From Bradyrhizobium ottawaense (GTDB taxonomy: Bacteria > Pseudomonadota > Alphaproteobacteria > Rhizobiales > Xanthobacteraceae): DNA of 64,000 bases. Below are positions 1 through 64,000 of this stretch, in pieces. Under the pieces are notes generated by a model. It saw only the letters and a list, made by a program, of their open reading frames with translations, was not told the origin of the DNA and ran no database searches. A program made the translations under genes and the position numbers. How positions within the stretch are numbered: the first letter of the stretch is position 1; each line of letters begins with the position of its first letter. The DNA lies in assembly GCF_900099825.1 (NCBI RefSeq), contig NZ_LT629693.1:6831001-6895000 (forward strand), in the 5' to 3' direction.

Positions 1-1
1 G

Positions 2-292
2 CTCGTTCTTTAGCGGTGCCAGCGCGGACACGATCGCGCCGCGTTCGGCGCTGCGATCGAACAGCCCGCCAGGGCGTCCTTTGTGGGCGATATGAAAGAT
101 CCGCGTGCCGGCCTCGCGTGCCCGCGCCAACAGTTTTGCGGCACTGGCGATCGCGCTTGTGGCATCGGGCAGGGCGATCGGCCCTTCCAGGTATTCGTTC
201 TGCAGGTCGATCATCACAAGTGCGGCGTCGCGCAGGCGCGGCGGCCTGAGGTCGGCGCCGGACAACTCGAGCAGGGTTTTGGGGGCGGCCAT
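2..292 (-). CDS. Isochorismatase-family cysteine hydrolase, N-terminal part (runs off the window)
   Basis: Reading leftward from an ATG at 292, 97 codons stay open to the window edge, so only the N-terminal half is present. The segment ALVMIDLQNEYLEGP is the first strand of the isochorismatase-like hydrolase fold and carries the catalytic Asp of the Asp-Lys-Cys triad. A second strand (GTRIFHIAHKG) fits the same fold. The catalytic Cys would lie beyond position 1. Family members hydrolyse isochorismate, nicotinamide or N-carbamoyl compounds, and the substrate cannot be read from this half. It diverges from the acetyltransferase starting at 459. Confidence 0.75.
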   Translation of the reverse strand, partial: MAAPKTLLELSGADLRPPRLRDAALVMIDLQNEYLEGPIALPDATSAIASAAKLLARAREAGTRIFHIAHKGRPGGLFDRSAERGAIVSALAPLKNE

Positions 293-458
293 TTGCGATC
301 TCCGGGTCTGAATGTCTTCAGGCCGGTATAACGCGGGAAAGACCTGCTGTTGTGCAGGGATATCGCAGCTATTGGCTGCGATATTGCAGGCTTGCGGCTC
401 GCTTCTGAAGACGCCGCGAGACTAGGCGGTGGCCGGCCGGCGCGCTAGATTTCGATTC

Positions 459-1010
459 ATGTCGCAGCCGGATTTTCAGCCGACCCTGGTCGGCCCCACC
501 ATCACCGTCAGACCGGTCAGAGCGGCTGACTGGAGCGAACTGTTTGCAGCCGGCTCCGATCCGGAAATCTGGAAAGTGCATCCGGTGCCCGATCGCCATA
601 CCGAGGCGGGATTCCGAAAATTCTTTGACGGTGCGGTCAGCTCTAAAATGGGGTTTGCGTTCGTCGACCGCGCGACCGACAGACTGATCGGCTCGAGTCG
701 CTACTATGGCTATGAGCCCGAATTGAGCGAGATCGAGATCGGCTGGACTTTTCTCGCCCGCAGCCACTGGGGCGGCCGCGCCAACCGCGAAGTAAAGCGC
801 CTGATGCTCGACCACGCCTTTACGTTCGTCGACACCGTCGTGTTCTGGGTCGGCGACGAAAACTGGCGCTCGCAGGGCGCGATGACCAAGATCGGCGGCG
901 TCAAGCGCGAGGGACTGTTTACCCGCGAGCTGTCCGGCGACCGGCCGTATTTCATCTTCGAGATCACCAAGGACCGGTATCAGCAGGGCGGGCGGGCATT
1001 GGTAGGTTGA
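459..1010 (+). CDS. GNAT family N-acetyltransferase
   Basis: A 183-residue protein of RimJ/RimL type. The N-terminal strand ([14 protein letters not shown]) leads into the fold, and the segment around residues 95-120 ([19 protein letters not shown]) is the acetyl-CoA-binding strand-loop-helix in the degenerate form usual for this subgroup. It would transfer an acetyl group from acetyl-CoA to an amine on a small molecule or protein; the acceptor is unknown. The ATG at 459 is preferred to an in-frame GTG at 429 because residue similarity to the fold begins after it. It stands alone and is followed by a short palindrome. Confidence 0.8.
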
Positions 1011-1080
1011 GATTCCGGAGCGTTCTCGTCATGCCGAGTTCGCGCTTCGCGCGCCCGGGAATGACGGGGTAGGGAGATCA

Positions 1081-1112
1081 AACAAAAACCCCGGCATCGC
1101 TGCCGGGGTTTT
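1081..1112 (-). terminator. Rho-independent terminator copied with the groEL remnant
   Basis: The 8-bp stem CCCCGGCA/TGCCGGGG has a TCGC loop and, on the minus strand, is followed by a T run. It matches the terminator after the intact groEL at 4213-4245, so it was duplicated together with the gene end. Confidence 0.75.
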
Positions 1113-1143
1113 CGCATTCTTGTAATCGCCTGAGTGGCTGGAC

Positions 1144-1483
1144 TTAGAAGTCCATGCCGCCCATGCCGCCGCCGGGGGGCATGCCGCCGGCGCCTGCGCC
1201 GCCCTTCTTGGGCAGTTCGGCGATCATGGCTTCGGTGGTGATCAAGAGAGCCGCGACGGAGGCCGTGCTGGATCGCCGCACGGACCACCTTGGTCGGGTC
1301 GATGATGCCCTTGGCGACCAGGTTGCCGTATTCGCCCGACTGCGAGTCGAAGCCGTAGTTCTACTGGTCCTTATCGAGGATCTTGCCGACGATGACGGAA
1401 CCGTCTTCGCCTGCGTTGATCGCGATCTGGCGGGCCGGCGCGGACAGCGCCTTGCGCACGATCTCGCCGCCGGTCTTCTGGTC
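1144..1483 (-). pseudogene. groEL 3'-end remnant
   Basis: About 340 bp nearly identical to the last 340 bp of the intact groEL (4277-4619), at a constant offset of 3133 near the stop codon. The copy still encodes the Gly-Met-rich GroEL tail and the TAA stop. It is inactivated by a Tyr-to-TAG change at 1361-1363 and by a 2-bp deletion near 1265. A 3-bp insertion in the tail is in frame. Homology stops abruptly at about 1483, and sequence upstream on this strand is unrelated, so there is no promoter or N-terminal part. It is a dead fragment from duplication or recombination, not a second chaperonin. Confidence 0.88.
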
Positions 1484-1860
1484 TTGGCAGCGCCGCTTAT
1501 TGCGGAGAAGCGACGGCCGTAGTTTTAAGAGCGGAACAGCCTCGTCGATCGAGAGCAGCTTTGCCGTGCGCCGGAATTGGAACCGCATCTTCCGCAGTCT
1601 TACGGTGTTCCCCATGCGTATTTTATGGTTGCGTCCGGCGGCTCATTTGCGTCTAATTTCTTACGACGCAGCGGGCAGAGAGTGCGGGCAGAGAGTCTGC
1701 CTCGCTGCCGGGTGTTTGGAGCTTGTTGCTTGTTGACAGAGCGAGAGCGTATTTGTGTGAGTGCGTGTAGAGAAAGTAGATTGAAATTTATGTTAATACG
1801 GCTGTTCCGCGACACTCCGAATGGAGAACGCTGCGGACGCGTCACCGCGGGTCCCCCGCA
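1484..1860. other. Intergenic sequence upstream of the Crp/Fnr gene, no gene supported
   Basis: This 377-bp stretch joins the groEL remnant to the regulator. An 84-residue minus-strand frame crosses the junction (1361-1615) and fuses unrelated residues to groEL codons, but it ends at the nonsense codon and looks accidental. The AT-rich part near 1770-1800 could hold the promoter of the regulator; no convincing box was found. Confidence 0.5.
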
Positions 1861-2640
1861 GTGACACCTCGCGGCGGAACGGGCAATCGCCTTCTTGCAG
1901 CATTGCTGGCATCGGACCTCGATCTGCTGGGGCCCGAGCTTGAGGTGATCGCGCTCGGTCAGGACGCGGTCCTTTCGCGGGCGGGTGACGATATCGAGTA
2001 CGTCTTCTTCCCTCACAGCGGCGCCATCTCTCTGATGATCGACATGGCGGACGGACGCACGGTTGCCACCGCCGTAATTGGACGTGAGGGGGCAGTTGGC
2101 ACGCTTTCGGTGCTCGGGTCGTCACCTTCGGCCATTACCGCGGTCGTTCGTGCGGCGGGCACAGCTGCCCGGATTCCTGCATCGCGATTTCACGCCGCCT
2201 TCAGCCGCAGTCCCGCGATCCGGCGTGCTGTCCAAACCCACATCAGGGCGATGTTGATACAGTTCCAACTCGGTTCGGCCTGTAATGCGCTGCACCCGGT
2301 CGAAGCTCGCATGGCTCGCTGGCTGCTCCAGCTTAGCGACCGCGTCGACCATGATGTGCTCCCGCTCACCCAGCAGGCGCTGTCGCAAATACTCGGTGTG
2401 CGACGCACGACGGTAACGCTCCTGATGCGCAATCTGCGCGCGCGCGGAGCGATCAGGTCCGATCGACGAGGCCTGATCGAGATCGACCGAGCGCGGCTCG
2501 CGGCGGCAGCGTGCGAATGCCACAACGTCTTGCGTCTCGAAGTCGAGGAGATTTTCTCGATGAATTCGGTGCAATCGCGCGCGGCGGTTCTGCGCGAAGA
2601 CGGGCGCATCCCTGAAATTGAACCGGGCGATGCAATGTGA
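1861..2640 (+). CDS. Crp/Fnr family transcriptional regulator
   Basis: 259 residues with a GTG start. Residues about 10-130 form a cyclic-nucleotide-binding-like beta-barrel (FFPHSGAISLMIDMADGRTV, then an IGREGAVG turn). Residues about 165-215 form a winged helix with LTQQALSQILGVRRTTVTLL as the recognition region. There are no Cys ligands at the N terminus for an Fe-S cluster, so it is not an oxygen-sensing FNR. The effector is unknown. Rhizobia carry many paralogues of this class. It stands alone between the groEL remnant and two small genes on the other strand. Confidence 0.88.
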   Translation: MTPRGGTGNRLLAALLASDLDLLGPELEVIALGQDAVLSRAGDDIEYVFFPHSGAISLMIDMADGRTVATAVIGREGAVGTLSVLGSSPSAITAVVRAAGTAARIPASRFHAAFSRSPAIRRAVQTHIRAMLIQFQLGSACNALHPVEARMARWLLQLSDRVDHDVLPLTQQALSQILGVRRTTVTLLMRNLRARGAIRSDRRGLIEIDRARLAAAACECHNVLRLEVEEIFSMNSVQSRAAVLREDGRIPEIEPGDAM

Positions 2641-2725
2641 GCGCGCTTCCGCGCGATCGCTTGACCTCCCACGTCTTAAGCTCCCACGTCGCGACTTGCC
2701 GCTGCGGCGTTCCAGGAAAGCCCCA

Positions 2726-2947
2726 TCAAGGAGCGGATCCTCCGCCCGATCGGGTTCTCTGCCGCCAATCACGTCCGAGTGCTGACTCGGATGCCGCCTC
2801 GTGTTTGGCAAGCTCGCGCAGCACCTTCGCCGTCTGGCGCAGCTCGTTGCGCCCAGGGCCCGGCTTGAGCCGTCGTGCTTGGTCCAGAAAGTCCTTGGCC
2901 TGCAGCAGCCAAGTGGACGTTTCATCTGAGATTTGCATGCGCGCCAT
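2726..2947 (-). CDS. Small hypothetical protein
   Basis: 73 residues, predicted helical and charged, with a central segment rich in Arg, Lys and Glu (QARRLKPGPGRNELRQTAKV). It has a strong ribosome site (GGAGGG five bases before the ATG). It starts 42 bp after the end of the gene at 2990-3202 and is probably cotranscribed with it. Similar short proteins are, as far as I recall, common in Bradyrhizobium; no function is known. Confidence 0.65.
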   Translation of the reverse strand: MARMQISDETSTWLLQAKDFLDQARRLKPGPGRNELRQTAKVLRELAKHEAASESALGRDWRQRTRSGGGSAP

Positions 2948-2989
2948 GGTGTCCCTCCATCGCGATTATCGCTTGATCTGCGTCGACGA

Positions 2990-3202
2990 TTACGCCGGGG
3001 AGCCCGCGCTGCGACGCCGCCCCGGGATGCTCGGCTCGTCGACCCAGGCTTCCCGCGCAAACCACGCGTGATCGGTGCGACAGATCGGGCAACGGGTGCG
3101 CGAGAAAAACACGGCGCGGCGCCCAAAGCTCTCGCGATCAGTCTTGATGCCGGTGGGAATCGCGTGTCCGGTTTGCGGACACTTGACCATGACCATACCC
3201 AT
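2990..3202 (-). CDS. Small Cys-containing (zinc-ribbon-like) protein
   Basis: 70 residues with a KCPQTGH segment near the N terminus and a CPICRTDH segment near residue 40. The paired Cys/His groups look like a small zinc ribbon, although no metal has been shown. GGGAGGG lies seven bases before the first ATG, which supports the 3202 start over internal ATGs. It is the upstream member of a probable two-gene unit with 2726-2947. Function unknown; the family is widespread in rhizobia to my knowledge. Confidence 0.7.
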   Translation of the reverse strand: MGMVMVKCPQTGHAIPTGIKTDRESFGRRAVFFSRTRCPICRTDHAWFAREAWVDEPSIPGRRRSAGSPA

Positions 3203-3249
3203 TTTTCGCCCTCCCTTGCGTTTGGTTTTTATTGTCTTGCAGAAAAGCC

Positions 3250-3371
3250 CCGGCCGGTTGGAGTGCGCCTCTTGTCGGTGCGGTCACTTGGGGGGCATCG
3301 CGCACCTTGTTTGATCGAGCATTGGCCAGTGGGGGCCTGCATGCTCGCCTGGGCTTGTTCCAACCGGCCGG
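3250..3371. repeat. Perfect 13-bp inverted repeat pair flanking 96 bp
   Basis: ccggccggttgga at 3250-3262 is repeated as its exact reverse complement at 3359-3371. The pair lies between the phasin stop and the small zinc-ribbon gene. It could pair in RNA as a long-range stem or mark a lost element. Confidence 0.7.
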
Positions 3372-3415
3372 ATCCCTCCTCAAACCCCGTCCTGGACATG
3401 AATAGGCCGCGCGTT

Positions 3416-3883
3416 TTAGCCGGCCTGGTGGAGAACCTTCGTAAGGTGCTTCCTGATCGGCTCACCCGTTTCCGTCGCAAGCGTCTGGGCAAGCGCCCAC
3501 AATTCCTTGTTCTGGTCGGATGCGGTTTCGAACGCCTTGCGCGTTTGCGCCGCGGACAAGGCAAAGGCATCGGTAGCTGACTTGCTGCCGAAAAGGTGGA
3601 CCCAGAAATCGAGCGCGGATGCGGCATTGGCGTTTGAGATTTCGAACATCTTGAGCCCGTAGTCGGTCGCGCTTCTGGCATTGCTCGAATAGGTCTCGCG
3701 CAGCGCTTCCGCCATCTCCTGCGACCCGGCCTTGATCTTCTCGCAGCCTTCCCGCGCCCGGGTGTAGCCCTGCTCGGCGAGCTCGCCGATCACCCCGGGC
3801 AAGGCGAGCTTCGGGAAGTCCAACAACGGCATCCCGAAAACATTCGTTCCGTTTGGCGTGACTTTCATTTCGTTTTCACTCAC
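3416..3883 (-). CDS. Phasin family protein
   Basis: 155 residues from the GTG at 3883. Phasins coat polyhydroxybutyrate granules in the cytoplasm. The long amphipathic helical region holds the phasin core (EQGYTRAREGCEKIKAGSQE and EALRETYSSNARSATDYGLK), and Ala-rich helices follow to the C terminus. AAAGG ten bases upstream supports the GTG start; an in-frame ATG at 3913 has only a purine run touching it. This gene and the 3-hydroxybutyrate dehydrogenase at 48909-49691 both point to PHB metabolism. Confidence 0.85.
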   Translation of the reverse strand: MSENEMKVTPNGTNVFGMPLLDFPKLALPGVIGELAEQGYTRAREGCEKIKAGSQEMAEALRETYSSNARSATDYGLKMFEISNANAASALDFWVHLFGSKSATDAFALSAAQTRKAFETASDQNKELWALAQTLATETGEPIRKHLTKVLHQAG

Positions 3884-4212
3884 AGCAGCATTACCTTTCT
3901 CAAGCGAAAGCATTCCCCGCGACGCTCGCTAGCGTCACGAGAGCTCACGCTCCGTGTTCGATCGGTTTTGGATGAGCTTTGATCAGCCCCGACGCCAGTG
4001 TGCGCCGGGAGAAACGGGACTGTCGGTTCGGTTTGCGACTCTCGCCTCAATTTTTTTTGAGATTGTCAATACAAACCAACTTATATTTGCGGGGTGATCC
4101 TGTGCATAACGGTGAATATCCTGAGGAGCACAAAGCTTCTTCTTCAGCGTAGCGTTGCAAATGAGACTTCGGCGCTCACTGCGTTGTGGCGGCCGTTCGC
4201 GTCGTCTGCCGC
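3884..4212. other. Intergenic sequence between phasin and groEL terminator
   Basis: No gene is visible. On the minus strand a small hairpin with stem CTCAA/TTGAG and an A-rich loop lies near 4047-4063, with a TTGACA-like box just upstream. Together they are the best candidate for phasin promoter elements, but no matching -10 box is clear. Confidence 0.35.
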
Positions 4213-4245
4213 AAACAAAAACCCCGGCATCGCTGCCGGGGTTTT
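4213..4245 (-). terminator. Rho-independent terminator of groESL
   Basis: 8-bp stem CCCCGGCA/TGCCGGGG, loop TCGC, T run on the minus strand, placed 30 bp after the groEL stop. The same element is copied at 1081-1112. Confidence 0.85.
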
Positions 4246-4276
4246 CGCATTCTTGTAATCGTCTGAGTGGCTGGAC

Positions 4277-5989
<1,713 letters not shown>

Positions 5990-6006
5990 CGTGTGCGGCG
6001 TAAAGC

Positions 6007-6324
6007 TTAGGCGGCCTTCTTCTTGGTCGCGGGAACGTCGGTGAGGACGCCCATGATGTCGCTTTCCTTCATGATCAGCAGTTCCTGGCCGTCAAGCTTG
6101 ACCTCGGTGCCGGACCACTTGCCGAACAGAACGCGGTCGCCGACCTTGAGGTCGATCGGGATCAGCTTGCCAGCTTCGTCACGGCCACCGGGGCCGACGG
6201 CGGTGATTTCGCCCTGCGACGGCTTTTCCTTGGCGCTGTCCGGAATGATGATGCCGCCAGCGGTCTTCTCTTCGGCGTCGATGCGCTTGACCACGACGCG
6301 GTCGTGAAGCGGACGGAATTTCAT
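6007..6324 (-). CDS. groES: Co-chaperonin GroES (10 kDa)
   Basis: 105 residues. It begins [15 protein letters not shown] and carries the mobile loop [20 protein letters not shown] at residues 17-36, followed by the [11 protein letters not shown] strand, all diagnostic for GroES. The heptameric lid closes the GroEL chamber. AGGAGG stands about five bases before the ATG. It is the first gene of the groESL operon, 45 bp downstream of a CIRCE operator. The C terminus ends in a Lys-Lys-Lys-Ala-Ala extension. Confidence 0.98.
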
Positions 6325-6368
6325 GCAGTCCTCCTAAGTTTCTGAAGATGTTGTCATATTCTGGAAAT

Positions 6369-6395
6369 TTGGCAGTCCGCGCCAGCGAGTGCTAG
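6369..6395 (-). promoter_or_regulatory. CIRCE operator (HrcA site) of groESL
   Basis: On the minus strand CTAGCACTC, nine bases, GACTGCCAA. The consensus is TTAGCACTC-N9-GAGTGCTAA, so the upstream arm has one mismatch and the downstream arm two. The spacing is exact and the site lies 45 bp before the groES start, as expected for an HrcA heat-shock repressor site. Confidence 0.85.
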
Positions 6396-6408
6396 CTCGG
6401 CTGCGCTG

Positions 6409-6437
6409 GACATAGGCCAGTCTGAGGCGGGGAACAA
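6409..6437 (-). promoter_or_regulatory. Candidate groESL promoter
   Basis: Minus strand: TTGTTC, 17 bases, TATGTC, ending 13 bp before the CIRCE element. This places the start of transcription at the operator, the usual arrangement. A heat-shock sigma factor rather than the vegetative one could read it. Confidence 0.45.
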
Positions 6438-6453
6438 GGCCTTCTAGCAGAAA

Positions 6454-6484
6454 AATTGGCACTCAAATGTGACGCCTGCCAATT
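6454..6484. repeat. Perfect 8-bp inverted repeat upstream of groESL
   Basis: AATTGGCA at 6454-6461 and TGCCAATT at 6477-6484 are separated by 15 bases. The left arm overlaps a CIRCE-like GGCACTC half. It could be a binding site for a dimeric regulator; the rest of 6485-6701 shows no gene. Confidence 0.45.
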
Positions 6485-6701
6485 TCGTTAAGCATCGTTA
6501 ATTGCCGGAAGAAGCCGCCGACCCCGTATTAGCACGTGCGGTAAGCTGCTGCTAACGCGAACTTTTTCAACAGATCGTTAAACATTTAGGCTTGTGATGG
6601 GTTGGTATCGTGCGTCACATTTCTCTCATGTGAGCGCATCTCCGCCGGGGTGGCTCGGTGCGGCCACCACGTGAAATGCGCTTCCTACAATGGAGGTTGG
6701 C

Positions 6702-6989
6702 ATGGTCTCGCGGGTTGGGGTTGTTTCCGACGATTTCCGGAAGCAGGTTCTCGGTTATGGGCTGACGACGGCGCAAATCCTGTATCGGATGCCGGATCAT
6801 CCCTCGTTGCTTCAGACCTATGTCTGGCAGAACTACGATCTGTTTCCGAAATTTCCGGCGCTGAAGGATTTCCTCGCCTTTTGGGAGGAAAAGCTCGAAG
6901 GCCCGCTGTTCTCGGTGACCGTCGCACATTCCAAGCTGATCAAGCCGGCCGAGCTTCGCGCGATCGACGGCGTGTTCCGACTGCATTGA
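6702..6989 (+). CDS. usg: Usg family protein
   Basis: 95 residues, almost entirely matching the usg pattern of Rhizobiales as I know it. It has DFRKQVLGYGLTTAQILYRM, then PDHPSLLQTYVWQ, then PALKDFLAFWEEKLEGPLFS, and ends DGVFRLH. The biochemical role of Usg is unknown. GGAGG six bases before the ATG at 6702 decides this start over an ATG at 6690. It is a single gene followed by a long palindromic repeat. Confidence 0.85.
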   Translation: MVSRVGVVSDDFRKQVLGYGLTTAQILYRMPDHPSLLQTYVWQNYDLFPKFPALKDFLAFWEEKLEGPLFSVTVAHSKLIKPAELRAIDGVFRLH

Positions 6990-7007
6990 ATAGCGGGACC
7001 GAAGCTT

Positions 7008-7102
7008 CGTAGGGTGGGCAAAGCGAAGCGCGCCCACCGCTGCAGAGCAATAGGATGGAGAGATGGTGGGCGCGGCGCGAAGTGCGCCTAACCCACCCTA
7101 CG
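7008..7102. repeat. Intergenic palindrome, family 1 (GTAGGGTGGGC type)
   Basis: Begins cgtagggtgggcaaagcg and ends with the reverse complement acccaccctacg, enclosing a second pair of GCGCCCACC/GGTGGGCGC arms. A close relative lies at 24326-24416 and a partial one at 14721-14741. Confidence 0.85.
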
Positions 7103-7154
7103 AAATCCATTTTTGTGTTAGCCTCCGTGCCACCAACAAACGGGGAGGCTACCA

Positions 7155-7727
7155 ATGGCCAAGCAAAAGACGGCATCAAGAGCCGCGGCAAAAACTGCGG
7201 TGAAGAAGAAATGGGCGGGCCACAAGACATCAGCCAAATCGTCGGCGCGCAAGACCGTGAAGTCGAAGGCGAGGGGGCTATCGGCCGTCAAACCCAAAGC
7301 GGCCAAGGCGGTCAATAAGGCGGTCAAGTCGAAAGCGCGGCCGAAGCAGCGCATCGCCATCAGCCATCACCGCGAAGAGGATTTTAAGGCCGACGGCCTG
7401 CGCACCTACGCGCAGTACCGCGACCTCGGCATTGCCGAGGCGAGCCACGGCCTGGCGCAGGCGCATGTGATCCGGCTGATCGGGCCGTGCAATCCGGCGG
7501 AAGTTTCAAAACTGCATTACCACGACGTCGAATTCCAGATGGTCTACGTGCTCAAGGGCTGGGTGAAGACCTACATGGAAGGCCAGGGCGAGACGCTGAT
7601 GAAAGAAGGCAGCGCCTGGACCCAGCCGCCACGCATCAAGCACCTGATCATGGATTATTCCGACGACGTCGAATTGCTGGAAGTGATTTTGCCGGCGGAG
7701 TTCAAGACGGTGGAGTTGTCGAGCTGA
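7155..7727 (+). CDS. Cupin-domain protein with a Lys/Ala-rich N-terminal tail
   Basis: 190 residues. Residues 1-68 are almost only Lys, Ala, Arg, Ser and Thr, like the tail of histone H1 or of bacterial histone-like proteins. Residues 69-190 form one cupin barrel. The first metal motif holds the His residues of LHYHDVEFQMVYVLKGW, and the second carries the His of PPRIKHLIMDYSDD. GGGAGG lies just upstream of the ATG. A cupin could be an enzyme or sensor of a small ligand, and the tail may bind nucleic acid or polyanions. Function unknown. It is flanked by repeats and seems monocistronic. Confidence 0.85.
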   Translation: MAKQKTASRAAAKTAVKKKWAGHKTSAKSSARKTVKSKARGLSAVKPKAAKAVNKAVKSKARPKQRIAISHHREEDFKADGLRTYAQYRDLGIAEASHGLAQAHVIRLIGPCNPAEVSKLHYHDVEFQMVYVLKGWVKTYMEGQGETLMKEGSAWTQPPRIKHLIMDYSDDVELLEVILPAEFKTVELSS

Positions 7728-7753
7728 GCGGCCGCGTCGCGTCTCTCACCGTC

Positions 7754-7835
7754 GTCATTGCGAGCGAAGCGAAGCAATCCATCTCCCCACTTGCGGCGGT
7801 ATGGATTGCTTCGTCGCTACGCTCCTCGCAATGAC
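7754..7835. repeat. Intergenic palindrome, family 2 (GTCATTGCGAG...GCAATCCAT type)
   Basis: Outer arms gtcattgcgag/ctcgcaatgac and inner arms gcaatccat/atggattgc form a long hairpin. Further copies: 19839-19917, 22565-22683, 24429-24580, 29823-29963, 31637-31720 and a half copy near 36950-36977. Confidence 0.9.
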
Positions 7836-7838
7836 GAC

Positions 7839-9089
7839 TTACGTAATCACACCCACGATCGCGCCCATCAAACACGTCGTCAGCGTGCCTGAGACGATCG
7901 ACTTCAGCCCGAGCGCATTGATCTCGTCGCGGCGCGCGGGCGCCATGGTGCCGAGGCCGCCGATCATGATGCCGAGGCTGGCGAAGTTGGCAAAGCCGCA
8001 CATCGCATACAGCATGATCAGCCGCGAGCGCGGGTCGAGCGCATCGGTGCCGAGTTTTGCGAGATCGACATAGGCGATCAATTCGTTGAGCACGGTCTTG
8101 GTGCCCATCAGGCTTCCCGCGGTGACCGCCTGCGACCACGGCAGGCCCATCAGCCAGCACACCGGCGCCATCAGATAGCCGAGCAGCCGCTGCAGCGAAA
8201 TTCTGGCGCCGCCGATGTCGGGCAGCAGGCCAAGAATGGCATTGGCCAGATACACCAGCGCTACCAGCACCAGCAGCATCGCGATGATGTTGAGCAGCAG
8301 TTCGAGCCCTGAGGTGGTGCCCTTGACGATCGCGTCCATCGTGCTGGACGCGTGCGCGTCGGGGTCAGCCAGCATACCGCCGGTGCGCTGGTCCGAAGTC
8401 TCCGGCACCATGATCAGGCTGATCAGGATCGCGGCCGGCGCGCCGAGCACGGACGCGATGACGAAATGCGCCGCCGCATCCGGGATCAGCGGCGCCAGCA
8501 GCGTGGCGTAGAGCACCAGCACGGTGCCGGCGATCCCGGCCATGCCGCCGGTCATCACCAGAAACAATTCGCTGCGGGTCAGTTGCGCGAGATAGGGGCG
8601 GATGAACAAGGGCGCCTCGACCATGCCGAGGAAGATATTGGCCGCGGTCGACAGGCCGACCGCGCCGCCGACGCCGAGCGTGCGCTCCAGCAGCCAGGCC
8701 ATGCCGCGCACGATCGGCGGCAGCACGCGCCAGTAGAACAGCAGCGTCGTCAGCACACTCATCACGAGGATGATCGGCAGCGCCTGAAACGCGAGGATGA
8801 AATCCGCACCGGGCGCCTTGAGATCGAACGGCAGCGTGCCGCCGCCGAGATAGCCGAACACAAAGGAAGTACCCGCGCGGGAGGCGGCTGCGATCGTGCC
8901 GACGGCATCGTTGATGGCGCCGAATGCTTTTGCCACGGGCGGCAGCTTGATCAGCACCAGCGCGGTCACGACCGTGACCGCAAGCCCGATCGCCATTTGC
9001 CTCACCGAGACCGCGCGGCGGTTTTCGCCAAGCGCCCAGGCCAGTGCCAGCAACGCCAACACGCCCAACGCCGATTGCAATTGCAGCAT
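7839..9089 (-). CDS. Concentrative nucleoside transporter (CNT/NupC family)
   Basis: 416 residues, inner membrane, about ten transmembrane segments. It imports nucleosides with H+ or Na+. The N-terminal helix begins MLQLQSALGVLALLALAWAL. Family signatures include GVGGAVGLSTAANIFLGMVEAPLFIRP (residues about 140-166, nucleoside-binding NMxEAPL region) and the late GTKTVLNELIAY and CGFANFASLGIMIGGLG segments. The start at 9089 leaves 112 bp to the divergent MFS gene. A longer frame to 9215 would overlap that gene and is rejected. Confidence 0.9.
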   Translation of the reverse strand: MLQLQSALGVLALLALAWALGENRRAVSVRQMAIGLAVTVVTALVLIKLPPVAKAFGAINDAVGTIAAASRAGTSFVFGYLGGGTLPFDLKAPGADFILAFQALPIILVMSVLTTLLFYWRVLPPIVRGMAWLLERTLGVGGAVGLSTAANIFLGMVEAPLFIRPYLAQLTRSELFLVMTGGMAGIAGTVLVLYATLLAPLIPDAAAHFVIASVLGAPAAILISLIMVPETSDQRTGGMLADPDAHASSTMDAIVKGTTSGLELLLNIIAMLLVLVALVYLANAILGLLPDIGGARISLQRLLGYLMAPVCWLMGLPWSQAVTAGSLMGTKTVLNELIAYVDLAKLGTDALDPRSRLIMLYAMCGFANFASLGIMIGGLGTMAPARRDEINALGLKSIVSGTLTTCLMGAIVGVIT

Positions 9090-9201
9090 GATCCCAAGCC
9101 CCCTCGTGCGATTATGGCCGCGGCAGTTCAAGGCGGCAATGCCGGGCAGCCATTCAACGCCGGCCATTGACAAGGGACGGGGGCTCGGCCACCGCTCAGC
9201 C

Positions 9202-10425
9202 ATGCCCGCTGTCACGCCCGCCCGCGCCGACGCTCTGTTGAAGGACAGGTCGTTCCTGTTTTTCCTGCTGTCGCGAAGCCTGTCGCGGTTCGCCAGCCAG
9301 ATCTCGGCGGTCGCGATCGGTTGGCAGATCTACGACATGACCGGCAGCGCGTTCGACCTCGGAATGGTCGGTTTCGTTCAGTTTCTGCCGACGGCGATCC
9401 TGCTGTTCGTTGCGGGCCACGCCGCGGATCGCTTCGAGCGCAAGCGCGTCGTGCAGCTTTGCCAACTGGTCGAAGTGCTGACCGCGCTGTTTCTTGCCGT
9501 CAGCACCTATGCCGGGACGTTGACGGAAATCCAGATCTTCATCGCGACATTCGTACTGGGGATCGCCGGCGCATTCGAGAGCCCGGCGCTCGCCGCTTTG
9601 TTGCCGCTGGTCGCCCCGCAAGGCTCGCTGCAGCGGGCCACCGCCATTTCCAGTGGCGCCGCGCAGGTGGCGACCATCACCGGTCCGGCCATCGGCGGAC
9701 TTGCCTTTGCGATTGCCCCAAGCCTGCCTTACGCGATCATGGCGGCATTTTTGGCTTTCGCCGCCCTCTTCATGGGCGCGATCAGCGCGACCCAGCCCGT
9801 GGTGGTGAGAGATACCGCGACGCCGGACGATCTGTTTGCCGGCGTCAGGTTCGTCCGCAACAACCCGTCGATCCTGGGAACGATCTCGCTCGACCTGTTT
9901 GCCGTGCTGCTGGGTGGTGCGACGGCGCTGTTGCCGATCTATGCCCGCGATATTCTTCAGACCGGTCCGCTCGGCCTCGGCATCCTGCGTGCCGCGCCGG
10001 CGGTGGGCGCCTTGTTGATGACCGCGTATCTCGCGCGCCATAACATCGAGCGTCGCGTCGGGATGCGAATGTTTCAGGCGGTCATCGTGTTCGGCGCAGC
10101 CACCGTGGTGTTCGGACTCTCACACTGGATGTGGCTGTCGGTGCTGTCGCTGGCGATACTCGGCGCCGCCGACACCATCAGCGTGGTCATTCGCTTCTCG
10201 CTGGTGCAGCTCGCGACGCCCGACGAGATGCGCGGCCGGGTCGGCGCCGTGAACTTCCTGTTCATCAACGCGTCGAACCAGCTCGGCCAATTCGAGAGCG
10301 GCATCACCGCCGCGCTGTTCGGCGCCGTGCCGGCCGCTGTGCTCGGCGGCGTCGGCACCATTGCCATTGCGCTATTGTGGATGAAGCTGTTCCCGACGCT
10401 GCGGAATGTCGAGCGGCTGGAGTAG
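9202..10425 (+). CDS. MFS transporter (EntS/MFS_3-like exporter)
   Basis: 407 residues with about twelve transmembrane segments. Loop 2-3 carries the MFS motif-A variant GHAADRFERKRVV. The DLFAGVRFVRNNPSILGTI segment between the halves and DEMRGRVGAVNFLF near the end are typical of the EntS/TMP subfamily, which exports siderophores or small lipophilic compounds. The substrate is unknown. It diverges from the nucleoside transporter, with the ATG at 9202. A longer in-frame extension to 8896 covers the transporter on the other strand and is rejected. Confidence 0.87.
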   Translation: MPAVTPARADALLKDRSFLFFLLSRSLSRFASQISAVAIGWQIYDMTGSAFDLGMVGFVQFLPTAILLFVAGHAADRFERKRVVQLCQLVEVLTALFLAVSTYAGTLTEIQIFIATFVLGIAGAFESPALAALLPLVAPQGSLQRATAISSGAAQVATITGPAIGGLAFAIAPSLPYAIMAAFLAFAALFMGAISATQPVVVRDTATPDDLFAGVRFVRNNPSILGTISLDLFAVLLGGATALLPIYARDILQTGPLGLGILRAAPAVGALLMTAYLARHNIERRVGMRMFQAVIVFGAATVVFGLSHWMWLSVLSLAILGAADTISVVIRFSLVQLATPDEMRGRVGAVNFLFINASNQLGQFESGITAALFGAVPAAVLGGVGTIAIALLWMKLFPTLRNVERLE

Positions 10426-10434
10426 GGGTTTAGT

Positions 10435-10556
10435 TCGTCGTCCCGGCGAACGCCGGGACCCATACGCCGTGTCCTCTCGGTGAGAACGCGAGTGTCAGCG
10501 ACCTTTTAAATCAACTGCTGCACGGAGTATGGGTCCCCGCCTTCGCGGGGACGACG
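10435..10556. repeat. Intergenic palindrome, family 3 (GTCGTCCCGGCGAACGCCGGGACC type)
   Basis: gtcgtcccggcgaacgccgg and gtccccgccttcgcggggac lie at the two ends, each a small hairpin, and the motifs cccatac/gtatggg pair across the middle. Located between the MFS and SDR stops. Confidence 0.75.
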
Positions 10557-10566
10557 AATGGAGAGA

Positions 10567-11331
10567 TTACCCCCGTCCCACGAACGGCATCTTGCTCGCC
10601 ATGACCGTCATGAACAGCACGTTGGCGTCGAGCGGCAGGCCGGCCATGTAGGCGACGGCATCGCCGACCGCCTTGGCGTCCATGCGCGGCTCTTGCTTCA
10701 TCGTGCCGTCGGGCTGCATCACGCCGGGGCCGGCCACCATGCGGTCGGTCATTGGCGTTGCGGCATTGCCGATGTCGACCTGGCCGACCGCGATGTCGTA
10801 CTTGCGGCCGTCGAGGTTGGAGGCCTTGGTCAGGCCGGTAATGGCGTGCTTGGTCGAGGTATAGGCCGCGGAGTAGGGCCGCGGCGCGTGCGCCGAGATC
10901 GAACCGTTGTTGATGATGCGGCCGCCGCGCGGGTTCTGGTCCTTCATGATGCGGAAGGCATGCTGGGTGCACAGGAACGGCCCGGTGAGGTTGGTGTTCA
11001 CCACCGCCTGCCACTGTTCGAGGGGGAGATCCTCGAAATTGACCGGCGGCGCGCCCATGCCGGCGTTGTTGAAGAGCACGTCGAGCCGGCCGTAGGTCTC
11101 CATCACCTTGGCGAACAGCGCCGCGATCGAGGCCGGGCTGGTCATGTCGGCGGACACGCTCATGCTCTTGCCGATGTTGTCGCCGAGCTTCCTGGTCTCT
11201 TCCAGCATTTCCAGGCGGCGCCCGGCGAGCACCACGGTGAAGCCGGCATTCATCAGCGCCAGCGATGCGGCGCGTCCGACCCCGGTGCCCGCACCGGTGA
11301 CGACTGCGATCTTGTTTGTTGCCTCGGCCAT
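10567..11331 (-). CDS. SDR family NAD(P)-dependent oxidoreductase
   Basis: 254 residues. It has the Rossmann motif VTGAGTGVG at residues 11-19, the NNAG motif near residue 90, and a catalytic YTSTK (Tyr-x-x-x-Lys) near residue 158 preceded by a Ser in [10 protein letters not shown]. Cytoplasmic. It oxidises or reduces an unidentified alcohol or carbonyl. GAGGAAAC precedes the ATG. It starts only 13 bp after the Anbu stop, so the two are probably cotranscribed. Confidence 0.9.
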
Positions 11332-11344
11332 TGTTTCCTCGCCT

Positions 11345-12103
11345 TCAGTTTTTTGTTTCTGTTTCGGTCTTGTAGGGTGGTCTTGGAATATTCTGGTGCG
11401 CCGCGCGCAAGGCCGCCGACCAGCGCGAGCGCAGATCGTGGAAATAGGGCTCGCCCGCTTCGATACGGTGGTTGAGATCGGCCTCGCAGGCATCGGTGCG
11501 CACGACAAGCACGTCGATCGGCAGGCCGACGCCGAGGTTGGAGCGCATCGTCGAATCCATCGAGATCAGGCTGGTCTTCAGCGCCTCATACAGTTCGACG
11601 TCGTAATGCATGGCGCGGTCGAGCACCGGCTTGCCGTATTTGTGCTCGCCGATCTGCAGATAGGGCGTGTCGGTGGTGCATTCGATGAAATTGCCGGCGG
11701 TGTAGACCATGAACAGCCGCATCTTGGAGCCCTTGATCTGACCGCCGAACAGAAACGACACGTCGAAGGAGACGTCTTCCGACTTCAGGGCCTCGCCCTC
11801 GGTGGCGTGCACGTTGCGGATGGCGCGGCCGATGCGCTGCGCCGCCTGGAACATGGTAGGCGCGTTCATCAGGGTCTCGATTTCGCCGGTGTGCGGGTCT
11901 TCGAGGCCCTCGGTCAGCGTCGAGAGTACCGACTGGCTGATCGCCAGATTGCCGGCGCTGGCGATCGCCATGATGCGCTCGCCGGGCTTGGAGAAGATAT
12001 GAAGCTTGCGAAACGTCGAGACGTTGTCGAGGCCGGCATTGGTGCGGGTATCCGCGATCATCACCAGACCGTCCCGTACCAGCACTCCGCAGCAATAAGT
12101 CAT
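11345..12103 (-). CDS. Anbu (proteasome-related peptidase, proteasome-type protease)
   Basis: 252 residues. The ATG is followed at once by Thr-Tyr-Cys-Cys-Gly, giving the N-terminal Thr nucleophile after Met removal. Counting that Thr as 1, Asp17 (ADTRTNAG) and Lys32 (STFRKLH) are the expected partner residues. The segment [20 protein letters not shown] belongs to the same family. Anbu is a bacterial ancestor-like beta subunit that assembles into rings. Its usual operon partners (transglutaminase, alpha-E and ATP-grasp proteins) occur at 14841-18241 on the same strand but are separated from it by two unrelated genes. Confidence 0.92.
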
Positions 12104-12217
12104 TCCAGATCCCCGAACCGTCCGAATTACCGGCGGGCAACTAGTAGCCAATTTCGCCCCACCGTCCAACCCCCATTCCCGGTGCCGCGGCGCCTGGCCC
12201 AGCCGATCCGCCGCGGC

Positions 12218-13030
12218 TCAGGCTCTGGCCAGGATGACGTGCGCCTGGATCTTGGCGGCGACTTCGCCCGCACCATGGCGCTGCGCAATCACGGCTGCCG
12301 CATAGTCGGTGGCGGCCTGCAGCCGGTCCGAACCTCTGGCCTCGATCTCGTTGCGCAACGGCGTCCCCTGGCAATAGGCCGTCGCAGCATGAAGGGCTGA
12401 GGCCGCGCGGCTCACGGCCTCCCGAGTCTCGATCGTGACGTCCAAAAAACCGGCTTTTGCGAGGTCGCTGCGGATCAGCGCGACGTCGTGGTAACCGTGC
12501 GGCGTCCGGGCCATGAAGCGGGGTGGGTCGTCCGGAAAAAACGTCGCCAGCGCTTGGGTGACGTCGTTGGCGAATACGTTCTCCTCGATGCGATCCCAGA
12601 CATTGAAGAGAAAACTTCCACCCGGCCTCAGCACTCGCTTTGCCTCCCGGTAGCCGGAGGGGCGATCGGGGAGGAACATCATGCCGAACTGGCAGCAGAC
12701 GAGGTCGAAGGTCCCGTCCTCGAACGGCAGCGCCTGCGCATCCGCCTGGCGCCAGCTGATCCGGCTGTCGGTATTTTGCCGCGTGGCGGCATAATCGAGC
12801 ATCGGCTGATTGAGGTCGGTTGCGACATAGCGGGCATCGGCCGAGAGTGTCGCAGCCAGCGCGCGCGTCACAACGCCGCTGCCGGCCGCGGTTTCCAGCA
12901 CGGCCTTGGGCGCAAGCGCTGCGGCCCGTCGCGCCATGTCCGCGGCATAGCTCTCAAAGATCAGCGGAACCATATGGCGGTCATAGTTTTCCGGGATCGA
13001 ACCCGTGAACGCCTTGTCGGCTTCCGACAT
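12218..13030 (-). CDS. Class I SAM-dependent methyltransferase
   Basis: 270 residues. Motif I is VLETAAGSGVVT at residues 44-55. The acidic residue binding the ribose is in ATDLNQPML, and motifs II-III follow as ADAQALPFEDGTFDLV and RVLRPGGSFLFNVW. The arrangement is that of the UbiE/Methyltransf_11 group, which methylates small molecules or lipids; substrate unknown. It is divergent from the substrate-binding protein at 13101 with 70 bp between. It separates Anbu from its partner genes. Confidence 0.88.
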   Translation of the reverse strand: MSEADKAFTGSIPENYDRHMVPLIFESYAADMARRAAALAPKAVLETAAGSGVVTRALAATLSADARYVATDLNQPMLDYAATRQNTDSRISWRQADAQALPFEDGTFDLVCCQFGMMFLPDRPSGYREAKRVLRPGGSFLFNVWDRIEENVFANDVTQALATFFPDDPPRFMARTPHGYHDVALIRSDLAKAGFLDVTIETREAVSRAASALHAATAYCQGTPLRNEIEARGSDRLQAATDYAAAVIAQRHGAGEVAAKIQAHVILARA

Positions 13031-13100
13031 CGCCGCCCTCCCGAATTGCCTTCGATCAACAGCAGTTCTATAGAAAAAGAAAACAATTGGGGAGGTTATC

Positions 13101-14714
13101 GTGCGCGCCAGGAATTTGCCGGGTCAATTCGTTGTCGCGCCGATCGCGTTGCTGTGCATCGCAGTGATGACCGCGACCCCCGCCGCCGCCCAGAAGAAGG
13201 GCGGCACGCTGAGGCTCTATCACAACGACAACCCGCCCTCGACCTCGTTGCTCGAGGAATCGACCATCGCCTCGGTAATGCCGTTCGCGGCCGTCTTCAA
13301 CAATCTGGTCGTGTTCGATCCGGCGAAGGTGCACGAGAATATCGACACCGTGATCCCGGATCTGGCGGAAAGCTGGTCCTGGGATTCAACCAACACGAAA
13401 TTGACCTTCAGGCTCAGGCAGGGCGTGAAATGGCATGACGGCCAGCCCTTCACCGCCAAGGATGTGCAGTGCACCTGGCGGATGCTGATCGGCAAGGGTA
13501 CTGCGTCCGACTTCCATCGCAACCCGCGCAAGGTCTGGTACACCAAGCTGCAGGACGTCAGCATCAACGGCGATTACGAGGCGACCTTCGAACTGAGCGA
13601 GCCACAACCCAGTCTCCCGGTGTTGCTCGCCAGCGCTTTCTCGGCGGTTTACCCCTGCCACGTTCCGCAGCAGGTGATGCGCACCAAGCCGATCGGCACC
13701 GGTCCATTCAAGTTCGTCGAATTCAAGCGCGGCGATTCGATCCGGCTGGTGCGCAATCCCGACTACTTCAAGAAGGATCGCCCCTATCTCGACGAGATCA
13801 GCGTGCGGACCATCGACAACCGCGCCACGCGAATGCTGGCTTTCGCGACCGGCGACTACGACATTACCTTTCCGTCCGACGTCAGCATTCCCCTGATGAA
13901 GGACATGAAAGCCCGCGCGCCGAATGCGATCTGCGAGTCGATCACGACGGGAACGCAGATCAACCTGATGGTCAATCGCGTCAATCCGCCGTTCGACAAT
14001 CCGGACATTCGCAAGGCGATGTCGCTGGCGCTCGACCGCAAGGCCTTCAATTCGATCCTGATGGAAGGGACGGCGCGGCTCGGCGGCGCCATGCTGGCGA
14101 AGCCGGAGGGCGAGTGGGGCATGCCGCCGGAAATGGTCTCGACGCTGACCGGATACGGTCCCGACACCGACAAGAACATCGCGGAGGCGCAGGCGATCAT
14201 GCAGAAGCTCGGCTATAGCGACGCCAAGCCGCTGCCGATCAAGATCCAGACGCGAAACCTGCCGACCTATCGCGATCCCGCTGTCATCGTCGCCGACCAG
14301 CTCAAGAAGATCTACATCGTCGGCGAGCTCGACATCCTCGACACCCCGCGATGGTATGCGCGGCTCGCGAAGAAGGACTATACGATCGGCCTCAACGTCA
14401 CCGGCGTCAGCGTCGACGATCCCGACGGCAACATCGTCGAGAATTATTCGTGCAAGTCCGAACGGAACTACACCCAGTATTGCAACGCCGACATCGACCG
14501 GCTGCTGGGCGAACAATCGCGCGAGCTGGATAGAGCCAAGCGCACCAAGCTGGTCTGGGACATCGAGCGGATCCTCGTCGAGGACGCGGCGCGGCCGATT
14601 ATCCTGCACAGCTCGGCCGGCAATTGCTGGCAGCCCTACGTGAAGAACTTCAAGCCGCACGACAACAGCCAGTACAACAACCTGCGCTTCGAGGACGTGT
14701 GGCTGGATAAGTGA
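13101..14714 (+). CDS. ABC transporter substrate-binding protein (peptide/opine type, SBP_bac_5)
   Basis: 537 residues with a GTG start and GGAGG five bases upstream. A signal peptide ends at about residue 31 (TPAAAQ). The mature part has the family-5 pattern ESWSWDSTNTKLTFRLRQGVKWHDG at residues 90-114 and DIRKAMSLALDRKAF near 300. It is a periplasmic binder of peptides or similar compounds for an ABC importer. No permease or ATPase genes lie beside it, so it is an orphan; the importer at 29975-33562 is one candidate partner, unproven. Confidence 0.9.
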   Translation: MRARNLPGQFVVAPIALLCIAVMTATPAAAQKKGGTLRLYHNDNPPSTSLLEESTIASVMPFAAVFNNLVVFDPAKVHENIDTVIPDLAESWSWDSTNTKLTFRLRQGVKWHDGQPFTAKDVQCTWRMLIGKGTASDFHRNPRKVWYTKLQDVSINGDYEATFELSEPQPSLPVLLASAFSAVYPCHVPQQVMRTKPIGTGPFKFVEFKRGDSIRLVRNPDYFKKDRPYLDEISVRTIDNRATRMLAFATGDYDITFPSDVSIPLMKDMKARAPNAICESITTGTQINLMVNRVNPPFDNPDIRKAMSLALDRKAFNSILMEGTARLGGAMLAKPEGEWGMPPEMVSTLTGYGPDTDKNIAEAQAIMQKLGYSDAKPLPIKIQTRNLPTYRDPAVIVADQLKKIYIVGELDILDTPRWYARLAKKDYTIGLNVTGVSVDDPDGNIVENYSCKSERNYTQYCNADIDRLLGEQSRELDRAKRTKLVWDIERILVEDAARPIILHSSAGNCWQPYVKNFKPHDNSQYNNLRFEDVWLDK

Positions 14715-14720
14715 CGGCTG

Positions 14721-14741
14721 CGTAGGGTGGGTGCCCACCAT
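14721..14741. repeat. Partial copy of intergenic palindrome family 1
   Basis: cgtagggtgggtgcccacc matches the outer arm of the elements at 7008-7102 and 24326-24416, but the other arm is missing. Confidence 0.6.
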
Positions 14742-14840
14742 GAGGCCCGCGGCCATCCTTCGAGACGCGGCAAACGCCGCTCCTCCAGCGACAACGGCGA
14801 AGCCGTTGCGCGGGGATGAGGACTTTCTTCGTGGTGAGAC

Positions 14841-15677
14841 CTACGACTGGCTCTGCCACTGCCCGGAGCGTCCGGCCCGGTCGACCTTGACCGCCACCGT
14901 CAGCGTCTCGGCGCCGCCGCCGTAGCGGGTGCCGCGCACCGGGGCTGCGCCGAGATAATCCAGCCCGATCGCGACGCGGGCATGGGCGTCGGTGGTGCAG
15001 ATGGCGTTGGCGGGATCGAACCCGACCCAGCCGAGATCGGGCACAAAGGCTTCCGCCCAGGCGTGCCCGGCCTGCTGGTTCACGGTGCCGTCGGAGCGCA
15101 GGAAATGGCCGGACACGAACCGCGCCGGCACCCCGCCGGAGCGGGCGCAGGCGATGAAGATATGCGCATAGTCCTGGCAGACGCCGCGCTTGAGCGTGAA
15201 GGCTTCCGCCGCCGAGGTTCCACTGTTGGTGGGATCCTCGTCGAACGTCATGTGTTCGTTGATCTGCACCATCAGCGCATGCAGGAAGCCGAGGATATCG
15301 CCGTCGGATTCCGAGCGCAGTTCGCGGGCGAAGGTTGCCATCGCCGGATTGACTTCGGTCAGCGTGGTCGAGCGCAGGAAGAAGCTCGGCGGGAACCGCT
15401 CGTCGGTGCCGCGCAGCACGCCGCCGGTGTCGTGGGTCTCGATCAGGCCCTCGACCCGGATGGTGAGGTCGGCGATCGGCCCGTGCGTCAGCACATGGGT
15501 GACGTTGCCGAAGGCATCCTCATGGGTGTCGAGCCGCGAATCGGTCGAGACGTCGACATGCCATTCGGCGACGTACTGCCCGTCATGGCTACCCGGCGTC
15601 AGGCGCAGGATCTGGATCACGCCGGTGGCCGGCGGCTCGTAGCGATAGCTGGTGGAATGGGCAATTCGCAGGCGCAT
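14841..15677 (-). CDS. Transglutaminase-like cysteine protease (Anbu-associated)
   Basis: 278 residues. Residues 1-80 form the bacterial transglutaminase-like N-terminal domain (MRLRIAHSTSYRYEPPATG). The catalytic triad follows with Cys in RGVCQDYAH (about residue 167), His in AGHAWAEAF and Asp in WVGFDPANA. In known Anbu operons this protein sits with the alpha-E and ATP-grasp proteins, and together they resemble a peptide ligation and processing set. The gene lies 198 bp downstream of the alpha-E gene and a repeat interrupts the spacer, so cotranscription is possible but not tight. Confidence 0.92.
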   Translation of the reverse strand: MRLRIAHSTSYRYEPPATGVIQILRLTPGSHDGQYVAEWHVDVSTDSRLDTHEDAFGNVTHVLTHGPIADLTIRVEGLIETHDTGGVLRGTDERFPPSFFLRSTTLTEVNPAMATFARELRSESDGDILGFLHALMVQINEHMTFDEDPTNSGTSAAEAFTLKRGVCQDYAHIFIACARSGGVPARFVSGHFLRSDGTVNQQAGHAWAEAFVPDLGWVGFDPANAICTTDAHARVAIGLDYLGAAPVRGTRYGGGAETLTVAVKVDRAGRSGQWQSQS

Positions 15678-15703
15678 GGCTTGACCAGGATAAGGTTAGG
15701 ATC

Positions 15704-15847
15704 GTCATGCCGGGCATTAGCGCGAAGCGCGTCTTCACGCCAGACGTCCGGGCATCCACGTCTTTGTACCGGAACGGCATAGCAAGGCGTGGATGGGCGG
15801 GATATCTAGCGCGAAGACGCGCTTCGCGCTACTGCCCGGCCATGACG
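15704..15847. repeat. Intergenic palindrome, divergent copy of family 4 (GTCATGCCGGGC type)
   Basis: gtcatgccgggcattagcgc is mirrored by gcccggccatgac, and central arms around gggcatccacg pair with cgtggatgggc. It relates to the copies at 20588-20674, 25557-25643 and 33710-33798. Confidence 0.7.
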
Positions 15848-15875
15848 GAATTTAAGCGCGCGCAACTTTAACTCG

Positions 15876-16820
15876 TCAGATCAGATATTGCTTGGTGATG
15901 ATTTCGCCGAGCCGGGCGTTATCCGAAATGAATTCCTGGATGAATTCATGGACGCCATGCTGGAAAATGTCGTCCATATGGCTGTGTTCGAGCCGGTTGC
16001 GGACGCCGCGGGCATGGCGCTGGGAGGCGCCCTGGCGGCCATAGGCGACCCCGATCTGGTCGAGGTTCCGCACCAGGTTGCTGTAGCAGCTCGCCAGCGA
16101 CCGCGGCAGCGTGTCGTTCAGGATCAGGAGATCGGCAATCAGCCAGGGTTTCAGCGTCTCGCGGTAGACCCAGTGATAGGCGGTCAGCGCCGACACCGAG
16201 CGCAGGATCGAGGTCCACTGATAGTAATCGAGCGGGCCGCCGACATGCTCCTCCTCGGGCAACAGCACGTGATACTTGACGTCGAGAATGCGGGCGGTGT
16301 TGTCGGCGCGCTCGAGGTGCAGGCCGAGCCGCGAGAACCAGTAGGCGTCGTTGCGCAGCATGGTCCGGTAGGCCGAGCCGTCGAACCGCAGCGAGGTCTC
16401 CTGCACGAAGCGCAGGAATTTCGCCAGTTCCTCGCGGGTCGACGTGCCTTTGCCCCAGACCTCCTGCAATTCGATCCAGGCCGAGTTGATGGTGTCCCAC
16501 ATCTCTGAGGTCAGCGCGGTGCGGACCGAGCGCGAATTGAGCCGGGCGGCCTCGATGCAGTTCTTGATCGAGGACGGATTGGACGGCGAGAACGCCAGAT
16601 ACTCGACGACGTTCTGCTCGTCGGCTTCCTGATAGGCCTCGTAGAAGCTGGCGCTGACCCCGGCGGTGAGAAGCGCGGAATCCCACTCGTTGGTCTTGCC
16701 GATATAGGCGGCGGGCAGCGCGGTGACGCGCAAGGTCGCGTCGATGGTGCGCGCGAGATATTCGGCCCGCTCGACATAGCGGGCCAGCCAGTACAGGTTT
16801 TCGGCGGTGCGCGACAGCAT
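15876..16820 (-). CDS. Alpha-E domain protein (DUF403), Anbu-associated
   Basis: 314 residues, highly helical. It begins MLSRTAENLYWLARYVERAEYLART, the hallmark of the alpha-E family. Conserved Arg, Trp and Tyr occur in RNDAYWFSRLGLHLERADNTARIL and in YYQWTSILRSVSA. The biochemical role is unknown. In other genomes it is encoded with a circularly permuted ATP-grasp protein and a transglutaminase. Here it begins two bases after the ATP-grasp stop codon, showing translational coupling. Confidence 0.93.
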   Translation of the reverse strand: MLSRTAENLYWLARYVERAEYLARTIDATLRVTALPAAYIGKTNEWDSALLTAGVSASFYEAYQEADEQNVVEYLAFSPSNPSSIKNCIEAARLNSRSVRTALTSEMWDTINSAWIELQEVWGKGTSTREELAKFLRFVQETSLRFDGSAYRTMLRNDAYWFSRLGLHLERADNTARILDVKYHVLLPEEEHVGGPLDYYQWTSILRSVSALTAYHWVYRETLKPWLIADLLILNDTLPRSLASCYSNLVRNLDQIGVAYGRQGASQRHARGVRNRLEHSHMDDIFQHGVHEFIQEFISDNARLGEIITKQYLI

Positions 16821-16822
16821 CT

Positions 16823-18241
16823 CTATTCGTCCAGTATCCAGGTGTCCTTGGTGCCGCCGCCCTGGCTCGAATTGACCACCAGCGAACCTTCCTTCAGCGC
16901 GACCCGCGTCAGCCCGCCCGGCACGATGGTGACGTGATCGCGTCCCGTCAGCACGAACGGCCTGAGATCGACGTGGCGCGGCGCAAGACCGGAAGCCGTG
17001 CAGGTCGGGCAGGTCGACAGTGCCAGCGTCGGCTGGGCGATAAAGCCTTCCGGTTCGCGCTTGAGCTTGTCGCGGAACGCCTCGATCGTCGCTTTAGTTG
17101 CGGCAGGGCCGATCAGCATGCCGTAGCCGCCGGAACCGTGCACTTCCTTGACGACGAGTTCGCCGAGGTTATCGAGCACGTAGGACAGGTCCTTTGGCTC
17201 GCGGCAGCGCCAGGTCTGGACGTTCTTCAGGATCGGCTCTTCGGCGAGATAGAACTTCACGATCTCCGGCATGTAGGAATAGATCGCCTTGTCGTCGGCA
17301 ATGCCGGTGCCGACTGCATTCGCCAGTGTGATGTTGCCGGCCGCATAGGCCGACATCAGCCCGGGGACGCCGAGCGCCGAATCCGGGCGGAAGGTGAGGG
17401 GGTCGAGGAAGTCGTCGTCGACGCGGCGGTAGATCACGTCGACGCGCTTGAGGCCCTCGGTGGTGCGCATGAACACCTCGTCGTTCTTGACGACGAGGTC
17501 GCGGCCCTCGACCAGCTCGATGCCGAGCTTGTCGGCCAGGAACGAGTGTTCGTAATAGGCGGAGTTGTAGACGCCGGGCGTCATCAGCGCGACCGTCGGT
17601 TCCGCCGAGGCCGAAAGCGGCGCCACCGAACGCAACGCCGACAGCAATTCGTCGGGATATTTTTCCACCGGGGCGACGCGGTGGCGGGCGAACAGATCCG
17701 GAAACAGCCGCATCATGATTTCGCGGTTTTCCAGCATGTAGGAGACGCCGGACGGCGTCCGCGCATTGTCTTCCAGTACGATGAAATCGTTGGCGTCGAC
17801 CCGGACGATGTCGATCCCGGCGATATGGACATAGACGTCGTGCGGCACGGCCTGGCCGTTCATCTCGGGCCGGAACACCGGGTTCTGGAAGATCAGGTCG
17901 TCGGGAATGATGTTGGCGCGGAGGATGTCGCGGCCGTGGTAGATGTCGCGCAGGAACATGTTGAGCGCGCGAACCCGCTGCTTCAGGCCCTTTTCCAGCA
18001 GGGTCCATTCCTTGGCCGAGAAGATCCGCGGGATCACGTCGAAGGGGATCAGCCGTTCCTGGGCTTCGGCGTCGCCGTAGACCGCGAAGGTGATCCCGAT
18101 CCGGCGGAACAGCAGTTCCGCTTCCTGGCGGCGATACTCCAGGGCGTCGGGCGGCGTCTCCTTCAGCCAGCGGGAGAGCTCGTGGTAAGCCGAGCGGAGG
18201 TCCCCGCCGGGGCCGTTCATTTCATCAAACGCGACTGCCAT
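16823..18241 (-). CDS. Circularly permuted type 2 ATP-grasp protein, Anbu-associated
   Basis: 472 residues. Residues 60-160 contain IPFDVIPRIFSAKEWTLLEK and GIDIVRVDANDFIVLEDNAR. Later parts carry the ATP-grasp core (ELVVKEVHGSGGYGMLIGP, with Lys and Gly-rich loop) and a C-terminal PGGLTRVALKEGSLVVNSSQ segment. ATP-grasp enzymes ligate a carboxylate to an amine, and this family is suspected to make a peptide-like product handled by its neighbours; the product is unknown. First gene of the ATP-grasp/alpha-E/transglutaminase set. Confidence 0.93.
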   Translation of the reverse strand: MAVAFDEMNGPGGDLRSAYHELSRWLKETPPDALEYRRQEAELLFRRIGITFAVYGDAEAQERLIPFDVIPRIFSAKEWTLLEKGLKQRVRALNMFLRDIYHGRDILRANIIPDDLIFQNPVFRPEMNGQAVPHDVYVHIAGIDIVRVDANDFIVLEDNARTPSGVSYMLENREIMMRLFPDLFARHRVAPVEKYPDELLSALRSVAPLSASAEPTVALMTPGVYNSAYYEHSFLADKLGIELVEGRDLVVKNDEVFMRTTEGLKRVDVIYRRVDDDFLDPLTFRPDSALGVPGLMSAYAAGNITLANAVGTGIADDKAIYSYMPEIVKFYLAEEPILKNVQTWRCREPKDLSYVLDNLGELVVKEVHGSGGYGMLIGPAATKATIEAFRDKLKREPEGFIAQPTLALSTCPTCTASGLAPRHVDLRPFVLTGRDHVTIVPGGLTRVALKEGSLVVNSSQGGGTKDTWILDE

Positions 18242-18466
18242 AAATCCTGACTATCTCTGGAAGCCATACGACACAGTGCATGACTTGACGGGATGGTAGC
18301 AAGGGCCGGGCCAGCGCGATATGCATTGGCCGGCGGCATTTGGTATGGGTAGTTCGCCGTGCTGCCCTAAAATCAGGCTGCCGGGTGCTTATTTCGGCAG
18401 CAAACCCCCGTGACTTCAATGCGTTGCTTGCGCAATGTCGTCCGGGGACAGGTGGGGAAGAGAGAC

Positions 18467-19204
18467 ATGAGTGAGATCGTCACGGCGGGAATTCTGGTCA
18501 TTGGTGACGAGATCCTGTCCGGCCGGACCAAGGACAAGAACATCGGCTTTATCGCCGAATACCTGACCAATATCGGTATCGACCTTAGGGAAGTCCGGGT
18601 TGTCGCCGACGACGAGGCCGACATCATCGCCGCGCTTGATGCGCTGCGGCATCGTTACAATTACGTCTTTACCACCGGCGGCATTGGCCCGACCCATGAC
18701 GACATCACCGCCGACAGCGTCGCCAAGGCGTTCGGGGTAGGCATCGACCATCACCCCGAGGTGGTGGCGCGCTTCAGGGAGCGCTGGACCGAGCAGGACC
18801 TCAACGAGGCGCGGCTGCGCATGGCCCGCGTTCCCGACGGCGCCGAACTGATCCAGAGCGCGACCATCCTGGCGCCCGGCTTCAAGCTCGGCAATGTCAT
18901 CGTGATGGCCGGCATCCCCACCATCATGCAGGCGATGATGGACATCGTCGCGCCCAAGCTGAAATCAGGCGTGCGGATGCTGTCGGACACGGTTCGCGCC
19001 GACGCGCGGGAAGGCGACATCGGCGGCCCGCTGCGGGATATCGCCAATGCCCATCCCGACACCATCATCGGCAGCTATCCGTTCCAGGACGAGGACAAGA
19101 AGCCGAACACCAATCTCGTCGTCCGCTCGCGCGATCCCGAAAAGCTCGCCGCCGCGATGACCGCGGTGAAGGAGATGCTGGCGGCCATTCACGCGGCGCG
19201 CTAG
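18467..19204 (+). CDS. CinA-type molybdopterin-binding domain protein (competence/damage-inducible CinA N-terminal)
   Basis: 245 residues, the MoCF-biosynthesis-like domain only. GILVIGDEILSGRTKDKN opens the fold, VFTTGGIGPTHDDITADS is the signature loop, and MAGIPTIMQAMMD closes it. The C-terminal nicotinamide-nucleotide amidohydrolase domain of full CinA is missing, which is normal for the short rhizobial form. It may bind molybdopterin-like or nucleotide pyrophosphate substrates. GGGGAAGAGA precedes the ATG at 18467. It diverges from the ATP-grasp gene with 225 bp between. Confidence 0.88.
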   Translation: MSEIVTAGILVIGDEILSGRTKDKNIGFIAEYLTNIGIDLREVRVVADDEADIIAALDALRHRYNYVFTTGGIGPTHDDITADSVAKAFGVGIDHHPEVVARFRERWTEQDLNEARLRMARVPDGAELIQSATILAPGFKLGNVIVMAGIPTIMQAMMDIVAPKLKSGVRMLSDTVRADAREGDIGGPLRDIANAHPDTIIGSYPFQDEDKKPNTNLVVRSRDPEKLAAAMTAVKEMLAAIHAAR

Positions 19205-19208
19205 GCCA

Positions 19209-19262
19209 TAGCGTTTTCGAGCGAAGTGGGCACCGGTTCGCGCTGGGAAAACGGGTCAAAAC
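19209..19262. repeat. Rhizobial GCGTTTTCGAGCGAAGTGG repeat
   Basis: A single copy of a motif I know to recur between genes in Rhizobiales, with GTTTTC and GAAAAC arms about 30 bp apart. It lies between the CinA-like and gpt genes. Only one copy was seen in this window. Confidence 0.5.
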
Positions 19263-19304
19263 AAAAAGCTAGAGCTGCGAGTTCAAAAGTTGCAGGAGAA
19301 CACA

Positions 19305-19832
19305 ATGGCTGCGGATGCACCGACACTCAGCTCGCAGGAGCGGGCCGGCAAGGCCTTTCCGGTGTCGTGGGACCAGTTTCACCGGGATTGCCGGGCGCTG
19401 ACCTGGCGGCTCAACGAGGTCGGGCCATTTCATGCGGTGGTCGCCATCACCCGCGGCGGGCTGGTGCCGGCCGCGATCGTGGCGCGCGAACTTGGCGTGC
19501 GCGTGATCGATACCGTCTGCATCGCGAGCTACGATCACGACAAGCAGGGCGAGCTTCAGGTTCTCAAGGGGGTTTCCGCCGACACCGCCAAGCTCGGCGG
19601 CGGCACCGGCAAGGGGCTGCTGATCGTCGACGACCTCGTCGATACCGGCAAGACCGGGCGGCTGGTCCGCGACATGATGCCGGACGCGCATTTCGCCACC
19701 GTCTACGCCAAGCCGATGGGCCGTCCGCTGGTCGATACCTACATCACCGAAGTGTCGCAAGACACCTGGATCTTCTTTCCCTGGGACACCGCGCTGTCGT
19801 TCCAGCCGCCGATCCGCGACGGGGCGGCTTAA
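19305..19832 (+). CDS. gpt: Xanthine (guanine) phosphoribosyltransferase
   Basis: 175 residues. The PRPP loop is [15 protein letters not shown] (residues about 105-119), and the N-terminal [20 protein letters not shown] region matches the Gpt subgroup of purine salvage enzymes. The enzyme joins xanthine or guanine to PRPP in the cytoplasm. AGGAGA ends six bases before the ATG at 19305, which decides against an ATG at 19290. Downstream lies a family-2 palindrome. Confidence 0.9.
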
Positions 19833-19838
19833 TTCAGC

Positions 19839-19917
19839 GTCATTGCGAGCGAAGCGAAGCAATCCATGCCGCCGCAAAAAGATGGATTGCTTCGTCGCTT
19901 CGCTCCTCGCAATGACG
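19839..19917. repeat. Intergenic palindrome, family 2
   Basis: Complete copy with gtcattgcgagcgaagcg and cgctcctcgcaatgac ends and paired gcaatccat/atggattgc inner arms. Confidence 0.9.
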
Positions 19918-19939
19918 GTGGCTGGTTGTAGGCTCTCTC

Positions 19940-20566
19940 ATGCCCCTCCAAAACCGCGTCACCCCCACCGGCGACATCGTCGCCGATCCGCATCGCGGCA
20001 TTTTCACCGGCAACCGTGGCATCATCCACGATCCCGCGACCAAAACCCTGCTGAAAAAACGCTGGTCGAGCCCGGCCTGGCTCACCTGCGTCTGCGAATT
20101 CCGCGGCTGGCGGCGCCAGGTGATGGGCGGCCGGAGCTGGACCGAACTGTTCTTCCTCGACGAGGCGACCGCGTTCGCGGCCGGCCACCGCCCGTGCTTC
20201 TTCTGCCGCCGCGACGACGCCAATCGCTTTCGCGCGGCGTGGGAGGCTGGCAATGGTGTGACGGATCTGCGCGCAAAGGAGATGGATGCCGTGCTGCATC
20301 GCGAGCGGCTGGAACGCGGCAAGAAGCGGCTGCATCCGCTGCCGGTACCGCTAGCCGAATTGCCTGACGGCGCGATGGTGCAGCAGGGGGCGGAAAGCTT
20401 TCTGGTTCTGCAGGGCAGGGCACTGTTGTGGTCGATGGCTGGTTATCGCAAGGTGGACAACGCGATCAAGGGCGCGATGTTGCTGACGCCGCCATCGACC
20501 TTGCGCGCGATATCAGCGGGCTATCGGCCGGTGCTGCATGCAAGTGCGGCACAGCCAATCGTGTAA
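19940..20566 (+). CDS. Conserved hypothetical protein with a CFFC motif
   Basis: 208 residues, soluble, no signal peptide. A Cys pair in HRPCFFCRRDDANRF (about residue 77) could be a metal or redox site. Trp- and Arg-rich segments precede it (FRGWRRQVMGGRSWTEL), and the C terminus has YRKVDNAIKGAMLLTPPSTL. I recall rhizobial homologues annotated only as hypothetical. Good coding character and the placement just after a palindrome support a real single gene. Function not assignable. Confidence 0.75.
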   Translation: MPLQNRVTPTGDIVADPHRGIFTGNRGIIHDPATKTLLKKRWSSPAWLTCVCEFRGWRRQVMGGRSWTELFFLDEATAFAAGHRPCFFCRRDDANRFRAAWEAGNGVTDLRAKEMDAVLHRERLERGKKRLHPLPVPLAELPDGAMVQQGAESFLVLQGRALLWSMAGYRKVDNAIKGAMLLTPPSTLRAISAGYRPVLHASAAQPIV

Positions 20567-20587
20567 GGCGCAACGGCTCTATTCTTC

Positions 20588-20674
20588 GTCATGCCCGGGC
20601 TTGACCCGGGCATCCACGACTTTCTTTCTGGCGCAGGCAAAGACGTGGATGGCCGGGTCAAGCCCGGCCATGAC
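20588..20674. repeat. Intergenic palindrome, family 4 (GTCATGCCCGGGCTTGACCCGGGC type)
   Basis: gtcatgcccgggcttgaccc and its reverse complement gggtcaagcccggccatgac face each other with a pair of catccacg/cgtggatg arms. Copies also at 25557-25643 and 33710-33798. Confidence 0.9.
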
Positions 20675-20694
20675 GGGCATTAGGCTGTGTCATC

Positions 20695-21717
20695 TCACCC
20701 CAACCTCTCCCGCGCCAGCTTCGCTCCCGCACCGAGCGCCATCAGTTTCGCTTCCGCGATATCGCGGCGCATCGGCGCCATGCCGCAATTGGTGGTCGCG
20801 ATGATGTTGCTCTTCGGCACGAATTTCGCGACCTGCTCGATCACGGCAACCACATCCTCCGCGGTCTCGACCGTATCGCTGGCAACGTCGATGACGCCGG
20901 CCTGGACGATCTTGCCGGTGAGCAGCGCGAGCAGATCCAGCGGCACCTTCGAATTGCGGCATTCGATCGCGACCTGCTGGATCGGGCTCTTGGCAATCGC
21001 CGGGAAAATATCCTCGTACTGCCGCCACTCCGTGCCCAGCGTTTCCTTCCAGTCGGTATTGGCCTTGATGCCGTAGCCGTAGCAGATGTGCACGGCGGTG
21101 GCGCAGGTCAGCCCCTCGGCCGCGCGCTCCAGCGCCTTGATGCCCCAGTCGGAGACTTCGTCCATGTAGACGTTGAAGGCGGGCTCGTCGAACTGGATCA
21201 CGTCGACGCCGTCGGCCTGCAGCGCCTTGGCTTCCTCGTTCAACAGCTCGGCAAAGGCGAACGCCATCTTGACCCGGTCGCCGTAATATTTGTCGGCGAT
21301 GGTGTCGATGATGGTCATCGGACCGGGCAGGGTGAATTTCAGCTTGTTCTTCGTATGGCTGCGGGCGACGCGGGCCTCGTCGGCATGGACGCGGCCCTTC
21401 AAGGCCAGCGGCGCCACCACCTGCGGCACCATCGCCTTGTAGCGGTCTTTACGGATGCCCATCTCGACCTTGTGGGCGAAATCGATGCCCTCGATCTTCT
21501 CCAGAAAACCGTGGACGAAGTGCTGGCGGGCCTGCTCGCCCTCGGTGACGATATCGACGCCGGCGTCCTCCTGCAGCTTCACCGCCAGCATGGTGGCGTC
21601 GCGCTTGGCGCGGGCGAGTTCGTCGCCTTTGGACTTCCAGGGCGCCCACAGCGTGTTGGGCTCGGCCAGCCATTCCGGCTTCGGCAGCGATCCTGCGATG
21701 GTGGTTGGAAACAGCAT
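20695..21717 (-). CDS. Cobalamin-independent methionine synthase-like protein (MetE C-terminal domain only)
   Basis: 340 residues, a stand-alone MetE C-terminal barrel. The start MLFPTTIAGSLPKPEWL is typical. GVDVIQFDEPAFN holds catalytic-domain residues, and the zinc ligands are suggested by His-Ile-Cys in AVHICYGYG and the late Cys in TTNCGMAPM. Such short proteins transfer methyl groups to thiols; whether homocysteine is the acceptor here is not known. GGGAGG lies six bases before the ATG. It is divergent from the GST gene. I saw no riboswitch in the 128-bp leader. Confidence 0.87.
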   Translation of the reverse strand: MLFPTTIAGSLPKPEWLAEPNTLWAPWKSKGDELARAKRDATMLAVKLQEDAGVDIVTEGEQARQHFVHGFLEKIEGIDFAHKVEMGIRKDRYKAMVPQVVAPLALKGRVHADEARVARSHTKNKLKFTLPGPMTIIDTIADKYYGDRVKMAFAFAELLNEEAKALQADGVDVIQFDEPAFNVYMDEVSDWGIKALERAAEGLTCATAVHICYGYGIKANTDWKETLGTEWRQYEDIFPAIAKSPIQQVAIECRNSKVPLDLLALLTGKIVQAGVIDVASDTVETAEDVVAVIEQVAKFVPKSNIIATTNCGMAPMRRDIAEAKLMALGAGAKLARERLG

Positions 21718-21845
21718 GACGGCCTCCCGGCAGGTTCTGATTGTCTGATTGAGCGCCTGTCTGCCATGTCTTATGATCGCCGTACAGAACAACAAAAGTC
21801 GCCGTTGCCGGGGAATAAACCCGAGGTGACGGCATCGAGGGAGCC

Positions 21846-22550
21846 ATGATCGACCTGCACTACGCGCCGACGCCGAACGGCTGGAAAATCTCGATCATGC
21901 TGGAGGAACTCGGGCTTCCCTATACCGTCATTCCCGTCAACATCCGCGCCGGCGAGCAGTTTCGGCCGGAGTTTCTGGCGATCAGCCCCAACAACCGGAT
22001 TCCGGCGATTGTCGATCATGTGCCCGCCGATGGCGGCGGGCCGTTTTCGGTGTTCGAGACCGGGGCGATCCTGACCTATCTCGCGGAAAAGACCGGCCGC
22101 TTTCTGCCTGCCGACATGCGCGGCCGCTCGCAGGCTCTGCAGTGGGTGATGTGGCAGATGGGCGGGCTCGGGCCCATGCTGGGCCAGCACGGCCATTTCG
22201 CGCTCTATGCGGCCGAAAAAATCCCCTATGCGATCGAGCGCTACCGCGACGAAGCAGCGCGGCTTTATCGTGTACTCGATAGCCAACTGGGCAAGACCGG
22301 CGCATATGTCGCAGGCTGCGATTATTCGATCGCCGACATCGCCTGCTTTCCCTGGGCCATGACTCACAAGGCGCAGGGCTTTACGCTCGACGATTATCCC
22401 AACATCAAGCGCTGGTACGCTACCGTCCGTGCCCGGCCGCAGGTTCAGGCGGGGCTTGCGATCGGCAAGTTCGTGAAAGAGCCGTTCGACGAGGAGGCGC
22501 GGAAGAACATGTTCGGGCAGGCTGCGAAGGAGATGGCGGGCAAGCGCTAG
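21846..22550 (+). CDS. Glutathione S-transferase family protein (YfcG/YghU-like)
   Basis: 234 residues. The thioredoxin-like domain is residues 1-85 with PTPNGWKISIMLEELGLPY and the glutathione loop FETGAILTYLAEKTGRF. The helical domain follows with GCDYSIADIACFPWA near residue 160, the N-capping motif of the family. Asn in PTPNGWK rather than Ser or Tyr marks the nu-class disulfide-bond oxidoreductases. It starts two genes with related redox or aromatic themes further on (isomerase, quinone oxidoreductase). Confidence 0.9.
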   Translation: MIDLHYAPTPNGWKISIMLEELGLPYTVIPVNIRAGEQFRPEFLAISPNNRIPAIVDHVPADGGGPFSVFETGAILTYLAEKTGRFLPADMRGRSQALQWVMWQMGGLGPMLGQHGHFALYAAEKIPYAIERYRDEAARLYRVLDSQLGKTGAYVAGCDYSIADIACFPWAMTHKAQGFTLDDYPNIKRWYATVRARPQVQAGLAIGKFVKEPFDEEARKNMFGQAAKEMAGKR

Positions 22551-22564
22551 GTCGCCGCTCCGCC

Positions 22565-22683
22565 GTCATTGCGAGGAGCGAAGCGACGAAGCAATCCATT
22601 CTTTCTTCGGGTCGTGAGATGGATTGCCTCGCGGAGCCTGTCATCGGGCGGCGCTTCGCGCCGACCCGGTGGCTCGCAATTAC
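22565..22683. repeat. Intergenic palindrome, family 2 (longer variant)
   Basis: gtcattgcgaggagcgaagc at the left, atggattgcctcgcgg in the middle and ggctcgcaattac at the right. The right part carries an insert (gtcatcgggcggcgcttcgc) that also occurs in the 24429 copy. Confidence 0.8.
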
Positions 22684-22725
22684 GGTGGAAAAACACAGGT
22701 CACAATAACTAAGGAAAAAACCCCC

Positions 22726-23346
22726 ATGATCGAATTCTTCTTCGACTGTTCCAGTCCCTGGACCTATCTCGCCTTCCACAACATCCAGCCGCTGGCGAAA
22801 GAGCTCGGCGTCGACATCAGCTGGCGGCCGATCCTGGTCGGCGGCATCTTCAATACCGTCAATCCCAGCGTCTACGCGCAGCGCGAGACGCCGGTGCCGT
22901 TGAAGGCGCGCTACATGAAGAAGGACCTGGCCGACTGGGCGCGCTCGGCGGGGCTCGCGATCAAGATGCCGCCGACGGTGTTTCCGGTGAACAGCGTCAA
23001 GGCGATGCGCGGCTGCATCTGGTCGGGCAGGGAATCCGGCCAGCAGATGGTGCCGTTCGCCCGCGCGGTGTTCGAGACCTATTGGGGCGGCGACAAGGAT
23101 ATTTCGCAGGATTCGGTGCTGACGGAGGTCTGCAAGAAAGCCGGCGTCGATCACGTCAAATTCTTCGAAGGCATCGGCCAGCAGGCCATTAAAGACCAGC
23201 TCAAGGCCAACACCGATGAAGTGATGGCGCGCGGCGGTTTCGGCTCGCCGACGATTTTCGTCGGCAAGACCGACATGTATTTCGGCAACGACCGGATGCC
23301 GCTGATCCGCGAAGCGGTGCTGCGCCTGCAAGAGAAGGCCGCCTGA
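22726..23346 (+). CDS. 2-hydroxychromene-2-carboxylate isomerase family (DsbA-like GST kappa)
   Basis: 206 residues. The DsbA-like thioredoxin fold opens with MIEFFFDCSSPWTYLAFHN, with Ser in SSPW as the glutathione-binding residue of kappa-class GSTs. The fold closes with GGFGSPTIFVGKTDMYFGND. The family isomerises hydroxychromene carboxylate in naphthalene breakdown, but many members are general GSTs. The stop codon overlaps the next gene's ATG by one base, so it is coupled to the quinone oxidoreductase. Confidence 0.88.
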   Translation: MIEFFFDCSSPWTYLAFHNIQPLAKELGVDISWRPILVGGIFNTVNPSVYAQRETPVPLKARYMKKDLADWARSAGLAIKMPPTVFPVNSVKAMRGCIWSGRESGQQMVPFARAVFETYWGGDKDISQDSVLTEVCKKAGVDHVKFFEGIGQQAIKDQLKANTDEVMARGGFGSPTIFVGKTDMYFGNDRMPLIREAVLRLQEKAA

Positions 23347-24320
23347 TGCCGAAAGCCGTTGTCTGCCGCGAACTCGGCCCGCCCGAGAGCCTGCGGCTGG
23401 AAACCTTTGCCTCGGCGCCTTTGTCGCCGGGGCAGGTGCGCGTCGCCGTTCGCGCCGCCGGGATCAATTTCCCTGACGTGCTGATGGCGGCAGGCGAATA
23501 CCAGCTCAAGCCGCCGCTGCCGTTCACGCCGGGCGTGGAAGCCGCGGGAGATGTCGTCGAGGTCAATGATGCAAAGGGCGTCGCGGTCGGTGACAAGGTC
23601 ATCGTCAAGATGCGGCACGGCGCCTATTGCGACGAGGCCGTCGCCACGCCATCGCAACTGGTGTCGCTGCCCAAAAACTTCGATTACGCCGAGGGGGCGA
23701 CGTTTCTGGCCGGCCACGGCACGGCGTATCACGCGCTGATCGACCGCGGCCAGCTAAGGCCGGGCGAGGTGCTGCTGGTGCATGGGGCCGGCGGCGGCGT
23801 CGGCTTGGCCGCCGTCGAGATTGGCAAGATGCTCGGCGCCACCGTGATCGCGACCGCTTCCAGCGACGAGAAGCTCGAAATCGCCAGGGCGCGCGGCGCC
23901 GATCATCTCATCCGCTACGACCGGGAGCCGTTCCGCGATGCCGTCAAGCGCATCACCGACGGGCGCGGCGCCGACGTGGTGTTCGATCCCGTCGGCGGCG
24001 AGGTGTTCGAGAACAGCATGCGCTGCATCAGCTGGGGCGCACGGCTGTTGATCATCGGCTTCACCGGCGGCATCGGGCTCGCGAAGACCAATCTGCTGAT
24101 GATCAAGGGCGCCAGCGTCCTCGGTGTCCGCGCCGGCGAAGCGGTGCGGAAAAACCCGGCGCTGGGCGAAGTCAGGATCAAGGCGTTGCTGGAATGGGCG
24201 GAGGCCGGAAAAATCCGCCCCAACATCTCCCACCGCCTGCCGCTGGAAGATTTTGCTCGCGCGATGCGGCTGCTGATCGACCGCAAGGCGATCGGACGGG
24301 TGGCGCTGACGATGGGGTGA
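23346..24320 (+). CDS. NADPH:quinone oxidoreductase family protein (zinc-less MDR)
   Basis: 324 residues. GroES-like N-terminal domain (residues 1-120, with AAGINFPDVLMAAG) and Rossmann domain with VHGAGGGVGLAAVEIGKMLG near residue 142. No structural or catalytic zinc Cys set is visible, so it is the QOR type that reduces quinones or activated alkenes with NADPH. It overlaps the isomerase stop by one base, forming a two-gene operon. Confidence 0.9.
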   Translation: MPKAVVCRELGPPESLRLETFASAPLSPGQVRVAVRAAGINFPDVLMAAGEYQLKPPLPFTPGVEAAGDVVEVNDAKGVAVGDKVIVKMRHGAYCDEAVATPSQLVSLPKNFDYAEGATFLAGHGTAYHALIDRGQLRPGEVLLVHGAGGGVGLAAVEIGKMLGATVIATASSDEKLEIARARGADHLIRYDREPFRDAVKRITDGRGADVVFDPVGGEVFENSMRCISWGARLLIIGFTGGIGLAKTNLLMIKGASVLGVRAGEAVRKNPALGEVRIKALLEWAEAGKIRPNISHRLPLEDFARAMRLLIDRKAIGRVALTMG

Positions 24321-24325
24321 TGGAG

Positions 24326-24416
24326 CGTAGGGTGGGCAAAGCGCAGCGTGCCCACCATTACCATCGTTGTGCGAAGATGGTGGGCACGGCGCAAGCGCGC
24401 CTTTGCCCACCCTACG
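24326..24416. repeat. Intergenic palindrome, family 1
   Basis: cgtagggtgggcaaagcgca at the left and tttgcccaccctacg at the right, with cccaccat/atggtggg inner arms. It sits next to a family-2 element at 24429, making a composite. Confidence 0.9.
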
Positions 24417-24428
24417 GCTAGTTATTCC

Positions 24429-24580
24429 GTCATTGCGAGCCACCGGGTCGGCGCGAAGCGCCCGCCCGATGACAGGCTCCGCGAAGCAATCCATTGTGCG
24501 GCAAAGAAAGTATGGATTGCTTCCGCCTTCGCTCGTCGAGCTACGGCAGACAAGTCGTCGCTTCGCTCCTCGCAATGACG
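24429..24580. repeat. Intergenic palindrome, family 2 (expanded variant)
   Basis: Ends gtcattgcgagccaccggg and cgctcctcgcaatgac, inner arms gcaatccat/atggattgc, and an extra stretch tcgtcgagctacggcagaca inserted in the right half. Confidence 0.85.
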
Positions 24581-24612
24581 TTTGATAGACGCCCGCGATG
24601 ACCGCTTCGCGG

Positions 24613-25503
24613 TCACTTATACCCGCGCTCGTCCCACCACGGGAAATAGTCGGGCATATTGGCCGACACCTTGTCCTTGAACTGCGCCGGACGCTTTTCC
24701 AGGAACGAGACCACGCCTTCCTTGACGTCGTCCGAACGCCCACGCGCATAGATGCCGCGGCTGTCGACCTTGTGGGCTTCCATCGGATCGTCGGCGCCCA
24801 TCATCCGCCACATCATCTGCCGGATCAGCGCGACCGATACCGGCGCGGTCTTGGCCGCGAATTCCTTGGCCATTGCGCGCGCGGTCGGCAGCAGGTCGTC
24901 AGGCGGCACCACCTTGCTGACGAGACGGCCGGCGAGGGCTTCCTGCGCCGGGAACACGCGGCCGGAATAGCACCATTCCAGCGCCTGCGAGATGCCGACG
25001 ATGCGCGGCAGGAACCAGCTCGATGCGGCTTCCGGCACGATGCCGCGCTGGGAGAACACGAAGCCGAAGCGCGCGGCCTCGGACGCAATGCGAATATCCA
25101 TCGCCAGCTGCATGGTGACGCCGATGCCGACCGCGGGGCCATTCACCGCCGCGATCACAGGCTTCAGGCACTTGAAGATGCGCAGCGTCACCTGGCCGCC
25201 GCCGTCGCGGACCTGCGGATCGCTGTAGTCGACGCTGCCATCGGCGAGCCGCTTCACCGGCCCGCGCCGGGCATCGCGGTCGAAAGTGTTGGCGCCGGAG
25301 GAGAGATCAGCGCCGGCGCAGAAGCCACGTCCCGCGCCGGTCACGATGATGGCGCGGACGTTGTCGTCCTTGTCGGCGGCGTCGAACGCGTCGATCAGTT
25401 CCTGCTGCATGGTGCCGTTGAAGGCGTTGAGCTTGTCGGGCCGGTTCAGCGTGATGGTGAGAATCTGATCCTCGACCTCGTACTTGATCGTCTCATACGC
25501 CAT
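24613..25503 (-). CDS. Enoyl-CoA hydratase/isomerase (crotonase) family protein
   Basis: 296 residues. LNRPDKLNAFNGTM and GRGFCAGADLSSG (oxyanion hole Ala-Gly-Ala-Asp-Leu, near residue 66) define the crotonase fold. AAVNGPAVGIGVTMQLAMD is the second oxyanion strand, and GIVPEAASSWFLPRIVG carries the catalytic Glu (PEAAS). The C terminus folds back (KRPAQFKDKVSANMPDYFPW). It hydrates or isomerises an acyl-CoA in beta-oxidation or a side pathway; chain length not determinable. Confidence 0.9.
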   Translation of the reverse strand: MAYETIKYEVEDQILTITLNRPDKLNAFNGTMQQELIDAFDAADKDDNVRAIIVTGAGRGFCAGADLSSGANTFDRDARRGPVKRLADGSVDYSDPQVRDGGGQVTLRIFKCLKPVIAAVNGPAVGIGVTMQLAMDIRIASEAARFGFVFSQRGIVPEAASSWFLPRIVGISQALEWCYSGRVFPAQEALAGRLVSKVVPPDDLLPTARAMAKEFAAKTAPVSVALIRQMMWRMMGADDPMEAHKVDSRGIYARGRSDDVKEGVVSFLEKRPAQFKDKVSANMPDYFPWWDERGYK

Positions 25504-25556
25504 GGGGAGTTTCCTCTGCTGTTGTTGTTTTGCTTATTTCGTCGCGTTCATACAAC

Positions 25557-25643
25557 GTCATGCCCGGGCTTGTCCGGGGCATCCACGCCTTTCTTCCGTT
25601 TCGGGCAAAGACGTGGATGGCCGGGTCAAGCCCGGCCATGACG
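25557..25643. repeat. Intergenic palindrome, family 4
   Basis: gtcatgcccgggcttgtccg and the matching gggtcaagcccggccatgac arm, separated by a catccacg...cgtggatg loop. It lies between the crotonase and the amidase. Confidence 0.9.
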
Positions 25644-25658
25644 ACGTTAGCTACGCCG

Positions 25659-27080
25659 TCACTTCTTCGGCGGGTTCGGCCACGGCTTCTGCGGGCCGCG
25701 TAGGCCCTCGAACGCCTTGGCCATGCCGAGCACGCCGAGATCGTCAAAGCGTCTTCCGACGATCTGCACGCCGATCGGGAAACCCTTCTTGTCGTAGCCG
25801 CCATTGATCGAGGCGGCCGGGTTCTCCGACATGTTCCACGGCACGGTGAAGGCGATGTGTTCGAACGGCTTGAGCGGATCGTTGAGCGGGGCGGCGAATT
25901 CGGCCGGAAAATTCACCACCGGCGACACCGGCGAGATGACGTAGTCGACCTCGCAGAACAATTTTGCCGCCGCGGCCCGGATCGCCATGGTGGCGTTAAA
26001 ACCCCTGACGACGTCGACGCCACTGAGTTTGGCGCCGGTCTCGGCCCATTGGTAGATATAGGGCAGCGCCTTGGCGCGCTGCTCGGGCGGCAGCAGCGAG
26101 AGATCCGACCACATCCGCGCCCGCCAGAAATGGTCGAGCCCGTCGAGCATCTCACGGGTCAGGATGCCGTCGACTTCGGTGAGGACGGCGCCTGCGGATT
26201 CAAAAGCCTTCGCGGTCTTGATCGCGACGTCGCGGACCTCCTTCTCCAGCGCCTGGCCGGTACCGGCATCGAGCATCAGTCCGATGCGCAGCTTGCGCGG
26301 CGATTTGTCCAATGCCTTCCAGTTGATCTCGATCGCGGGCAGACTCATGCCGTCGCGCCGGTCGGGCCGCGACAGCACGCTCATCATCAGCGCGGCATCG
26401 TCGACGGTGCGGGTCATCGGCCCGGCCACGCGGCCGACATAGGGCGGATCGACGGGAACGCGCCCCAAGCTCGGCTTCAGCGCGAACAGACCGTTCCAGC
26501 AGGCGGGCAGGCGCACCGAGCCGCCGATGTCGGTGCCGAGATGCAGCGGACCGTAACCGGCAGCGCCCGCGGCGCCCGCGCCGGCGGACGATCCGCCGGG
26601 GTTCTTGCTGATGTCCCAGGGGTTGCGGGTGAGGGGGTGGAAACTGGAAAGCCCCGAAGACAGCATGCCGTAGTCCGGCATCGTGGTCTTGGAGAAGATG
26701 ATCGCGCCGGCCTCGCGCAGCCGCGCGGCGGGCGGGGCGTCCTTCGGCGCAGGCACCAGCGGCATGCTGGCGGCGCCGAGCGGCACGGGCTGGCCTTTGG
26801 TCGCAACATTGTCCTTGATCGTGACCGGCACGCCGTCGAGCGCGCCGATCGGCTTGCCGTTGTTCCAGCGCTCGGTCGACTCTTTGGCGGTGGCGCGCGC
26901 GCCTTCGGGATCGAGCAGATAGAGCGCCTTGATGTGCGGCTCCCACACCGCGACATGCGCGAGCACTTCTTCCAGCACTTCCGAGGGCGAGAATTGCCTG
27001 GCGCGATAGCCGGCAATCAGGTCGACGGCGCTGAGGTCGTGCAGCGACGTGATCGCTTCCTCGGGCGCCGGTTTATGCAT
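25659..27080 (-). CDS. Amidase (amidase signature family)
   Basis: 473 residues. The Ser-cisSer-Lys triad is visible: Lys in GVPVTIKDNVATKG (about residue 89), cis-Ser in NPGGSSAGAGAAGAAGYG and nucleophile Ser in LGTDIGGSVRLPA (about residue 192). The enzyme hydrolyses an amide or activated ester; the substrate is unknown. Its start overlaps the end of the upstream M20 gene by eight bases, so both belong to the same hydrolase operon running to the ABC transporter genes. Confidence 0.92.
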   Translation of the reverse strand: MHKPAPEEAITSLHDLSAVDLIAGYRARQFSPSEVLEEVLAHVAVWEPHIKALYLLDPEGARATAKESTERWNNGKPIGALDGVPVTIKDNVATKGQPVPLGAASMPLVPAPKDAPPAARLREAGAIIFSKTTMPDYGMLSSGLSSFHPLTRNPWDISKNPGGSSAGAGAAGAAGYGPLHLGTDIGGSVRLPACWNGLFALKPSLGRVPVDPPYVGRVAGPMTRTVDDAALMMSVLSRPDRRDGMSLPAIEINWKALDKSPRKLRIGLMLDAGTGQALEKEVRDVAIKTAKAFESAGAVLTEVDGILTREMLDGLDHFWRARMWSDLSLLPPEQRAKALPYIYQWAETGAKLSGVDVVRGFNATMAIRAAAAKLFCEVDYVISPVSPVVNFPAEFAAPLNDPLKPFEHIAFTVPWNMSENPAASINGGYDKKGFPIGVQIVGRRFDDLGVLGMAKAFEGLRGPQKPWPNPPKK

Positions 27081-28245
27081 GGGAACCTACCGGCAGGCGG
27101 GTTTCGATGATACGCGCAAACATGCTGGCGCCGATCGGGAGGATCTTGTCGTCGAGGATGTAGCCGGGATTGTGCACGGGCACCGAGCCCTCGTGGCCGA
27201 CCCAGAAATAGGCGCCGGGCACCGCCTGCATCATGTCGGCGAAATCCTCGCTGCCCATCTTCGGCTGCGAGCGGGTGATGACCTTGGACGGATCGACCAC
27301 GGTCTTCGCCACCTGCTCGACCACCTTGGACTGCTCGACCTCGTTGACCAGCACGCTGAAGGTGTCGCGGATGTCGGCGGTGATCTCGCATTGGAAGGTC
27401 GCGGCGATGCCGGCGCAGATCGTGCGCATGCGCTCGCGGATCAGTGCGCGCACGCCGTCGTCGAACGCGCGCACGGTGCCGCAGAGCCTGGCGTCGCCGG
27501 GAATCACGTTATAGGCCGAGCCGGCATGGATCTGGGTGATCGAGAGCACCGCGGCCTTCAAGGGATCGACGTTGCGGCTGACGATGGTCTGCAGCGCCTG
27601 CGCCAGCGTCGTTGCGATCACCACCGCGTCCTTGGAGCGCTCCGGCATCGCGCCATGCGCGCCATAGCCCTGGATGACAATGTCGAAGAAGTCAGCTCCG
27701 GCCATCGCCGGTCCCGGCAGGATTGCGATCTCGCCATGCTCGAGGTCCGGCGCATTATGCAGGCCGTAGACCTCGTCGCAGGGGAATTTCTGGAACAGGC
27801 CGTCCTTGATCATGGCACGGGCGCCGCCGAGGCCTTCTTCGGCGGGCTGGAAGATGAAGTGCACGGTGCCGTCGAAATTCTTGGTTTCCGCCAGGTAACG
27901 CGCGGTGCCGAGCAGCATGGTGGTGTGGCCGTCATGGCCGCAGCCGTGGAAGCGGCCGGGGATGGTCGATCGCCATTTCAGGTTGGTGTTCTCTTCCATC
28001 GGCAGCGCGTCCATGTCGGCGCGCAGCCCGATCCGCTTGGTGCCGGTACCTTTGCCCTTCAGCACGCCGATCACGCCGGTGCCGCCGATCCCGCGATGCA
28101 CCTCGATGCCCCATTGCGTCAGCTTGTCGGCGACGATGCCCGAGGTGCGCACCTCCTCGAAGCCGATCTCGGGATGGGCGTGCAGGTCGCGGCGGATCGC
28201 GGTGAGTTCCTCGGCATAGCCGTCGATGCGTTCGATGGTGGGCAT
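27073..28245 (-). CDS. M20 family amidohydrolase (hippurate hydrolase-like)
   Basis: 390 residues. RRDLHAHPEIGFEE opens the family. The metal site includes RFHGCGHDGHTTML (residues about 98-111) and FIFQPAEEGLGGA, and the lid domain contains GYGAHGAMPERSKDAV. It cleaves N-acyl amino acids such as hippurate, indole-acetyl conjugates or N-acyl peptides. It starts five bases after the M81 gene's stop and overlaps the amidase by eight bases. Confidence 0.93.
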   Translation of the reverse strand: MPTIERIDGYAEELTAIRRDLHAHPEIGFEEVRTSGIVADKLTQWGIEVHRGIGGTGVIGVLKGKGTGTKRIGLRADMDALPMEENTNLKWRSTIPGRFHGCGHDGHTTMLLGTARYLAETKNFDGTVHFIFQPAEEGLGGARAMIKDGLFQKFPCDEVYGLHNAPDLEHGEIAILPGPAMAGADFFDIVIQGYGAHGAMPERSKDAVVIATTLAQALQTIVSRNVDPLKAAVLSITQIHAGSAYNVIPGDARLCGTVRAFDDGVRALIRERMRTICAGIAATFQCEITADIRDTFSVLVNEVEQSKVVEQVAKTVVDPSKVITRSQPKMGSEDFADMMQAVPGAYFWVGHEGSVPVHNPGYILDDKILPIGASMFARIIETRLPVGSHA

Positions 28246-28250
28246 GGTTG

Positions 28251-29783
28251 TTATCCCGTGATGGAAGTTGAACGTGCTTTGGCCGGCGGCGTGAAGGCGG
28301 GGCCGTTCGGCTTGATGCGAATGCCCGGACGCAACCGCGTCCAGGGTAATGAGGCGGTATCCGCCGGCATCGCGCCGGGGGCGGCGCAGATCAGCAGTTT
28401 CTCGGCGATCGGCTCGAAATCGGCGCGAAAATGCACCGAACTCTTGTTGACCAGGATGGCCTGCTCGGTCGGTTCGATGCCGACATAACGGTACATCGAC
28501 TGATCCGCGAGCTGCGCCTTGTGCGAACTCACGACCACGCGGACGTCGCCGATGCGCAGGGCTGCAGAGGGGCCCATGTCCATGTCGCGGCCGCCATAAT
28601 AGGGGCCGGGCGCCACGAATTTTCCGTCCGACAATTTCTCGACGACGAAGGTCTCGGTGTAGGGCGCGTCACCAGGAATGCCGGACTTGCCGCCGAGCGC
28701 GAGCGTGACGGTGGCGCCGACGCCAGCCGCGTGCGCGGCCCTGGCCGATTGCGGATCGTAGATCACGCCGGTTGCGGCGCGGGTGGCCTTGTTGCGGACC
28801 AAAGCGCGCAGCATGCCGGTGGTGTCGGAATCGCCGCCGGCGCCGGGATTGTCCTGGGTGTCGGCGATGATGATCGGCCTCGATGCGGTCTTCGCCAGTT
28901 CCATGGCATGGCGCACGCCGTCGTCGGGCGAGAAGATGCGGCCGTCGAAATCGTCCTCATGGCCTTCGATCAGTGCGACGACCTTGTCCGCCGCCGCATC
29001 GGCGTCGGCCTGGGTCTTGCCATAGGCGAACACGCTCGGCCCGCAATCCCGGAAATCGGCGGCCGGGAAGCCCGGCGCGAACGACAGCGTCGGCACGGCC
29101 TCGCTCTCCAGATCCCCGAGCTGCTGATAGATGCCTTTGGTCGGCTGGTCGTTGGTGCATTGCCAACTGATCGGAATCAGGAACGGCAACTGACGGAACG
29201 CCTTTGCAAAGCGCGTCTTGGTCTTCAGGACAAGCGCGAGATGTTTTGCGGCGGCGCGGCCGGTGTCGGCCATGTCGACATGGGGATAGGTGCGGTAGGC
29301 GATCAGCGCATCCGCATGCTCGACCATGTCAGGCGTCACATTGGCGTGCAAATCGAGGCTGACGACCAGCGGTAAATCCGGGCCGATCACCTGGCGCACG
29401 CGGCGCAGGATCTCGCCTTCGCCATCGTCGAAATGCTCGGTCACCATCGCGCCGTGCAGGTCGAGATAAACCGCATCCAGCGCGCCGGCATGGGCGATGC
29501 CGTCGACCATCACCTTGACGATGCGCTCGAACGCATCCCTGGTGACATGGGCCGAGGGGCTGGCGCCGCAGGAGACCGTCGGCACCATGTCCCAGCCGTT
29601 GGCTTCGGCCGCTTCGACAAAGCCGGCGAGGCCGACATTGATCTTGCGCATCACCTTGAGCACATCGGCGCCTTGCGCCATCGCCGGCCAACCGCCGCCA
29701 TGGACGAAATCGGCATAGGTCGCCTTCGTCGGCGCGAAGGTATTGGTCTCGTGCAGGAAGCCGCCGACGGCGATACGGGTCAT
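28251..29783 (-). CDS. M81 family metallopeptidase (MlrC-like)
   Basis: 510 residues, full length. FLHETNTFAPTKATYADF, DLHGAMVTEHFDDGEGE and SLDLHANVTPDMVEHADALI match the N-terminal domain (DUF1485), and DTQDNPGAGGDSDTTGML the C-terminal domain of microcystinase-C type zinc peptidases. MlrC cleaves small cyclic-peptide products, and relatives act on unknown peptides. It is part of the hydrolase operon with M20 and amidase genes; a family-2 palindrome separates it from the ABC ATPase. Confidence 0.9.
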   Translation of the reverse strand: MTRIAVGGFLHETNTFAPTKATYADFVHGGGWPAMAQGADVLKVMRKINVGLAGFVEAAEANGWDMVPTVSCGASPSAHVTRDAFERIVKVMVDGIAHAGALDAVYLDLHGAMVTEHFDDGEGEILRRVRQVIGPDLPLVVSLDLHANVTPDMVEHADALIAYRTYPHVDMADTGRAAAKHLALVLKTKTRFAKAFRQLPFLIPISWQCTNDQPTKGIYQQLGDLESEAVPTLSFAPGFPAADFRDCGPSVFAYGKTQADADAAADKVVALIEGHEDDFDGRIFSPDDGVRHAMELAKTASRPIIIADTQDNPGAGGDSDTTGMLRALVRNKATRAATGVIYDPQSARAAHAAGVGATVTLALGGKSGIPGDAPYTETFVVEKLSDGKFVAPGPYYGGRDMDMGPSAALRIGDVRVVVSSHKAQLADQSMYRYVGIEPTEQAILVNKSSVHFRADFEPIAEKLLICAAPGAMPADTASLPWTRLRPGIRIKPNGPAFTPPAKARSTSITG

Positions 29784-29822
29784 CAGGGTGTCTCGATTGA
29801 ATTCCGGTGCGACGTTAGACTC

Positions 29823-29963
29823 GTCATTGCGAGAAGCGCAAGCGACGAAGCAATCCAGATTTGCATGGGGCTTACGCCGTCATTGCGAGCGAAGCGAAGC
29901 AATCCATACTGCAGAGCAAAGATAGAATGGATTGCTTCGTCGCTTGCGCTCCTCGCAATGACG
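29823..29963. repeat. Intergenic palindrome, family 2 (tandem: partial plus complete)
   Basis: A half copy at 29823-29858 (gtcattgcgagaagcgcaag, then gcaatccag) is followed by a complete copy from 29878 to 29963. Confidence 0.85.
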
Positions 29964-29974
29964 GGGAGAGAGCG

Positions 29975-31621
29975 TCACTCCGCGGCGATACCGGCCGAAA
30001 CCGGCCGGAAATTGGCGAAATCCCAGCCGCGGCCGGGGGCTGCTTCGAGCAGCGCGCGGGTATAGGCCTGTTGCGGATGTGTCAGCACCTGCGCGGCCGG
30101 TCCCTGTTCCACGACCCGGCCATGCTGCATCACGGCGACGTCGTCGCAGATTTGCGCGGCGACACGCAGGTCGTGGGTGATGAAGAGCAGCGCGATGCCG
30201 AGCCGGCTCTGGATTTCATCGAGCAGTTCCAGCACCTGTGCCTGCACGGAGACGTCGAGCGCGGAGACCGCTTCGTCCGCCACCAGCACGTCGGGATCGA
30301 GCGCCAGCGCGCGCGCAATCGCGATGCGCTGGCGCTGGCCGCCGGAGAATTGGTGCGGGTAGCGCGAGATCGCATCCGGCGGCAGGTCGACCAGTTCGAG
30401 CAGTTCGCGCGCCTTCGCCAGCGCGTCGGTGCGCGGCATGCCGTAATTGATCGGGCCTTCCGCGATGCTCTCGCCGATGGTGACGCGCGGATTGAGCGAT
30501 CGATACGGGTCCTGGAAGATGATCTGGATGCGCTGGCGGTGCGGCTGCAGCAGCCGGCGGGACAGGTCGGAAATTTCACGCCCCGCCAGGCGCACGCCGC
30601 CGGAAGTCGGGTCGATCAGGCGCACGATGCAGCGCGCCACTGTCGACTTGCCGGAGCCGCTTTCGCCGACGATGCCGAGCGTGCGGCCCTTGCGCAGCGT
30701 CAGCGTCACGTCCTGGGCGGCGGCGACCTCGCGGGCTTTGCCGAAGAAGGAACGTTCGCGATAGACCTTGCAGAGGCCGTTGGCCTCCAGCACGACGGGT
30801 TCGGTGCTTTCCTCGCGCGCCGCCCGCGGCACCAGGCTCGGCACCGCCGACAGCAGCTTGCGGGTATATTCCATCGTGGGCTGGCGCAGGATGGTGTCGA
30901 GCGCGCCGGTTTCGACCAGCCGGCCGCTGCGCATGACAGCGACCCGGTCGGCGATTTCGGCGACCACGCCCATGTCGTGGGTGATGAACAGCACGGCGGT
31001 GCCGTGATCGCGTTGCAGGTCGCGGATCAAAGTGAGGATCTGCTTCTGCGTGGTGACGTCGAGCGCCGTGGTTGGCTCGTCCGCGATCAGGAGTTTCGGC
31101 TCCAGCACCAGCGCCATCGCGATCATGATGCGCTGGCGCTGGCCACCGGAGAGTCGATGCGGATAGGAGGCGAAGATGCGCTCGACCTCGGGCAGCCGCA
31201 CCTGTTCCATCATCGCCAGAATCTTCTGGCGGCGCGCGCGGGCATCGAGATCGGTATGGACGCGCAGCACTTCGTCGATCTGGCGGCCGACCGGCACCAC
31301 CGGATTGAGCGCCGTCATCGGCTCCTGAAAGATCATCGCCATGGTGGTGGCGCGCAACTGGCGCAGGCGGCGGTCGCTGGCGGCGAGCAGTTCCTCGCCG
31401 ACCAGCCTGACGCTGCCGGCGGACGGCACCAGCGCGCCCTTCTGCAGCAGTCCCATCACCGTCAGCGACGTCACTGACTTGCCCGATCCGCTTTCGCCGA
31501 CCACGCACAGCGTCTCGCCTTCGTGCACCTGCAGGGAGATGCCGTCGATGATGCGCTTGGCGGCCGGATCCTTGCCGAGACCGACGACGAGGTTTTGGAT
31601 GTCGAGGACGGCGTTGGTCAT
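29975..31621 (-). CDS. Fused peptide ABC transporter ATPase (DppD-DppF type, two nucleotide-binding domains)
   Basis: 548 residues with two complete ABC cassettes. Each has a Walker A (GESGSGKSVTS and GESGSGKSTVA), a signature (LSGGQRQRIM and FSGGQRQRIA) and a Walker B followed by a D-loop (LLIADEPTTALD, VLVADEAVSALD). Each domain ends with the peptide-importer extension (TRKLLSAVPSL and TRALLEAAPG). Inner-membrane peripheral, it powers uptake with the permeases at 31731-33562. The ATG at 31621 is used, and the upstream spacer is a family-2 repeat. Confidence 0.95.
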   Translation of the reverse strand: MTNAVLDIQNLVVGLGKDPAAKRIIDGISLQVHEGETLCVVGESGSGKSVTSLTVMGLLQKGALVPSAGSVRLVGEELLAASDRRLRQLRATTMAMIFQEPMTALNPVVPVGRQIDEVLRVHTDLDARARRQKILAMMEQVRLPEVERIFASYPHRLSGGQRQRIMIAMALVLEPKLLIADEPTTALDVTTQKQILTLIRDLQRDHGTAVLFITHDMGVVAEIADRVAVMRSGRLVETGALDTILRQPTMEYTRKLLSAVPSLVPRAAREESTEPVVLEANGLCKVYRERSFFGKAREVAAAQDVTLTLRKGRTLGIVGESGSGKSTVARCIVRLIDPTSGGVRLAGREISDLSRRLLQPHRQRIQIIFQDPYRSLNPRVTIGESIAEGPINYGMPRTDALAKARELLELVDLPPDAISRYPHQFSGGQRQRIAIARALALDPDVLVADEAVSALDVSVQAQVLELLDEIQSRLGIALLFITHDLRVAAQICDDVAVMQHGRVVEQGPAAQVLTHPQQAYTRALLEAAPGRGWDFANFRPVSAGIAAE

Positions 31622-31636
31622 GCTGACACCTTCATC

Positions 31637-31720
31637 GTCATTGCGAGGAGCGTAGCGACGAAGCAATCCATTCTTTCTTTGCGCCGCAAGATGGATTGCT
31701 TCGCTTCGCTCGCAATGACG
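31637..31720. repeat. Intergenic palindrome, family 2
   Basis: Complete copy in the 109-bp gap between the permease and the ATPase genes, so a strong hairpin lies inside the presumed transporter operon. Confidence 0.9.
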
Positions 31721-31730
31721 GGGACTGTGT

Positions 31731-32621
31731 TCACTTCGCGCCCTCCCGCTGCTTCATCTTCGGATCGAGCGCGTCGCGGGCGGCGTCGCCGATCAGGTTG
31801 ATGCTCAGGATCGCGATCGAGAGCAGGAGGCCCGGCCAGAAGATCAGCGACGGCTTGATCTGGAAGTAGGCGCGGCCCTCGGCCATGATGTTGCCCCAGG
31901 TCGGGGTCTCCGGGTTGATGCCGGCGCCGAGGAACGACAAAATCGCCTCGGTGAGAATGGCGGACGCGCAGACATAGGTGCCTTGCACGATCAGCGGCGC
32001 GATCGTGTTCGGCATCAGATGCAGCCACATGATCTTGGGCAGGCTGGAGCCGACCGAGATCGCGGCCTCGACATAGGGTTCCTCGCGCGCCGACAGCACC
32101 ACCGAGCGCACCAGCCGCGCCACGCGCGGAATTTCCGGGATCGTGATCGCGATCAGCACCGTCATCAGGCTGGCGCCCGACAGCGAGACCACGGCAATCG
32201 CGAGCAGGATGCTCGGGATCGCCATCAGCCCGTCCATCACCCGCATCATCACGGCATCGACCCATTTGAAGAAGCCGGAGACGAGGCCGATGACGAGCCC
32301 GATGCCGATCGAGAAGATCGCGGCGCCAATGCCGATAACAAGCGAGATCCGTCCGCCATAGATGATGCGCGACAGCACGTCGCGGCCGTAGCCGTCGGTG
32401 CCGAGCCAGTGCAGGGCGGTCGACGGCTTCAAGCGCTGCGCCGGCGCCAGCAACTGCGGATCGTGCGGCGCCAGCAGCGGCGCCAGGATTGCCATCAGCA
32501 CGATCAGCCCCAGCAGAACGGTCGCAACAGCGATGATCGGCGTCGAGGTGAGAAAGCCGAGTTTTGGCCGAAACGGCGTGGTAACCGGTATCGACGGTTC
32601 GGGGAGGGTTTCGATGGCCAT
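31731..32621 (-). CDS. Peptide ABC transporter permease (DppC type)
   Basis: 296 residues, about six membrane segments. The N-terminal region has WLGTDGYGRDVLSRIIYGGR, diagnostic for the C-type permeases. The EAA loop reads EEPYVEAAISVGSSLPKIMWLHLMPN. Its ATG shares a base with the stop of the B-type permease gene (32621), so they are translated together. The C terminus ends GDAARDALDPKMKQ. Confidence 0.95.
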   Translation of the reverse strand: MAIETLPEPSIPVTTPFRPKLGFLTSTPIIAVATVLLGLIVLMAILAPLLAPHDPQLLAPAQRLKPSTALHWLGTDGYGRDVLSRIIYGGRISLVIGIGAAIFSIGIGLVIGLVSGFFKWVDAVMMRVMDGLMAIPSILLAIAVVSLSGASLMTVLIAITIPEIPRVARLVRSVVLSAREEPYVEAAISVGSSLPKIMWLHLMPNTIAPLIVQGTYVCASAILTEAILSFLGAGINPETPTWGNIMAEGRAYFQIKPSLIFWPGLLLSIAILSINLIGDAARDALDPKMKQREGAK

Positions 32622-33562
32622 CAGTACCGAATCCTCGGGTCAAGCAGGGTATAAGCGACGTCGATCAGCAAGTTGACGGCAACATAGATGCCCGACGTCA
32701 AAAGGATCATCGCCTGGATCACCGGATAGTCGCGCGCCAGCACCGCATCGACGGTGAGGCGGCCGATGCCGGGCAGGTTGAACACGCTCTCGGTGACGAC
32801 GACGCCGGAAATCAGAAGCGCAAAACCTGTCCCGATCACGGTGATGACGGGGACCGCGGCATTGCGCAGCGCGTGGTGCAGCAGCACGCCGGTCTCGCTG
32901 ATGCCCTTGGCGCGCGCGGTGCGGACGTAATCCTCGCCGAGCACGTCCAGCATCGCGGCCCGCGTCATGCGCGCGATCAGCGCGACATAGATAAAGGACA
33001 GCGTGCAGGTCGGCAGGATGATGCGTTCGAAGAACGGACCGAAGCCGGCGGTGATGCTTTTAAAGCCCTGCACCGGCACCCAGCGCAGGTCGATCGCAAA
33101 GATCTGGATCAGGACATAGCCGATCACGAACACGGGCACCGAAAACCCGACCACCGACAGGCCCATCACGAAACGGTCGATCCAGGTGCCGTGCTTCCAT
33201 GCCGCGATCACGCCGAGCGGGACCGCGACCAGGATGGAGAGGATGATGGTGCACAGCGCCACCGAGATCGAAGGCTCGACGCGCTGGCCGATCATTTGCA
33301 GCACCGGTACGTTCGAGATCAGGGAGACGCCGAGATCCCCGTGCAGCAGCCGGCCGATCCAGGTGAAGAACTGGATATGCAGCGGCTCGTTGAGGCCGAG
33401 CGAGGTGCGGATAAGGTCGAGCTTTTCCGGCGTCGCATTGTCGCCGGCCAGGATCGCGGCGGGATCGCCGGGCGTCAGCCGCAGCAGCAGAAACACGAAC
33501 AGCGCAACCACGCCCATCACGGGGATGGTGGCGAGGATGCGGCGAAGCAGATATCCGAGCAT
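32621..33562 (-). CDS. Peptide ABC transporter permease (DppB type)
   Basis: 313 residues, six membrane segments. It begins MLGYLLRRILATIPVMGVVALFVF and has LLRLTPGDPAAIL, the B-type signature. The EAA loop is LGEDYVRTARAKGISETGVLLHHALRNA, and it ends IDVAYTLLDPRIRY. It forms the channel heterodimer with the C-type permease. First gene of the transporter set on this strand, preceded by the M20 gene at 33819 across a repeat-containing gap. Confidence 0.95.
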   Translation of the reverse strand: MLGYLLRRILATIPVMGVVALFVFLLLRLTPGDPAAILAGDNATPEKLDLIRTSLGLNEPLHIQFFTWIGRLLHGDLGVSLISNVPVLQMIGQRVEPSISVALCTIILSILVAVPLGVIAAWKHGTWIDRFVMGLSVVGFSVPVFVIGYVLIQIFAIDLRWVPVQGFKSITAGFGPFFERIILPTCTLSFIYVALIARMTRAAMLDVLGEDYVRTARAKGISETGVLLHHALRNAAVPVITVIGTGFALLISGVVVTESVFNLPGIGRLTVDAVLARDYPVIQAMILLTSGIYVAVNLLIDVAYTLLDPRIRY

Positions 33563-33709
33563 TTTGATCCGTTACAAATGTGGCAACCGCTCATTCGGTC
33601 GGCACAGCCTCTATTCTCGGCCGGTAGCGTACCAGTTCAGCAAGTCTCGTGCCATTGGATGGCTACGTAGATCCACCTAGCCCGCTTCATTGGAGCCACA
33701 ACTTAAGCC

Positions 33710-33798
33710 GTCATGCCCGGGCTTGTCCCGGGCATCCACGTTCTTTGACGACCGCAGCAAGCAAGACGTGGATGGCCGGGTCAAGCCCGGCCATGACG
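33710..33798. repeat. Intergenic palindrome, family 4
   Basis: gtcatgcccgggcttgtccc...gggtcaagcccggccatgac with paired catccacg/cgtggatg arms, located upstream of the permease operon. Confidence 0.9.
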
Positions 33799-33818
33799 AC
33801 TGCGGTACGTTTTCGAAC

Positions 33819-34949
33819 TCACTCCAGCGTCGCCAGAAGCCCGGCCATCAGCCGGCCGCGTTCGGCCAGGCTATCCACCTCGATGTGCTCGTTGAGCGTA
33901 TGGGCGTCGGCGCCGCGGACGCCGAGGCCGTCGAGCGTCGGGATCCCCATGGCGCCGGTGAAATTGCCGTCGGAACCGCCGCCGGCGCTGGCATGGGGGA
34001 GTTCGTGGCCCATCGCCTTGGCGAGCTCGCGCGCCTTTTCGTACAGCGCCAGGGTGCCGGCATCGGGCTCCCAGACCGGGCGGGTTACGCCGCGGGTCAC
34101 CGTGAAGGAGACGTCATTGGCGCTGCCGGTCAGCGCCAGCATCCGTTCGACGCCGCGGTCGAGATCGGCCTGGCGCTTGGCCATGCTCAGCGCCTCGCCG
34201 GTGCAGGTGGTGGCGACGCAGTTGACCCATTGGCCGCCATGCACGATGCCGACCGAGAAGGTGCAGTCCTCCGTCGTCATGCCGTCGATGGCGATGATCT
34301 GGCGCGCCATCTCCCTGATCGCGGAACGTCCCGAGGACAGCGTGGCGCCGGCATGGCTCGGCTTGCCGACGGCTTCGAGGTTGAACCGCGCGATCGCGTA
34401 ACGCCCGGTGACGACGCCGTTATTGAGCCGTCCCGGCTCCGGCACCAGCACGTATTTGTTGCGCGCGGCTTCCGCCTCGATGATGTCGCGGGTCGAGGGC
34501 GTGCCGACTTCCTCGTCCGGGGTGAACAGCACCGTGACCGGCAGCGGCGTCGTGAACGCGGCGCGGGCGAGCTGCCGGATCGCTTCCAGCGCCAGGTAGT
34601 TGCCACCCTTCATGTCGAAGATTCCGGGGCCGAAGCATTTGTTGCCGTCGCGCCGCCACTTCAGCTTTTCGATGGTGCCGACGGGATGGACCGTATCGAG
34701 ATGGCCGGCGATCAGGATGCCGGGCTGGCCTTGCCTGGGATGCGGAAAGCGGGCGCGAATGCAGCCGGCAAATCCCTGCCGGCCGGCGATGCGTTCGATG
34801 GTCGCACCCATGATCGCCATGTCGCGCGCGGCGAGGTCGAGCATGCGCTCGACGGCGGGCGCATCCCAGGTCGGGCTTTCGCATTCCACCCAACCTCGCA
34901 GCCCCTGCAGCATGGTCTCGGAATCAAAGGGAAGATTGGCCGGGTTCAT
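33819..34949 (-). CDS. M20/M25/M40 family metallopeptidase (carboxypeptidase G2-like)
   Basis: 376 residues. Metal ligands are the His of ILIAGHLDTVHPVG (about residue 80), Asp in GIFDMKGGNYLAL and Glu-Glu in LFTPDEEVGTPSTRD, with a dimer-lid KPSHAGATLSSGRSA. A Gly-rich ASAGGGSDGNFTGAMG follows near the C terminus. It hydrolyses C-terminal glutamate or acyl-amino-acid amide bonds in this family. It is upstream of the permease genes on the same strand and divergent from the substrate-binding protein at 35226. The ATG at 34949 is the best start. Confidence 0.9.
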   Translation of the reverse strand: MNPANLPFDSETMLQGLRGWVECESPTWDAPAVERMLDLAARDMAIMGATIERIAGRQGFAGCIRARFPHPRQGQPGILIAGHLDTVHPVGTIEKLKWRRDGNKCFGPGIFDMKGGNYLALEAIRQLARAAFTTPLPVTVLFTPDEEVGTPSTRDIIEAEAARNKYVLVPEPGRLNNGVVTGRYAIARFNLEAVGKPSHAGATLSSGRSAIREMARQIIAIDGMTTEDCTFSVGIVHGGQWVNCVATTCTGEALSMAKRQADLDRGVERMLALTGSANDVSFTVTRGVTRPVWEPDAGTLALYEKARELAKAMGHELPHASAGGGSDGNFTGAMGIPTLDGLGVRGADAHTLNEHIEVDSLAERGRLMAGLLATLE

Positions 34950-35225
34950 GAAATTTCTCTCTGCTGGAGCAGCTTCGCGCGGGCTTACGAAAATCGCATG
35001 CGGCGGATTTGTAAAGTCAAATAGCGGCTGTTTCCTCATTCATTTGTATACGTTCGATCTCGCCAAAACCGGATTGACGCGCCACGCGCTTGGTGCAAGT
35101 CTCAAATAGTCTGGATTTACAGCGTGTTAGTTCGGCCAAAGTGCGAACCTTGGTTCGCCCAAATAACGAACGACATGCATAATGAATCAGCGGGCTTTGA
35201 CCAGTTTCACGTCAGGAGAGATCGA

Positions 35226-36842
35226 ATGTTCCACATCACGCGTTGGAAGCGTCCAACGGTAGCGTCCGCATTGTCGGCTCTCGCGCTTTCGGTGGCGCTG
35301 ACGTCACAGCTGGTGACGTCGCAGGCGATGGCCGCCGGCAAGACCATCACCGCGGTGATGCACGCCGATCTCCGTACGCCGGGCATGCAGACCACCGCCT
35401 ACATCGTCCGCGATTTCGGCTACATGATCTACGACACGCTGCTGGCGCAGGACTCCAGCTTCAAGATCCAGCCGCAGATGGCGGAGTACAAGATCTCCGA
35501 CGACAAGCTGACCTACACCTTTACGCTGCGCGATGGATTGAAATTCCATGACGGCACGCCGGTTACGGCGGAAGACTGCGTGGCGTCGCTGAAGCGCTGG
35601 GGCAAGGCCGATGGCATGGGCCAGAAGCTGATGGACTTCACCGCGAGCCTCGAGGCCACCGATGCCAAGACCATCACACTGAAGCTGAAGGAGCCCTACA
35701 GCCTGGTGCTGGAATCGATCGGCAAGCCGTCCTCGCTGGTGCCGTTCATGATGCCGAAGCGATTGGCGGAAACGCCGGCCGGGACGCCGATTCCGGAATT
35801 GATCGGATCCGGCCCCTTCAAGTTCGTGCAGGCCGAATTCCAGCCCGGCGTCAAAGCGGTGTTTTTGAAAAACACCGACTACGTGCCGCGCAAGGAGCCG
35901 CCGAGCTGGACCGCCGGCGGCAAGGTCGTGAAGGTAGATCGCGTCGAATGGATCACGATGGCCGACGCGCAAACCGCGGTGAACGCGCTGCAGTCGGGCG
36001 ATATCGATTTCATGGAAATCCCGTCGTTCGACATTCTTCCCGTGCTGGCAGCCAACAAGGACATCAAGATCGACACGCTCGACAAGGTCGGTTTCCAGAC
36101 CGTCGGCCGGATGAATTTCCTTTTTCCGCCCTTCGACAACGTCAAGGTACGCCGCGCCGCCTTCATGGCGATGAACCAGAAGGACGTGCTGGATGCGCTG
36201 ATCGGCAACCCGGAATATTACAAGCTTTGCGGCGCGGCCTTCGTCTGCGGCACGCCGCTTGAAACCGACGTCGGTTCGGAAGCGGTGGTCAAGGGCAACG
36301 GCATGGCGGAAGCCAAGAAGCTGCTCGCCGAATCCGGCTATGACGGCACGCCCGTCGTGATTATGGCGCCCGGCGACGTCGTCACGCTGAAGGCGCAACC
36401 GATCGTCGCGGCCCAGTTGATGAAGGAAGCCGGTTTCAAGATCGATCTGCAGGCCACCGACTGGGGCACCGTCGTGTCCCGCCGCGCCAGCCAGAAGCCG
36501 ATCAAGGAAGGCGGCTGGAACATGTTCTTCACCAACTGGAACGGCGCCGACCTGTCGAACCCGATCGTCAACTTCGCGATCGGCGGCAAGGGCAAGAACG
36601 GCGGATGGTTCGGCTGGGCGGACGATCCGAAGATCGAATCGTTGAAGAACGATTTTGCGCGTGCAACGACGCCTGAAGAGGCGAAGAAGATCGCAACCGA
36701 GATCCAGAAGGAAGCCTACGAGCAGGTGATCTATATTCCGCTGGGCCAGTACACCCAGCCGAGCGCATGGCGGAAGTCGCTGACCGGCGTGCTCGACGGC
36801 CCGGCGACGCCGATCTTCTGGAACATCGACAAGAGCGAGTAG
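35226..36842 (+). CDS. ABC transporter substrate-binding protein (SBP_bac_5, dipeptide type)
   Basis: 538 residues. AGGAGAG precedes the ATG. The signal peptide ends near residue 36 (SQAMAAG). Mature features are AEYKISDDKLTYTFTLRDGLKFHDG, a late AQLMKEAGFKIDLQATDW, and a C-terminal YTQPSAWRKSLTGVLDG. It is a periplasmic peptide or opine binder that most likely feeds the permeases and ATPase encoded divergently at 29975-33562. The 276-bp intergenic space upstream probably holds both promoters. Confidence 0.93.
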   Translation: MFHITRWKRPTVASALSALALSVALTSQLVTSQAMAAGKTITAVMHADLRTPGMQTTAYIVRDFGYMIYDTLLAQDSSFKIQPQMAEYKISDDKLTYTFTLRDGLKFHDGTPVTAEDCVASLKRWGKADGMGQKLMDFTASLEATDAKTITLKLKEPYSLVLESIGKPSSLVPFMMPKRLAETPAGTPIPELIGSGPFKFVQAEFQPGVKAVFLKNTDYVPRKEPPSWTAGGKVVKVDRVEWITMADAQTAVNALQSGDIDFMEIPSFDILPVLAANKDIKIDTLDKVGFQTVGRMNFLFPPFDNVKVRRAAFMAMNQKDVLDALIGNPEYYKLCGAAFVCGTPLETDVGSEAVVKGNGMAEAKKLLAESGYDGTPVVIMAPGDVVTLKAQPIVAAQLMKEAGFKIDLQATDWGTVVSRRASQKPIKEGGWNMFFTNWNGADLSNPIVNFAIGGKGKNGGWFGWADDPKIESLKNDFARATTPEEAKKIATEIQKEAYEQVIYIPLGQYTQPSAWRKSLTGVLDGPATPIFWNIDKSE

Positions 36843-36861
36843 GGCGAAGGCGCGCTCTACG

Positions 36862-36943
36862 CGTCATTCCGGGGCGATGCGAAGCATCGAACCCGGAATC
36901 TCGAGATTCCGGGTCTGGTCCTTCGGACCATCCCGGAATGACG
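36862..36943. repeat. Intergenic palindrome, family 5 (CGTCATTCCGGGGCG type)
   Basis: cgtcattccggggcgatgcg and atcccggaatgacg at the ends, with a perfect inner cccggaatctcgagattccggg palindrome. It is followed at once by a half copy of family 2 (36950-36977). Confidence 0.85.
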
Positions 36944-36987
36944 TGCTCATTTCGTCGCTTACGCTCCTCGCAATGACGTGAAGGCGA

Positions 36988-37125
36988 TCAGCAGTGGCTG
37001 TCGCGCACCGATTCCTGTCCGTCGTTCTGCAGTGGCGGGTGAATCTGCGGCAGCGACGAGGGCGCACGCGTCCCGAGCGGTTTGCGTCCGGTCGCGGCAG
37101 GTTTGGAAGAAGGTTCGCTGGCCAT
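36988..37125 (-). CDS. Small Pro/Ser-rich hypothetical protein (45 residues)
   Basis: A 46-codon frame from ATG to TGA, beginning MASEPSSKPAATGRKPLGT and ending DGQESVRDSHC. About three quarters of third positions are G or C, and GGAG lies nine bases before the ATG. No domain is known to me. It is below the usual size limit of gene finders. It is followed by repeats and lies close to the epoxide-hydrolase-like gene on the same strand. Probably real but unproven. Confidence 0.45.
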   Translation of the reverse strand: MASEPSSKPAATGRKPLGTRAPSSLPQIHPPLQNDGQESVRDSHC

Positions 37126-37180
37126 GTCGTCATGCTCCGATTTGCTGCATGACAACATTTTTGTAGCCGTCAGGTTCCGC

Positions 37181-38041
37181 TCACACCGGATGGGCGGCCA
37201 GATGTTCCAGCATCAATTCGCACACCCGCGCCGGCGCCTGATCGGCCGCAAAATGACCGACGCCGGGCAGCACCTCGAAGCGATAGGGCGCGGCGATGAA
37301 ATCGACCGTGCCTTCGGCGGCGACGCGGCCGACGGTGTCGTCGGCGTCGCCCCAGATGTAGAGCGTCGGCACGCGGATCGGACCGAGCGGCCCGCGGATG
37401 GCGCCGCGCGCGCGGTACCAGGCGAGTGCGGCCTCCATCGCCTCCTTGTTGCCGAGCACGGCAAGGTGCTGTTCGATCGCATCAACCGGAACGCCGTTTG
37501 CGGCCAGCCGATCGCGCAGCCATTTTGCATCGTCGGCGAGCACGACGTCGGCGGCGTCGGGTTCGAGAAACGCCTTGTGGTGCCGCGAGCGCTGCGCCTG
37601 ATCGCCGTCGACCATCTCCAGCGCGCGGTTGAAGGCGTTCGGATGCGGCCGCGACAGAATGGTGAGCGAGGCCAGCCGTTCACGATGGCGGTCGGCGAGG
37701 CCCCAGGCGATGCTGCCGCCCCAGTCGTGACCGGCGAGGTGAAACCGCGCGTCGCCATAGCCGCTCTCGGCTACGATCGCCATCGCGTCGTCCATCAGAC
37801 GGTCGATCAGGTAATGTGAGAACTCGCGGCTGTCCGGCCGGGCGCCGGGCGAATAGCCGCGCTGGCTCGGCGCGATGGCGCGATAGCCCATGTCGCCGAG
37901 GGCTGCGACCTGCGCGCGCCAGCAGTTCATCGATTCCGCAAAGCCGTGCAGCAGCAGCACCAGCGGCGCACCGGGCGCGCCGGCGGCAAGCGCGTCGAAG
38001 GTCAGGTGCGGCGCGATCGTGATCTGTTCGAGAACCGGCAT
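37181..38041 (-). CDS. Alpha/beta hydrolase (epoxide hydrolase-like)
   Basis: 286 residues. The oxyanion motif is LLLHGFAESMNCW (residues about 29-41), and the nucleophile elbow is LAGHDWGGSIAWGLA (about residue 107), with Asp as nucleophile as in epoxide hydrolases and dehalogenases rather than Ser. The catalytic His is in LPGVGHFAADQAP, and lid Trp and Tyr occur in ALAWYRARG. The substrate is unknown. Its start overlaps no other gene; the acyltransferase diverges 153 bp away. Confidence 0.9.
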   Translation of the reverse strand: MPVLEQITIAPHLTFDALAAGAPGAPLVLLLHGFAESMNCWRAQVAALGDMGYRAIAPSQRGYSPGARPDSREFSHYLIDRLMDDAMAIVAESGYGDARFHLAGHDWGGSIAWGLADRHRERLASLTILSRPHPNAFNRALEMVDGDQAQRSRHHKAFLEPDAADVVLADDAKWLRDRLAANGVPVDAIEQHLAVLGNKEAMEAALAWYRARGAIRGPLGPIRVPTLYIWGDADDTVGRVAAEGTVDFIAAPYRFEVLPGVGHFAADQAPARVCELMLEHLAAHPV

Positions 38042-38194
38042 GCGACCATCCTGGGCTGGCCAGTTGCGGATGGCAATCCCGGCCGGTCGATGGCGAGACG
38101 GATTCGCGAGGCCGGTTGCGGAATTGTGCAACATCCGCAAAGTGATGTATTGGGAAGCCCACAAACCGTCGAATGCTTGGGAGGGAAACCAACG

Positions 38195-38932
38195 TTGCAC
38201 TATCTGAGGTCGATCCTGTTCGCGGCGGCGGTCGTGATCCTGACGATTGTCGTGTCACTGACGGTACCCTTCCTGTGGCTGTTCAAGGCCAGCAGCGCGA
38301 CGGTTCGCGCGGTTTCGCAGGTCTGGGTCAAAGGGATCATGTTTCTCTTCAGGGCCGTTCTCGGGCTCGACTACCGGGAATACGGGCGAGCCAATGTTCC
38401 CGACGGCCCCTGCATCATTGCCTGCAATCACCAGTCGCTGTGGGAAACGGCGGCGCTGAGCGCGATTTTCCCGGACGCCAGCATCGTTGCCAAGAAGGAG
38501 CTGAGCCGGCTTCCGATCGTCGGCTGGTTTCTGCAGCGCTACCCGATGATCCTGGTCGATCGCGCCGCCGGCCGGCACGCGCTCAAGCAGATGGTCGAGG
38601 AGGCCAAGCGCGCGGTCGCGGAAGGCCGCAAGGTGCTGCTGTTTCCGCAAGGCACGCGGCAGGCGGTCGGCGATCCCATGGTGTTCCAGGCGGCCGGCAT
38701 CTCCGCTCTCTACACCACGCTCGATGTGCCGGTGGTGCCGGCGGCGTGCAATTCCGGTTTGTTCTGGGGCAAGAAGACGCTGATGATCCACAGCGGCACC
38801 GTCAAGCTCTCCTATCTCCCGCCGATTGCGCCCGGCATGAACCGCAAGGAGTTTCAGCCGATGCTGGAGAAGATGATATCGGAGGAGAGCGAGAGGCTGG
38901 TCCGCGAAGGCGAGGCGAAGGTTTCGCCCTAG
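38195..38932 (+). CDS. 1-acyl-sn-glycerol-3-phosphate acyltransferase (PlsC family)
   Basis: 245 residues. An N-terminal membrane helix (residues 7-30) is followed by the acyltransferase motifs ACNHQSLWETAAL (His-x4-type motif I, variant with Gln-Ser-Leu-Trp-Glu), KKELSRLPIVGWF and LLFPQGTRQAVGDP (motif III), then VPVVPAACNSG (motif IV). It acylates lysophosphatidate in phospholipid synthesis. The start is taken as TTG at 38195 because GGGAGGG lies nine bases upstream and no ATG fits the membrane helix. The 3' end overlaps the convergent gene by four bases. Confidence 0.9.
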   Translation: MHYLRSILFAAAVVILTIVVSLTVPFLWLFKASSATVRAVSQVWVKGIMFLFRAVLGLDYREYGRANVPDGPCIIACNHQSLWETAALSAIFPDASIVAKKELSRLPIVGWFLQRYPMILVDRAAGRHALKQMVEEAKRAVAEGRKVLLFPQGTRQAVGDPMVFQAAGISALYTTLDVPVVPAACNSGLFWGKKTLMIHSGTVKLSYLPPIAPGMNRKEFQPMLEKMISEESERLVREGEAKVSP

Positions 38933-39510
38933 CCCGCGCGACGCCCGGCAAGCGAGCCGGCCAACGGCGCGATGAAGGCGAGGCACCAGGTGAACTGCGC
39001 AATGGTCGGATCGACCAGCGCGATCGCCGTTCCGCACAGGAATACGACGACGGGGAACACGGCCGTCACCAGCAGTTGCGAATCCGGGCGGTCCCTGAGG
39101 GCGAGAACCCACAACAGCGCGTTCAGCGTGGCGATAGACGTCAGATGGATTCCGTAGACGATCGCGACCACGCTATCGAGCCGGTAGCCGCCGTAAAGTC
39201 CGTTGGTCACCGGCAGGATGATGATCGTCAGCAGAAAAAGCAGATTGAGGAACACCACGCCGCGGCCGGCCTCCGGCGCCACCGCGAGCCGGCGATGATG
39301 GCTGAACCAGAACAGCCCGGCGACGACGAAGGAGATCGCCAGCGCGATGACCGGTTGCGCATAGACGCGAACGAGGTCGATCCAGCCGGGCGCGCTCTTG
39401 AAGCTGGAGGCCTTCGGCAGGTCATAAGCGAGCAGCGTCATGGCAACGCCGAAGATGGTATTGCTCAGCATTTCCAGCCGGCGCATTTCGAACAGATGAA
39501 GTTGCGGCAT
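38929..39510 (-). CDS. TMEM175/DUF1211 family membrane protein
   Basis: 193 residues, six predicted membrane segments, about the size of one bacterial TMEM175 subunit. The first helix reads RLEMLSNTIFGVAMTLLAYDL, where canonical K+-channel members have Phe-Ser-Asp. Here Leu-Ser-Asn stands in that place, so potassium conductance is uncertain. LFWFSHHRRLAV follows helix 3 as in the family. It converges with the PlsC gene, and its promoter side faces tRNA-Leu. Confidence 0.8.
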   Translation of the reverse strand: MPQLHLFEMRRLEMLSNTIFGVAMTLLAYDLPKASSFKSAPGWIDLVRVYAQPVIALAISFVVAGLFWFSHHRRLAVAPEAGRGVVFLNLLFLLTIIILPVTNGLYGGYRLDSVVAIVYGIHLTSIATLNALLWVLALRDRPDSQLLVTAVFPVVVFLCGTAIALVDPTIAQFTWCLAFIAPLAGSLAGRRAG

Positions 39511-39754
39511 GTCGTCCCTTGCTTCACCAGTCGGCTGCGCCACGCGTAGCCCGTAGCGGAGGCTGCATCGCTGTCGGTCGTCGTTTTCGCTGCGCTCAAG
39601 CTATGCCGGACACGCTTCGCCCAAACGGTCTCAAGGGCTGCGCCACGCATAGCCCTCGGGCGCCTGGCTTGCCAAGCCGTAGCTCGCGGCCACACGGCCG
39701 GCCTTCGCCTAAGGCCTCGGCGCGGCAGCCCTCTCTCGCTTCGCGAGCGAAGGC
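39511..39754. other. Intergenic spacer between TMEM175-like gene and tRNA-Leu
   Basis: GC-rich sequence with no supported gene. Short imperfect repeats of the cgctgcgctcaa / cttcgcgagcgaag kind occur, the latter a small hairpin just past the tRNA 3' end that may terminate its transcript. Confidence 0.5.
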
Positions 39755-39841
39755 TGGTGCGGGCGGTGGGAGTCGAACCCACACGACGTTGCCATCGAGG
39801 GATTTTAAGTCCCTTGCGTCTACCAGTTCCGCCACGTCCGC
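39755..39841 (-). tRNA. tRNA-Leu (anticodon TAA)
   Basis: 87 nt including an encoded CCA. Acceptor GCGGACG at the 5' end, D-arm with AACTGGTAGAC, anticodon arm GGGACTTAAAATCCC with anticodon TAA, a long variable arm (TCGATGGCAACGTCG) as in class II tRNAs, and a TPsiC arm GTGGGTTCGACTCCCAC. The 3' acceptor strand CGCCCGC leaves one A-C mismatch at pair 5. Confidence 0.95.
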
Positions 39842-39941
39842 ATTATTGATTTGCATAGCTTTTTTGCCCCTTAATCGCAAACGTTTTGCAGTTTTTCCCT
39901 CGCGTTTTGCAAAACACGTTCACGCTCCGTCCTTGATGCGA

Positions 39942-40196
39942 TTAAAGCAGCGCGTGATGCTGAACCTCGTCCTCGACGTGACGTGTGCAGTGCGCGCCCA
40001 TGCGGGTGGACTTGTCGCCGATCAGCCTCGCCACTTCGCGGCACTCGGCCAGGAAGTTCGGTGGCTGCCGCGGGCGCCGAGCACGGACGATGGTGGGAGC
40101 CCCGCAGGCCAGCAACGCCACTGCGTCAATTTTGGTGATGGGCTTATTCGGCCATCGATCGATTGAGGCGCTGCGGGACGAGCGCCGAGCCGTTTA
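39942..40196 (-). pseudogene. Coding-like fragment without a start codon
   Basis: An open frame of about 85 codons on the minus strand ending at TAA 39942-39944. It has gene-like third positions throughout and residues such as PITKIDAVALLACG and NFLAECREVARLIGDKSTRM. No ATG exists in the open part, and an in-frame TAA lies just upstream. The first part recalls the C-terminal Lys-Ile-Asp-x-x-x-Ala-Leu of phage terminase large subunits, but this is a weak guess. It is probably the tail of a lost gene beside the tRNA. Confidence 0.45.
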
Positions 40197-40269
40197 AAGT
40201 CAGGCGGCGCGGCCGCTGGACGATGAGACGCTCTCTGCATCGGGCGCGTTGAAGGTAAATCCTCACGAA

Positions 40270-40608
40270 TTAGATGCAGGTGGCGAGGAGCAGCGGTGGA
40301 CCGAAGGTTACAGCGGTCGCGACGAGGGCAGTTATAAGGGTCCATGTGACGGTCCGATGCAGAAACGTGCCAGTTGGACCGAAATCGGGGTCAGTGCCAG
40401 CTCGGGTGATGTCGCGCCACATCCAGCCGATCACGATCAGATGGACGAAGAATACCACGGCGAGCCCCAACCGCAGCGAGCCGGACGCCCAGGCAAAAGC
40501 GCAGCCGATGGCGTGGAGCGCGTAGAGCGCGACCAGCGCACTGCACCAGACTGCGAATCCCGCCGCGAGCCACCATAGCCGCCTTGCTGGTATCGCACGC
40601 TCACTCAC
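40270..40608 (-). CDS. Small membrane protein of the terminal oxidase operon
   Basis: 112 residues with a GTG start that overlaps the oxidase subunit I+III stop by four bases (GTGA). It has three hydrophobic segments: WWLAAGFAVWCSALVALYAL, LAVVFFVHLIVIGWMW and the C-terminal TLITALVATAVTFGPPLLLA. No metal motif is seen. By position it is an accessory or assembly subunit of the heme-copper oxidase. I do not recognise the family. Confidence 0.75.
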   Translation of the reverse strand: MSERAIPARRLWWLAAGFAVWCSALVALYALHAIGCAFAWASGSLRLGLAVVFFVHLIVIGWMWRDITRAGTDPDFGPTGTFLHRTVTWTLITALVATAVTFGPPLLLATCI

Positions 40609-43139
40609 GGTCGAGCCGCCAGCATCGTCACGAGCGCAGGCAGAGCGAGAACAAGGCCCATTGCAATGACTCCTGTAACCAGCGTGTAGTCGAGCCATAA
40701 TCGCGTGAGGCGTAGATCCAGTACGCGCCGGGACGCAATGAAACCGGCACCGACACGCAGGAAGTTGCTGACGAGGAAGAGAAGGCCGATACCGGCGTGG
40801 AGAGCCACATAGCCGAGCAGCGCCGCCGCGGTCGCGCCGAGCGCATGCTCGCTCGGATGTGGCGCGACATCGACGATCAACCCGACGGCGGCGGCGATGG
40901 CCGCAAGAAGCGCCGGCACGGCGAGACCAATCCAGCCGCGCGCCCTGCCACCAGTGGTGACCGCTCGCAGCGAACCGCGCGCCGCCGCGGCAGCTGCAGC
41001 AAGGGCCGCGACGGCGAACACGGCGAGCATGCGGCTCGGTTCGGGTGTGATCGCCGCGGGCCAATTCGGCGCTGCGATCCAAAGATAGAAGGTCCCGAAC
41101 AGCAACGATGTGAAGAGAGTGCCGTCGGCGACCAGCGTGCAGATCAGCGCCAACCACGCCGGCGCTTCGGCCACCTCGGTATGAGGTGGCAAGCTGATGC
41201 CTTGACCGACGGGCATAGGACCGAAGTCGCGCGCGAGACCGGCGCGGTTCGCGGAGAACACGAACATGCCGGCGGTCACTAGCGCAACGACCAGGGCCAG
41301 CAGGTAGAACTTAAACAGAAGCGTCAGGACCGCCGCTGCGGTCGCGAGCGCGGTAAAAAGCGGAAGGTAGGTCGGTTGCGGCAGCACGATCAGTTGTTCG
41401 GGCTCGCCGGTCGTCATGTTTACGCCTAGCGTCTCCTGCCAGCCGTTACGCGTGAAGCCGAGATAGCCTTCGCCTCGCGCCAGCGACAGTGCGAGATCGT
41501 CGGGAGCGATCGCGTCGGACCGTGTTAGATGCGGGATCGAGGCGAAGGCATACGGTGCAGGCGGGATCGACATAGCCCATTCCAGTGTCGCCGCGCCCCA
41601 GGGATTGCGCCGCACACGACGCCCGTAACGGAGTTGAACGAAAAGGTCGATCACCACCAGCGCGAAACCAATCGTCATGACGAACCCCCCAACCGAAGAC
41701 AGCAGGTTGAGCCAGTTCCAGCCTTCATTGCCCCGATAGGTATAGATGCGGCGGGGCATGCCGAGCAGACCTGTCAGGTGCATCATAAAGAAAGTCAGGT
41801 TGAAGCCGACGAAGACCAGCCAGAAGGCCGGTACCGACAGCCGGTGCACGGCGGTGCGCCCTGTCAACAATGGCAGCCAATAGTAAAAAGCCGCCAGCAT
41901 AGGGAAAGCGAGGGCGCCAGCCACCACATAGTGCATGTGGGCAACGACGAAATAGGTGTCATGGGCCTGCCAATCGAACGGCACCATGGCGAGCATTACG
42001 CCAGTCAGTCCGCCCATCACGAAGATGAAGAAGAAGCCGAAAACGTAAAGCATTGGCACGCTCCAGCGTGGCTTGCCGTGTGCCAGCGTGGCAAGCCAGG
42101 CGAAGATCTGTACTGCTGTCGGCACGGCGACGATCGCCGAGCCTGCGGAGAAAAAGGCGAGCGCGAGATGCGGGATACCCACGGTAAACATGTGGTGCAC
42201 CCAAATGCCGAAACTCAGGAATGCGAGTGCCACAATCGCGACGACGATCGCCCGGTAGCCGACAAGCGGACGACCGGCGAATACCGGAATGATCGTCGAC
42301 AGAACCCCGGCCATGGGCAGGAAGATGATGTAAACGTCCGGATGACCGAACAGCCAGAACAAGTGCTGCCAGAGCAGAGGGTCGCCGCCTCGGGTGGGGT
42401 CGAAGAACGGCAGGCCGAAGGCGCGCTCGATCTCAAGCAGGATTGAGCCGAGGATGAGCGGCGGAAAAGCCACCACCATCATCAGCGCAGTGACCAGGAT
42501 GTACCAGCCGAAGATCGGCATCCGGTCGAGCGACATGCCGGGCGCACGTACCTTCAGGATCGAGACGACGATCTCCACGGCCAGCGACAGCGCCGATATC
42601 TCGACGAAGGTCACGCCGAGAAGCCAGACGTCGGCGTTAATGCCCGGAGTGTACACATTGGAGCTCAGCGGCGTGTACATGAACCATCCGCTGTTGGGCG
42701 CAACCCCCGCGATCAAGGACACGGTCAGGATCGTGCCGCCGAACAGATAGCACCAGTAGCCGTAGGCGGTGAGCCTGGGAAAGGCGAAATCACGCGTGCC
42801 GAGAATCTTCGGGGTCAAATAGACCGCGAAGCTTTCCACCATCGGGATGGCGAAAAGGAACAACATCATGGACCCGTGCATGGTGAAGACCTGGTTGTAG
42901 GTCTCTGGATCCATGAAGGCTGCGTTGGGCGTCGCGAGCTGAACGCGGGTCAGCATGCCGAGCACACCAGCGATGGCGAAGAAGGTGAATGACGTGATCA
43001 TCATGCGCATGCCGATCACGGAATGGTTGACCGCCGCGAGGCGTTGTAACCCCGGCCCGGTGGCCCAGATCGCGGCGAGCTCGCGGTGCAACCGCAACGC
43101 CGGAGGTCCCTGCGGCAGCGGCTCGACGGGTTCACTCAT
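40605..43139 (-). CDS. ctaD: Cytochrome c oxidase subunit I fused to subunit III (heme-copper oxidase)
   Basis: 844 residues. Residues 1-510 are subunit I with about twelve helices. Heme ligands are His88 (MHGSMM), His401 and His403 (VAHMHYVV). CuB ligands are His266 (GHPDVY) and His315-316 (VHHMF), and Tyr270 is the expected His-Tyr cross-link residue. After a soluble linker (residues 520-590), about seven further helices resemble subunit III. In A-type enzymes the 268 position is Glu and the 344 position is Lys (K channel); here they are Asp and Gln. The start overlaps the subunit II stop (ATGA). Confidence 0.93.
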   Translation of the reverse strand: MSEPVEPLPQGPPALRLHRELAAIWATGPGLQRLAAVNHSVIGMRMMITSFTFFAIAGVLGMLTRVQLATPNAAFMDPETYNQVFTMHGSMMLFLFAIPMVESFAVYLTPKILGTRDFAFPRLTAYGYWCYLFGGTILTVSLIAGVAPNSGWFMYTPLSSNVYTPGINADVWLLGVTFVEISALSLAVEIVVSILKVRAPGMSLDRMPIFGWYILVTALMMVVAFPPLILGSILLEIERAFGLPFFDPTRGGDPLLWQHLFWLFGHPDVYIIFLPMAGVLSTIIPVFAGRPLVGYRAIVVAIVALAFLSFGIWVHHMFTVGIPHLALAFFSAGSAIVAVPTAVQIFAWLATLAHGKPRWSVPMLYVFGFFFIFVMGGLTGVMLAMVPFDWQAHDTYFVVAHMHYVVAGALAFPMLAAFYYWLPLLTGRTAVHRLSVPAFWLVFVGFNLTFFMMHLTGLLGMPRRIYTYRGNEGWNWLNLLSSVGGFVMTIGFALVVIDLFVQLRYGRRVRRNPWGAATLEWAMSIPPAPYAFASIPHLTRSDAIAPDDLALSLARGEGYLGFTRNGWQETLGVNMTTGEPEQLIVLPQPTYLPLFTALATAAAVLTLLFKFYLLALVVALVTAGMFVFSANRAGLARDFGPMPVGQGISLPPHTEVAEAPAWLALICTLVADGTLFTSLLFGTFYLWIAAPNWPAAITPEPSRMLAVFAVAALAAAAAAARGSLRAVTTGGRARGWIGLAVPALLAAIAAAVGLIVDVAPHPSEHALGATAAALLGYVALHAGIGLLFLVSNFLRVGAGFIASRRVLDLRLTRLWLDYTLVTGVIAMGLVLALPALVTMLAARP

Positions 43140-43825
43140 TTTCTCTCCGACTCCCCTGATACGGCCGCCCGCGCAAGCGCAGCGGAGAATTCCTCCGGGC
43201 GATGGACGATGACATCGAATCGCATCCCCGCGTGACCGAGACCGCAAAATTCGTTGCATTGGCCTGCGTAGCGGCCCGGTTGATCGGCCTGAATGCGCAA
43301 GCGGTTCACATGCCCGGGCACCGCATCGATTTTGCCGGCGAAGCGGGGTATCCAGAAGGCGTGGATGACGTCCTGGCTGGTGACAAGGATGTCGACCGGA
43401 GTGCCTGCGGGCAGGTGCAAGACGTTTCGAGTTTTCACCCCGTCATGATCGGGGTAGCGGAAGGTCCAGACCCATTGCCGACCCACTGCCTCGATCCGTG
43501 GCGGCGCCAGTCCAGGTAACGGCAGGAGCCTCTCACCGGCGATCAACGCATAGGCGACAAGAGGCAGCAGGACGACGGCCGGCAGAACCAACCCGCCGAG
43601 CACGATCCAGCGTCCGGGCGACACGTTCGAGCCCCAGCCCGGACGCCGGATCACCATCGCGAACAGCACCATCACGAGCGCGAAGAGAATTCCCGCACCA
43701 ACCAGCATCAACCACCACAGCGTGGCGATCGAAGCCCCGGCCGGCCCCGAGGGATCTAGCGTCGACAGTGGCCCATTGCAGCCGGGAAGTACTGCGAGCA
43801 TTCCGACTTGGATCAGCGCGTACAA
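43136..43825 (-). CDS. ctaC: Cytochrome c oxidase subunit II (CuA lipoprotein)
   Basis: 229 residues from TTG at 43825. The N terminus carries a lipobox-like LAVLPGC, then two membrane helices (residues about 30-105) and the periplasmic CuA domain. Copper ligands are His in SQDVIHAFWIP and the Cys-x3-Cys-x3-His-x2-Met of GQCNEFCGLGHAGM. It passes electrons from cytochrome c to subunit I. The start is uncertain: an internal ATG at 43801 would leave too short a signal, and longer frames run into the divergent gene at 43880. It is followed by the fused I+III subunit. Confidence 0.9.
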   Translation of the reverse strand: MYALIQVGMLAVLPGCNGPLSTLDPSGPAGASIATLWWLMLVGAGILFALVMVLFAMVIRRPGWGSNVSPGRWIVLGGLVLPAVVLLPLVAYALIAGERLLPLPGLAPPRIEAVGRQWVWTFRYPDHDGVKTRNVLHLPAGTPVDILVTSQDVIHAFWIPRFAGKIDAVPGHVNRLRIQADQPGRYAGQCNEFCGLGHAGMRFDVIVHRPEEFSAALARAAVSGESERK

Positions 43826-43879
43826 GAGACTACGATGTCTGCTTGAAGGATGTTTCGATTGACGCGATGGAGGAGGACG

Positions 43880-44392
43880 ATGGCAAAGCAACGCGATCTC
43901 AAGACTCAGCCCCGGAGTGAGGTCCAGCTGGAACTGCTTCGACTTGATGTCGGTTCGGCGATGGCCCTCGTTGGGCACCCGATTCACGTGATGATGGTGC
44001 ATTTCCCGGTCGCATTCGTGATCGCGACCCTCGGCGTCGATATATTGTACTGGTGGTCGGGAGACGCGTTCTGGGTGCGGGCTGGACTCTGGTCGGCCGG
44101 CATGGCGTTCTGGAGCGGCGTGGCCGCAAGCATCGTCGGCACCGGTGAGCTGTTGCTTGTGCGCGGGATCCGGCTTCTTGAAGCAAGCTGGTCTCATGCC
44201 GTGGCGGCGATGACGCTGGTTGCGATCGGGGGAGCCAACTGGGGTCTGCGCCTGATCGATACCGCGGCGATCTTGCCGCACGGCCTCGCCCTCTCGGCCC
44301 TCGCGTCGGTGATGGTGGGCTTCGCCGGCTGGCACGGGGGCAAGCTTGTGTTTGATCATGGCGTGGGGATTCTGATTTCGCCGAAGGACTGA
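43880..44392 (+). CDS. DUF2231 family membrane protein
   Basis: 170 residues. GHPIHVMMVHFPVAFVIATLGVDILYWW (residues 33-60) is the DUF2231 signature with three His positions, followed by three more helices. GGAGGAGG lies a few bases before the ATG at 43880. DUF2231 proteins often sit beside cytochrome or copper genes, but their role is unknown. It is divergent from subunit II by 54 bp, and its 3' end overlaps the convergent CopD-like gene by 37 bp. Confidence 0.85.
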   Translation: MAKQRDLKTQPRSEVQLELLRLDVGSAMALVGHPIHVMMVHFPVAFVIATLGVDILYWWSGDAFWVRAGLWSAGMAFWSGVAASIVGTGELLLVRGIRLLEASWSHAVAAMTLVAIGGANWGLRLIDTAAILPHGLALSALASVMVGFAGWHGGKLVFDHGVGILISPKD

Positions 44393-44868
44393 TGCAGCCA
44401 ACGCCCGAGTCCGCCGGGCTCGAACAAATGCGCAGCGAATTGGTTCGAATCAATGTGCGGCTTGGCCAGCACCACCCAGATAATTGCGGTGATCAATACG
44501 ATGTAAGCGCTCGTCAGCGCCACGTAGGGAAATCGACCGAACTGGCCCTTAGGCGAGAACAAGGGCGGGAGAATGAGGCCGGCGACGACGTGCAGCATCG
44601 CCATGGCTCCGACCAGCGCCATTTTCAGGGAGAACCATTCCACGAAGGTGGTCTGCAAAAAGATGAGTGCCGTTCCGCTGGCGATGGCGACGAAGGCGGC
44701 GGGGGAGGCCATCTCTACGTAGACGAACCGAGCTACCCGGTGCAGTCGGTCGAGATCCAACCCCGCCTCGAGTTTCCTCCGCTGCCAGAAAAGAAACGGC
44801 AAGACGATCAACCCGGCCGACCAGAGCGCGATCGCGGCAAGATGGACGAACTTCAGAGAGGTCGTCAT
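44356..44868 (-). CDS. CopD-like membrane protein
   Basis: 170 residues, about four to five helices. It begins MTTSLKFVHLAAIALWSAGL, with the HLAAIALW pattern of copper-resistance D domains. It then has RLHRVARFVYVEMASPAAFVAIASG and a His in AMAMLHVVAGLILPP. It is likely a copper or heme import or assembly partner of the oxidase. The ATG overlaps the CtaG stop by four bases, so CtaG and this protein are cotranslated. Confidence 0.78.
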   Translation of the reverse strand: MTTSLKFVHLAAIALWSAGLIVLPFLFWQRRKLEAGLDLDRLHRVARFVYVEMASPAAFVAIASGTALIFLQTTFVEWFSLKMALVGAMAMLHVVAGLILPPLFSPKGQFGRFPYVALTSAYIVLITAIIWVVLAKPHIDSNQFAAHLFEPGGLGRWLHQSFGEIRIPTP

Positions 44869-45587
44869 AGCGCTGGTTCGCTCGATCGCAAGTTGGACCA
44901 CGCGATCCAGACCCCCGCGCCTAGATAAGGTAGCATCGCCGGTACCCACATCAGCAAACCAGCAAGTTGCTGATCAGTGAGCGGCGCGAGCCCCCAAGCT
45001 GCCGTACTTGCGAAATGCACCGGATAGAGTGGCCTGGACGCGAACACGATCAACGCGCCGAGAAGGCCCATCTGCCCAATCGTTGCAGCGAGTGCAACCA
45101 GCGCCGAGCCGGACTGCGCCGGCACCAGGATCGCCCGCCACAACAGCCAAGCGCTTCCAAGGAGCGAAGTCTGCATCAGCCAATAGGCCGGCACGCTGGC
45201 GAGGCCCCAAGCATAAGGTCCCGGTGTGTGCCATAGCCAAAGGATGACTGCATGTGCCGCAACAAGCATGGCGAGTGACGGCGTTCCTGCGCGTCGTTGC
45301 GGAAACGCCAGTGCCAAAAGAGGGGCTACGGCGGCGATCAACAAGACGTGGTGCAATACCCGCACCGAAAACAACGCTGACGACAACGCACAAAGCGGCG
45401 AGACAAAGATAACGAGCATCAGCACGATCGCGCCCCAGCCTGCTCGCGTGTTGGAGGATCGGCTGCGGGCAACCGCAAGCGCCAAGGCTGCGAGTATTGC
45501 AATCAGCAGCGGATCGACATTCCAGCGGGTCCAGAGGTCGTCCGGGACGGCGGCGGGACCGCAATAGGCGATCATGGAATTCGGCAC
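44865..45587 (-). CDS. Cytochrome c oxidase assembly protein (CtaG/Caa3 family)
   Basis: 240 residues, about seven helices. LSSALFSVRVLHHVLLIAAVAPLLAL (HH pair near residue 78), HAVILWLWHTPGPYAWGL and LLMWVPAMLPYLGAG are signatures of the caa3-type CtaG membrane family, distinct from the Cox11 type. It helps deliver copper to the CuB site. It is the first gene of a two-gene unit with the CopD-like gene and faces the flavoprotein gene across a 314-bp divergent spacer. Confidence 0.9.
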   Translation of the reverse strand: MPNSMIAYCGPAAVPDDLWTRWNVDPLLIAILAALALAVARSRSSNTRAGWGAIVLMLVIFVSPLCALSSALFSVRVLHHVLLIAAVAPLLALAFPQRRAGTPSLAMLVAAHAVILWLWHTPGPYAWGLASVPAYWLMQTSLLGSAWLLWRAILVPAQSGSALVALAATIGQMGLLGALIVFASRPLYPVHFASTAAWGLAPLTDQQLAGLLMWVPAMLPYLGAGVWIAWSNLRSSEPAL

Positions 45588-45901
45588 GATGCGGCTCTCC
45601 CGGTCTGCGGCTCCGCCAGCTTTTCCTCAATCAGACGCCGCATAGTAGACTGGAACAATTGGGAAGAATAGCGGCGGTTAAACAGAGCTACGCGGCAACG
45701 CGGGGCGAACTGACGGGTTACTCAAGTCTAACAATTCTTATGGACCACTCTATTTGCCCGCGAATTCGCAACCGAGATGTCATGGGTGGAAATCTTTTTG
45801 GAGGGCCTTATAGTTTGCGATACTACTAAATTCGGCCGTGCCATCATACCGTATCGTGGATGACGGAAGTCTGACCATGATCACGGTAGAAGGATCAGCT
45901 C
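45588..45901. promoter_or_regulatory. Divergent promoter region of the CtaG unit and the ferric-reductase-like gene
   Basis: 314 bp with no gene. It contains an AT-rich part near 45720-45830. The odd palindrome ATAC-C-GTAT lies near 45850. I saw no FNR/FixK box (TTGAT-N4-ATCAA). No other motif can be supported. Confidence 0.4.
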
Positions 45902-47224
45902 ATGCAGCTTCTATATAGTTTGCGCGGGGCCGTTTGGATCCTCGTCTACCTGCTGTTCATTCTCGCTCCCTTGTTCGCGCTCCTGGCTGGTTCGCATGCG
46001 CCGACGCGCGATTTCTGGACAGAATTCTCTGTTGCCCTCGGCTACTCCGGCCTTGCGATGATGGGCCTGCAGTTCGGTCTCACCGCGCGCTTCCGGTACG
46101 TCACCGAGCCGTGGGGCGAAGACGTGATTTACCATTTTCACCGTCAAATTTCGCTCGTAGCGGTCGGCTTGGTCGTAGCGCATCCCGTCATTCTGGTGAT
46201 CGTTCAGCCGGAATTACTCGCGCTGTCCAATATGCTCGAAGCGCCGTTGAGTGCCCACCTCGCTCTTCTGTCGATTTTCTCGGTGATAGCGCTCGTGGTG
46301 ACAGCCCTTTGGCGCGCGACGTTGAATCTCAAATACGAGACATGGCATTTCACCCATATCGTGCTCGCGGTCGTTGCCATCACCGCGGGGGTCGTGCACA
46401 TGGTGGGATCGAGTTTCTATCTGGCGGATCCCTGGAAGCAGTCTCTGTGGATAGGCCTGACGATTTTTTGGATCGGACTGCTGCTTTACGTGCGCATCGT
46501 CAAGCCGCTGGTCATGCTTCGCCGTCCGTACCGCGTCTCGGAGACGCGTCAAGAACGCGGCGAAACGACCACGTTGGTGATGCAGCCGGAGGGCCATCCG
46601 GGATTTCACTTCAGCCCCGGCCAGTTCGGCTGGTTGACGGTCTGGGGGAGTCCCTTCAAGATCACCGCGCATCCATTCTCATTCTCGTCCAGCGCCGCAG
46701 CGAAGGGGGGCGGCGTCGAGATGTCGATCAGGAATCTGGGTGACTTCACTAAAGAGATACAGAGAGTGCCGGTGGGCAAGCGTGTCTACCTCGACGGACC
46801 GTACGGCGCGTTCACAATCGGCAACCCGGCGGACATGCACGTATTAATCGCCGGTGGTGTCGGTGTTACGCCGATGATGAGTATGATCCGCACGCTCGCT
46901 GATCGCGGCGACAAGCGGCCCGTGATTCTGCTCTACGGCAGCAAGGACCGGGAATCGATTACCTTCCGCGAGGAGCTGGAGTTGCTGGAAGCGCGGCTCG
47001 ACCTGACGGTCGTCCATGTGTTGGCGAACCCGCCGGCGGGCTGGACCGGCGAACAAGGTTTCATCAACGCCGAGATGTTCAAGCGTCATCTGCCGCCACC
47101 TTATTCCGATCATGAGTACTTCATCTGCGGACCCGGCGTGATGATGGATGCAATTGAAAAAGCGCTCGCCGAGATGGGGGTGCCGATGGCGAAATACCAT
47201 TCCGAACGCTATAGCTTCGTCTAG
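45902..47224 (+). CDS. Ferric reductase-like transmembrane flavoprotein (NOX/FRE type)
   Basis: 440 residues. Residues 1-210 hold six membrane helices with His residues in YHFHRQISLVAV, VVAHPVILV, TWHFTHIVLAV and GVVHMVGSS that suit two b-type hemes. Residues 215-310 form the FAD domain (FSPGQFGWLTV, then AHPFSFSSS), and residues 310-440 the NAD(P) domain (AGGVGVTPMMSMIR and EYFICGPGVMMDAI). It would move electrons from NAD(P)H across the membrane to iron, copper or oxygen. GAAGGATC precedes the ATG. The microprotein at 47235 follows at once. Confidence 0.9.
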   Translation: MQLLYSLRGAVWILVYLLFILAPLFALLAGSHAPTRDFWTEFSVALGYSGLAMMGLQFGLTARFRYVTEPWGEDVIYHFHRQISLVAVGLVVAHPVILVIVQPELLALSNMLEAPLSAHLALLSIFSVIALVVTALWRATLNLKYETWHFTHIVLAVVAITAGVVHMVGSSFYLADPWKQSLWIGLTIFWIGLLLYVRIVKPLVMLRRPYRVSETRQERGETTTLVMQPEGHPGFHFSPGQFGWLTVWGSPFKITAHPFSFSSSAAAKGGGVEMSIRNLGDFTKEIQRVPVGKRVYLDGPYGAFTIGNPADMHVLIAGGVGVTPMMSMIRTLADRGDKRPVILLYGSKDRESITFREELELLEARLDLTVVHVLANPPAGWTGEQGFINAEMFKRHLPPPYSDHEYFICGPGVMMDAIEKALAEMGVPMAKYHSERYSFV

Positions 47225-47234
47225 GGAGGTCCCG

Positions 47235-47330
47235 ATGCGCCGCGTGTTTGCTGACAGAGTGGCCTTTGCCACAGGGGTAATCGTGATCTTGATGTCGATC
47301 CTATTCGCGCTCTCCCGCGTGGCCGGGTAG
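47235..47330 (+). CDS. 31-residue single-helix membrane microprotein
   Basis: ATG at 47235, 10 bp after the flavoprotein stop, with GGGAGG ending five bases before it. The protein has a positively charged start (MRRVFADRVAF) and one hydrophobic helix (GVIVILMSILFALS). It is too short for standard gene calling, yet the coupling and the ribosome site are strong. It could be a small subunit or stabiliser of the flavoprotein. Confidence 0.65.
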   Translation: MRRVFADRVAFATGVIVILMSILFALSRVAG

Positions 47331-47422
47331 GCGAGGATAAGATAGGACCCCGACCGGTCTCGGTATCGACTTGCGGGAGCCGCAGCCCGTCGCATCCCCC
47401 GGCCCGTTTTGCGAGGAGCGTC

Positions 47423-48880
47423 ATGAGTGCTTACATCGTTGAACTGCTCGGCATCCTGATCGCTCTCGGTCTGCTCATCTTCCTCGCCTTTCGGGGGTAC
47501 ACGCTGCTGTTGGCGGCGCCAGCGGCGGCGATCGTGGCCGCCGCATTCTCTGGAGAACCGCTCCTCGCCAAATGGACGCTGACCTTCATGCAGGCTACGG
47601 GGCGCTTCATCACAAATTTCTTCCCGCTCTTTCTGCTCGGAGGCGTATTTGGCAAGCTCATGGATGACAGCGGCGCAGCGCTTTCCGTCGCCCGCTGCAT
47701 GACCGAGCGACTGGGAGAGAAGCGAGCCGTCATGGCGGTGGTGTTGGCCTGTGCGCTGCTCACTTATGGTGGCGTCAGCCTCTTCGTCGTGGCTTTCGCC
47801 GTGTTTCCTGTGGCGGCCGCGTTGTTTCGACAGGCAGAGGTTCCGCATCGGCTGATCCCGGCGGCGATCGCGCTTGGCGCCTTCACCTTCACGATGACGG
47901 CTCTGCCGGGCACCCCGGCCATTCAGAACGCCATCCCGATGGCATATTTCGGCACCACGCTGTTTGCAGCGCCGGTTCTCGGCTTCATAGCATCCGCGAT
48001 CATCCTGGGCTTTGGCCTGTGGTGGCTGCGCCTGATCGAGACGCGCGCGCATCGCGCCGGCGAGAGTTACAGCGCCGAAACGCCGGTAGCAACCGACGAT
48101 CAGTTCGTGCGTGAGCGCGCCGCGAACGCGGACAATTTCGATATCGCCGAACTGCCGCACGGCCATCGCAGCGAGGAGTTACCGTCCTTTGCGCTGTCGG
48201 TGGCGCCCATTCTGATCGTTCTCGTAGTCAACCTCCTTATGAGTTTGTTCGTGCTACCACGCGTATACACCGGGTTTCTCGCCGAGCCGCGGTTCGGCGA
48301 AACCTCGCTCTCCGCAGTGAGCGGAGCCTGGTCTATCGTGACGGCGCTTGCGATCGCCTCGCTGATTTTGGCGGTGATCCATCGCAAGCGCATACCGGAG
48401 TTGCGCAAGACCCTCGATGCCGGCGCCAATGCCTCCGTGCTGCCGGTGCTCAATACAGCCAGCTTGGTGGGATTCGGCGCGGTCGTTGCGGCGTTGCCGG
48501 CGTTCGCTGTGGTCCGCGACGGATTCCTGGCGGTACCCGGCGGGCCGCTCGTGTCGATTGCCGTCGCCGCCAACGTGATGGGTGGTATCACTGGCTCAGC
48601 ATCAGGCGGATTGGCCATCACGTTAAACTCGTTGGGTGAAACGTATGCCCAACTGGCCGCGAGCATGGGCATTCAACCTGAGTTGATGCACCGCGTGGCC
48701 GCCATCAGCTCCGGTGCGCTCGCTATGCTGCCGCACAACGGCGCAGTCGTTACCCTGCTCGCAATCTGCGGGGCTACCCAACGAGGAAGCTATCGCGAGA
48801 TCATGATGGTGGGACTCGTGGGGCCGTTGATCGCACTGACTGTTGTCATCGCGCTTGGGAAACTATTCGGGGCATTTTGA
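47423..48880 (+). CDS. GntP family permease (probable 3-hydroxybutyrate transporter)
   Basis: 485 residues, about twelve helices. LLIFLAFRGYTLLLAAPAAAIVAA, NFFPLFLLGGVFGKLMDDSGAA, TYGGVSLFVVAFAVFPVA and MTALPGTPAIQNAIPM are GntP signatures. The late VAANVMGGITGSASGGLAI and MLPHNGAVVTLL segments complete the family pattern. GntP members carry gluconate or short hydroxy acids. The dehydrogenase at 48909-49691 ends only 28 bp away and converges, which favours 3-hydroxybutyrate as substrate, inferred from context. A broken relative closes the window at 63667. Confidence 0.9.
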   Translation: MSAYIVELLGILIALGLLIFLAFRGYTLLLAAPAAAIVAAAFSGEPLLAKWTLTFMQATGRFITNFFPLFLLGGVFGKLMDDSGAALSVARCMTERLGEKRAVMAVVLACALLTYGGVSLFVVAFAVFPVAAALFRQAEVPHRLIPAAIALGAFTFTMTALPGTPAIQNAIPMAYFGTTLFAAPVLGFIASAIILGFGLWWLRLIETRAHRAGESYSAETPVATDDQFVRERAANADNFDIAELPHGHRSEELPSFALSVAPILIVLVVNLLMSLFVLPRVYTGFLAEPRFGETSLSAVSGAWSIVTALAIASLILAVIHRKRIPELRKTLDAGANASVLPVLNTASLVGFGAVVAALPAFAVVRDGFLAVPGGPLVSIAVAANVMGGITGSASGGLAITLNSLGETYAQLAASMGIQPELMHRVAAISSGALAMLPHNGAVVTLLAICGATQRGSYREIMMVGLVGPLIALTVVIALGKLFGAF

Positions 48881-48908
48881 ACCCTGCCTTCCCCGCCTGC
48901 GCCTCATG

Positions 48909-49691
48909 TCATCGTGCAAGCCAGCCACCGTCCACGGGTAACGCCACTCCACTAAGTTGCGCCGCGGCGTCCGAGCAGAGGAATGCGGCGAGCGCTCCAA
49001 GCTCCTCCGGGGTAGTAAACTCAAGCGAGGGTTGTTTCTCACCGAGCAGCTTCGCTCTCGCTTCCTCGGGATCCAGCTTATCGCGAGCAGCTAGGGCGTC
49101 GATTTGCTTTTGTACCAGCGGCGTGAGCACCCAGCCGGGACAGATCGCATTGCAGGTGATGCCGGTGGTCGCCGTCTCCAGCGCCACGCCTTTGGTAAAG
49201 CCGACGACGCCGTGCTTGGATGCCACATATGCGGATTTGTCTACCGAGGCGACCAGTCCGTGCACCGATGCAATGTTGATGATCCGCCCCCAGTCCCGCG
49301 CAAGCATTTGCGGAAGCGCCGCACGAGTGGTCAAAAACACTGCGGTCAGGTTGATTGCAATCACTGCATCCCAGCGTTCGAGCGGAAATTCGTGCACCGG
49401 TGCAACATGCTGGATGCCGGCGTTGTTGACGAGCACGTCGACACGTCCGAACTCGCGCATCGCATGCTCGATCAGCCCCGTGGCATCGGCTGGCTTGGAC
49501 AGATCGGCGGCGCTAAAGGCCACGCGTACGCCATGGGCCGCAGCAATCTCCCCGCGCAGCTTGTCGATCGCTGCGGCCTCGCCGAAGCCGTTGATCATGA
49601 GATGTGCACCCGCAGCAGCAAGCGCGCGAGCGATCCCGAGTCCAATGCCGCTCGTCGAACCGGTAACGACAGCCACCTTGCTCTTTAACAT
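48909..49691 (-). CDS. bdhA: 3-hydroxybutyrate dehydrogenase
   Basis: 260 residues. Rossmann motif VTGSTSGIGLGIARALAAAG at residues 8-27, NNAG near residue 90, active-site Ser in NIASVHGLVAS and YVASKHGVVGFTKG (Tyr-x-x-x-Lys near residue 154). The sequence pattern CNAICPGWVLTPLVQKQID is characteristic of D-3-hydroxybutyrate dehydrogenases. The enzyme interconverts 3-hydroxybutyrate and acetoacetate with NAD+, the exit step of PHB breakdown. GGAGG lies six bases before the ATG at 49691. It converges with the GntP permease. Confidence 0.92.
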   Translation of the reverse strand: MLKSKVAVVTGSTSGIGLGIARALAAAGAHLMINGFGEAAAIDKLRGEIAAAHGVRVAFSAADLSKPADATGLIEHAMREFGRVDVLVNNAGIQHVAPVHEFPLERWDAVIAINLTAVFLTTRAALPQMLARDWGRIINIASVHGLVASVDKSAYVASKHGVVGFTKGVALETATTGITCNAICPGWVLTPLVQKQIDALAARDKLDPEEARAKLLGEKQPSLEFTTPEELGALAAFLCSDAAAQLSGVALPVDGGWLAR

Positions 49692-50141
49692 GAGCACCTC
49701 CATTAAGGCCTGACAGATATCGAATGGGTCCCCATCGAAAACCTGTGGCTGCCCCCGCCCGCACATCGAAGGTTTCATGATAATCTCGATGCGGCTAACG
49801 CCGGTCGCAACCGCGACGTTCCACTATACGTCTGCTCCACCGATTTGGGAAAGCACGCTTGGGGGTCCCGGACGATGCTGATTGAACCAACTGACATGTC
49901 GTTCGGACCACTACGTGGAGCGCGGTGCTGATCTGCCGGCCGGCGAAGGGCGCCTATTGGAACGGCAGGAAAATCGGAACCAGCAGCACGCTCACGATCG
50001 CCACGATGGGTCGGGGCGAATCTGGCTAATCAGCGCCGCGAGGCGTAAATTCGCTGGACGGTCATTCGTTTTGGAGTTCGCAGCGTGTCAACGACGCAGC
50101 GGGCCGCCAACTGATGTGGCCGAATAATAAGGATGGGTGAT
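49692..50141. other. Intergenic region upstream of bdhA, no gene supported
   Basis: 450 bp. Several short open frames exist on both strands, none with a convincing start or family. A minus-strand hydrophobic stretch (VAIVSVLLVPIFLPFQ) near 49970-50005 could be the tail of a lost membrane gene. The bdhA promoter should lie at about 49700-49800. Confidence 0.4.
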
Positions 50142-50321
50142 ATGGACAAGCTAAAGTGGGCAGTTTTCATATTTGCAGTCCTGTCGATCGTCGGTGGGGC
50201 GGTTGTGTACATGACCGGCCAACAGGGGTTGAATCGAGACTCCTTTTTCGTCGCCGTTTTTGGATCGCTGACATTTGGTCTTGGTTTGTGGCTTCTTACA
50301 CGAACTTTGTTTCGCAGGTAG
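50142..50321 (+). CDS. Small two-helix membrane protein
   Basis: 59 residues from ATG 50142 (an ATG at 50133 is also in frame). Two hydrophobic segments, LKWAVFIFAVLSIVGGAVVYM and FFVAVFGSLTFGLGLWLLT, with a positively charged end (RTLFRR). GGGTGAT precedes the start. No family recognised. It lies alone in the accessory zone. Confidence 0.55.
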   Translation: MDKLKWAVFIFAVLSIVGGAVVYMTGQQGLNRDSFFVAVFGSLTFGLGLWLLTRTLFRR

Positions 50322-50483
50322 AACCGCTTAAAGTAGCGATGGCGAAATCCAACTAGACTAGGCCAGGGCGGCTCAAGCCAGGCAGTACACCGCTGAACTA
50401 CTCTCAGCCCAAGGCTGCCGTGCTCGAGGTATGCCGGCAGATCTCGGAAAACCTGCGGGTCCACCGCTTCGATCGCGAGTTGA

Positions 50484-50885
50484 TCATGCTGAGCGAGGAT
50501 ACCCAAGCAAACCCGCCGTTTTCAGCGTGCTCCGCGGATTGGTGTACGACGTCGACGACGGGCTATAGCCCGCGAGCCACGTTACCTGGGTGTTGCTCGG
50601 CAATCGCCCGCCGATCTGCTTCCAGGTCGACAGCGAATTGAGGATGCGCCGTTGCGGGCCGGACAAGGAACCGCTGCCAGACGCAACACCGGTCTTCGCG
50701 TTGCCGTCGCACTCGACTTCGAGGCGGCCGACGAAATGGTGACCGGGTCGTTATGGATGTCCGTCCACCTTGACGGTGACGTCTTGGTCTAGAAGCGCCT
50801 TCATCCGACCGATGACGGATTGTCCCTCGCGGCGCAACTTATCCAGTTCGCGATAGCACTTCTCAAGTGCGCTTCGAAAGGCGCA
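50484..50885 (-). pseudogene. Disrupted gene with winged-helix-like segment
   Basis: One minus-strand frame reads C-terminally from KCYRELDKLRREGQSVIGRM through VTVKVDGHP to a TAA stop at 50751-50753. It goes on in the same frame with HHFVGRLEVECDGNAKTG, SLSGPQRRILNSLSTWKQIG and VTWLAGYSPSSTSYTNPRS, and ends LLGYPRSA. The last part resembles repeat winged-helix segments (Asn-Pro-Arg-x-x-Leu) known to me from phage and plasmid proteins. The internal stop, lack of a start and early end indicate decay. Confidence 0.6.
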
Positions 50886-51095
50886 CTATCCGAGCGGACT
50901 CTTTTGATTTCGTCTTATGATCTTAAGCGTGAGCAGGACGGCACCAAGGGCAAGCAATAGAACGCCGACAACAGTTGTACCGGTAGATTCGAACGTCACG
51001 CCAACCGCTGTCAGTAGGCATCCGATGATAACTGAGATAAGCCCGCCTAGCTTTTTTACCAGGAGAACGTGTCCATCACTCGTGCTCGCTACCAT
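50886..51095 (-). CDS. Small membrane protein
   Basis: 69 residues. Charged N terminus (MVASTSDGHVLLVKKLG), two hydrophobic helices (ISVIIGCLLTAVGVTFES and VVGVLLLALGAVLLTL) and a basic tail (KIIRRNQKSPLG). No family recognised. Its stop abuts the decayed gene downstream. Base usage is less GC-rich than in the core genes. Confidence 0.55.
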   Translation of the reverse strand: MVASTSDGHVLLVKKLGGLISVIIGCLLTAVGVTFESTGTTVVGVLLLALGAVLLTLKIIRRNQKSPLG

Positions 51096-51488
51096 GACTA
51101 AGCCTCACTCTTTCAGATGATTGTACCATGTCCACCGGTTCTCGTCGCTCGCTCGGGTAGGGCAGCAGCTTAGTCGCGCAGAACCCAACCGTAAACTCGT
51201 GTAATTATGTTCTGAATCTCTCGTCGCTCGGCCTCTGCTGTTAATGACTCTTCGACTCAATTGCGCACGAACACGATTGCGTCAGTCTGGTTTACCCAGT
51301 TGAATGTTGCTGAAGTCGTGAGAGCAGCAAGAAGTATGCGATCGACGTTCCTCCCAGATTGGATGGCTGAGCTGCTAACTGCTGCGCCGATTGCAAGTTG
51401 ACAGCTTATCTACGTGAGCGTTAACTGGAAACCTGCGTCGAGTTTGTAGAATGGAGCGCCGAATGGCCCCCTTCGACGGAGTAGTGTT
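51096..51488. other. Intergenic region without supported gene
   Basis: 393 bp of relatively AT-rich sequence with stops in all frames at short intervals. No tRNA, repeat family or promoter box was recognised. Confidence 0.45.
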
Positions 51489-52085
51489 ATGGCGTCGCTG
51501 GAACGGCTTTACAATTTGCCTGCCCTTGAGATGACGCAGTCGCTCGTGCAAGACCCGCACCGCCGCTCTAAATCGAATAGTGACGGCAAAAACTTCCAAG
51601 CCTACCCGGCGCTCGCCCGAGTCGCGAGCGGGCTGTTCGGTGTCTTTGTCATCGGAGCCAGTAGACGCATCTGCTGTGCCGGAGACGTAGACTACGAATT
51701 CACTATCATGAGCGTGTCGAAGCCGTTCCTGTTTGCGCTGATCTGCGGGACGATCGGCCTCAAGGAAGCGCGAGCGAAACTCGGCGCGAACGCCACCGGA
51801 CTTTCATTTAACTCACTTGCCAGGATCGCCGCGAATCCGTTGCTGCCGAAGGAAATCCAGGCGCAGGTCGATCTCGGCGACATCACTTGCGGCAGCAACG
51901 ACCAGTTGCGGAGCGTGATGGAGAAGACGACCGCCACGTCCCAGCAGGTCCAGGAAGCACTGCGCGTGAATACTGAGGCGCAACTGCGTGCGCTGAAGAT
52001 CGGACTGTTGTTCATGGCAGGTCTCCAGCTGCTGGCGGTAATCCGGCCGACCAGCCTTCGAACTACCTTCCAGGAGCGATCCTAA
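51489..52085 (+). pseudogene. Chimera of a glutaminase N-terminal piece and a transporter C-terminal piece
   Basis: 198 codons open. Residues 38-113 match the N-terminal half of glutaminase A: YPALARVASGLFGVFVIG, CAGDVDYEF, the catalytic Ser-x-x-Lys in IMSVSKPFLFALIC, and KLGANATGLSFNSLARI. From about residue 114 it changes to a C-terminal piece like that of MFS (DHA2) drug transporters: ANPLLPKEIQAQVDL, SNDQLRSVMEKT and RALKIGLLFMAGLQLLAVI. The glutaminase lacks its C-terminal half and the transporter all but its last helix, so neither works. Breakpoint near 51828. Confidence 0.75.
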
Positions 52086-52188
52086 GCGAGAGCCAAGGGC
52101 AACGACCCGAGATCGACCTGTTCTCGCTTGCGAGACACGTTCCAATCCACGGAGAGTCGAAGAAGACGTTGACCAAAGGAGAGAGCCA

Positions 52189-52485
52189 GTGGATGTAATC
52201 GATCGGCGCAGCGCGCTGCGTGGTATTCTATGTGTGGCCGTCGCCGCGGGTTTCAGCGCGAGTTCGCTCCCCAACACAGTCGAGGCCATGCCACTCGCCC
52301 TGGAAAAAGGCCTCCGGAACGAGGCTGACGATCTTAAAGTCAAGGTTCAAGCCGTCGCCAGCGGTCCGTCGCGGCGGCCCAGCCGTCCGCCGCCCCGCCC
52401 CGTTCCCCGTCCGCGCCATCGTAGGCACCGTCGTTGGGTCTGCCGGTGGCACAGGGGCCGTCGGGTGTGTGGCTGGCGGTGGTAA
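52189..52485 (+). CDS. Exported small protein with Arg/Trp-rich C terminus
   Basis: 98 residues, GTG start with AAGGAGAG just upstream. Residues 1-33 are a signal peptide with RRSALRG, a twin-Arg-like start. After MPLALEKGLRNEAD the protein turns into a Pro/Arg/His-rich tail and ends RRWVCRWHRGRRVCGWRW, with two Cys. I recall this C-terminal pattern in small rhizobial exported proteins. Function unknown; the basic Trp-rich tail could bind envelope polymers. Confidence 0.7.
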   Translation: MDVIDRRSALRGILCVAVAAGFSASSLPNTVEAMPLALEKGLRNEADDLKVKVQAVASGPSRRPSRPPPRPVPRPRHRRHRRWVCRWHRGRRVCGWRW

Positions 52486-52785
52486 CGGCTATGCGGATCC
52501 CATCACAGTTTCCCGAGACTAAGTCGTTCGTATTCGCGCTTCCGCTGACGCGGCTGTCGATATGCTTCTGTGTGGCGCGAGCGGCAACCGAAGCCTCCAA
52601 ACTTCCATTAGCAAGTGATGGCGTATTTTTGAGACGCGCCGCATAGGCATGGTATTCTGAGGCGATGAAGAGTCTGCGTGGCGCCTTTATGATTCGTTGA
52701 GGTCTCGCCCGCAAGGCGAGAGGTGACTAGCAAAAACGAGCGCCGCGAAGCATGACAACGCGATTCCTTGAGGAAAGGGTTAGTG

Positions 52786-53355
52786 ATGAGAAGACATCAG
52801 GCCAAGGAAATCGTTGCAAAGCTGAGAAATGTCGAAGGATTGGTCGCCAGTGGCAGACGGATTTCGGAGTGTGTGCGGGAAATCGGCGTAACCGAAGTAA
52901 CTTACTATCGGTGGCGAAATAGGTACGGAGGCCTCGAGAGCGATCTGGCCGAGTATTTGACCGAGCTTGAATCCGAGATCACCCGGCTGCGCCGGCAGGT
53001 ATCGGATCTGACACTGGAAAAACTCATCTTGGTGGAGGCGACGACGGAGGCTCTCAACCCGGAGCTTCGTGCGACCTACGTGCTTCGCGCCAAGGCAGCG
53101 TTTGGTATCTCCGAAAGGCGCGCCTGCCAGGCGCTGGGGCAACATCGATCGACTCAACGCAAGATACGGGCGCGCCTCTCGTTGGAAGCGCCACCGGCGA
53201 CCCAATGCCATTCGGCAGATGTGAGTTCGCTCTCCACGAACCCGCCCGATCGTCGGCCGATGCCGCGGGACAGCACGAGGCGTGGCGCCCAGGACTCCGC
53301 GCAGGCGAGCGTGCCTACACCGATCCAGGCTTCGGCACGTCCACCCGTGCAATAA
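52786..53355 (+). mobile_element. IS3-family transposase remnant (OrfA with decayed OrfB start)
   Basis: The ATG at 52786 opens OrfA: MRRHQAKEIVAKLRNVEG, helix-turn-helix GVTEVTYYRWRNRYGGL, then the leucine-zipper ELESEITRLRRQVSDLTLEKLIL. The frame then continues into OrfB-like residues (FGISERRACQALGQHRSTQRK), which in an intact element are in another frame after a stop. It then drifts into non-homologous residues. No DDE domain and no clear terminal repeats were found. Confidence 0.8.
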
Positions 53356-53455
53356 GTTTGGTCGGCTAGCGCGACGGACCCCGACGCCCGATCTTGCGCT
53401 GAGTCTCGCGGCGTACTGCGGGCAAAGTGTTCTGCGGAGGAAAAGGATACGAACC

Positions 53456-54160
53456 ATGTCGAATGACGATCGCAGCGCTGCCATCCCAGTCGATCAGACG
53501 TTCACAGTTGATGCGGGCCTGCGCGCCCACATGCTACGCGTATATAACTACATGGCCACTGGCGTTGGCCTAACCGGCCTCGTCGCGATGCTGACCTATC
53601 AGTTCACCGGTCCCGAGCTGCTGCAGAGTCCGCTGATGTGGGCCTTCATGTTGGCGCCGTTTGCGCTGGTGTTCTTTATAGGCGCTCGCATCAACAAACT
53701 GTCGGCGGAAACGGCGCGACTGCTATTCTTCGTCTATGCGGCGTTGGTGGGATTGTCGCTTTCGACAATCTTCCACGTCTATACCGGCGCCTCCATCACA
53801 CGCGTGTTCTTCATTTCAGCCGCGACCTTTGGGGCACTCAGCATCTGGGGTTACGCGACCCGGCGCGACCTGTCGGGATTCGGCGTGTTCCTGTTTATGG
53901 GCGTGATCGGCATTGTGATCGCAAGCTTGGTCAACCTGTTTCTGAGGTCCGCCGGGCTCGACTGGATCATCTCCATCGTTGGCGTTGGTGTCTTTGCGGG
54001 CCTTACGGCCTACGACACCCAGCGGATCAAGGGGGTGTACGACAGCAACGACGATGCCACTTCCGCGGGCCGCAAGGCCGTGATCGGAGCGCTATCGTTG
54101 TATCTCAACTTCATCAACTTGTTCATGATGCTGCTGCGGCTGGCGGGCAACCGGCGCTAG
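53456..54160 (+). CDS. BAX inhibitor-1/YccA family membrane protein
   Basis: 234 residues, seven helices. TFTVDAGLRAHMLRVYNYMATGVGLTGLVAML opens the family, RVFFISAATFGALSIWGYATRRDLSGFG lies in the middle, and the C-terminal pore helices contain FAGLTAYDTQRIKGVYD with the conserved Asp pair, then GALSLYLNFINLFMMLLRL. The family forms calcium-permeable or stress-related channels, or regulates FtsH protease as E. coli YccA does. GGAGGAAAAGG lies upstream of the ATG at 53456. Confidence 0.95.
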   Translation: MSNDDRSAAIPVDQTFTVDAGLRAHMLRVYNYMATGVGLTGLVAMLTYQFTGPELLQSPLMWAFMLAPFALVFFIGARINKLSAETARLLFFVYAALVGLSLSTIFHVYTGASITRVFFISAATFGALSIWGYATRRDLSGFGVFLFMGVIGIVIASLVNLFLRSAGLDWIISIVGVGVFAGLTAYDTQRIKGVYDSNDDATSAGRKAVIGALSLYLNFINLFMMLLRLAGNRR

Positions 54161-54348
54161 ACTAGGGCAGTCTTACGGTTCGGCATCGGCTGCGACAGGC
54201 GATGTTAAAGTTTCGTAAGCCGGTTGTCTTGAACGTGCGCGAACGCCATCTGACGTTCGATTGCCGCGCGGGAAGGCGGTGATACCTCGTGAAGGTTCGA
54301 GGCGCTGCCGGCGGCATCGGCCCGGCCGGCCAGAAGATTGCCCAGATG

Positions 54349-54873
54349 ATGTTCAAATCTCTCAAGACGTTCTTTTCGACTCTCGTCGAGCATGAACGGC
54401 AGTCGCCCACGGTCAGTAAGCTCCAGCTTGCGACCGCAGCATTGCTCACGCGTGTAGCGACCGTTCACATCGAACTGTCGCAGGCGAGGCGGGCGAAACT
54501 TCACGCTGTTCTCAGCTCGCATTTTGATCTGGACGACCGGGCCACCGCGATGCTGCTGGAGGAATCTGCTGCGGTCAACCGGACCGCCGTCGATCTCTAC
54601 GGTTTCACCCGCCAGCTCAATCAGCTTCTGAACGACGAAAGTCGCCGCGGGCTCGTTCGGATGATGTGGGAAGTTGTGTACGCCGACGGTAGAGTGAATG
54701 AACTCGAGCACAACATCATCTGGCGTGTCGCCGATCTGCTGGGGGTGACCACGCGACAGCGGGTGGAGCTTCGCCAGCAGATTGCGCCCGACCGCGTTGC
54801 CTTGCTCGCTGGAATTGCCAGCCGGCATTTTCACCAGGGCGTTGCCGCTCCGGTGGTGACAAAAAGCCGCTGA
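54349..54873 (+). CDS. TerB family (tellurite resistance/DjlA-like) protein
   Basis: 174 residues from ATG 54349. The helical TerB domain spans residues about 25-165, with LQLATAALLTRVATVHIELSQAR, a charged RGLVRMMWEVVYADGRVNELEHNIIWRVADLLGV and a C-terminal RQQIAPDR. The Asp-Gly-Arg-x-x-x-x-Glu loop suits metal binding. The function of such stand-alone TerB proteins is unclear. Start uncertain: an ATG three bases earlier and a GTG at 54289 are in frame. It follows the BAX-inhibitor gene on the same strand. Confidence 0.8.
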   Translation: MFKSLKTFFSTLVEHERQSPTVSKLQLATAALLTRVATVHIELSQARRAKLHAVLSSHFDLDDRATAMLLEESAAVNRTAVDLYGFTRQLNQLLNDESRRGLVRMMWEVVYADGRVNELEHNIIWRVADLLGVTTRQRVELRQQIAPDRVALLAGIASRHFHQGVAAPVVTKSR

Positions 54874-54933
54874 CCAAACGCCTTCAGACTAACGTTCGAA
54901 CCGGACCACTCGGGGCGCCAGGTACCGCTTTGG

Positions 54934-55125
54934 CTATTGCAGTGCGCTGCTTCGGTCATTAACGGAGTAGTTCTCGCAGTCGAAGTACTCGACGAACGAA
55001 ATCTGGTTGACGTCGGCGGATTTCATCCGTGATCTCAAAGCAGGGTCGTGGAAGCTGTGGCTGAAATGTTCGAGGCTTGCAGGGACGACGCTGACATGAA
55101 TGCACCGCCAGGGCGCTGAAGCCAT
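54934..55125 (-). CDS. Small hypothetical protein
   Basis: 63 residues, MASAPWRCIHVSVVPASLEH followed by RMKSADVNQISFVEYFDCEN. The composition is that of a folded soluble protein with balanced charges, and I vaguely recall similar short rhizobial proteins. No clear ribosome site precedes the ATG at 55125, so the start may differ. It is divergent from the DUF992 gene. Confidence 0.4.
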   Translation of the reverse strand: MASAPWRCIHVSVVPASLEHFSHSFHDPALRSRMKSADVNQISFVEYFDCENYSVNDRSSALQ

Positions 55126-55152
55126 AATCGAAGACTGTTGGAGAAATGATGG

Positions 55153-55623
55153 ATGTCGAAAATCTGCCGTTTGGCGGTGCTGTGTGCGTCCATGGTTGCT
55201 CTCACAAGGCCGGCGTTCGCGCAAGCTCAACCTATTCGAGTCGGAGGGTTGACCTGTGATGCCGCGCCGCGCGTGGGATTGGTGGTTGGCTCGCGGCAGA
55301 ACCTGCGGTGTGTCTTTCGGTCGAATGCAACGGGGAGGCAATACGGCTACACCGGCACGATAGGACGGATCGGCCTCGATATCGGTATCACCGGCGGGGG
55401 AAGATTGTTCTGGGGAGTGTTCGCACCGACCTCGCATGTCGGATAGGGGGTGCTGAGAGGAACCTATGTGGGTGCCAGCGGCAATGCGTCGTTTGGTCTC
55501 GGCCTGGGCGCCAACGTACTCGTTGGCGGATCCCATCGCACGATTTCCCTGCAGCCGCTGTCGGTCGAAGGCCAGGTTGGTATCAATTTGGCGCTGGGGG
55601 TGGCCCGGCTGACGCTACGATAA
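55153..55623 (+). pseudogene. DUF992 family exported protein with one internal stop
   Basis: 157 codons in one frame with a TAG at 55444-55446. Before it: signal peptide ending RPAFAQ, then RVGGLTCDAAPRVGLVVGS, GRQYGYTGTIGRIGLDIGIT and FWGVFAPTSHVG. After it, still in frame: GVLRGTYVGASGNASFGLGL, GANVLVGGSHRTISLQPLSV and LNLALGV-like end. Both parts fit DUF992 without a gap, so a single nonsense change separates them. The stop may be a sequencing error, a recent mutation or read through. Confidence 0.85.
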
Positions 55624-55704
55624 ACGGCGGATGGCTTCGCCGCATCAGGGCCGCGATGAAAGCCGGTGGTCCAGCTTCGTTGAGGCCGGACGAGGGGAAG
55701 GCAA

Positions 55705-55932
55705 TTGGCGATATTTCTGAGCGTACTTAGCGTCGCCTGCGCTATCGGAGCTGCTGTCTCGCTTCTGCGCTACGACAGCAAGCATTTCGACCTGCTGGTC
55801 CTGTCCAGTGTGATTTTTCTGAGCGCCGCGATACCATCATTTGAGGTCGATGCTTCGCTTGAAGAGTTGAAATCGATCAATCATCGCCTGATAAACGTTC
55901 AAACCGGGATCGAAAAACTCCAGGCACATTGA
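55705..55932 (+). CDS. Small membrane-anchored hypothetical protein
   Basis: 75 residues with a TTG start; GGGGAAGG lies close before it. Two hydrophobic segments (MAIFLSVLSVACAIGAAVSLL and FDLLVLSSVIFLSAAIP) precede a helical tail EELKSINHRLINVQTGIEKLQAH that may form a coiled coil. Good coding character, family unknown. Confidence 0.6.
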   Translation: MAIFLSVLSVACAIGAAVSLLRYDSKHFDLLVLSSVIFLSAAIPSFEVDASLEELKSINHRLINVQTGIEKLQAH

Positions 55933-56141
55933 TCGGGCGTTGAGCACTGCTCGATCGGTTCCAGCGCGACTTACGTTTTGAACGGACCACTTGGTTGAAG
56001 CCGCTTGGCCGGTTTATTTACGCGCTTGGCTGCCCAAGATACAATGCGCGCCGGCAAGCCATCTACCCACCTCCTAACAATTTGTCAGGAAAATCTCATG
56101 TCAGATCTTGTTGCTACCGTCTAAGCTAGGAGTGAGTATTC

Positions 56142-56765
56142 ATGTCGCTTTCGATTGGGATTCTTACGGTACTGACCGGGCTCGCCATTATGGGGTTCGG
56201 CCTCTTCATGTTCTATGCGTGGCTTCCGGTGTTCTATGCGTTGGTCGGTTTCGATGTGGGAATCCTATTGGGGCGAGCGTTAACGGGGGATGTTGGCACG
56301 ACTACGATTGTCCTCGGAATTGCCGGCGCGTTCATTCTCGGCGTCTCCTCCTATGTTCTTGAGCCCTATAGACGTGTACTGCTTGGGGTTTCCGGCGGAA
56401 TCCTGTTCGGCCTTTCCGTAAGCTCCGCTTTCGGACTCGATGGTTGGTTGGGTGGCTTCTTTGGCAGAATATTCGCGTTAGTTTGCGGCGCCGTCGGAAG
56501 TCTGCTTGTGCCGCGATTTTTCGACATCTTTATTATCGCTGCATCTGCCGTCGGCGGCGCAGCCATGGTGTTGATAGGCGCAAACCACATTTTCCCCGGG
56601 GTCCAACTTATTGACCCCGCCGCTGGCGGCGCTTTGCCGTCGCTAATCACGATAATTTTGGCCGCCGCCGGCATGGGTTGGCAGCGCCAAAACATCGCAA
56701 AATGGGTTCAAATGCTGCCCACTGGCCACGCCGTTTCAGAGTCTTCGGTAGAGGATCGAAAGTAG
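56142..56765 (+). CDS. DUF4203/TMEM198-like membrane protein
   Basis: 207 residues, six to seven Gly-rich helices. FYALVGFDVGILLGRAL and LGVSGGILFGLSVSSAFGL show the regular Gly spacing of the TMEM198-like fold, then GAVGSLLVPRFFDIFIIAASAVGGAAM follows. The soluble C terminus has ILAAAGMGWQRQNIAKW. GAGTGAG lies before the ATG. Function unknown in bacteria. Confidence 0.75.
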   Translation: MSLSIGILTVLTGLAIMGFGLFMFYAWLPVFYALVGFDVGILLGRALTGDVGTTTIVLGIAGAFILGVSSYVLEPYRRVLLGVSGGILFGLSVSSAFGLDGWLGGFFGRIFALVCGAVGSLLVPRFFDIFIIAASAVGGAAMVLIGANHIFPGVQLIDPAAGGALPSLITIILAAAGMGWQRQNIAKWVQMLPTGHAVSESSVEDRK

Positions 56766-56843
56766 AGGGCCGCCGAGTCAATTGATCTGCGATCGGAGAA
56801 AAAAACCGGGATACCATTCACCAATCCTTGAGGTAGATCTGGA

Positions 56844-57137
56844 ATGGATAATTTCTTGGCGCGACAGAGGGGGTTGTTTGTCGCCACTGCTTTCGCGACG
56901 CTTGGATCGATGCTGGTGGCTACAACCTCTTACGCACAATCATCAAGAGGATGCCGTGCCTACGCGGAGGATTATGCCGAGCGCTATTCAGCCGGCAGCG
57001 CGTGGGGCGACGCCTTTCGTATCCGCGGACGACCTGGTGCCTCTAATGTAATGGCGACCAGCGCAGCGCGTCGACTTCGCAAGTCAACGCTGATTGACAA
57101 TGCATACGCACGATGCATGCAAGACCGATGGCCGTGA
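56844..57137 (+). CDS. Exported hypothetical protein
   Basis: 97 residues. Signal peptide ends near residue 32 (TTSYAQ). The short mature part contains two Cys (RGCRAYAEDYA, NAYARCMQDRWP), Tyr and Arg, with a likely disulfide. No known domain. The upstream TGAGGTAG could be the ribosome site. It is one of several small exported proteins in this zone. Confidence 0.65.
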   Translation: MDNFLARQRGLFVATAFATLGSMLVATTSYAQSSRGCRAYAEDYAERYSAGSAWGDAFRIRGRPGASNVMATSAARRLRKSTLIDNAYARCMQDRWP

Positions 57138-57280
57138 GTATCGAGGCCGATGCAAGAAGTGTGGCAGCGAGATGCGGGAATCATCCACCAAGCAGCTGCG
57201 CTCGGTAACTCCCATTCCCTCCAGCACCACTGACTTGTTCTCTACTCGGAGCCGGTCGCGCCGCGGTCGGCAAACAGGTC

Positions 57281-57559
57281 TCAGCGGCAATATCGAGACG
57301 CTACCCGATGTGATCCGCGATGCGTGCGAACCCAGCAACGACCATGGCGCCAGTAGTAGTGGTTACGCACATGCCGCCGACTCCCGGCGGCCGCACCTGC
57401 GACCGCCCCGACAGCCGCTCCTCGACGACCGCCGATCGCGCCGCCGATGATTGCGCCGCCCACCGCGCCGCGTCCGGCCGAGCTTTGCGCGAGCGCATCC
57501 GCCAAGGGAATTGTCGTTGCCAGCACCAGGAAAAACAACAACGATCGAATCCGATGCAT
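57281..57559 (-). CDS. Exported glycine-zipper protein
   Basis: 92 residues. Signal peptide ends about residue 25 (LADALAQ). A glycine-zipper block follows (GRGAVGGAIIGGAIGGRRG, then AAVGAVAGAAAG) and a basic tail of His, Tyr, Arg and Trp with two Cys (YYWRHGRCWVRTHRG). The architecture matches small outer-envelope proteins of rhizobia. It faces the preceding exported gene. Confidence 0.7.
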   Translation of the reverse strand: MHRIRSLLFFLVLATTIPLADALAQSSAGRGAVGGAIIGGAIGGRRGAAVGAVAGAAAGSRRHVRNHYYWRHGRCWVRTHRGSHRVASRYCR

Positions 57560-58020
57560 CGGGCACTCCTCAAAACGTTTGATTTCTTACGGTTGCGCGC
57601 CAGATTCCTCGCAGGACGAAAACGAGGTTCGACATAATGCGTTGCCGTCGTTCTCCACTCCTTGCGAAGCGACCGGCAGTCGCGCGGCTATTGAATGCAA
57701 CGACGATGTCGCTTCAGTCAACGCTGCTCTCGGTCAGGTGGTCCACGATGGATGTTAGTTTGTGACGGGGCGCAGCGTTGGCGCCGCCACGGCAGAGGAA
57801 GCCTCGCCGAGTCGTAAACTGGCGGAATTGTGCCAAGTCTCGCGACCACGGTGATTGGACCGCTGTCCGGCCCAGGAAATTCCATGCCGAGCGGATCGCC
57901 TCCGTCGCCAAGCGCAAAATGTCGACATATTATGGCGTCGTGTAAGATCAAGCGGAAGGCGGGGCCGCGCCAAGATTACGAAATTAGAACCTGAAGCCCG
58001 CAAACCTTATGGGGTTGATC
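57560..58020. other. Intergenic region without supported gene
   Basis: 461 bp. Several overlapping frames exist on both strands near 57714-58003, none with a start, ribosome site or family. A stretch around 57770-57950 has mildly coding third positions on the minus strand (GDPLGMEFPGPDSGP), which might be an old gene remnant. Confidence 0.4.
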
Positions 58021-58560
58021 ATGAGGGTAGACAATGTTCCGGCAGGCCCGGGCCATTCCGGTAAGGCCGATTCCTGGCGCCGGCATCTTCCTTATCTCCT
58101 GATTTTGGCACTGGCGCTCGCCGGCGTCGCTTACGCGAACATGTCGCAAAAGTCCCTTGCCGGCTATTGGGAGTTGCTTGCCCTGATATCCGGTGGAGTG
58201 TGTATTTTCACCGAATGGGGAAAGATCGAAGACAAACAGGCGCGTGTTCGGCTGGTTTGGACCCAGGCTATCCACTGGATTGCTGTCCTCGTTGCCATGA
58301 ACATCATGTTGCTGTCCGGTGTTCAGCAGCTGCTGCCTGCGCCGGCCACCAGTCTGGTCCTTCTGATGTTGCTGGCGCTGGGCTCTTTTCTGGCCGGACT
58401 CAATCTTGCTTCGCTCGAATTGTGCTTTCTTGGGCTGGTTTTGGCTCTCACCGTTCCAGCAGTCTCGTGGGTCAAACAATCCATGCTCTTCGTCATTCTC
58501 GCCGGAGCCTTTGTGGTCGGCATTGGCATAACGTTTTGGTCAAGCCGGAAAGAAAAGTGA
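58021..58560 (+). CDS. Membrane protein of unknown function
   Basis: 179 residues, about five helices (YLLILALALAGVAYA, LLALISGGVCIF, WIAVLVAMNIMLLSG, LVLLMLLALGSFLAGL and the C-terminal SMLFVILAGAFVVGIGITFW). The N terminus has a charged MRVDNVPAGPGHSGKADSWR. No family recognised. GGGG lies six bases before the ATG at 58021; an earlier ATG at 58009 is possible. Confidence 0.7.
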   Translation: MRVDNVPAGPGHSGKADSWRRHLPYLLILALALAGVAYANMSQKSLAGYWELLALISGGVCIFTEWGKIEDKQARVRLVWTQAIHWIAVLVAMNIMLLSGVQQLLPAPATSLVLLMLLALGSFLAGLNLASLELCFLGLVLALTVPAVSWVKQSMLFVILAGAFVVGIGITFWSSRKEK

Positions 58561-58698
58561 TCGATCGGAACAAACCGTTCAGGTCTGCATCTAGCCGCCG
58601 AACCGCAGGGTAAGTCCAGCAACTCCCGCCGCAGGATTGGCGCCAATCTGGCCTGCGATGGAGCGTGGCTGCAGCATCGCAGAGCGACTTGAGACGTC

Positions 58699-59715
58699 TC
58701 AGCGAGAGATCGTCGGCAGAGATGCTCTGATTCGCTCCGAGAAATCGGCCGCGCCATCGGCCGCCAGTGCCGCCTCGTTAATCCGAGAGCGTCGGCGCAG
58801 TTCATCGAACGGCAGCGTCGTATCCATCCGGCCCGAGTAATAGAGGTAACCGTCGACGAGGCCGTTGAAGAGATGTCGGATGTCAAATCCGCCGCTCCTC
58901 CCGACGGCGTTCGCGTAACGCACGATGTTGATCGTGCAACTGTTCGCCAGCAGATTATAGAATTCGGGGCGATCGGCGAGTTGGTTGATCCGCCCAAGGT
59001 AGACCAGGAAGAGCCGGCGCACATCGTCGGTGGAGGTATTGAGGCGATAGAGGTACGCGGGCTCCCCTCGGTAGTTGGTGCGCACCCGCACGAGGTCGCG
59101 CTCGTCGCCTACCACGTAGATCAACTCGAATTGCTTGAACAGCGAGGCGACAGGCGCGAAACCCTCGCCGACCTCCGGCCGGGTTTCGATGGAGATACTC
59201 AACGGCGGCGCATTGTCGAAAATGAAGCTCACGAACGTATGCCCGATCGGCCCTTCAGTGAAGTAGGATATATAGAAGTCGAGGGCGATCAAGTGCGACA
59301 ACAACACCTCCCGGTCCTCATAGCGGACCGTGAAATCATTCCGGGTACGGTAGTCGAAGTTGCGGACACCGGTGAGGCGCACGCGGTCGCCGTCGATGAT
59401 GGCTCGCGGCATCACCGCGACTTCTGGTCGCCAGTTGCGATCATGTGAGGGTTGGATGGAAATCCACCATGCGACCACGCCGAGAAACAACACGATCGCC
59501 ATCGCGGACATGCGTCGCCGACGCGAGAACCAGATGGCCCATATTGTGAACGCCGCAAAGGCTGCCGCCAACGCCAAACGCATCCCGCCCCATGGCAGGT
59601 TCGAATAGTAGATGGCCAGCGTAGCCCACACGATCGGCATGGCCCAGCACAGAGACACGATGATCGCAACCAGCCAGCCGAGGGGCCTGAACAGGAAGCT
59701 GCGAAGCGAACTCAT
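58699..59715 (-). CDS. DUF4105 domain membrane protein
   Basis: 338 residues. Three N-terminal helices (residues 8-78) precede a periplasmic domain with VRLTGVRNFDYRTRNDFTVRYEDRE and GHTFVSFIFDNAPPLSISIETRPEVGE, the DUF4105 core with His and Phe. NCTINIVRYANAVG (as NSCTINIV) and FDIRHLFNGLVDGYLY are also typical. The DUF4105 fold belongs to the Lnb-like cysteine-peptidase group, so the Cys in SCTINI could be catalytic, and Ser/Cys context supports hydrolysis of acyl or peptide bonds. GGGAGAAG precedes the ATG at 59715. Confidence 0.85.
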   Translation of the reverse strand: MSSLRSFLFRPLGWLVAIIVSLCWAMPIVWATLAIYYSNLPWGGMRLALAAAFAAFTIWAIWFSRRRRMSAMAIVLFLGVVAWWISIQPSHDRNWRPEVAVMPRAIIDGDRVRLTGVRNFDYRTRNDFTVRYEDREVLLSHLIALDFYISYFTEGPIGHTFVSFIFDNAPPLSISIETRPEVGEGFAPVASLFKQFELIYVVGDERDLVRVRTNYRGEPAYLYRLNTSTDDVRRLFLVYLGRINQLADRPEFYNLLANSCTINIVRYANAVGRSGGFDIRHLFNGLVDGYLYYSGRMDTTLPFDELRRRSRINEAALAADGAADFSERIRASLPTISR

Positions 59716-59869
59716 TGGCTTCTCCCGCCGTTTCATTCTACCGACCGCACGCGGCGTCGCCGTTCGCAAAGGCGAAAAGGTATGCGTCATTTCGCAGCCC
59801 AAGGGACAGCAGGCGAATCTACACCGAGCGGACTTCACTTGTTAAGCCCGCTCTGGTAGATTTCGAATG

Positions 59870-60001
59870 CTGCATGACCTCCTCGCTCCGTTTCAAGTCC
59901 TTGGCATCGATGAGCATGGTGAGATCTACCGCAAGGCATTCAGGCGGCCCCGTGGTTCGTTGTTTGCACTGCCTGCCGCGATGCCATGCTGGTATTGCTA
60001 G
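59870..60001 (+). pseudogene. Possible IS110-type transposase fragment
   Basis: A 43-codon stretch ending in TAG reads APFQVLGIDEHGEIYRKAFR then RPRGSLFALPAAMPCW. It resembles the N-terminal catalytic region of IS110-family transposases (Phe-Gln-Val-His-Gly-Val-Asp...Gly...Arg...Leu...Pro-x-Cys) with changes at key places. There is no start and no continuation. It lies in the 348-bp spacer between DUF4105 and the ceramidase. Confidence 0.35.
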
Positions 60002-60063
60002 GCGCCAGGCCTGCAGGTCGTTCATCGTCGACTGCGTACCATTCGATCAACGGCGTATACCCC

Positions 60064-60804
60064 ATGACAATCAGCGGCATCGTGCGAGACCGTCCCGTAT
60101 TGGTACTGTATGGTTTGATGATTGTCTCACTCGCGGCGTTGCTGCCGCTTCCGCCGTTGTTGCAGGATCAGAGCTACCATCAGTTCGCCGACCAGCGTGA
60201 ATTGTTCGGCATACCGAATTTCTGGAACGTGGTCTCGAATCTGTCTTTCATCGCCGTCGGAGCTGTAGGCCTGTTGCAGGTTCGTCGCAAAGCAACAACC
60301 ATTGTGCTGTTTACGGGGCTGTTTCTAACCGGCTTCGGTTCGTCGTATTACCACTTGAATCCGAATGACGGCACCTTGTTCTGGGACAGGCTGCCGATGA
60401 CGTTGTGCTTCGCCGCAATCCTTGCCGCCGTCGTCGAGGAGCGCGTGGATGCGAGCGCCGGAGCGATGTTGCTGCGGCCGCTGCTGGCAATCGGGATTTT
60501 CAGTCTGCTGCTGTGGCGTTGGACCGATGATTTGCGGCTCTACGCATGGGCGCAATTTTTTCCTTTTTTCGCTTTGGTCCTGATTCTTCAGCTCTTCCCG
60601 CCGAAATATACTGGAACATTCTATTGGATCACCGCTGCAGCCCTCTATGCGTTGGCCAAGCTGCTGGAATTCCTTGACGAGAAGATCTATTCGGCTGGCT
60701 CGATTCTGAGCGGACATACGCTCAAGCATCTCGCTGCAGCTGCCGCCGGGTTCGCGATCCTCCGACTTTTCCAGACTCGCCGGCCAATCGATGGCGTCGC
60801 GTAG
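60064..60804 (+). CDS. Ceramidase family (CREST superfamily) membrane hydrolase
   Basis: 246 residues, about seven helices. FADQRELFGIPNFWNVVSNLSFIAVGAVG is the family opening with Glu and Asn-Val-x-Ser. GFGSSYYHLNPNDGTLFWDRLPMTLCF carries the catalytic Ser, His and Asp, and ILSGHTLKHLAAAAAG near the C terminus gives the last His-x3-His pair. These zinc enzymes cleave amide bonds of sphingolipids or related membrane lipids; the bacterial substrate is unknown. The ATG at 60064 is preferred. It is near DUF4105 and patatin, other lipid or acyl hydrolases. Confidence 0.88.
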   Translation: MTISGIVRDRPVLVLYGLMIVSLAALLPLPPLLQDQSYHQFADQRELFGIPNFWNVVSNLSFIAVGAVGLLQVRRKATTIVLFTGLFLTGFGSSYYHLNPNDGTLFWDRLPMTLCFAAILAAVVEERVDASAGAMLLRPLLAIGIFSLLLWRWTDDLRLYAWAQFFPFFALVLILQLFPPKYTGTFYWITAAALYALAKLLEFLDEKIYSAGSILSGHTLKHLAAAAAGFAILRLFQTRRPIDGVA

Positions 60805-61068
60805 AACGAATACGCCCGGCTGATCGGGATCACGTCGAAAGGGCATTTTTGCAAAACGGATTGATGAAGAGCCCTATGAAAAGGATCCCGGAGATCGTTC
60901 CGACCGGGCTCCAGGAAGTGGTCCGTACAAGATGTTAGTCCTTAAGCTTCAGCTTGCATCATCGGTATGGGTCCGCTAGTCGAAAGCGTCGGGCGTTGGC
61001 AGTCGATAACCCGGCAATGGACGCGTGCATACCGAGTGCAATGCGACTTCTGCTCCGGAGGTATTTCC
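60805..61068. other. Spacer between ceramidase and amidohydrolase
   Basis: 264 bp with no supported gene. It contains the ribosome site CCGGAGG for the next gene at its end and nothing else recognised. Confidence 0.5.
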
Positions 61069-62433
61069 ATGACTTCCATCTCCCGACGGAGTTTTGTCGT
61101 AGCGCTTCCGCTTATAGCCGTCGGACTGGCCTCCGCGGCTCGCGCGCAAGGCGATCCGCCAGCGAATGCCAGCGCAACGCTGTTCCAGAATGTCCGCATC
61201 TTCGATGGCAAGAGCGGTTCGCTCTCCGCGCCGTCCAGTGTGCTCGTCAAGGGCAACATCATTGAACGCATCTCGACGGCGCCTATCGCTGTCGAGCCAG
61301 GCGTGGTCGTGATCGCCGGCAATGGCCGAACGCTGATGCCCGGCCTGATCGACGCACACTGGCATGCGATGTTGATACGGCCCACTCCAGTTCAGTCGGT
61401 CAACGGTGACGTGGGATACAACAATATCGCGGCGGGCGCTGAGGCGACGGACACGCTGATGCGCGGCTTCACTACGATCCGTGACGTGGGTGGTCCCATA
61501 TTCGGACTGAAGAGCGCTATTGACTCAGGGATTGTCCCGGGTCCCCGTATTTACCCCTCAGGGGCTATAATCACGGTAACCAGCGGGCACGGGGATTTCC
61601 GCCAGCTGTCCGAGCTGCCGCGCACGATCGGCGGCATGCTCAGCCGCATGGAGCAGGTTGGCGGCAGTATGGTCGCCGACAGCCCCGACGAGGTACGCGT
61701 CCGCGTCCGCGAGCAACTCATGCAGGGCGCCTCCCAGATCAAACTGACGGCCGGCGGTGGTGTTTCCTCGCCGTTCAGCCCGATCGACGTGGTGACTTTC
61801 ACGGAAGCGGAACTGCGGGCGGCCGTCGAAGCGGCCGAGAATTGGGGTACCTATGTCACCGTGCACGCCTTTACGCCGGCGGCTATTCAGCAGGCCATTG
61901 CCGCTGGTGTGAAGTGTATCGAACATGGCTTCCTGATGGACGAGGCAACCGCCAAGCTGATTGCCGAGAAGGGCGTGTGGTTGAGTCTGCAGCCTCTCCC
62001 CGAGGATTTGAGACTGGGCTTTCCGGTAGGCTCAGTCCAACGAGCCAAGGCTGATGAAGTCTGGCCCGGCATAGCCCGGACATACGAGATGGCGAAGAAA
62101 TACAAAATCAAGACAGCGTGGGGCACCGATGTCCTGTTCTCCCAAGCGCTGGCGCAGCAACAGGGGGCAATTCTGGCCTCGCTTGTCCGTTGGTACAGTC
62201 CGGCCGAAGCGCTCGCCATGGCGACCGGGACCAACGCCGAACTGCTGGCCTTGTCAGGCAAACGCAGTCCGTATGCTGGCAAGCTCGGCGTCGTGGAGCA
62301 GGGCGCACTTGCCGATCTGCTGCTTGTCGATGGCAATCCGCTGGAGAATATCAACCTGATCGCCGACCCCGCCAAGAACTTCAAGGTCATCATGAAGGAC
62401 GGCAAGGTCTACAAGAACACGCTCGGCGGTTGA
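61069..62433 (+). CDS. Exported amidohydrolase (imidazolonepropionase/prolidase-like)
   Basis: 454 residues. A twin-Arg signal (SRRSFVVALPLIAVGLASAARAQ) sends it out of the cytoplasm. The metal site includes His-x-His in GLIDAHWHAML (about residue 100), the carbamylated Lys in QIKLTAGGG, His in YVTVHAFTP and IEHGFLMD, and Asp in AWGTDVLFS. This is the fold of dipeptidases and Xaa-Pro hydrolases of the amidohydrolase superfamily. GGAGG lies eight bases before the ATG. It fits the hydrolase-rich context, but its substrate is unknown. Confidence 0.9.
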   Translation: MTSISRRSFVVALPLIAVGLASAARAQGDPPANASATLFQNVRIFDGKSGSLSAPSSVLVKGNIIERISTAPIAVEPGVVVIAGNGRTLMPGLIDAHWHAMLIRPTPVQSVNGDVGYNNIAAGAEATDTLMRGFTTIRDVGGPIFGLKSAIDSGIVPGPRIYPSGAIITVTSGHGDFRQLSELPRTIGGMLSRMEQVGGSMVADSPDEVRVRVREQLMQGASQIKLTAGGGVSSPFSPIDVVTFTEAELRAAVEAAENWGTYVTVHAFTPAAIQQAIAAGVKCIEHGFLMDEATAKLIAEKGVWLSLQPLPEDLRLGFPVGSVQRAKADEVWPGIARTYEMAKKYKIKTAWGTDVLFSQALAQQQGAILASLVRWYSPAEALAMATGTNAELLALSGKRSPYAGKLGVVEQGALADLLLVDGNPLENINLIADPAKNFKVIMKDGKVYKNTLGG

Positions 62434-62568
62434 GACCAGCCTCGAATCGACTGCCTGGCATCGGTCCGACGCCGGATTGTGCCGATGACTAAACCCGGCT
62501 GCATCACGTGATGCAGTGCCCGCGTTGGAAAAATCGGCGAAGTCCATATCGACTCCGGAGTTGGTGAG

Positions 62569-63618
62569 ATGAGCTCGGCGATCGACGAAGCGACGATAGC
62601 GGCGCGCCAACCGGTTCTTGTCGACCTCGCCTTGCAGGGGGGCGGCTCGCACGGCGCATTCACCTGGGGGGTGCTCGACCGGCTGCTCGAAGAGCCGTGG
62701 ATCAGAATCGAGGCGATCTCGGGAACCTCCGCCGGAGCCATGAATGCGGCGGTGTTGGCGGATGGATGGTCAATGGGCGGCGCCGATGGTGCGCGGGCCG
62801 CACTGGACGCATACTGGCGGCGTGTTTCCCGTGCCGCCGCCTTCAGTCCTCTGCAGCGCTCCCCCCTGGAACGGATGATGGGCCGCTGGACGCTCGATGC
62901 TTCACCTGTCTATCTCGCCATGGATCTGATGTCGCGTGTATTCTCGCCCTACGACCTCAACCCCACCGGCTTCAACCCGCTTCGCCAGGTGCTGGCCGAA
63001 AGTATCGATTTCGAGCGGCTGGCAACATCTCCGATCAAGCTGTTTATCACCGCCACAAACGTGCACACCGGTCGTGGACGAATCTTTCGCAACGGCCAAA
63101 TCACGCCGGATGTGCTTTTGGCCTCCGCGTGCCTTCCCACGATGTTCCGGGCTGTCGAGATCGACGGTGAGCCCTATTGGGACGGCGGTTTCGCCGGCAA
63201 TCCCACCATCACGCCTCTTATCCGCGAGAGCGACGCGCATGATACCATCCTGGTTCAAATCAATCCGAGGGAGCGCCGGAACACACCGAAAACAGCAGGC
63301 GATATCCTGGACCGCCTCAACGAAATTTCCTTCAACGCGCCGCTCCTGAAGGAGCTGCGCATGATTGCGCTGCTGCGCCAGGCCGCCGATCCCGGACATG
63401 GCGAAGGGGCGCGCTGGGCGGGCATGCGAACTCACCGGATCATGACCGACAGACTGGCTGAATTCGGCGCGTCGTCAAAGCTCAACGCCGAATGGGAATT
63501 CCTCGAGATGCTCAAGGTGGAGGGCCGAAAGAGCGCCGCCGATTTTCTGACCAGGCACGGCGTTGATCTCGGCAGCAAGTCGAGCTCCGATCTCGATGCG
63601 CTGCTGACGGAGTGCTGA
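62569..63618 (+). CDS. Patatin-like phospholipase
   Basis: 349 residues. The oxyanion loop is LALQGGGSHGAFTWG (residues 20-34), the nucleophile is in ISGTSAGAMNA (Gly-Thr-Ser-Ala-Gly, Ser near residue 53), and the dyad Asp in PYWDGGFAGNP. Bacterial patatins of this form hydrolyse acyl lipids. In other genomes similar genes occur near 3-hydroxybutyrate dehydrogenase genes (recollection), and here a broken GntP permease follows, so it may be the leftover of a second storage-carbon locus. GGAG precedes the ATG. Confidence 0.9.
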   Translation: MSSAIDEATIAARQPVLVDLALQGGGSHGAFTWGVLDRLLEEPWIRIEAISGTSAGAMNAAVLADGWSMGGADGARAALDAYWRRVSRAAAFSPLQRSPLERMMGRWTLDASPVYLAMDLMSRVFSPYDLNPTGFNPLRQVLAESIDFERLATSPIKLFITATNVHTGRGRIFRNGQITPDVLLASACLPTMFRAVEIDGEPYWDGGFAGNPTITPLIRESDAHDTILVQINPRERRNTPKTAGDILDRLNEISFNAPLLKELRMIALLRQAADPGHGEGARWAGMRTHRIMTDRLAEFGASSKLNAEWEFLEMLKVEGRKSAADFLTRHGVDLGSKSSSDLDALLTEC

Positions 63619-63666
63619 GGGCGTGCGCCTCCTTGTGAATCTTGCTTGCAGCGATCATGAGGCCCG

Positions 63667-64000
63667 ATGAGTGTCGTCGGAATCCTGATCGCTCCGGGTT
63701 TTCTGGTCTGGCTCGCTTATAGGGGCTGGAGTATTCTGCTTCTCGCTCCGCGGTGTGCCCTGATTGCTGCGCTGCTGGCAAATTGGACTCCGACCTTCAT
63801 GTGCAACGCGGCGCGCTGGCAGTGGCGATCGTGGTGTTGATCGCGACGAATTTCAACCACTTGCCCATCCTGCGGGCGAGGATGGGTGCCGCAGCGAACG
63901 CTGCGGTGCTGCCTGCCTTCGAAACCGTGAAGGCGTGGGTGCTCGGCATCGAGGGTGGGCCGCTGGTCTCGTCTGCCGCGGCGACCAATATTCTTGCCGC
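63667..64000 (+). pseudogene. Degenerate GntP family permease (runs off the window)
   Basis: The frame from ATG 63667 gives LVWLAYRGWSILLLAPRCALI and ANWTPTFM, matching the first helix region of the intact permease (47423). It then jumps past about 250 codons and stops. In another frame the following bases read RARMGAAANAAVLPAFETVK and GIEGGPLVSSAAATNILA, matching its C-terminal part. Internal deletions and frame changes make it non-functional. Confidence 0.85.

Follow-up and report, generated by a model that had tools for sequence, protein, structure and literature searches.

A family of A-type heme-copper oxidases with glutamine at the K-channel lysine position and additional conserved carboxylates at or near the D-channel

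The gating of pumped versus consumed protons in A-type heme-copper oxidases has been argued largely from laboratory mutants, and reduction of the active site is generally held to require the K-channel. A gene of Bradyrhizobium ottawaense raises the question of how an oxidase with a complete active site handles protons if the residues of both channels are changed. It lies in a stretch of 64,000 nucleotides (contig NZ_LT629693.1, 6,831,001 to 6,895,000), which we analysed as a whole and refer to as the window. An original prediction, made from these letters alone, had read the gene as an oxidase subunit I+III fusion with a changed proton path, pointing to weak pumping or another route.

Published work is cited below by PMC number. 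The D-channel of ordinary A-type enzymes conducts every pumped proton together with two or three of the chemical ones, and the K-channel conducts the other one or two (PMC8079940). The bovine variants N98D, N98T and N98S, at the position of R. sphaeroides N139, still reduce O2 but no longer pump (PMC12901375). The same paper itself argues for pumping via the H-pathway rather than the D-channel, in which case D-channel residues would say less about pumping.

An oxidase gene cluster with a COX1-COX3 fusion

On the minus strand of the window, a cluster runs from 45587 to 40270. It encodes a Caa3_CtaG-type copper assembly factor (44865..45587, PF09678), a UPF0093/HemJ-like membrane protein (44356..44949, PF03653), the CuA subunit COX2 (43136..43825, with an inferred TTG start at 43825), a COX1+COX3 fusion (40605..43139) and a small transmembrane protein (40270..40608). 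The fusion is an intact open reading frame for a catalytic subunit of 844 amino acids, which passed the CtaD_CoxA equivalog cut-off in profile searches. The same searches gave no family match for the small protein, a candidate small subunit encoded directly 3′ of COX1-3. Between COX2 and the HemJ-like gene, a DUF2231 membrane protein (43850..44392, PF09990) is encoded on the plus strand.

Relatives were collected by six peptide patterns that lie outside all the diagnostic residues discussed below. From the 115 relatives that were confirmed, we inspected the loci of the best 80, selected by homology to COX1-3, and found COX2 in 80, the HemJ-like gene in 79, and CtaG and DUF2231 in 78 each. A homologue of the small gene was present in 59 of the 80 and a flavoprotein gene in 41. 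The GntP-like and TMEM175-like genes flanking the cluster recur in three and none of these loci, respectively, and were rejected as members. Close matches in Bradyrhizobium are 86-87% identical. Comparison of the fusion gene with five homologues gave dN/dS values of 0.09-0.13 in all five cases, and the gene is under purifying selection. Base composition gave no signal of recent transfer: GC is 0.61-0.63 across the cluster and 0.58-0.66 in the window, a comparison uninformative on this point. A close form (88%) was found in one of 35 same-genus relatives (G015), which shows patchiness only.

Active site and oxidase class

The heme and CuB histidine ligands and the cross-linked Tyr270 (codon 42330..42332, minus strand; R. 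sphaeroides Y288) are all retained in the window protein, as is the D-channel entry Asp117; the original prediction had described these features in the same way. H88, H266, H315, H316, H401 and H403 are invariant in an alignment of 38 sequences. In the larger census described below, Tyr288, Trp280, His284, Arg481 and Arg482 (R. sphaeroides numbering) are invariant in all 109 sequences with Gln at the K-channel position. An AlphaFold2 model of the fusion (pLDDT 85.3, pTM 0.89) matches A-type COX1 structures, with 761 residues aligned to subunit I+III of Thermus caa3. By its His ligands and Tyr as well as its subunit I fold, the protein is thus an A-type heme-copper oxidase.

All six CuA ligands (H, C, E, C, H, M), which distinguish a cytochrome c from a quinol oxidase, are present in the window COX2; a CuA Cys is absent from six of the 93 family COX2 sequences in hand. 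The window COX2 has a lipoprotein-like N-terminal signal (LPGC) and lacks the CxxCH motif found in nine of the 93, and with it the cytochrome c domain that marks a caa3 enzyme.

We compared the protein with the published A1 channel definition (P. denitrificans numbering, PMC3084760 Table 2), which comprises Lys354, Thr351, Ser291 and Tyr280 for the K-channel and Asp124, Asn113, Asn131, Asn199, Glu278, Tyr35, Ser134 and Ser193 for the D-channel. Thr351, Ser291, Tyr280 and Asp124 correspond to T341, S281, Y270 and D117. Lys354 is replaced by Gln, the three Asn by Val, Thr and Glu, and Glu278 by Asp, with Glu in 59 of the 109. At the positions of R. sphaeroides S142 and S200, counted in that numbering alone, the protein has G and S. 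It also lacks the Tyr-Ser motif of A2 enzymes, reading GHPDVY instead of the YSHPAVY found in two K-type sequences (L106, L110). The window protein therefore fails both the A1 channel definition and the A2 motif and keeps the fold and active site of the A-type; placement inside A1 or A2 is disfavoured by these residues and by the trees below.

Channel residues in 136 sequences

To define the scope of these changes, 136 COX1 sequences were aligned and split by the residue at the K-channel position (R. sphaeroides K362; Q344 in the window protein, codon 42108..42110): Gln in 109 including the query, Lys in 25, and other residues in two (Ala in L137, Thr in L007). The 25 K-type sequences come from 19 of 20 hand-picked regions, the remaining one (L121) having turned out to be Gln-type, plus L001, L002, L003, L005, L101 and L102. 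Labelled by motif, they include aa3-like sequences, the two with the A2 motif and several of quinol type. Three entries were removed before counting: L004 and L088, which are the query gene itself, and L006, which gave no usable match. The partial L073 is in the census and absent from the trees. Identity to the query is 40% or more (40-100%) in every Gln sequence and below 39.4% in every Lys sequence. The codons given here are all on the minus strand.

In the K-type group N121, N139, N207 and D132 (R. sphaeroides numbering) are invariant. None of the 109 Gln-type sequences has Asn at the N121 position (V106, codon 42822..42824; V60 I33 M10 L4 G1 F1). At N139, equivalent to bovine N98, 93 of the 109 carry Thr or Ser (T124, 42768..42770; T67 S26 N10 G5 A1). 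The entry Asp132 is largely kept (D117, 42789..42791; D97 N10 E2). Ten sequences, resembling CoxN, combine Asn at the entry with a retained N139, and they cannot use the canonical D-path. The position of E286 (D268, 42336..42338) is divided, with D in 50 and E in 59. The original prediction had named D268, Q344, T124, V106 and D117, and the alignment bears out each of these assignments.

A scan for family-specific fixed residues, moreover, brought out three carboxylates that the original prediction had missed, together with the COX2 change described below. E102 (42834..42836), one helical turn ahead of the N121 position in TM II, is Glu in 108 of 109 Gln-type sequences (K-type: G15 I5 N2 T2 V1). 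E180 (42600..42602; R. sphaeroides G198, TM IV) is Glu in all 109 (K-type: G22 I3), and E189 (42573..42575; N207, at the D-channel neck) in 107, compared with Asn in all 25 K-type sequences. On a helix wheel, E102 (R. sphaeroides position 117) falls on the predicted channel-lining face of TM II, 0 degrees off; three published lining residues (PMC10341450) lie at -80, 20 and 40 degrees. For E180 the offset from the channel face is about 126 degrees, which leaves its role uncertain.

The K-channel is altered unevenly. Its upper residues largely remain (Thr359 position: T95/S11/A2/N1; Ser299: S105/A4), whereas the Ser365 position is A92/C11/S3/V3. On the COX2 side, available for 93 of the 109 family members, Glu101 is found in none (V68 I12 G4 M3 A2 L2 Q1 F1; Val in the window COX2). 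The His96 position is Pro in 63 of 93, and His is not among its eight commonest residues. Among the five Lys-type sequences with COX2 in hand, three have Glu101 and two lack it (L003, L005), so loss of this Glu alone is not diagnostic.

The query shares its channel-residue pattern with the 120 proteins listed as closest to it, out of 7997 that were scored. Among these 121 sequences, the three gained carboxylates are Glu in 121, 120 and 120, the exception being a gap in each case. The census rules out chance or a misreading of the channel residues. As judged from these alignments, the signature of Gln344 and the gained Glu residues is a fixed family trait and not a quirk of one protein.

Phylogeny and distribution

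For the trees, the family was thinned at 88% identity to 47 sequences and combined with K-type sequences taken from the genome of the window and from 18 related ones and, in a second run, with two actinobacterial chains; the set has no members from archaea, Bacteroidota, Chloroflexi or Thermus. After removal of the nine diagnostic columns, the Lys sequences form one side of a branch (support 96/98), and the Asp subclade of the query is supported at 100/100. With the two actinobacterial chains added, Gln and Lys are again separated by one branch (SH-aLRT 100; quick search, no bootstrap). The Gln family is monophyletic against the K-type sequences used. The position of the root is unsure because a very long branch leads to the outgroup L007 and both runs warn that long branches meet. 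A subunit I phylogeny had been proposed with the original prediction; the trees run here set the Gln sequences apart from the K-type A1, A2 and quinol-type ones used.

Asp at the E286 position occurs in the query's subclade and, separately, in L094 outside it. E286D reads as a later subclade change, and its standing as a core change in the original prediction, or as the main novelty of the protein, did not hold. That prediction had also named, as an outcome that would speak against it, a subfamily with Asp and Gln fixed and normal pumping; of the two residues, Gln is fixed in the family and Asp in the subclade only.

Family members were found in records that we assign to the alpha-, beta- and gammaproteobacteria, taking the class of each host genus as given. 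Gln-type matches at E<=1e-130 were present in 14 of 248 other Pseudomonadota genomes, a lower bound, since scoring was limited to the top three candidates of each genome. The raw tally of 16 of 249 includes the window's own genome and G279. The latter, the fifteenth genome in the PF00115 count, holds L137 with Ala at the Lys position. The window's host genome (8.34 Mb, single contig) has seven PF00115 genes. The 14 family hosts counted have 3 to 8 each, so that the oxidase gene stands beside other heme-copper-type genes; none of the 14 has it as its sole gene of this type. The family is widespread but little studied.

Proton path and coupling

From these residues, their fixation, the separation from K-type enzymes, the selection on the gene and its recurring neighbours, we infer a proton route and a degree of coupling. 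At a probability of roughly 55%, we favour an accessory A-type cytochrome c oxidase in which a rebuilt D-path feeds the protons, probably with weak or no pumping. Electrons would enter through the complete CuA site of COX2 and be used at the complete heme/CuB/Tyr site. The lower K-path appears dismantled, with COX1 Lys362 replaced by Gln and Ser365 by Ala or Cys, and with Glu101 and His96 of COX2 lost; its upper part (Thr359, Ser299, Tyr288) remains. In the D-path, the entry Asp is kept, both Asn of the gate (N121, N139) are lost and Glu has taken the place of Asn207; E102, on the face of TM II predicted to line the channel, and E180, on TM IV, are further acids. Such a carboxylate-lined D-path would carry all or nearly all protons. 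Since N139T/S decouples ordinary oxidases, weak or absent pumping is probable, and the enzyme may consume O2 without normal proton pumping, as a low-coupling oxygen sink presumably retained beside other oxidases. The changed path proposed by the original prediction thus gains from the family-wide loss of Lys and of the COX2 Glu and from the acids gained at or near the D-channel, and loses Asp268 as a core element.

Loss of K entry residues on both subunits together with acids gained on the D side makes a D-only enzyme the simplest reading. In its strict form, a single-channel A-type family with the K-channel dismantled on both subunits, a path via D117, E189, E102 and D/E268, and no pumping, we put it forward tentatively. 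Evolution would then have fixed in working enzymes the mutations that decouple oxidases in the laboratory. The enzymes in which N139T/S was studied lack the new carboxylates, however, and these acids could restore coupling. E102, E189 and E180 would in that case stand in for the Asn gate and for the proton-loading geometry in a fully coupled pump with H+/e- near 1. That the three acids are almost absolutely conserved speaks for a specific proton device under selection and against decay, and A2 enzymes without the Glu perhaps do not differ from A1 in proton translocation (PMC6431628), so the D-path may tolerate rebuilding. We nevertheless consider full coupling rather unlikely: Thr or Ser at N139 is the kind of substitution with which other A-type enzymes stop pumping (PMC12901375), and the lost K residues lie on the path normally taken by the one or two protons that do not use the D-channel (PMC8079940).

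Continued use of a K-like path, through water, Gln344, Thr341, Ser281 and Tyr270, is less probable again. Such a path operates in the B- and C-family enzymes ba3 and cbb3, where Thr or Gly takes the place of the Lys (table in PMC12901375), so Gln is no proof of a dead K-path; the conserved Thr359 and Ser299 positions and Tyr288 in 109 of 109 would fit it as well. The entry residues are gone on both subunits, however, as seen at Glu101, His96 and Ser365. That the protein is a degenerate or regulatory oxidase, inefficient in O2 reduction and kept for another role, seems very improbable, given that Tyr, Trp280, His284 and both Arg are kept throughout the family, that dN/dS is about 0.1 and that 78 of 80 loci carry CtaG. 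The presence of other heme-copper-type genes in the same genomes would agree with it, as would three published cases of possibly related enzymes. A coxMNOP mutant of R. etli had no distinct growth defect (PMC4274787). A fused I+III caa3 of B. cenocepacia was unexpressed at any tested O2 level (PMC11742914), and the c(c)aa3 oxidases of P. pseudoalcaligenes KF707, including coxMNOP, were suggested to be unable to sustain aerobic growth alone (PMC5492768).

The family offers a natural counterpart to the laboratory mutants: residues of the decoupling type fixed, key residues of the second channel lost and acidic ones gained. A family member would provide a direct test of the need for the Asn gate and the K-channel in turnover and in pumping, and bears on whether heme-copper oxidases of low coupling are retained by bacteria for a purpose. 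An annotation as "cytochrome c oxidase subunit I" is no licence for 1 H+/e- in metabolic models.

Comparison with known oxidases

With the aa3 enzymes of Rhodobacter and Paracoccus (A1), the window oxidase shares the active site, Tyr288, Ser299, Thr359, Asp132 and the CuA site. It differs from them by K362Q, N121V, N139T, N207E, G198E, E286D and the loss of COX2 Glu101. The ten family sequences with Asn at the D-channel entry we take to be CoxMNOP-like oxidases of rhizobia. They have Gln at the Lys position, E180, and E189 in nine of ten (Ala in L138), and lie outside the K-type side of the tree; they differ by D132N, a retained N139, a matched COX1 stretch of 600-624 amino acids, and CxxCH in COX2 in all five cases with COX2 in hand (L096-L100). 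Thermus thermophilus caa3 (2yev) is also a I+III fusion and is likened to the window protein by fusion and fold, not by channel residues; its counterpart here has a COX2 without CxxCH.

The fusion, which the original prediction counted as unusual, is no novelty: besides Thermus, it is published with its operon as COX operon type a or A1 subtype a, for example in R. palustris BisA53 (PMC4013037; PMC6431628). The window locus shares the COX1-COX3 fusion and the Caa3_CtaG gene, which is often associated with it in alphaproteobacteria. In the available text of these papers the type is filed under A1, and its fusion, operon and COX3 helices are described, whereas the window protein fails the A1 channel definition; this sets the two apart by description and not by the BisA53 sequence. 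In the literature searched, supplements and subscription papers apart, we came upon no account of the Glu102/Glu180/Glu189/Gln344 signature, and prior notice is possible. The channel residues of the Gln family are likewise undescribed in the available portions of PMC4013037, PMC6431628, PMC10715153, PMC3084760, PMC5492768, PMC4274787, PMC8239185, PMC8079940, PMC12901375, PMC10341450, PMC11742914, PMC5748708 and PMC8239418. The last of these reports a comparable loss of the K-channel in archaeal family A oxidases, which in one of its two scenarios happened independently as many as seven times; these are archaeal sequences, and the likeness to the Gln family is one of description.

Conservation of the genomic neighborhood

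The gene adjoining COX2, on the opposite (+) strand, encodes a DUF2231 membrane protein (43850-44392). We found a homologue in 78 of the 80 best of 115 related oxidase loci; in two loci (L059 and L063), it sits downstream of the small transmembrane protein gene that directly follows COX1-3 and not beside COX2. A ferric-reductase-like membrane flavoprotein with an NAD-binding domain is encoded at 45902-47224 (+), and a homologue lies close to the oxidase cluster in 41 of these 80 loci. The cluster is also adjoined by a tRNA-Leu (TAA) gene (39755-39841, –). The gene at 38929-39543 (–) encodes a homologue of TMEM175-type potassium channels (PF06736), and no counterpart was found near any of the 80 best of 115 related loci.

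Sequence variation among relatives

The COX1 alignment revealed a relative, L137 (G279:C2:344357-346180), in which Trp stands in place of E286 (GHPWVYAI) and Ala in place of K362, with N121, N139, and N207 all still Asn. Ten further rows (L096-L100, L133-L136, and L138), five of them from same-genus genomes and which we take to be CoxN-like, show Asn for the D-channel entry Asp and retain both Gln at the K-channel Lys position and Glu180.

Comparison of the COX2 sequences showed that six members of the Gln family (L078-L082 and L084) have lost the Cys ligands of CuA (example stretch, SAEFSGVGY). This loss suggests a change to quinol oxidation within the family. In this stretch they resemble the quinol-type COX2 of L003, a Lys-type locus outside the Gln family.
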